From positions 1-18,620 of the forward strand of contig JALTZH010000071.1 in the NCBI GenBank assembly GCA_027051265.1: a stretch of 18,620 bases of DNA. Direction: 5' to 3'. The DNA is from an archaeon (GTDB taxonomy: Archaea; Hydrothermarchaeota; Hydrothermarchaeia; JALTZZ01; JALUTC01). The position numbers and the translations under genes were made by a program. Positions 1-18,620 of the stretch are shown one piece after another. The notes beneath the pieces were generated by a model that had not been told where the DNA came from, ran no database searches, and saw only the letters and a list, made by a program, of their open reading frames with translations. Within the stretch, counting starts at the first letter, position 1. Each line of letters begins with the position of its first letter.

Positions 1-20
1 CGAAAACCCCTTTTTTGAAA

Positions 21-31
21 TTTTAAAAATT
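21..31 (+). promoter_or_regulatory. TATA-like box upstream of the GC-rich island
   Basis: The AT-only run TTTTAAAAATT lies in a very AT-rich leader. Archaeal transcription normally starts about 22-27 nt downstream of the TATA centre, which puts the start near position 48-53. That is exactly where the GC-rich, hairpin-forming island begins. The position is seen; promoter function is inferred. AT-rich runs are common in this genome, so confidence is modest. Confidence 0.35.
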
Positions 32-42
32 TCATTATATTA

Positions 43-234
43 TTGTGGAGAAAAATCTCCCGCTCCAATGACGGTATCGTAACCATCAGGAGCGGGAGAT
101 TATTCCTCATATCTCGTAAGGCCACTCATGTGGTAGCGGTCAATGTAGCTCCCAATGAGCCACTGATAAACATGAGGTGGCTGAGGAAGAAGCTCGTGCA
201 CGTATCCAAAATCCTTAAAATCCCTAAAATTTAG
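43..234 (+). CDS. Doubtful small ORF (63 aa) overlapping the structured island
   Basis: An open frame starts at TTG 43, directly after an in-frame stop at 16-18, and ends with TAG at 232-234. It would encode a basic 63-residue peptide ending in a Lys/Leu/Ile-rich tail. There is no SD motif before the TTG. The codons (GCC, GTC, ACC, CTG, AGG, CGC) differ from the AGA/ATA-rich, A/T-ending usage of every confident gene here. I do not recognise a family. The frame may be open by chance across a GC-rich RNA gene, or it may be a remnant of a transferred gene such as the tail of a transposon protein. I consider the RNA reading more likely and list this as the competing interpretation. Confidence 0.15.
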   Translation: MWRKISRSNDGIVTIRSGRLFLISRKATHVVAVNVAPNEPLINMRWLRKKLVHVSKILKIPKI

Positions 235-243
235 TGCACGGGC
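47..243 (+). ncRNA. Candidate structured RNA with three consecutive hairpins
   Basis: This island is about 47% GC over 61-240, against 17-30% in the next 180 bases and about 33% in coding DNA nearby. It forms three long helices in succession. Helix 1 is a perfect 13-bp pairing of 54-66 with 89-101, and inner TGA/TCA and GGT/ACC pairs extend it. Helix 2 pairs 121-131 with 170-181, 11 bp with one bulged G. Helix 3 pairs 192-201 with 234-243, 10 bp with one G-T pair. A TATA-like box sits about 25 bp upstream and T-tracts follow at 329-345. GC-rich islands in AT-rich thermophile genomes are typically RNA genes. I find no tRNA, 5S, SRP RNA or RNase P RNA signature, so the class is unknown. The alternatives are the end of a degenerate IS element, or a small protein gene (ORF 43-234). 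Confidence 0.45.
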
Positions 244-271
244 AACCACTTATCAATCCATATAAGAATAG

Positions 272-283
272 AAACTATATAAG
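272..283 (+). promoter_or_regulatory. Possible promoter of the ribosomal superoperon
   Basis: The sequence AAACTATATAAG is the best TATA-box match between the GC-rich island and uL3. It predicts a start near position 303 and a leader of about 90 nt before the uL3 start codon. The uL3 gene has its own SD motif, which fits a leadered transcript. A second AT-rich stretch at 367-381 is too close to the SD to serve a leadered start. Confidence 0.35.
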
Positions 284-310
284 ATTAGGAAAGTTCTGTT
301 CATAAAATTG

Positions 311-345
311 AAATGGTTTACAATTACCTTTTTTGATAATTTTTT
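311..345 (+). terminator. Possible T-rich terminator between the RNA island and uL3
   Basis: Bases 311-317 can pair with 325-331 (GGT/ACC plus AAA/TTT with one T-T mismatch). T runs follow at 329-334 and 340-345. Archaeal RNA polymerase terminates at oligo-T runs, so this could end a transcript from the GC-rich island. It lies downstream of the proposed superoperon promoter at 272-283, so either that promoter is wrong, or these runs are leaky or only part of an AT-rich leader. Confidence 0.25.
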
Positions 346-395
346 AGATAATTATTTGTTAATTCATAATTTTATTTATTAAGAGGTGAAATGAA

Positions 396-1397
396 TTGGG
401 TAGAGATAGTTTTCATCCTAGAAGAGGATCATTAGGATATTATCCAAGAGCGAGAGCATCTAGATGGGTGCCTAGAATAAAATCGTGGCTTCAAGAAGAC
501 GTTGTTAGAATTCAAGGATTCGCTGGATATAAAGCAGGGATGACACATGGAATTTTCATAGATAACTATAAAAATAGTCCTACATATGGTGAAGAAATAA
601 TGATACCGTTAACAATCATTGATACACCTCCACTTAGAGTTTTTGGTATTAGAGTTTATATTAGAGAGAATGGTTTTTTACGAACTCTAACCGAAGTTTA
701 TGCGAAAGATTTGGATAAAGATCTTGCAAGGGTCTTTACTTTACCAAAGAATCTTGATGAAAAAGTTATAGAAAAGAGACTCGAAGATATTTATTCGAAA
801 TTAGATGAAATTGAACAGATAAGAGTACTCGTATCTACACAACCCAGATTAACTAGTCTTGGAAAAAAGAAACCAGATGTTATGGAATATTTGGTTTCAG
901 GAAAAAAGGAAGATGCTTTTAATTATGCAAAAAGCGTATTAGGAAAAGAAATAAGAGTAAAAGATGTTTTTAACGTTGGTGATTACGTTGATGTCATAGC
1001 CGTAACCAAAGGAAAGGGATTCCAATCCGTTGTTAAAAGATTTGGTGTAAAGTTACTACCACATAAAGCAAGAAAAGGTAGAAGAAAGATTGGAACTATG
1101 GGACCAGAAGAGCCTCATTGCGTGTTATGGACAGTTCCAAGACATGGTCAGATGGGATTTCATAAGAGAACAGAATACAACAAGAGGATTATGTTTATAG
1201 GAGAAAATGGATTTACAGTAAAAGGAGGAATACCACATTACGGTGTTATAAAAGGTGATTATATACTACTTGCAGGTTCTGTACCTGGGGCTGTTAAAAG
1301 ATTAATAAGGATAAGACCAGCAATAAGGAAACCGAAAGTTATACCCGATATGCCAAAACTTGTATACATTTCTCAAGAATCGAAACAAGGTGTATAA
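396..1397 (+). CDS. rpl3: Large-subunit ribosomal protein uL3
   Basis: This 333-residue protein binds 23S rRNA early in large-subunit assembly. The N-terminus (GRDSFHPRRGSLGYYPRARA) matches the conserved archaeal and eukaryotic uL3 start. The central rRNA-facing region near residues 200-260 carries the KGKGFQSVVKRFG and HGQMGFHKRTEYNKR stretches. Length is close to the archaeal norm of about 330-365. The start is TTG at 396: GAGGTG at 383-388 is 7 nt upstream, the in-frame codon at 387-389 is a stop, and the protein matches the family from the second residue. An out-of-frame ATG at 391 lies between the SD and this TTG. It is the first gene of the superoperon, and uL4 follows after one base. 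Confidence 0.97.
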   Translation: MGRDSFHPRRGSLGYYPRARASRWVPRIKSWLQEDVVRIQGFAGYKAGMTHGIFIDNYKNSPTYGEEIMIPLTIIDTPPLRVFGIRVYIRENGFLRTLTEVYAKDLDKDLARVFTLPKNLDEKVIEKRLEDIYSKLDEIEQIRVLVSTQPRLTSLGKKKPDVMEYLVSGKKEDAFNYAKSVLGKEIRVKDVFNVGDYVDVIAVTKGKGFQSVVKRFGVKLLPHKARKGRRKIGTMGPEEPHCVLWTVPRHGQMGFHKRTEYNKRIMFIGENGFTVKGGIPHYGVIKGDYILLAGSVPGAVKRLIRIRPAIRKPKVIPDMPKLVYISQESKQGV

Positions 1398-1398
1398 G

Positions 1399-2169
1399 AT
1401 GAAGGTTAAGGTTTATTCTCTTGATGGTAACGTTATTGATGAAATAGAGCTTCCAGATTTTTTCAAAGAGGAATATAGACCTGACTTAATTCAAAGAGCT
1501 TTTTCTATAATATTTACGCATAGATTACAACCGAAAGGAAGAGATCCAATGGCAGGTAAAAGGAGATCCGCAGAATCTTGGGGTGTTGGTTATGGATTGG
1601 CTAGAGTTCCAAGATTACCAAACGGTAGAGCGGCTGTGTCTCCAAACACAGTAGGTGGGAGGCTTGCACATCCACCTAAAGTTGAAAAAATAATATATAA
1701 AAAAATAAATAAAAAAGAAAGAATAAAAGCAACTCTTTCAGCATTAGCAGCATCGATAAATTTAAATCTCGTAAGGAATCGTGGTCATAGAGTAGAAAAC
1801 ATTAAAGATTATCCAATTATAGTTGAAGATAAATTGGAAGAGATTTCCAAAGCTAAAGACTTAAAGGAATTCTTTAAGAAATTCGGTTTGATCGATGACA
1901 TCAATAGAGCTAAAGAAAAAAAGATTAGAAGTGGTAAGGGAAAAATGCGAGGAAGAAAATATAAGAAGAAGAAATCTCTTCTAATAGTTGTTTCAAGATA
2001 TTCAAATATATTCAAAGCGGCTAACGCTTTTCAAGGAGTTGATGTCGTTACGGCTAAGGATTTAAGTCTATTACATTTAGCACCAGGAGGACATGCTGGT
2101 AGGTTAACAGTGTTTACGAGATCTGCTATTAATGAATTGAAAAGGAGGTTTGAAAAATATGTCGTATGA
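1399..2169 (+). CDS. rpl4: Large-subunit ribosomal protein uL4
   Basis: This 256-residue protein of archaeal uL4 (L4/L1e) type lines the peptide exit tunnel through its extended loop. The [15 protein letters not shown] and [10 protein letters not shown] segments (residues about 48-85) belong to the conserved loop. The ending, with [20 protein letters not shown], is a typical C-terminal signature. ATG 1399 is preferred because GGTG at 1389-1392 precedes it at normal spacing. A longer reading from 1360 would add 13 unconserved residues inside uL3. The last 11 nt overlap uL23, which suggests translational coupling. Confidence 0.97.
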
Positions 2170-2419
2170 AAAAATTATAATAAGACCTCATTATTCTGAA
2201 AAAGTTCATAGAGTAATGGAAAAGGAAAACAAGCTCGTATTTATAGTGGATAGAAAAGCAAATAAAAAGCAAATAAAGGAAGCTGTTGAAAAACTTTTTA
2301 ACGTTAAAGTTGAATATGTTAATACTTTAATAACACCAGAAGGTGAAAAGAAAGCTTATGTTAAGTTAAAAAAAGAATATAATGCGATGGATATTGCCTC
2401 AAAACTCGGTATAATATGA
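2159..2419 (+). CDS. rpl23: Large-subunit ribosomal protein uL23
   Basis: This 86-residue protein sits beside the exit tunnel and is a docking site for SRP and the translocon. It shows the family features IIRPHYSEK near the N-terminus and the [11 protein letters not shown] strand, followed by GEKKAYVKL. The length is normal for archaeal uL23. ATG 2159 was chosen because a strong SD (GGAGGT, 2144-2149) lies 9 nt upstream. The TTG at 2150 would sit directly on that SD. It starts inside the end of uL4 and is followed by uL2 after 11 bp. Confidence 0.96.
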
Positions 2420-2430
2420 GGTGATATTGT

Positions 2431-3156
2431 ATGGGTAAGCCTTTAATATTACAAAGGAGAGGAAAAGGATCAAATGTATATAGAGCACCTTCGCATAGAT
2501 ATTTTATAGATCTAAAATATAGAAAATACGATGAAATAGAAAAGAATGGTGTAATTAGAGGAAGAGTTGTTGATATATTTCATGTACCGGAAAGAACCGC
2601 ACCATTGGCAGAAGTTAAACTTGAAGATAATACCAAATTATACGTATTGTGTTGTGAAGGCCTTAAAGTTGGAGATGTGATTGAAATTGGTGCTAAAGCA
2701 ACACCAAAACCTGGAAATATTTTACCACTATACGCTATACCTGTTGGATCTAACATATTTAACATAGAAGTAAATCCCGGTGATGGTGGTAAATTGGTAA
2801 GAGCTGCGGGAACCTCAGCTTTATTAATTTCGAAGGAAGAGGATAAGGTTATAATACAATTACCCTCTGGAAAATTGAGAGAATTGGATCCGAAATGTAG
2901 AGCAACCATAGGTATCGTAGCTGGTGGAGGAAGAAAAGACAAACCGTTTTTAAAAGCTGGAAAGAAATATCATGCACTAAGATCAAAAGCCACATATTGG
3001 CCAGTTCCTAGAGGAACAGCTATGAATCCTGTTGATCACCCACATGGTGGTGGATCGAGAAGGCCTGGAAAGCCAACAACGGTTTCTAGACATGCACCTC
3101 CTGGTAAAAAAGTCGGATTAATAGCAGCTAAGAGAACGGGGAGAAAGAAGAAATGA
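2431..3156 (+). CDS. rpl2: Large-subunit ribosomal protein uL2
   Basis: This 241-residue protein binds rRNA near the peptidyl-transferase centre and supports subunit association. The N-terminal OB-like and central SH3-like domains (residues about 35-165) are followed by the hallmark VDHPHGGG at 201-208, which includes the conserved His-rich loop reaching toward the catalytic centre. The C-terminus is strongly basic (KRTGRKKK). The start is ATG 2431, with GAGGTGAT at 2418-2425 overlapping the uL23 stop. A 37-bp spacer, the longest inside the superoperon, separates it from uS19. Confidence 0.97.
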   Translation: MGKPLILQRRGKGSNVYRAPSHRYFIDLKYRKYDEIEKNGVIRGRVVDIFHVPERTAPLAEVKLEDNTKLYVLCCEGLKVGDVIEIGAKATPKPGNILPLYAIPVGSNIFNIEVNPGDGGKLVRAAGTSALLISKEEDKVIIQLPSGKLRELDPKCRATIGIVAGGGRKDKPFLKAGKKYHALRSKATYWPVPRGTAMNPVDHPHGGGSRRPGKPTTVSRHAPPGKKVGLIAAKRTGRKKK

Positions 3157-3193
3157 GCAAATGTTATCTTTATTTAATTAATAGGTGATTTTT

Positions 3194-3595
3194 ATGTTTA
3201 AACTTGGTGAAAAGTTTACATATCGTGGATATACTGTTGAAGAATTGAAGAATATGTCCATTCAAGAATTTGCAAAGTTATTACCTAGCAGAGAGAGGAG
3301 AAGTTTACTTCGTGGCTTAACACCAGCACAAAAGAAGTTATTAGAGAAGATAAGAAAAGCAAGAGAGAAAGGAAAAAATAGAGTTAGAACACATTGCAGA
3401 GATATGATAATTCTACCTGAAATGATAGGAATGATAATAGAAGTTCATAACGGAAAGGAATTTATACCGGTAGAAATAACACCCGAGAAAGTAGGGCATA
3501 GACTTGGTGAATTTGCACCAACAACTAAAAGAGTTCAACATGGCTCTCCTGGAATTGGTGCAACTAAATCCAGTATGCATTTACCTATAAAATGA
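3194..3595 (+). CDS. rps19: Small-subunit ribosomal protein uS19
   Basis: This 133-residue protein of the 30S head contacts tRNA and intersubunit bridges. The C-terminal half carries the family signature [14 protein letters not shown], then [11 protein letters not shown], and ends with [20 protein letters not shown]. The N-terminal extension of about 60 residues, compared with bacterial S19, is normal for archaea. ATG 3194 is preferred over GTG 3185 because GGTGAT (3184-3189) occupies the SD position for the ATG and overlaps the GTG. The AT-rich 37-bp spacer in front could hold an internal promoter, but I see no clear TATA box. Confidence 0.96.
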
Positions 3596-3607
3596 GGGCT
3601 TTTTCTT

Positions 3608-4072
3608 ATGGATTTAGATTATTCATATAAAGTTCAAAAAGAGAAAGAAGAAAAAATTGCGAGAGCATATGGTAAAGAATTAAGGATTTCTTATAGATAT
3701 GCTGTAGAAATGTGTAGAGAGATAAAAGGGAGAAAATTAAGTGATGCTAAAAAATTTTTACAGGATATAATAAAAATGAAAAAAGCGTTACCTTTGAGAA
3801 GATATAAAAAAGGTGTAGCTCATAGAAGTGAATTACAAGGATGGTATGCTGGTAGATATCCAGTTAAGGTTGCAGAAGCTTTTCTTAAAATACTTAAAAA
3901 CGCTGAGGCAAATGCTGTATATAAAGGATTAGATGTGAATAAGCTATACATATTACATGCAGCTGCTATGAAAGGTATAAAGATTACAAAATGGATTCCG
4001 AGAGCATTTGGTAGAGCATCACCACATGTTGAGCAAACGGTTAATCTTGAAATAATATTGGAGGAGAGATAA
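3608..4072 (+). CDS. rpl22: Large-subunit ribosomal protein uL22
   Basis: This 154-residue protein has a long loop that lines the exit tunnel opposite uL4. Family features include the REIKGRKLSDAKKFL helix and the region from ALPLRRY through HRSELQGWYAGRYPVK. A C-terminal hairpin, GIKITKWIPRAFGRASP, corresponds to the tunnel loop. The length fits archaeal uL22 (about 150-160). The start ATG 3608 follows GAGGG at the end of uS19. The stop TAA is immediately followed by the uS3 ATG. Confidence 0.96.
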   Translation: MDLDYSYKVQKEKEEKIARAYGKELRISYRYAVEMCREIKGRKLSDAKKFLQDIIKMKKALPLRRYKKGVAHRSELQGWYAGRYPVKVAEAFLKILKNAEANAVYKGLDVNKLYILHAAAMKGIKITKWIPRAFGRASPHVEQTVNLEIILEER

Positions 4073-4714
4073 ATGGTTGATATTGAAAAAAGAATTGTTC
4101 AACAAAAAATAAAAGAGTTTGAGATAAAAAAATTTCTTACAGAAGAGCTTAAGAGAGCAGAAGTTGGTAACATAGAAATAAACAAAACACCTCTTGGAAT
4201 TAAGTTAACCGTTTATGTTAAAAAACCCAGATTGATTTTATCTAGAAGAGGAGAGCTGAAAAGATTAGCGGAGATCTTAAAAGAAAAATATAATTTGGAT
4301 AATCCTTTTATTGAAATTAAGGAAGAAGAAAACCCAGAACTAAATCCAAAGATAATTGCGAGAGAAATCGCTGTTCTACTTGAGAGAGGATTTAACTTTA
4401 GAAGAGTTGCATACATGATGCTCAACAGAATTATACAAGCTGGTGCTTTAGGTGCGGAAATAGAATTATCCGGCAAACTTGTTTCAGAAAGGGCGAAGGC
4501 TTTTAAGTTTACGTATGGATATTTAAAGAAATGTGGTGATCCAGCATATAAATATGTGAGAGTAGCATATGATACAGCTTTAACGAAACCTGGAGTTATA
4601 GGAATAATTGTTAAAATATTACCACCTGTTGATCTTCCAGATAAACCTAAGATTTTGGATAAGAATATAAAAGAAGAAGAGGTTGAAAAAGTTGGCGATT
4701 CTAAAAAAGACTGA
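4073..4714 (+). CDS. rps3: Small-subunit ribosomal protein uS3
   Basis: This 213-residue protein lies at the mRNA entry channel and takes part in 30S helicase function. A KH type-2 domain covers roughly residues 20-90, with SRRGEL (57-62) at the RNA-binding GxxG position, where the first Gly is replaced by Ser. The conserved C-terminal domain (about 95-190) contains RGFNFRRVAYMML and GAEIELSGKL. The acidic/lysine-rich tail is typical for archaea. GGAGGAGA lies just before the stop of uL22, and the start codon abuts that stop. The tail overlaps the start of uL29 by 23 nt. Confidence 0.96.
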   Translation: MVDIEKRIVQQKIKEFEIKKFLTEELKRAEVGNIEINKTPLGIKLTVYVKKPRLILSRRGELKRLAEILKEKYNLDNPFIEIKEEENPELNPKIIAREIAVLLERGFNFRRVAYMMLNRIIQAGALGAEIELSGKLVSERAKAFKFTYGYLKKCGDPAYKYVRVAYDTALTKPGVIGIIVKILPPVDLPDKPKILDKNIKEEEVEKVGDSKKD

Positions 4715-4898
4715 AATAAAAGAAATGAGTACAGAAGAGTTGATAAATAAGGTGAAAGAATTACGAATGGAGCTTCAGCGTTTAAAACTAAGGAAAGAGC
4801 TTGGTACCTTAGATAATCCCGGTAAAATAAGAGCAGTTAAGAAAACAATAGCAAGGATATTAACAGAATTGAGATCAAGAGGTGTTAAATATGATTAA
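4692..4898 (+). CDS. rpl29: Large-subunit ribosomal protein uL29
   Basis: This 68-residue, largely helical protein sits near the tunnel exit beside uL23. The sequence from AILKKTEIKEMSTEEL to the C-terminal AVKKTIARILTELRSRG has the family's two-helix pattern. The start is placed at TTG 4692, because the protein then begins MAILKKTEIKEM as in homologues and GAGGT at 4679-4683 is 8 nt away. TTG 4683 is also in frame but lies on the SD. No ATG is available before residue 12. It begins 23 nt inside uS3 and overlaps rnp1 by 8 nt. Confidence 0.93.
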   Translation: MAILKKTEIKEMSTEELINKVKELRMELQRLKLRKELGTLDNPGKIRAVKKTIARILTELRSRGVKYD

Positions 4899-5160
4899 GC
4901 CAAAAAACCTCATAAGACATGAATTTATAGGTTTGAAAGTAAAAGTTTATAAATCTAAGAATAAATATATGGAAGGAATAGAAGGGATTGTTGTTGATGA
5001 AACAAAAAACATGTTGATATTGGAAACTAGTAAAGGAGAAAAAATGATTCCCAAAAAAGGTACGATATTTCATTTCTATCTTAATGATAAAGTTGTAGAG
5101 GTAGAAGGTGACGTGATTGCATTTAGACCTGAAGATAGAATAAAGAGGAAGGTGAAATGA
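4891..5160 (+). CDS. rnp1: RNase P protein component 1 (Rpp29/Pop4 family)
   Basis: This 89-residue protein is a subunit of RNase P, which removes the 5' leader of pre-tRNAs. The compact Sm-like beta-barrel of the Rpp29/Pop4 family is recognisable from [32 protein letters not shown] and the final region [14 protein letters not shown]. The length is usual for archaeal Rnp1 (about 85-125). ATG 4891 has GAGGTG (4879-4884) 6 nt upstream and is better than GTG 4882. Its position between uL29 and uS17 is conserved across archaea. Here it follows uL29 directly, with no eIF1 gene between. Confidence 0.93.
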
Positions 5161-5161
5161 T

Positions 5162-5512
5162 ATGGGAAAGAAGGTGACCAAAGATATAGGTATTGATGTT
5201 CAAAATCCTCCTAAAGAAGTTTGCAATGATGAAAAATGTCCATATCACGGTTATTTAAAAGTTAGAGGAATAATATTAGAAGGAAAGGTTGTCAAAGCAA
5301 AGATGAATAAAACCGTAGTAGTTGAGAGAAGATACCCATTTTTCTTAAAGAAGTATGAGAGATATGAGATAAGAAGAAGTAAAATATTTGCACATAATCC
5401 ACCTTGTATTAATGCAAAAGAAGGTGATTATGTAAGAATCGCAGAATGTAGACCGTTAAGCAAAGGAAAGAGTTTTGTTGTTATTGAAGTTATAAAAAGA
5501 GGGGAGAGGTGA
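5162..5512 (+). CDS. rps17: Small-subunit ribosomal protein uS17
   Basis: This 116-residue OB-fold protein binds 16S rRNA in the body of the 30S subunit. The archaeal/eukaryotic N-terminal extension is present (residues 1-30, with cysteines 21 and 26 in [10 protein letters not shown]). It precedes the core [18 protein letters not shown] and the C-terminal [21 protein letters not shown]. The length matches archaeal uS17. AGGTGA lies just before the rnp1 stop, and ATG 5162 follows that stop by one base. Confidence 0.96.
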
Positions 5513-5516
5513 TATT

Positions 5517-5915
5517 ATGAGAGCTATTAAAGCTTCGGTGACAAGAGCATTACCAGTAGGAGCTGTATTGAACGTTGCAGATAATTCTGGTGCAAAAAAA
5601 GTTGAAATTATAGCTGTTAAAGGATATAAAGGAATTAGGAGAAGATTACCTGCTGCTGGTGTTGGAGATATGGTTGTCGTAAGTGTAAAGGAGGGTGTTG
5701 CAAAGCTTAGAAAACAGGTTGTTAAGGCTGTCATAGTTAGGCAGAGAAAAGAGTATAGACGTCCGAATGGGATACGTATAAGATTCGAGGATAACGCTGC
5801 TGTAATAGTAAACGACGATGGTTCTCCAAGAGCTTCTGAAATAAAAGGTCCGGTTGCAAGAGAAGCTGTAGAGAGATGGCCAGATATAGGAAAGATTGCT
5901 AGTATTATTGTATAG
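5517..5915 (+). CDS. rpl14: Large-subunit ribosomal protein uL14
   Basis: This 132-residue, highly conserved beta-barrel protein sits at the subunit interface and near the GTPase-factor site. The run [20 protein letters not shown], the central [13 protein letters not shown] and the end [19 protein letters not shown] are diagnostic. Length is standard for archaea. The SD GAGGTGAT overlaps the uS17 stop, and ATG 5517 follows. The spacer to uL24 is 21 bp. Confidence 0.97.
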
Positions 5916-5936
5916 GATAAGAAAAGGTGGTCACAA

Positions 5937-6374
5937 ATGAAAAGACCGACGAGCAAAAAGCCAAGTAAGCAAAGATACTTTTACTACAATGCTCCTCTAC
6001 ATATAAGAAGAAAATTTTTAACCGCACCACTATCAAAAGATTTACGAAAAAAATATAAAATAAGAAACATTCCTGTAAGAAAAGGGGATGTTGTTGAAAT
6101 AGTCAGGGGGGATTTTGCAGGAATAAAGGGTGAAGTAATGGAAGTTGATTATAAGAGAGTAAGAATCTTTGTTAAAGGTGCAACCGTTAAAAAATCGGAT
6201 GGTACTGATTCCTATTATCCAATACATCCATCAAAAGTTGTGATTGTAAAATTAAATTTGGATGATGATTGGAGGAAAAAAATTATTGAACGAAAATTGA
6301 TGGTTAGAGGGTTAAAATTGGAGGAAATTGAAGAGGAAGAGAAGAAGGAGGAAAAAAAGGAGGTTGAAAAATGA
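5937..6374 (+). CDS. rpl24: Large-subunit ribosomal protein uL24
   Basis: This 145-residue protein initiates 50S assembly by binding domain I of 23S rRNA. It carries the archaeal N-terminal [19 protein letters not shown] stretch and a KOW motif at about residues 47-75 ([20 protein letters not shown]). The last 20 residues are an alternating Glu/Lys tail. That purine-rich tail-coding DNA (about 6318-6370) contains several SD-like GGAGG motifs, and the final one (6357-6364) serves eS4. Its stop overlaps the eS4 start as ATGA. Confidence 0.96.
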
Positions 6375-7117
6375 GTCGACATTTAAAAAGACTTGCAGCA
6401 CCTAAATCTTGGAAGATATTAAGAAAAGAATATTATTGGGTAACGAAACCAAATCCTGGACCACACCCAATAGACAGAGCTTTACCTCTTTTAGTAGTTA
6501 TCAGAGATTATCTTAAGTTAGCAGATAATGCTAGAGAAGCTAGGAAAATTATTAAGGAAGGAAAGGTTCTCGTAGATAAGAGAAAAAGAAAGGATCATAA
6601 GTTTCCAGTAGGATTGTTTGATGTGATAGAAATTCCAGAAGCAAATATTAGAAAAATAGTCCTACTTGATCATAGAGGAAGATTAATATTAAGAGATATA
6701 CCTGAAAAATACACGAATTATAAGTTATGTAAAATTGTAAATAAAACAACAGTAAAAGGTGGTCATATACAGTTAAACTTATATGATGGAAAAAATATAT
6801 TAATATATGTAAAAAATCCTGAAAATCCTGTAGAAGCAAATGTTTACAACACAAAAGATACGATATTGATAAGTTTATCCGATTATAAAACAATAGTTAA
6901 ACATTTCAGATATCAGGTTGGTAGTTATGTATATGTGATTGGTGGGGCTAATGTTGGAAAGATTTGTAAAATAAAGGAAATAAGAATCATGAGAAGTTCG
7001 ATGCCAAATCTTGTTAAGCTTATAGATATGCAAAACAGAGAATTTGAAACAATTGAAGATTACGTATTTGTTATAGGAGAAGAGGAGCCATTTATGAAAG
7101 AGGTGTTTCTTCAATGA
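6371..7117 (+). CDS. rps4e: Small-subunit ribosomal protein eS4
   Basis: This 248-residue protein is found in archaea and eukaryotes but not bacteria. It opens with the typical [15 protein letters not shown] and [14 protein letters not shown], then an S4 RNA-binding domain at about residues 40-90 and a KOW-like segment at about 183-205 ([18 protein letters not shown]). The length is at the family norm. AAGGAGGT at 6357-6364 sits 6 nt before ATG 6371. The ATGA overlaps at both ends imply translational coupling to uL24 and uL5. Confidence 0.96.
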
Positions 7118-7650
7118 AAAATGAAAACGTTATGAGAAGATTAAAAATTGCAAAGGTTGTTATCAATGTAGGAGTTGGAGATTCTGGTGAAAGATTACTA
7201 AAAGCTGAAAAGATGCTGAAATATGTCATTAAAAACATACTCGGAAAAGATCGACAACCAATAAAAACTTTAGCCAAGAAAACGATACAGACATGGAACA
7301 TTAGAAAAGGTCAACCTATAGGATTAAAACTAACGTTGAGAGGAGAGGATGCCATTAAATTTTTAGATAAAGCTTTTGAAGCAATAGATAGAAAACTTCC
7401 ATCGAGTGTTTTTGATTCTGAGGGTAATTTTTCTTTTGGTATAAAAAGGTATATCGATATACCAGGAATAAAATATGATCCCGATATAGGAATATTTGGT
7501 ATGGATGTTTGTGTTACAATTGAGAGGCCAGGATATAGAATAAAATATAGAAAAAGATGTCGTGTGAGAAAAATACCAAAACGTCATCGCGTAACTAAGG
7601 AAGAAGCTATAGATTTTATAAAAAATAAATTTAATATAAATATAATATAA
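7114..7650 (+). CDS. rpl5: Large-subunit ribosomal protein uL5
   Basis: This 178-residue protein of the central protuberance binds 5S rRNA and contacts P-site tRNA. Conserved features are [23 protein letters not shown], then [22 protein letters not shown] and [17 protein letters not shown]. The start ATG 7114 has GAGGTG about 8 nt upstream and gives an ATGA overlap with eS4. An internal ATG at 7132 would also leave the whole conserved core. A 20-bp spacer with its own SD precedes uS14. Confidence 0.95.
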
Positions 7651-7670
7651 TTGTTCTTGAGGTAATGATT

Positions 7671-7814
7671 ATGAAGAAGACTTTATGTAAAGGAGCAAGA
7701 AAATGTAGATTATGTGGAACACATAGAGGAATAATTAGGAAGTACGGGTTAATGATATGTAGAAGATGTTTTAGACTTGTTGCTGAAGAGCTTGGGTTTA
7801 GAAAATATAATTAG
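7671..7814 (+). CDS. rps14: Small-subunit ribosomal protein uS14, zinc-binding short form
   Basis: This 47-residue protein helps assemble the 30S head. My translation starts [16 protein letters not shown] and ends ELGFRKYN before TAG. Two CxxC pairs (Cys12/15 and Cys30/33) form the zinc-binding site of the zinc-type uS14. [16 protein letters not shown] is the family core. It is a few residues shorter than typical archaeal uS14 (about 50-56). ATG 7671 is chosen because GAGGT (7659-7663) is 7 nt away; ATG 7665, in frame, is too close to that SD. Position between uL5 and uS8 is the conserved one. Confidence 0.95.
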
Positions 7815-7830
7815 GAGGTGATTCCAGAAA

Positions 7831-8220
7831 ATGTCTTTTGATCCTTTAGCCAATGCAATGATTGCAATGAAGAATGCTGAGATGGTGGGTAAGAGAGAAA
7901 TAATAATAAAACCCGCATCAAAACTCATAGGTAAAGTTCTTAAGATAATGCAAGAGTACGGTTATATAGGTGAGTATGAATTTATAGATGACGGTAGGAG
8001 TGGAAAATTCAGAGTAAAGCTTATAGGTAAAATAAACGATTGTAAAGCGATAAAACCTAGATTCAAAGTGAAAAAAACAGAGTACGAAAAATATGAAAAA
8101 CGTTTTTTACCAGCTAGAGGTTTTGGGATACTGATCGTTTCAACGGATAGAGGAGTTATGACACATTACGAAGCAAAACGTTTAGGTATTGGTGGGAGAT
8201 TAATAGCTTATGTTTGGTGA
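7831..8220 (+). CDS. rps8: Small-subunit ribosomal protein uS8
   Basis: This 129-residue protein binds the central domain of 16S rRNA and is a key assembly protein. It starts with [17 protein letters not shown]. The C-terminal half has the family motif [39 protein letters not shown]. The SD at 7814-7822 (GGAGGTGAT) is nearly a perfect complement of the archaeal 16S 3' end, 8 nt before ATG 7831, and is the strongest in the window. uL6 follows after 5 bp. Confidence 0.97.
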
Positions 8221-8225
8221 TCATC

Positions 8226-8771
8226 ATGATAAAAGTTGAAAGAGACGAAGTTGAAATTCCTGAGGATGTTGAAATATCGATAAAGAAGGAATTGTTAAAT
8301 TACATAGTTACAGTTAAAGGCAAGTTGGGAACTTTAAGAAGAGAATTTAAATCCTATGGAGTAATAATAAGAAAGGAAAATAACAAAATTATAGTAGAAG
8401 CTTATTGGCCAAATCATAAACAAAAAGCGTTAGTTTATACAATTGCATCTCATATAAGAAATATGATACGTGGTGTTAAAGAAGGATTCAAATATAAGCT
8501 AAAAATAGTTTATTCACATTTCCCAATGAATGTTAGAGTTGTTAACGATGAAATTATTGTTGAAAACTTTTTGGGAGAAAAAGCACCTAGAAAAGTTAAA
8601 ATCTATGGTAATTGTAAAGTAAGCGTTAAAGGGGATATAATTGAAGTTTTTGGTATTAATATAGAAGAAGCCGGTATAACAGCAGGAAGAATTGAGGCTT
8701 TAACAAAGGTTAAAAACAAAGATAGGAGAAAATTTCAAGACGGAATTTATATAATTGAAAAACCGGAGTAG
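8226..8771 (+). CDS. rpl6: Large-subunit ribosomal protein uL6
   Basis: This 181-residue protein of two similar domains lies near the sarcin-ricin loop. Recognisable parts are VEIPEDVEISIKKELLNYIV, VKGKLGTLRREF, ASHIRNMIRGVKEGFKYKL and the second-domain segment VNDEIIVENFLGEKAPRKV. The start is ATG 8226, since GGTG at 8216-8219 overlaps the uS8 stop at correct spacing. The TTG at 8214 would add residues lying inside uS8. The length equals that of archaeal homologues (about 180-185). Confidence 0.96.
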   Translation: MIKVERDEVEIPEDVEISIKKELLNYIVTVKGKLGTLRREFKSYGVIIRKENNKIIVEAYWPNHKQKALVYTIASHIRNMIRGVKEGFKYKLKIVYSHFPMNVRVVNDEIIVENFLGEKAPRKVKIYGNCKVSVKGDIIEVFGINIEEAGITAGRIEALTKVKNKDRRKFQDGIYIIEKPE

Positions 8772-8777
8772 ATTTTT

Positions 8778-9158
8778 ATGAAAAGGAAAAGAATTTTAAG
8801 TAAGGAAGAATTGTTAAGGAAAATAAATCCGTTTTATAAAGAGAGAGAATTTTTCAGATACTCGAATCCATTATACAAAGAGGATTCGTGGAGAAGACCT
8901 AGAGGAATCCATAGCAAAGTTAGAAGAAAATTGGAAGGTAAACCACCCATGCCAGGAAAAGGTTATAAGAAACCGGAAATCGTAAGAGGATTACATCCAT
9001 CTGGCTATAGAGAAGTGCTCGTTTACAACTTAAAAGATTTAGAGCGTATAAATAAAGAAAAAGAGGCAATAAGAATAGCATCAACAGTTGGTAAGAGATT
9101 AAGAATTAAGATTATTGAAAAAGCTAAAGAACTTGGAATTAAAATATTAAACGAGTGA
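8778..9158 (+). CDS. rpl32e: Large-subunit ribosomal protein eL32
   Basis: This 126-residue protein is present in archaea and eukaryotes only. Evidence is the central SWRRPRGIHSKVRRKLEGKPPMPGKGY region, the GLHPSGYREVLVYN motif and the C-terminal IASTVGKRLRIKIIEKAKELGIKI. Start ATG 8778 follows the uL6 stop by 6 bp, with GGAG at 8765-8768 as a modest SD. It is followed by eL19 in the usual archaeal spc order. Confidence 0.95.
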   Translation: MKRKRILSKEELLRKINPFYKEREFFRYSNPLYKEDSWRRPRGIHSKVRRKLEGKPPMPGKGYKKPEIVRGLHPSGYREVLVYNLKDLERINKEKEAIRIASTVGKRLRIKIIEKAKELGIKILNE

Positions 9159-9165
9159 TTTTTAT

Positions 9166-9654
9166 ATGGTTAAGGATCTAAGAGTTCAAAGAAGACTTGC
9201 AGCAGAAATATTGAAAGTTGGTATAAATAGAGTAGTATTCGATAGAAATAGATTAAAAGAAATAAGTGAAGCAGTTACAAGAGAAGATATAAAGAAATTA
9301 ATAGAAGAAGGTGCTATTAAAGCAAGAAAAGAGAGAGGTATTAGCAGAGGAAGAGCTAGAGAGCGAGAGAAAAAGAGAAAAAAAGGTAGAAAAAGAGGTT
9401 ACGGAAAGAGAAAAGGAAAGAAAACTGCTAGATACCCAAGAAAAAAGGCATGGATTAACAGGATAAGAGCGCAGAGAAGAATTCTTAAGGAGTTGAGAGA
9501 TAAGGGTGTTATAGATAGAAAAACGTATAGAAAATTATACCTCATGGCAAAAGGAGGATATTTCCGTAGTAAATCACATCTTCTAGAATATGTTAAACAA
9601 AGAGTAGGAGATAACAAAATATTAAACGAAATAATAGAAAGAGAGGTTGGATGA
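9166..9654 (+). CDS. rpl19e: Large-subunit ribosomal protein eL19
   Basis: This 162-residue, highly basic protein forms intersubunit bridges. The N-terminus [19 protein letters not shown], the linker RARERE through [11 protein letters not shown] (residues about 64-90, almost all Arg/Lys/Gly) and [33 protein letters not shown] are diagnostic. The C-terminal helix seen in some archaea is fairly short here. The spacer after eL32 is 7 bp, and uL18 begins 1 bp after the stop. Confidence 0.96.
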
Positions 9655-9655
9655 G

Positions 9656-10252
9656 ATGGCAAAATCCGCTATTTATAGAGTTCCATTTAGAAGAAGAAGA
9701 GAAGGAAAAACCAATTATAGAAAAAGATTAAAACTATTGTTATCAGAAAAACCTAGATTGGTTGTAAGAAAATCGAACAAACATATAATAGCGCAGATAA
9801 TAAAGTTCGATACAAAAGGTGATAGAACATTGGTATCAGTTCATTCTAACGAGTTGATAAAAAAATACGGTTGGAAAGGAAATACGAAAAATATTCCAGC
9901 ATGTTACTTAGTAGGATTACTTATCGGATTCAAAGCGTTAAAGATAGGTATTAAAGAAGCTGTACTTGATATAGGTTTAATACCTGCTACAAAGGGTGGT
10001 AGAGTGTTTGCAGTACTAAAAGGAGCTGTTGATGCAGGATTAAAAGTACCACATAGCGATGAGATATTCCCCGATGAGTATAGGATAAGAGGAGAGCATA
10101 TTGCAAAATACGCTGAAATTCTTAAAGAAAATGCTAAGCAACGTTTTTCTTTGTATTTTGAGAAAGGATTAAATCCAAAGGATTTACCTAAACATTTTGA
10201 TGAAGTTAAACAAAAGATAATTGAAGAGTATAGAGGTGTTAAAAATGCTTGA
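9656..10252 (+). CDS. rpl18: Large-subunit ribosomal protein uL18
   Basis: This 198-residue protein binds 5S rRNA together with uL5. The N-terminus [24 protein letters not shown] is the archaeal/eukaryotic uL18 signature. It is followed by [16 protein letters not shown], and [36 protein letters not shown] near the C-terminus. ATG 9656 has GAGGTT (9643-9648) 7 nt upstream; TTG 9647 overlaps that SD. The end overlaps uS5 by 8 nt. Confidence 0.96.
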
Positions 10253-10877
10253 GGAATGGGAACCAAAAACAGAGTTGGGTAAACTCGTTAAAGAGGGAAA
10301 AATATCAGATATTAGAGAAATTTTCAGAAAAAGAATACCAATATTAGAACCCGAGATTGTTGATTATCTCTTACCTAATTTAAAGGAAGAAGTTGTTGAA
10401 TTGAATCTAGTCCAACGGATGCATAAATCTGGAAGAAAAACGAATTATAGAGTTTCGGTTGTAGTTGGTAACGAAGATGGTATAGTAGGTATAGGATCAG
10501 CAGTAGCAAAAGAAGTTGGAGCTGCAATAAGAAAAGCCGTAAAGGTTGCTAAACTTAACGTTATACAGATAAGAAGAGGATGTGGAAGTTTTGAGTGTAG
10601 TTGTAAAGATCCTCATAGCATTCCTTTCAGAGTTGAAGGAAAATGTGGTAGTGTAAGAGTTGTTTTAATACCTGCACCAAGAGGAACAGGATTAGTAATT
10701 GGTGATAGAGCAAAGAAAGTACTTAAATTAGCAGGTATAAAAGATATATGGTCTCAAACTTTTGGTCATACAAAAACGGAATGGAACTTTGTTGCTGCAA
10801 CGTTTGATGCTCTAAAGAAGTTATCACTTATCAAAATAAATGAAAAATTTGTCAAAGAAATTGGAATGGAGTGGTAA
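10245..10877 (+). CDS. rps5: Small-subunit ribosomal protein uS5
   Basis: This 210-residue protein contributes to decoding accuracy at the back of the 30S subunit. A dsRBD-like N-terminal domain covers about residues 50-115 ([26 protein letters not shown]). It is followed by the archaeal [19 protein letters not shown] and the S5 C-terminal domain, [38 protein letters not shown]. The Cys-rich segment (C113, C118, C120) is normal in archaea. ATG 10245 has GAGGTG (10233-10238) 6 nt upstream. The reading from 10221 would start inside uL18 with unconserved residues. Confidence 0.96.
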
Positions 10878-10879
10878 AT

Positions 10880-11356
10880 ATGGAAGAAAGAAAGGGAAGA
10901 ATTGCTGTAATTAGAGTTAGAGGAAGAGTAAACGTTGATAAAAAGATCGAGGATACCTTACACATGTTAAGATTAAAACGTGTAAATCATTGTGTAATAA
11001 TAGACGATAGGCCTAGTTATCTTGGAATGATTAGAAAGGTTATTAATTATATTACATGGGGTTATATCAATAAGGATACGTTCGCTGCATTATTAAGAAA
11101 AAGAGGAGAAGTTGAAGGATATGGAAGATTGGATGATGATTATCTAAAAAAGCATACAAAATATTCATCTATAGAAGAATTTGCTGATGCTTTTATGAGA
11201 TTTGAGGCAGAGTTGGATGATATTCCAGGTCTAAAGAAAGTGTTTAGATTACATCCTCCCAAAAAAGGTTGGAGATCAATAAAAAGAAGCTATAAAGAAG
11301 GAGGAGCGTTAGGGTTCCGTGACAATATGGATGAATTACTCAGGAGGATGATGTAA
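10880..11356 (+). CDS. rpl30: Large-subunit ribosomal protein uL30
   Basis: This 158-residue protein is the long archaeal/eukaryotic L30/L7 form. It shows IAVIRVRGRVNVDKKIEDTLHMLRLKRVNHCVIIDD, then MIRKVINYITWGYINKDTF and the C-terminal FRLHPPKKGWRSIKRSYKEGGALG. The length is typical of archaea and more than twice the bacterial form. Start ATG 10880 is 2 bp after the uS5 stop with GGAG at 10868-10871; GTG 10871 is possible but unnecessary. Its stop shares one base with the uL15 start. Confidence 0.95.
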   Translation: MEERKGRIAVIRVRGRVNVDKKIEDTLHMLRLKRVNHCVIIDDRPSYLGMIRKVINYITWGYINKDTFAALLRKRGEVEGYGRLDDDYLKKHTKYSSIEEFADAFMRFEAELDDIPGLKKVFRLHPPKKGWRSIKRSYKEGGALGFRDNMDELLRRMM

Positions 11357-11796
11357 TGGCAACCAGAAAGAGAAAAATTAGGAAATTAAGAGGATCGAGA
11401 ACATGTGGTAAAGGTAGTCATAAGAAAGCTAGAAGTGGTAAAGGAAGTAGAGGAGGAAGAGGAATGGCTGGTAGTTTTGGACAAAAATTCAGTTACGTAA
11501 TAAAATATATGCCTGATCATATAGGAAAACGTGGTTTTACACCTCCTAAAGTTGTTAGGAAAGAGTATAAATGTATAAACGTTGGAATTTTAAACGAAAA
11601 AGCTGAAGAATATTTAAGAGAAGGTTTAGCTGAACTTAAAGATGACAAGATATATATAGACGTTAAAAAACTAGGATATGATAAAGTATTAGGTGCTGGT
11701 ATTGTAACGAAGAAGTTAATAGTAAAAGCAAAGATGTTTTCAAAAAGAGCTGTGGAAAAAATTAAAGCTGCAGGTGGAGAAATAATAACAGATTAA
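11356..11796 (+). CDS. rpl15: Large-subunit ribosomal protein uL15
   Basis: This 146-residue late-assembly protein of the large subunit has the Gly/Arg/Lys-rich N-terminal tail RKLRGSRTCGKGSHKKARSGKGSRGGRGMAG. That tail threads into rRNA and is the family hallmark. A globular domain follows, ending KVLGAGIVTKKLIVKAKMFSKRAVEKIKAAGG. The start overlaps the uL30 stop by one base, with GGAGG about 9 nt upstream. It is immediately followed by secY, as in most prokaryotic spc operons. Confidence 0.96.
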   Translation: MATRKRKIRKLRGSRTCGKGSHKKARSGKGSRGGRGMAGSFGQKFSYVIKYMPDHIGKRGFTPPKVVRKEYKCINVGILNEKAEEYLREGLAELKDDKIYIDVKKLGYDKVLGAGIVTKKLIVKAKMFSKRAVEKIKAAGGEIITD

Positions 11797-11800
11797 ATAT

Positions 11801-13147
11801 ATGAGTTTAAAAAATTTTGAAAATTTCTTATTAAATATTCCTGAAGTTAAATCTCCTGAAAGAAAATTAGATTTGAAATCTAGGTTTAAATGGACTCTTA
11901 TTGCTTTGGTATTATATTTCATAATGGCAAATACCATGCTTTACGGTTTTGATAGAACAGCTGAGAACTATTTTAAGAACATTCAAGTAATTCTTGCATC
12001 AAATTTTGGTACTTTAATGACTTTAGGAATAGGGCCTATTGTAACGGCAAGTATCGTTCTTCAATTGTTAGTTGGTGGAAAAATATTAAGATTTGATTTA
12101 TCTAATCCAAGAGATAGATTATTCTTTAATAATTTGCAAAAGTTTTTAGCTATAGTTTTTACTGTATTTGAAGCAGCAGTTTTAGTTTTTACCAACGCTT
12201 TACCAGCGGAGGGTAATAGATTTGATTATAAAATACTAATAATATTACAACTTGCAATAGCTGGTACATTATTAATTTATTTGGATGAAGTTGTAACAAA
12301 ATATGGAATAGGATCTGGTATAGGTTTGTTTATACTTGGAAGTGTATCTCAAGAAATTGCTTGGAGAGGATTCAACCCATTTTCAACTGGAGAAGCTCCG
12401 GATGGTTTATTACCAAGATTTATTTATACTTTGATTAAAGGATATCCAGATTTTCTTCTAATAATTCCTTTCATAGCAACTATCACAATATTGGCAATCG
12501 TAATATATCTTGAAGGTGTAAGAATAGAGATACCGATAGCATATGGAAGATTTATGGGAATGAAGACGAGATTTCCAATAAAATTTATATATGCTAGTGT
12601 AATTCCTGTAATATTTGCCAGTATATTGATGGCTAACGTTCAATTATGGGCTAGAATCCTTGAAAACCTGGGCTATCCAATATTAGGACATGCAGGTACT
12701 GCTAATACGTCACCAACAGGAATAGTTAAATACTTCACCATACCTTCACCAATATATTCCGGAAATTTTGATCCCATACATGCGTTTATATATTCTATAA
12801 TACTTATTTCTCTTGCTATAATTTTCTCAATTTTTTGGGTTGAGTTAACGAATATGAATGCAAAAGCTGTAGCAATGCAATTAAAACAGTTTGGTTTTAC
12901 TTTACCTGGATTTAGATCAGATACTAGAGTTTTGGAGCAAATTCTTCAGAGATATATACCAGTTGTTACAATTTTAGGTGGTGCTACAGTAGGTTTTCTT
13001 GCCGCTTTTGGTGATGTTACCGGAGCATTAGGTGGTGGTACAGGTTTATTATTAACCGTTGGAATATTACATAGGATGTATGAAGAAATTGCAAGAGAAA
13101 AAGCTTTTGAAATGTTTCCAGCGTTAAAGAAAATTTTTGGTGAGTAA
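11801..13147 (+). CDS. secY: Preprotein translocase channel subunit SecY
   Basis: This 448-residue pore subunit (Sec61-alpha type) of the Sec translocon exports or inserts proteins into the membrane. About ten hydrophobic segments are visible, near residues 31-50, 76-92, 113-133, 144-161, 170-185, 217-237, 262-283, 325-347, 386-405 and 411-424. The plug region (about 60-75) lies before TM2. The cytosolic loop after TM6 holds RIEIPIAYGRFMG, and the TM8-9 loop holds FRSDTRVLEQIL with conserved arginines. There is no SD at normal spacing before ATG 11801, so translation probably depends on coupling to uL15, whose stop is 4 bp upstream. uppS follows after 2 bp. Confidence 0.97.
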   Translation: MSLKNFENFLLNIPEVKSPERKLDLKSRFKWTLIALVLYFIMANTMLYGFDRTAENYFKNIQVILASNFGTLMTLGIGPIVTASIVLQLLVGGKILRFDLSNPRDRLFFNNLQKFLAIVFTVFEAAVLVFTNALPAEGNRFDYKILIILQLAIAGTLLIYLDEVVTKYGIGSGIGLFILGSVSQEIAWRGFNPFSTGEAPDGLLPRFIYTLIKGYPDFLLIIPFIATITILAIVIYLEGVRIEIPIAYGRFMGMKTRFPIKFIYASVIPVIFASILMANVQLWARILENLGYPILGHAGTANTSPTGIVKYFTIPSPIYSGNFDPIHAFIYSIILISLAIIFSIFWVELTNMNAKAVAMQLKQFGFTLPGFRSDTRVLEQILQRYIPVVTILGGATVGFLAAFGDVTGALGGGTGLLLTVGILHRMYEEIAREKAFEMFPALKKIFGE

Positions 13148-13149
13148 TT

Positions 13150-13914
13150 ATGCTGAAAAAGATAATTTACAAAATTTATGAGAAAAATTTAGAGAATCAA
13201 ATAAAAAGAGGTCCACTTCCTAAACATCTAGCTATAATAATGGATGGCAATAGGAGATTTGCTAGAAAATATAACATGCCTACATTCTTTGGTCATAAAT
13301 TAGGAGCTGAAAAATTGATAGAAGTTTTAAGATGGTGTTATGATTTAGGTATAAAAATAGTAACAGTATACGCATTATCTCTGGAGAACTACTACAAAAG
13401 AAATAAAAACGAGTTAAACAATTTGTTCATGTTATTTAGTGAATATGCGAAGAAGTATCTTCATAACAAAGACATTCATAAAAATAAAGTGAGAATAAAA
13501 TTCATTGGAAAATTAAATCTATTACCTGATTATGTAATCGAATCCTTTAGACTTTTAGAAAAAGCAACGGAGAATTATAATAACTATAGGTTAAATATAG
13601 CTGTATGTTATTCTGGTAGGGAAGAAATACTTGAAGCTATAAGAAGATTATGTGTTGATTTTAAGAATGGAAAGATAAGCTTAAAGGATATTGATGAAAA
13701 CATGTTTCGAAAATATCTTTACATAAACGATATACCAGATCCCGATATGATAATAAGAACTTCTGGTGAGGAAAGACTTTCAAACTTTTTGTTATGGCAC
13801 TCTGCATATTCCGAATTTTATTTTTGTGAAGCTTATTGGCCTGAATTTAGGAAGATTGATTTATTAAGAGCAATAAGAGTTTATCAAATGAGAGAAAGAA
13901 GATATGGTAAGTGA
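13150..13914 (+). CDS. uppS: Cis-prenyltransferase (undecaprenyl/polyprenyl diphosphate synthase family)
   Basis: This 254-residue enzyme adds isopentenyl units in cis to an allylic diphosphate. In archaea it makes the long polyprenyl (dolichol-type) carrier for protein N-glycosylation. The catalytic Asp is D32 in AIIMDGNRRFARK. Further motifs are VTVYALSLENYYKR (72-85), CYSGREEILEA (153-163) and DPDMIIRTSGEERLSNFLLW (197-216), then AYSEFYF and W230. The C-terminus RRYGK includes the RxG element of the family. GGTGAG (13139-13144) overlaps the secY stop, 5 nt before ATG 13150, so it is cotranscribed and probably coupled to secY. Chain length of the product cannot be read from the sequence. 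The next gene is 194 bp away. Confidence 0.93.
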   Translation: MLKKIIYKIYEKNLENQIKRGPLPKHLAIIMDGNRRFARKYNMPTFFGHKLGAEKLIEVLRWCYDLGIKIVTVYALSLENYYKRNKNELNNLFMLFSEYAKKYLHNKDIHKNKVRIKFIGKLNLLPDYVIESFRLLEKATENYNNYRLNIAVCYSGREEILEAIRRLCVDFKNGKISLKDIDENMFRKYLYINDIPDPDMIIRTSGEERLSNFLLWHSAYSEFYFCEAYWPEFRKIDLLRAIRVYQMRERRYGK

Positions 13915-14044
13915 ATAACTCCTCTTATAATTATTATGTTGATACTTTATTCTATTAGATTAAATTACGCTACTTCTAATTTCGAACGATAATAAAGATA
14001 CTTACGAGTTACTTATTTGCTTAACTGTTAAATTAATGATTACT

Positions 14045-14070
14045 ATTAATGATCATTTTCGATTATCGAT
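14045..14070 (+). promoter_or_regulatory. Cluster of palindromes and repeats upstream of the ilvC promoter
   Basis: AATGATCATT (14048-14057) is a perfect 10-bp palindrome. CGATTATCG (14060-14068) is a second palindrome around one central base. The element ATTAATGAT occurs twice, at 14032-14040 and 14045-14053. All lie just upstream of the TATA box at 14076-14085, a usual place for archaeal regulator sites such as those of Lrp-type factors that control amino-acid genes. The repeats are seen; operator function is inferred. AT-rich DNA yields such palindromes by chance fairly often. Confidence 0.3.
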
Positions 14071-14075
14071 TATAA

Positions 14076-14085
14076 TTTATAAATA
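14076..14085 (+). promoter_or_regulatory. TATA box of the ilvC unit; leaderless start predicted
   Basis: TTTATAAATA is a near-consensus archaeal TATA box centred about 28 bp before the ilvC ATG. Initiation 22-27 bp downstream of its centre would fall at or within a few bases of the start codon. No SD-like purine motif occurs in the 30 bases before ATG 14109. Both facts point to a leaderless transcript, unlike the SD-led ribosomal genes. Confidence 0.6.
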
Positions 14086-14108
14086 TGTTATTTAACACAA
14101 TATAATAC

Positions 14109-15095
14109 ATGACAAGGATTTATTATGATAAAGATATAGATTTAAATATATTAAAGAACGAAACTATCGCAATAATAGGATATGGTTCTCAAGGTAGAGC
14201 TCAGGCATTAAACATGAGAGATTCAGGTCTTAACGTTATACTAGGTTTAAGAGAAGGCGGAAAATCTTGGAAAAAAGCAAAAGAAGAAGGATTCCGTGTT
14301 TACAAAATTGATGAAGCAGTTAAACGAGCAACAATCGTTCACATACTTATACCAGATCAAGTACAACCAGAAGTTTACGAGAAATATATCGGAAAAAATT
14401 TAAGAGAAGGAATGGCGTTATGCTTTTCACATGGATTTAACATAAGATTTAAACAAATAGTTCCTCCGGACTTTGTTGATGTTATAATGGTTGCACCTAA
14501 AGGACCGGGACTAATGGTTAGAGAGTTATACAAACAAGGTTTTGGTGTACCTGCGTTAATAGCTATAGAACAAGATTATACAGGAAAAGCGAAGGAGAGG
14601 GTTTTAGCTTTGGCTAAAGCAATAGGGGCAGGAAGAGCTGGAATTATAGAGACAACATTTGCTGAGGAAACGGAAACGGATTTGTTTGGTGAGCAAGTTG
14701 TATTATGCGGTGGAGTTACGGAACTGATAAAAGCAGCTTTCGATACATTGGTTGAAGCCGGATATCAACCGGAAATTGCATACTTCGAATGTCTTCACGA
14801 ACTTAAGTTAATAGTTGATTTAATATATAAATATGGAATTGAAGGAATGTGGAAAAATGTAAGCAATACTGCAGAATACGGTGGAAGAACAAGAGGAAAA
14901 AGGATTATAAACGATTCCGTAAAAAAGGAAATGAAAAAAATTCTTGAAGAGATACGAAGTGGTAAATTTGCAAGAGAGTGGGTATTGGAATATAAATCCA
15001 ATATGCCTGTACTAAATAGTTTAAGAAGTATAGAAAAAGAACATCTTATTGAGAAAGTTGGTAATAAATTGAGAGAGATGATGAAGTTGAAATGA
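14109..15095 (+). CDS. ilvC: Ketol-acid reductoisomerase, class I
   Basis: This 328-residue enzyme converts acetolactate and acetohydroxybutyrate to the dihydroxy acids of valine/leucine and isoleucine synthesis, using Mg2+ and NAD(P)H. The N-terminal Rossmann domain has GYGSQG at 24-29. Catalytic and metal residues are visible: H108, K131 (APKGPG), D191 and E195 (DLFGEQ), E227 and E231 (ECLHEL), and S252. The length equals class I enzymes (about 330). The coenzyme loop reads LREGGKSW (47-54); the family usually has Ser at position 51, contacting the NADPH 2'-phosphate, so NADH use is possible. It has its own promoter, appears leaderless, and its stop overlaps the next gene as ATGA. No other branched-chain gene is nearby. 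Confidence 0.96.
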
Positions 15096-15598
15096 AAGAA
15101 AGATATGAAAATGAAAAGGAAGAAGAGAGGAAAGAAAAGGAACTTCTTATTATACCAGAGCATATTCTCCATTCCATGGAGAAACTTAATGAGAACATTG
15201 AGAGATTGTTGGAACTTATTCAGAATCAACCTGCAGAAGATATGACAATGAAATCTATTGAAGAATATACAAAAGCATTAGTCGAAAAGTTATCAGAATT
15301 AGTTTCTTTATATTCTAATATTTTAACCGTGTTAAAAAATATTGAAAGCAAATTGGATTCACTAGTTGTAAAGGAGACATCTGGGAAAGCATCTGAAGAG
15401 TTATCTTACACATCACTTAAGATTTTGGAGATATTAAACGAAAGGAAACGTGTAACAGATAGAGAGTTGATGAAGATGTTAAAATTAAAAAAGAATGAAC
15501 TACAACAATACTTGAGAGAACTTGAAGATAAAGGCATGGTAAGGATATATGAGGTTAAATCTTTTTTTTCTAAAAAAAGAATAATTGAAAAAGTATGA
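15092..15598 (+). CDS. Coiled-coil protein with C-terminal winged-helix domain, unknown function
   Basis: This 168-residue soluble protein is not a family I can name. Residues 1-18 are almost all charged (Lys/Glu/Arg). Residues about 24-45 and 55-92 have heptad-like Leu/Ile spacing, suggesting two coiled-coil helices for oligomerisation. Residues about 105-168 resemble a winged helix: a helix ([13 protein letters not shown]), then a helix-turn-helix ([27 protein letters not shown]) and a wing strand (MVRIYEV). This is the arrangement of many archaeal DNA-binding regulators. ATG 15092 overlaps the ilvC stop (ATGA), and its own stop overlaps the next ATG (ATGA), so the three proteins are probably made together. 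A transcription regulator of this unit is a reasonable guess; the sequence does not prove it. Confidence 0.7.
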
Positions 15599-16359
15599 AA
15601 GTTAAAGATTATATGACAAAAAATATCGTTACAGTATCCCCCGAAAATACTGTAAAAGAAGTAATAGAATTAATAGAGAAAACTGGTCATAGTAGCTTTC
15701 CAGTATTAAAAAATGGAAAACTCGTTGGAATTATAACATCTAAAGATATTATTAAAGCAAAACCTGAAAACAAAGTTAAAGATATAATGACAAAAGACGT
15801 TGTTGTTACTTATCCTGATGTTGATTTATTAGATGCTGCAAGAGTTATGTTTAGACTTGGAGTATCTAAATTACCCGTAATTGATAGAAATACTAAAAAC
15901 GTTGTTGGTATAATAACATATACCGATATTGTAAGGTCTCAGATAGAAAGAGTTACTCCAGATAAAGTTAAAAAAATTGCTGAAACAATAAAAAAGTTAC
16001 ATGGTGTTGATGTGAAAATAATTACAGACAAAGTTCCGGTTAATAAATTAATACCAACACAGGATCACGTTTATTTGGATGAGTTAAAAGGTAGAATGTA
16101 TGAGATAGAAAAAGGATTAGCGGAACCAATAGTTGTGATCAAACTCAACGATAGATATCTTTTGGTTGATGGTCATCATAGAGCATTAGCTGCATATAAA
16201 CTTGGGATAAAGAAATTAGATGCTTATGTATTAATATTGAGTAGACGAGTTAAACTTGGATTAGAAAGAACGGCTGAAATATTAAATCTTAAGTCTATAG
16301 AAGATATAAAGATCGAGAGCATAGATATTGGTATATGTGAAATAATAAGAGGCGAATAA
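15595..16359 (+). CDS. CBS-pair protein fused to a ParB/SerK-like domain
   Basis: This 254-residue protein has two CBS repeats, at residues about 1-55 (VKDYMTKNIVTVSPENTV to VGIITSKDII) and about 60-115 (VKDIMTKDVVVTYPDV to VGIITYTDIV). Together they form a module that usually binds adenosyl ligands such as AMP, ATP or SAM. Residues about 143-215 match the ParB/sulfiredoxin superfamily. That region has VPVNKLIPTQD, PIVVIKLNDRYLLVDGHHRA (D192-R196 is the DGHHR motif) and LDAYVLIL. Archaeal SerK, an ADP-dependent free-serine kinase, also has VDGHHR. As I recall, SerK's catalytic Glu lies in a PHE segment, and here the matching position is Gln156, followed by Asp157. SerK's long C-terminal part is also missing. 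A ligand-regulated kinase-like or nucleotide-binding role is therefore possible but unproven; a chromosome-partition role is unlikely. It is coupled to the previous gene by ATGA. Confidence 0.8.
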   Translation: MKVKDYMTKNIVTVSPENTVKEVIELIEKTGHSSFPVLKNGKLVGIITSKDIIKAKPENKVKDIMTKDVVVTYPDVDLLDAARVMFRLGVSKLPVIDRNTKNVVGIITYTDIVRSQIERVTPDKVKKIAETIKKLHGVDVKIITDKVPVNKLIPTQDHVYLDELKGRMYEIEKGLAEPIVVIKLNDRYLLVDGHHRALAAYKLGIKKLDAYVLILSRRVKLGLERTAEILNLKSIEDIKIESIDIGICEIIRGE

Positions 16360-16376
16360 ACTCAAATAATACAATA

Positions 16377-17810
16377 TTAATGGAAATATTCGTACCATTT
16401 TTTTGATACCAAACGCTTTATCTCTTCAGATGCTTCAACTTCTTCTGGAAAATCTCTACCAATTTCTTCTTTAAACTTTCTCGTAGCATCTATTCCCATT
16501 TTTGATCCAAGATTTAGATTCGAAGCTGCATGATCCAAAGTGTCGGTTGGTGTATTCTTTATTATAACAACATCTCTAGCTGGATCAACTCTTGTTGATA
16601 TCGCATACCAGACATCAAACCAGTTATGAACGTTAACGTCGTGATCAACAACTATTATTATCTTTGTTAGATGCAAATATTCAAGACCCCATAGAGAAAA
16701 CATCACCTTCTTTGCATGTCCAGGATATTGTTTTTTAATTGATACTATAAGAATGTTATGAAAGAGACCTTCTATTGGAATGTTGATATCAACAATTTCT
16801 GGTATTAAAAATTTTATAAACGGTAAGAAGATTCTTTCCACAGCTTTACCTATGTAAGCATCTTCCATCGGTGGTTTACCAGTAACAGATGCAACGTATA
16901 TTGGATTTTCTCTTTGTGTTATACATTCAATTTCAAATACAGGATAATATCCTTCCTGAGAATAATATCCCGTATGATCACCGAAAGGGCCTTCCAATCT
17001 AACTTCATCTGTAACATAACCCTCTAACACAATTTCAGAATTTGCTGGTACATATAAATCTAACGTTTCGCACTTAACAATTTTTAACGGTTTTTTTCTT
17101 ATAAATCCTATAAAGAAATAATCGTCAATATTTTCAGGTATTGGAAATACTGAGCATAGCATTGTAACTGGATCACATCCTATTACTACAGCGACTTCCA
17201 TCTTTTTCTTTTCTCTTAAATTTTTTAAGTAATTTTTATAGCCATGCTTATGAACATGCCAATGTATTAAAGTCTTATCCTTATCTATAACTTGCATTCT
17301 ATAGGTACCTAAATTTATTTTATCATTCTCAGGATCTTTAGTTATTACTATAGGAAATGTTATAAATCTTCCAGCATCTTTTGGCCATAATTTCAATATA
17401 GGATATCTATTCAAATCAACGTCATAAATTATTTTTTCCTTACATACTGCTTTTTTAACAACCTTTGGATAAGAATTCATATATCTTTTTATATCTTTTA
17501 TTGATGATAATTTCTTCAATATATTATCCAATCTAAATTTTGATAAAGATAAAAAATCTTCACCCAATTTTTCTAAACGATCATATCCAAGAGCAAGTTT
17601 TATTCTTTCCATACTACCGAATAAATTCGTTACAACAGGAATATCATATCTATCTACATTTTCGAAGAGCAATGCTTCGCCTGATGATTTGCATATCCTA
17701 TTGGTTATTTCTGCAATCTCGTATATAGATGATACGTTTACTCTTATTCTTTTAAGCCAACCTTTCTCTTCCAGAATATTTAGATATTCTCTTAAATTAT
17801 CAAATGTCAT
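16377..17810 (-). CDS. UbiD-family prenylated-FMN decarboxylase, probable anhydromevalonate phosphate decarboxylase
   Basis: This 477-residue protein covers the full UbiD length. It has the prFMN/Mn-site stretch GRFITFPIVITKDPEN with NLGTYRM (166-172, R171), and EGPFGDHTGYYS (273-284). R171, E273 and D278 correspond to the Arg-Glu-acidic catalytic triad. GKPPMEDAYIGKAVERIFLP and DPARDVVIIKNTPTDTLDHA are further family blocks. In most archaea the single UbiD homologue decarboxylates trans-anhydromevalonate 5-phosphate to isopentenyl phosphate in the modified mevalonate pathway, and I infer that role here. Aromatic-acid decarboxylation is the alternative; no ubiX-like prenyl-FMN synthase is in the window. 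It ends tail-to-tail with the CBS protein, 17 bp apart. There is no SD before the start. Confidence 0.88.
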   Translation of the reverse strand: MTFDNLREYLNILEEKGWLKRIRVNVSSIYEIAEITNRICKSSGEALLFENVDRYDIPVVTNLFGSMERIKLALGYDRLEKLGEDFLSLSKFRLDNILKKLSSIKDIKRYMNSYPKVVKKAVCKEKIIYDVDLNRYPILKLWPKDAGRFITFPIVITKDPENDKINLGTYRMQVIDKDKTLIHWHVHKHGYKNYLKNLREKKKMEVAVVIGCDPVTMLCSVFPIPENIDDYFFIGFIRKKPLKIVKCETLDLYVPANSEIVLEGYVTDEVRLEGPFGDHTGYYSQEGYYPVFEIECITQRENPIYVASVTGKPPMEDAYIGKAVERIFLPFIKFLIPEIVDINIPIEGLFHNILIVSIKKQYPGHAKKVMFSLWGLEYLHLTKIIIVVDHDVNVHNWFDVWYAISTRVDPARDVVIIKNTPTDTLDHAASNLNLGSKMGIDATRKFKEEIGRDFPEEVEASEEIKRLVSKKWYEYFH

Positions 17811-17890
17811 AATTAAAAAAAGGAATTTGTATCAAAGAATGAGGAATCGTTAACTTTTGCTTAGAAGTTTCGTGGAAGTTTAGCGTTGCA

Positions 17891-17905
17891 ATTTATTTTT
17901 AAATA
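17891..17905 (-). promoter_or_regulatory. Possible TATA box of the ubiD-family gene
   Basis: Read on the minus strand, TATTTAAAAATAAAT resembles an archaeal TATA box preceded by the purine-rich TGAGA. Initiation would be expected near 17872, leaving a leader of roughly 60 nt before the start codon. The 181-bp spacer to the PIN gene suggests separate transcription. The rest of the spacer (17906-17991) is plain AT-rich DNA in which I see no gene. Confidence 0.3.
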
Positions 17906-17991
17906 TCTCATAGAGGGGTTGGATTTTCTAATGACATTATATCTTTTATTATCATTATGTTATAGACATTTTAAATAATAAATATATAATT

Positions 17992-18620
17992 TTAAAATTT
18001 TGTTTTTATAAATTTCTCCAAATCTTTAAACCAATTATATTCATGAATCTTTGCAACGAAATTATTAGATTCAAGATATACTTTAAACTTTGTTTTTGAT
18101 TTATATGCATAATATAAAGATAAGAAAATTATAAAACATACTTCTAAGTACAACAAATATCCAAGAATATCACCATAATGGAATTCTTCTGAAATACTCT
18201 TAGGTAATACTCCTGAATTTTCTTTTAGAAAATAAGAATTAACATTTCTTCTTTTAGGATCAACATATGATTCTATTATACTTTTCCATATTTCATATGC
18301 ACCCTTATCCGAGGTTAATAATGCAATATCCTTTATTTTTTCCTTAGTTAAAAGATACAAACAAATAGATGAATCCAATGTTTTTCCTTTTGGAACGCGT
18401 ATTATTCTAAAAAACTTCTCCCTAAGTAATGAATCCAAAATTATCCAGTATAATTTATATATTACTGGATCCTTCTTATCTTTTCGCTTAGATTTCTCAC
18501 ACATACCTGAAAATATCTCATCCAAAGCTATTGTAGGGATACATATTTTCAAATCTGTATAATATCTGCTTAAAAACAATAATTGATGGCATATATTTTT
18601 TTTTCTAACTATATTTGTAT
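17992..18620 (-). CDS. PIN-domain protein with a putative transmembrane segment (5' end outside the window)
   Basis: The frame is open to the right edge of the window, so the gene is cut there; counting from a TTG at 18579 gives only 195 residues. The 13 codons upstream of that TTG read TNIVRKKNICHQL. The preceding split codon ends in AT, compatible with GAT, so the start of a PIN domain (Asp-Thr-Asn) is likely at the edge. Numbered from the TTG, the other PIN acidic residues are E21 (LDEIF), D69 (TLDSSICLYLL) and D91 (LLTSDKGA). PIN domains are metal-dependent RNases. Unusually, residues about 137-158 form a hydrophobic stretch (ILGYLLYLEVCFIIFLSLYY), suggesting membrane anchoring, followed by a basic tail of about 37 residues. 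No antitoxin gene is adjacent downstream; the upstream side is not visible. Its target is unknown. Confidence 0.7.
   Translation of the reverse strand, partial: TNIVRKKNICHQLLFLSRYYTDLKICIPTIALDEIFSGMCEKSKRKDKKDPVIYKLYWIILDSLLREKFFRIIRVPKGKTLDSSICLYLLTKEKIKDIALLTSDKGAYEIWKSIIESYVDPKRRNVNSYFLKENSGVLPKSISEEFHYGDILGYLLYLEVCFIIFLSLYYAYKSKTKFKVYLESNNFVAKIHEYNWFKDLEKFIKTKF

Follow-up and report, generated by a model that had tools for sequence, protein, structure and literature searches.

The locus raises the question of what kind of sequence forms the GC-rich, hairpin-bearing stretch that stands before the S10 operon at the start of an archaeal DNA of 18,620 nucleotides (the whole stretch analysed, called the window in the following). 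A sequence-only reading had described an island at 47-243 with three stems and had proposed an RNA gene or a regulatory leader. A GC-rich island in AT-rich surroundings was indeed found, with a GC content of 46-49% over 51-250 compared to 19-32% just downstream, and all three stems are present, one of 13 bp (54-66/89-101), one of 11 bp with one bulge (121-131/170-181) and one of 10 bp (192-201/234-243). Folding was compared with shuffled controls, as had been suggested, and the island lay well beyond them: the plus strand of 47-243 folds with −75.6 kcal/mol and the shuffled sequences with −48.3 ± 4.1 kcal/mol (z −6.6, 0 of 200). The minus strand is equally stable (z −6.7); since palindromes fold alike on both strands, stability alone cannot tell the RNA strand. 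That the island fits no recognisable RNA class agrees with the searches: all Rfam families stayed below their gathering scores, matches up to an E-value of 10 were unrelated and at chance level, the RAGATH-18 covariance model gave no match and no tRNA was found in the island.

A dispersed repeat before the S10 operon

When window bases 1-300 were searched against the genome that contains them (G000, with contigs C49, C99, C139 etc.), the sequence turned up in about a dozen places. The closest copies are located on C139 and C119 (97% identity each), C99 (94%) and C49 (91%, locus L004); further copies on C22, C178, C155, C52, C90, C191 and C104 are more divergent or partial. The neighbours of the copies are unrelated genes. 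Matches in genome G167 were short and AT-rich and were judged to be chance. The sequence is thus a mobile repeat and not the stand-alone RNA gene that had been proposed. The suggested S10 regulatory leader did not hold either: the element is located 146 nt upstream of the L3 gene and on the same strand, but its other copies stand beside unrelated genes, and the 330 nt before L3 in a genome of the same order lack it, as do the 115 nt that could be read in a genome of the same genus. A leader of the S10 operon, or an sRNA gene at this place, is therefore exceedingly improbable, and the position before the operon is an insertion accident.

The contig of the window as well as C139 and C119 each end within the repeat, indicating that the assembly broke there and that the window copy is without its outer left end. 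The C139 copy gives the absent part, about 43 nt more, starting AGACTATT, and the left end is complete, with the same start, in L003, L006, L009, L011 and L012. Window positions 1-53 (plus strand) hold what remains of the transposon's left end, its inner portion, an AT-rich region of direct repeats. It contains a TATA-like stretch, GAAATTTTAAAAATTT (17-32, plus strand), about 25-30 nt before the first hairpin, which may serve as a promoter. The right terminus, CAACCAC (243-249, plus strand), is conserved in nearly all copies, and the sequence directly after it differs from copy to copy. The complete window-type element is about 292 nt long and has no terminal inverted repeats, its ends reading RGACTATT and CAACCAC. 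Compared with the sequence-only reading, the limits shift: the start lies before window base 1, as the contig is broken off within the repeat, and the end is at 249. The T-tracts noted after the island cannot be taken as established terminators. At the contig end, the minus strand of the window contains a 208-aa open frame (17992-18618) with no Pfam match.

The parent IS607 element and its shortened copies

The copy on C49 is the right end of a two-gene element encoding a serine recombinase and a 435-aa TnpB. The recombinase was recognised by the IS607 transposase model NF033518 with 130.5 bits (cut-off 110) and the TnpB has a Cas12f1-like_TNB zinc-ribbon domain (47.5 bits, cut-off 26.3). The left end of the repeat is homologous to the stretch just upstream of tnpA in this element. 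Over 3.8 kb, C49 is 99.97% identical to WAOB01000021, which comes, like the contig of L055 (JALTZZ010000153), from the S141 metagenome series; the host is therefore an uncultured archaeon. L063 (WFXA01000050.1) is a contig assigned to a Flavobacteriaceae MAG of this series, yet it carries the archaeal element, probably through a binning error.

A tblastn search with residues 371-435 of the C49 TnpB matched window 37-231 (71% identity, E 7e-22), and the last 59 residues of the protein correspond to the reading frame of 43-234 (plus strand). This frame is open over 63 codons and could be taken for a small protein gene. It is, however, the truncated tail of TnpB, and of its 21 nucleotide changes to the parent tail 17 are nonsynonymous and 4 synonymous, so the window copy is not kept as a protein; in the sister copies on C99 and C139 the frame is interrupted by stops. 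A search of frame 43-234 alone against Pfam and NCBIfam gave no match. A protein gene is therefore most improbable, and the frame is a relic. The sequence-only reading had seen an argument against an RNA in a transposon match of this frame combined with synonymous-biased substitutions; the match was found, the bias was not, and since IS607 elements carry a guide RNA at that end, the match to the TnpB tail explains the RNA and does not abolish it.

The C49 element interrupts an open frame (..AEWWGQ / HGDMTRNY..). Leaving out the insert restores the frame with no target duplication, as read from the sequence of this one inferred empty site. The dinucleotide shared at this single junction could be AC, CA or AA, AC fitting best at both ends, and not GG, which is the crossover dinucleotide reported for IS607 and ISC1926 (PMC6188088). 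With a parent that encodes an IS607-type recombinase and TnpB, no target duplication at this site and no terminal inverted repeats, window 1-249 is almost certainly a non-autonomous miniature IS607 element. Subterminal palindromes, no target duplication and no protein gene are also features of the palindromic elements of IS200/IS605 type (PATEs) of Haloquadratum (PMC3119063), but the parent serine recombinase passes the IS607 cut-off and the window's genome has no Y1 transposase, which makes a PATE highly improbable. As a miniature IS607 element, the window copy resembles these PATEs and the Sulfolobus MITEs SMN1 and SM3A (PMC3718332) in being a dispersed, transposase-less fusion of IS ends that would be moved in trans; however, the parents of those PATEs are IS605-type elements and the MITEs are bounded by terminal inverted repeats, whereas the window parent is an IS607 element and the end that was kept is the presumed guide-RNA scaffold.

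Measured from RGAC.. to ..CAACCAC, the elements have lengths of about 2045 nt (C49), 1615 nt (L095), 937 nt (L055), 598 nt (L097) and 326 nt (L088), and the miniatures in G000, G132 and G464 have 206-292 nt. Judged from these sequences, the miniatures look like repeated internal deletions that kept both ends. An internal deletion in an archaeal IS607 element encoding TnpA and TnpB would have fused the left end to the whole right end, and because the ends are shared, TnpA from full copies would move the miniature in trans.

A conserved RNA in the right end

The right end (54-249) is a conserved RNA comprising hairpin I, hairpin II, a two-part stem III, hairpin IV and a pseudoknot. From eight right ends aligned with MAFFT and unfitted to any model, RNAalifold predicted hairpin II (120-141, pairing 120-126/135-141), stem III (149-189, with a lower helix 149-153/185-189 and an upper helix 158-163/177-182) and hairpin IV (192-243, pairing 192-201/234-243), the last being the third stem of the sequence-only reading; all are on the plus strand. 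Seven pairs in this alignment show two-sided changes, for example from C-G to G-C. The full structure pairs in 89.7% of cells; sliding one side by 1-3 columns lowers this to 33-43%. A covariance model then found further copies in G132 and subsequently in G464, G553, G555 and G556, and the RNA thus recurs in other archaeal families. With 26 sequences, paired cells made up 86.5% (33-50% after sliding), and two-sided changes were seen at 18 of the 28 pairs; this and the other larger alignments are fitted to the model, and the unfitted alignment of eight sequences carries more weight.

Hairpin I (54-101, plus strand, pairing 54-66/89-101 and containing an inner stem) lies before the modelled part. 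In its own alignment (A8) 94.1% of cells are paired, compared to 40-53% when slid, and six pairs changed on both sides. Covariation was found at up to five of the seven pairs of hairpin II, C-G to G-C included, and the upper helix of stem III is shifted in register in L004 and L055. Hairpin IV is present in nearly every full copy, with four to five pairs changed on both sides, and its loop contains short repeats of the AAAATCC type, which resemble IS607 transposase-binding motifs. The suspicion of a structured RNA was therefore right: the first and the third of the noted stems, plus helices that had been missed, show compensatory changes in relatives. The middle stem (121-131/170-181) is not conserved; with 63.6% paired cells and 492 of 500 shuffles equal or better, it was rejected.

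A scan of all unpaired columns for conserved helices gave as best candidate GTGGT at 130-134, in the apical loop of hairpin II, with ACCAC at 245-249, which is part of the right terminus and forms the last bases before the variable flank. The pairing is kept in 97.7% of cells (26 sequences); its two sides hardly vary, so this is conservation and complementarity, not covariation. A pseudoknot of this type has been described for IS607 and IS605 reRNAs; the pairing of the apical loop with the five guide-flanking bases was annotated there on the model of ISDra2 and probed with mutants of ISXfa1; in IS607 the fixed flanking base is part of the scaffold (PMC10711439).

In the C49 element and in those of G553 (L087) and G556 (L095), the RNA is located at or over the 3' end of tnpB. 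This position at the right end, the compensated stem-loops, the complementarity in the pseudoknot and the variable flank together argue with high confidence for an IS607-type reRNA (omegaRNA) scaffold. Bases 250-269 (plus strand), the variable flank right after the right end, are the predicted guide, following what is known of such RNAs (PMC10278001, PMC10711439). The reRNAs of ISXfa1 (PMC10711439) and ISFba1 (RAGATH-18; PMC11061315) are alike in their place at the IS607 right end, a length of about 150-200 nt, several stem-loops, an apical-loop pseudoknot with the five bases before the guide and fixed flanking bases that belong to the scaffold. Unlike them, the window-type RNA is archaeal and is found also in protein-less miniatures, and while the RAGATH-18 reRNA lies outside its tnpB, the window-type RNA overlaps the coding tail of TnpB and has no Rfam match. 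The omegaRNA of SisTnpB1 from Sulfolobus islandicus (PMC10640517) is likewise an archaeal right-end RNA with hairpins near the 3' end and a variable guide, but SisTnpB1 belongs to IS200/IS605 and has a D-E-D triad, whereas the window parent is an IS607 element with the third aspartate replaced.

The covariance model (R1) did not match the IS607 elements of C17 and C39. By eye, the right ends of these elements, L048 (C17) and L049 (C39), contain a hairpin, CCCGATGA, a stem and a terminal hairpin in the same order; going by sequence, this is perhaps the same RNA architecture, beyond the reach of the model. Two further copies, L007:1501-1592 (C191) and L008:135-219 (C104), are chimeric: they have the same left end and hairpin I, the latter with two compensatory changes, and the right end of the C17-like IS607 type. 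L002 is mixed within hairpin I and, together with the chimeric copies, suggests exchange between element types.

TnpB partners and a possible function in trans

The TnpBs of insertion sequences are known to cut target DNA. The full-length TnpBs of L087 and L095 are 59% and 56% identical to the C49 TnpB, and the three proteins read NIH, NAQ or NSH at the site that is DRD, HRD or NAD in four other TnpBs from these genomes. In all members of this small clade, H or Q stands in for the third RuvC aspartate; the aspartate of RuvC-I and the glutamate of RuvC-II are kept according to alignments with PDB structures. The frames of this archaeal IS607 TnpB clade (L004:372-1676, L087:239-1618 and L095:302-1621) are intact at 56-59% identity between different archaea. 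An AlphaFold2 model of the C49 TnpB (mean pLDDT 51, pTM 0.36, three rows) supports no claim. SisTnpB1 was strongly impaired when any of its three catalytic residues was mutated (PMC10640517), and Cas12m2, which has an altered triad, binds DNA without cutting it (PMC10442227). By analogy, a loss of cutting in the C49-type TnpBs, which would then bind rather than cut, is plausible. Cas12m2 and TldR, relatives of TnpB that do not cut (PMC10442227, PMC13418256), share the altered RuvC residues and possibly DNA binding only; unlike them, the C49-type TnpB is still inside its transposon, and its binding is predicted.

From these parts the following working can be proposed. The TATA-like stretch of the left end would give a transcript starting about at hairpin I, and the transcript, running through the right end into the flank, would contain the scaffold followed by a guide from base 250 onwards, taken from host DNA. 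A TnpB acting in trans would load this RNA and be directed to DNA matching the flank, i.e. the empty insertion site, where it would cut or, as the clade is without the third RuvC aspartate, possibly only bind. The whole account of an IS607 miniature that arose by internal deletion, kept its guide-RNA scaffold and draws its guide from the host flank can be held with good confidence; that a TnpB uses the RNA of miniature copies in trans in living cells is, going by their sequence, possible but doubtful.

A plain miniature transposon, whose right end is kept for TnpA and whose RNA is under selection in full-length elements only, would have the same identity and differ solely in that the miniature copies do not work as RNA. 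Both ends are needed for movement in any case, and several copies are decayed (L010, L012, L096). The window copy has drifted: hairpin II contains an A-C mismatch and, with the pseudoknot uncounted, the minimum free energy favours an alternative fold by 7.4 kcal/mol; this copy may therefore be degenerating and make a poor scaffold. On the other hand, about 190 nt with hairpins I-III and the pseudoknot loop were kept, far more than terminal motifs, and copies of different lineages still fold to the consensus, L006 with 24 of 25 and copies of G132 with 26 of 27 pairs. Inert miniatures are thus a serious reading that falls just short of being probable. G132, a GC-rich and distantly related archaeon, has at least eight copies of the right-end RNA (L072, L075, L058, L077, L079, L081, L083 and L086) with up to 157 bits. 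It has no close relative of the C49 TnpB, but intact IS607 TnpA genes and another TnpB. Miniatures without a close TnpB, together with H or Q in RuvC-III, weigh against a function in trans.

If the RNAs of miniatures do function in trans, a single TnpB may serve numerous guide RNAs dispersed over the genome. A stronger version, in which the miniatures are dispersed guide-RNA genes programmed by their insertion sites and sharing one non-cutting, DNA-binding TnpB, is unlikely on the sequences at hand. If it were true, transposition itself would create binding sites, and the site made by the window copy would stand directly before the S10 operon.

Most known right-end RNAs of TnpB come from full-length elements, mainly of bacteria. 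New here is an archaeal family of right-end RNAs with no Rfam entry, which is found beside a TnpB clade with an altered site and alone in miniatures; IS607 miniatures carrying a guide RNA were not described in the literature searched, which consisted mostly of papers outside subscription. A mini-transposon explains a GC-rich hairpin island that could pass for the leader of a ribosomal operon. Further, these elements offer a natural setting to ask whether the guide RNAs of protein-less transposons serve in trans, and such use would be a simple route from a transposon to CRISPR-like guide collections.
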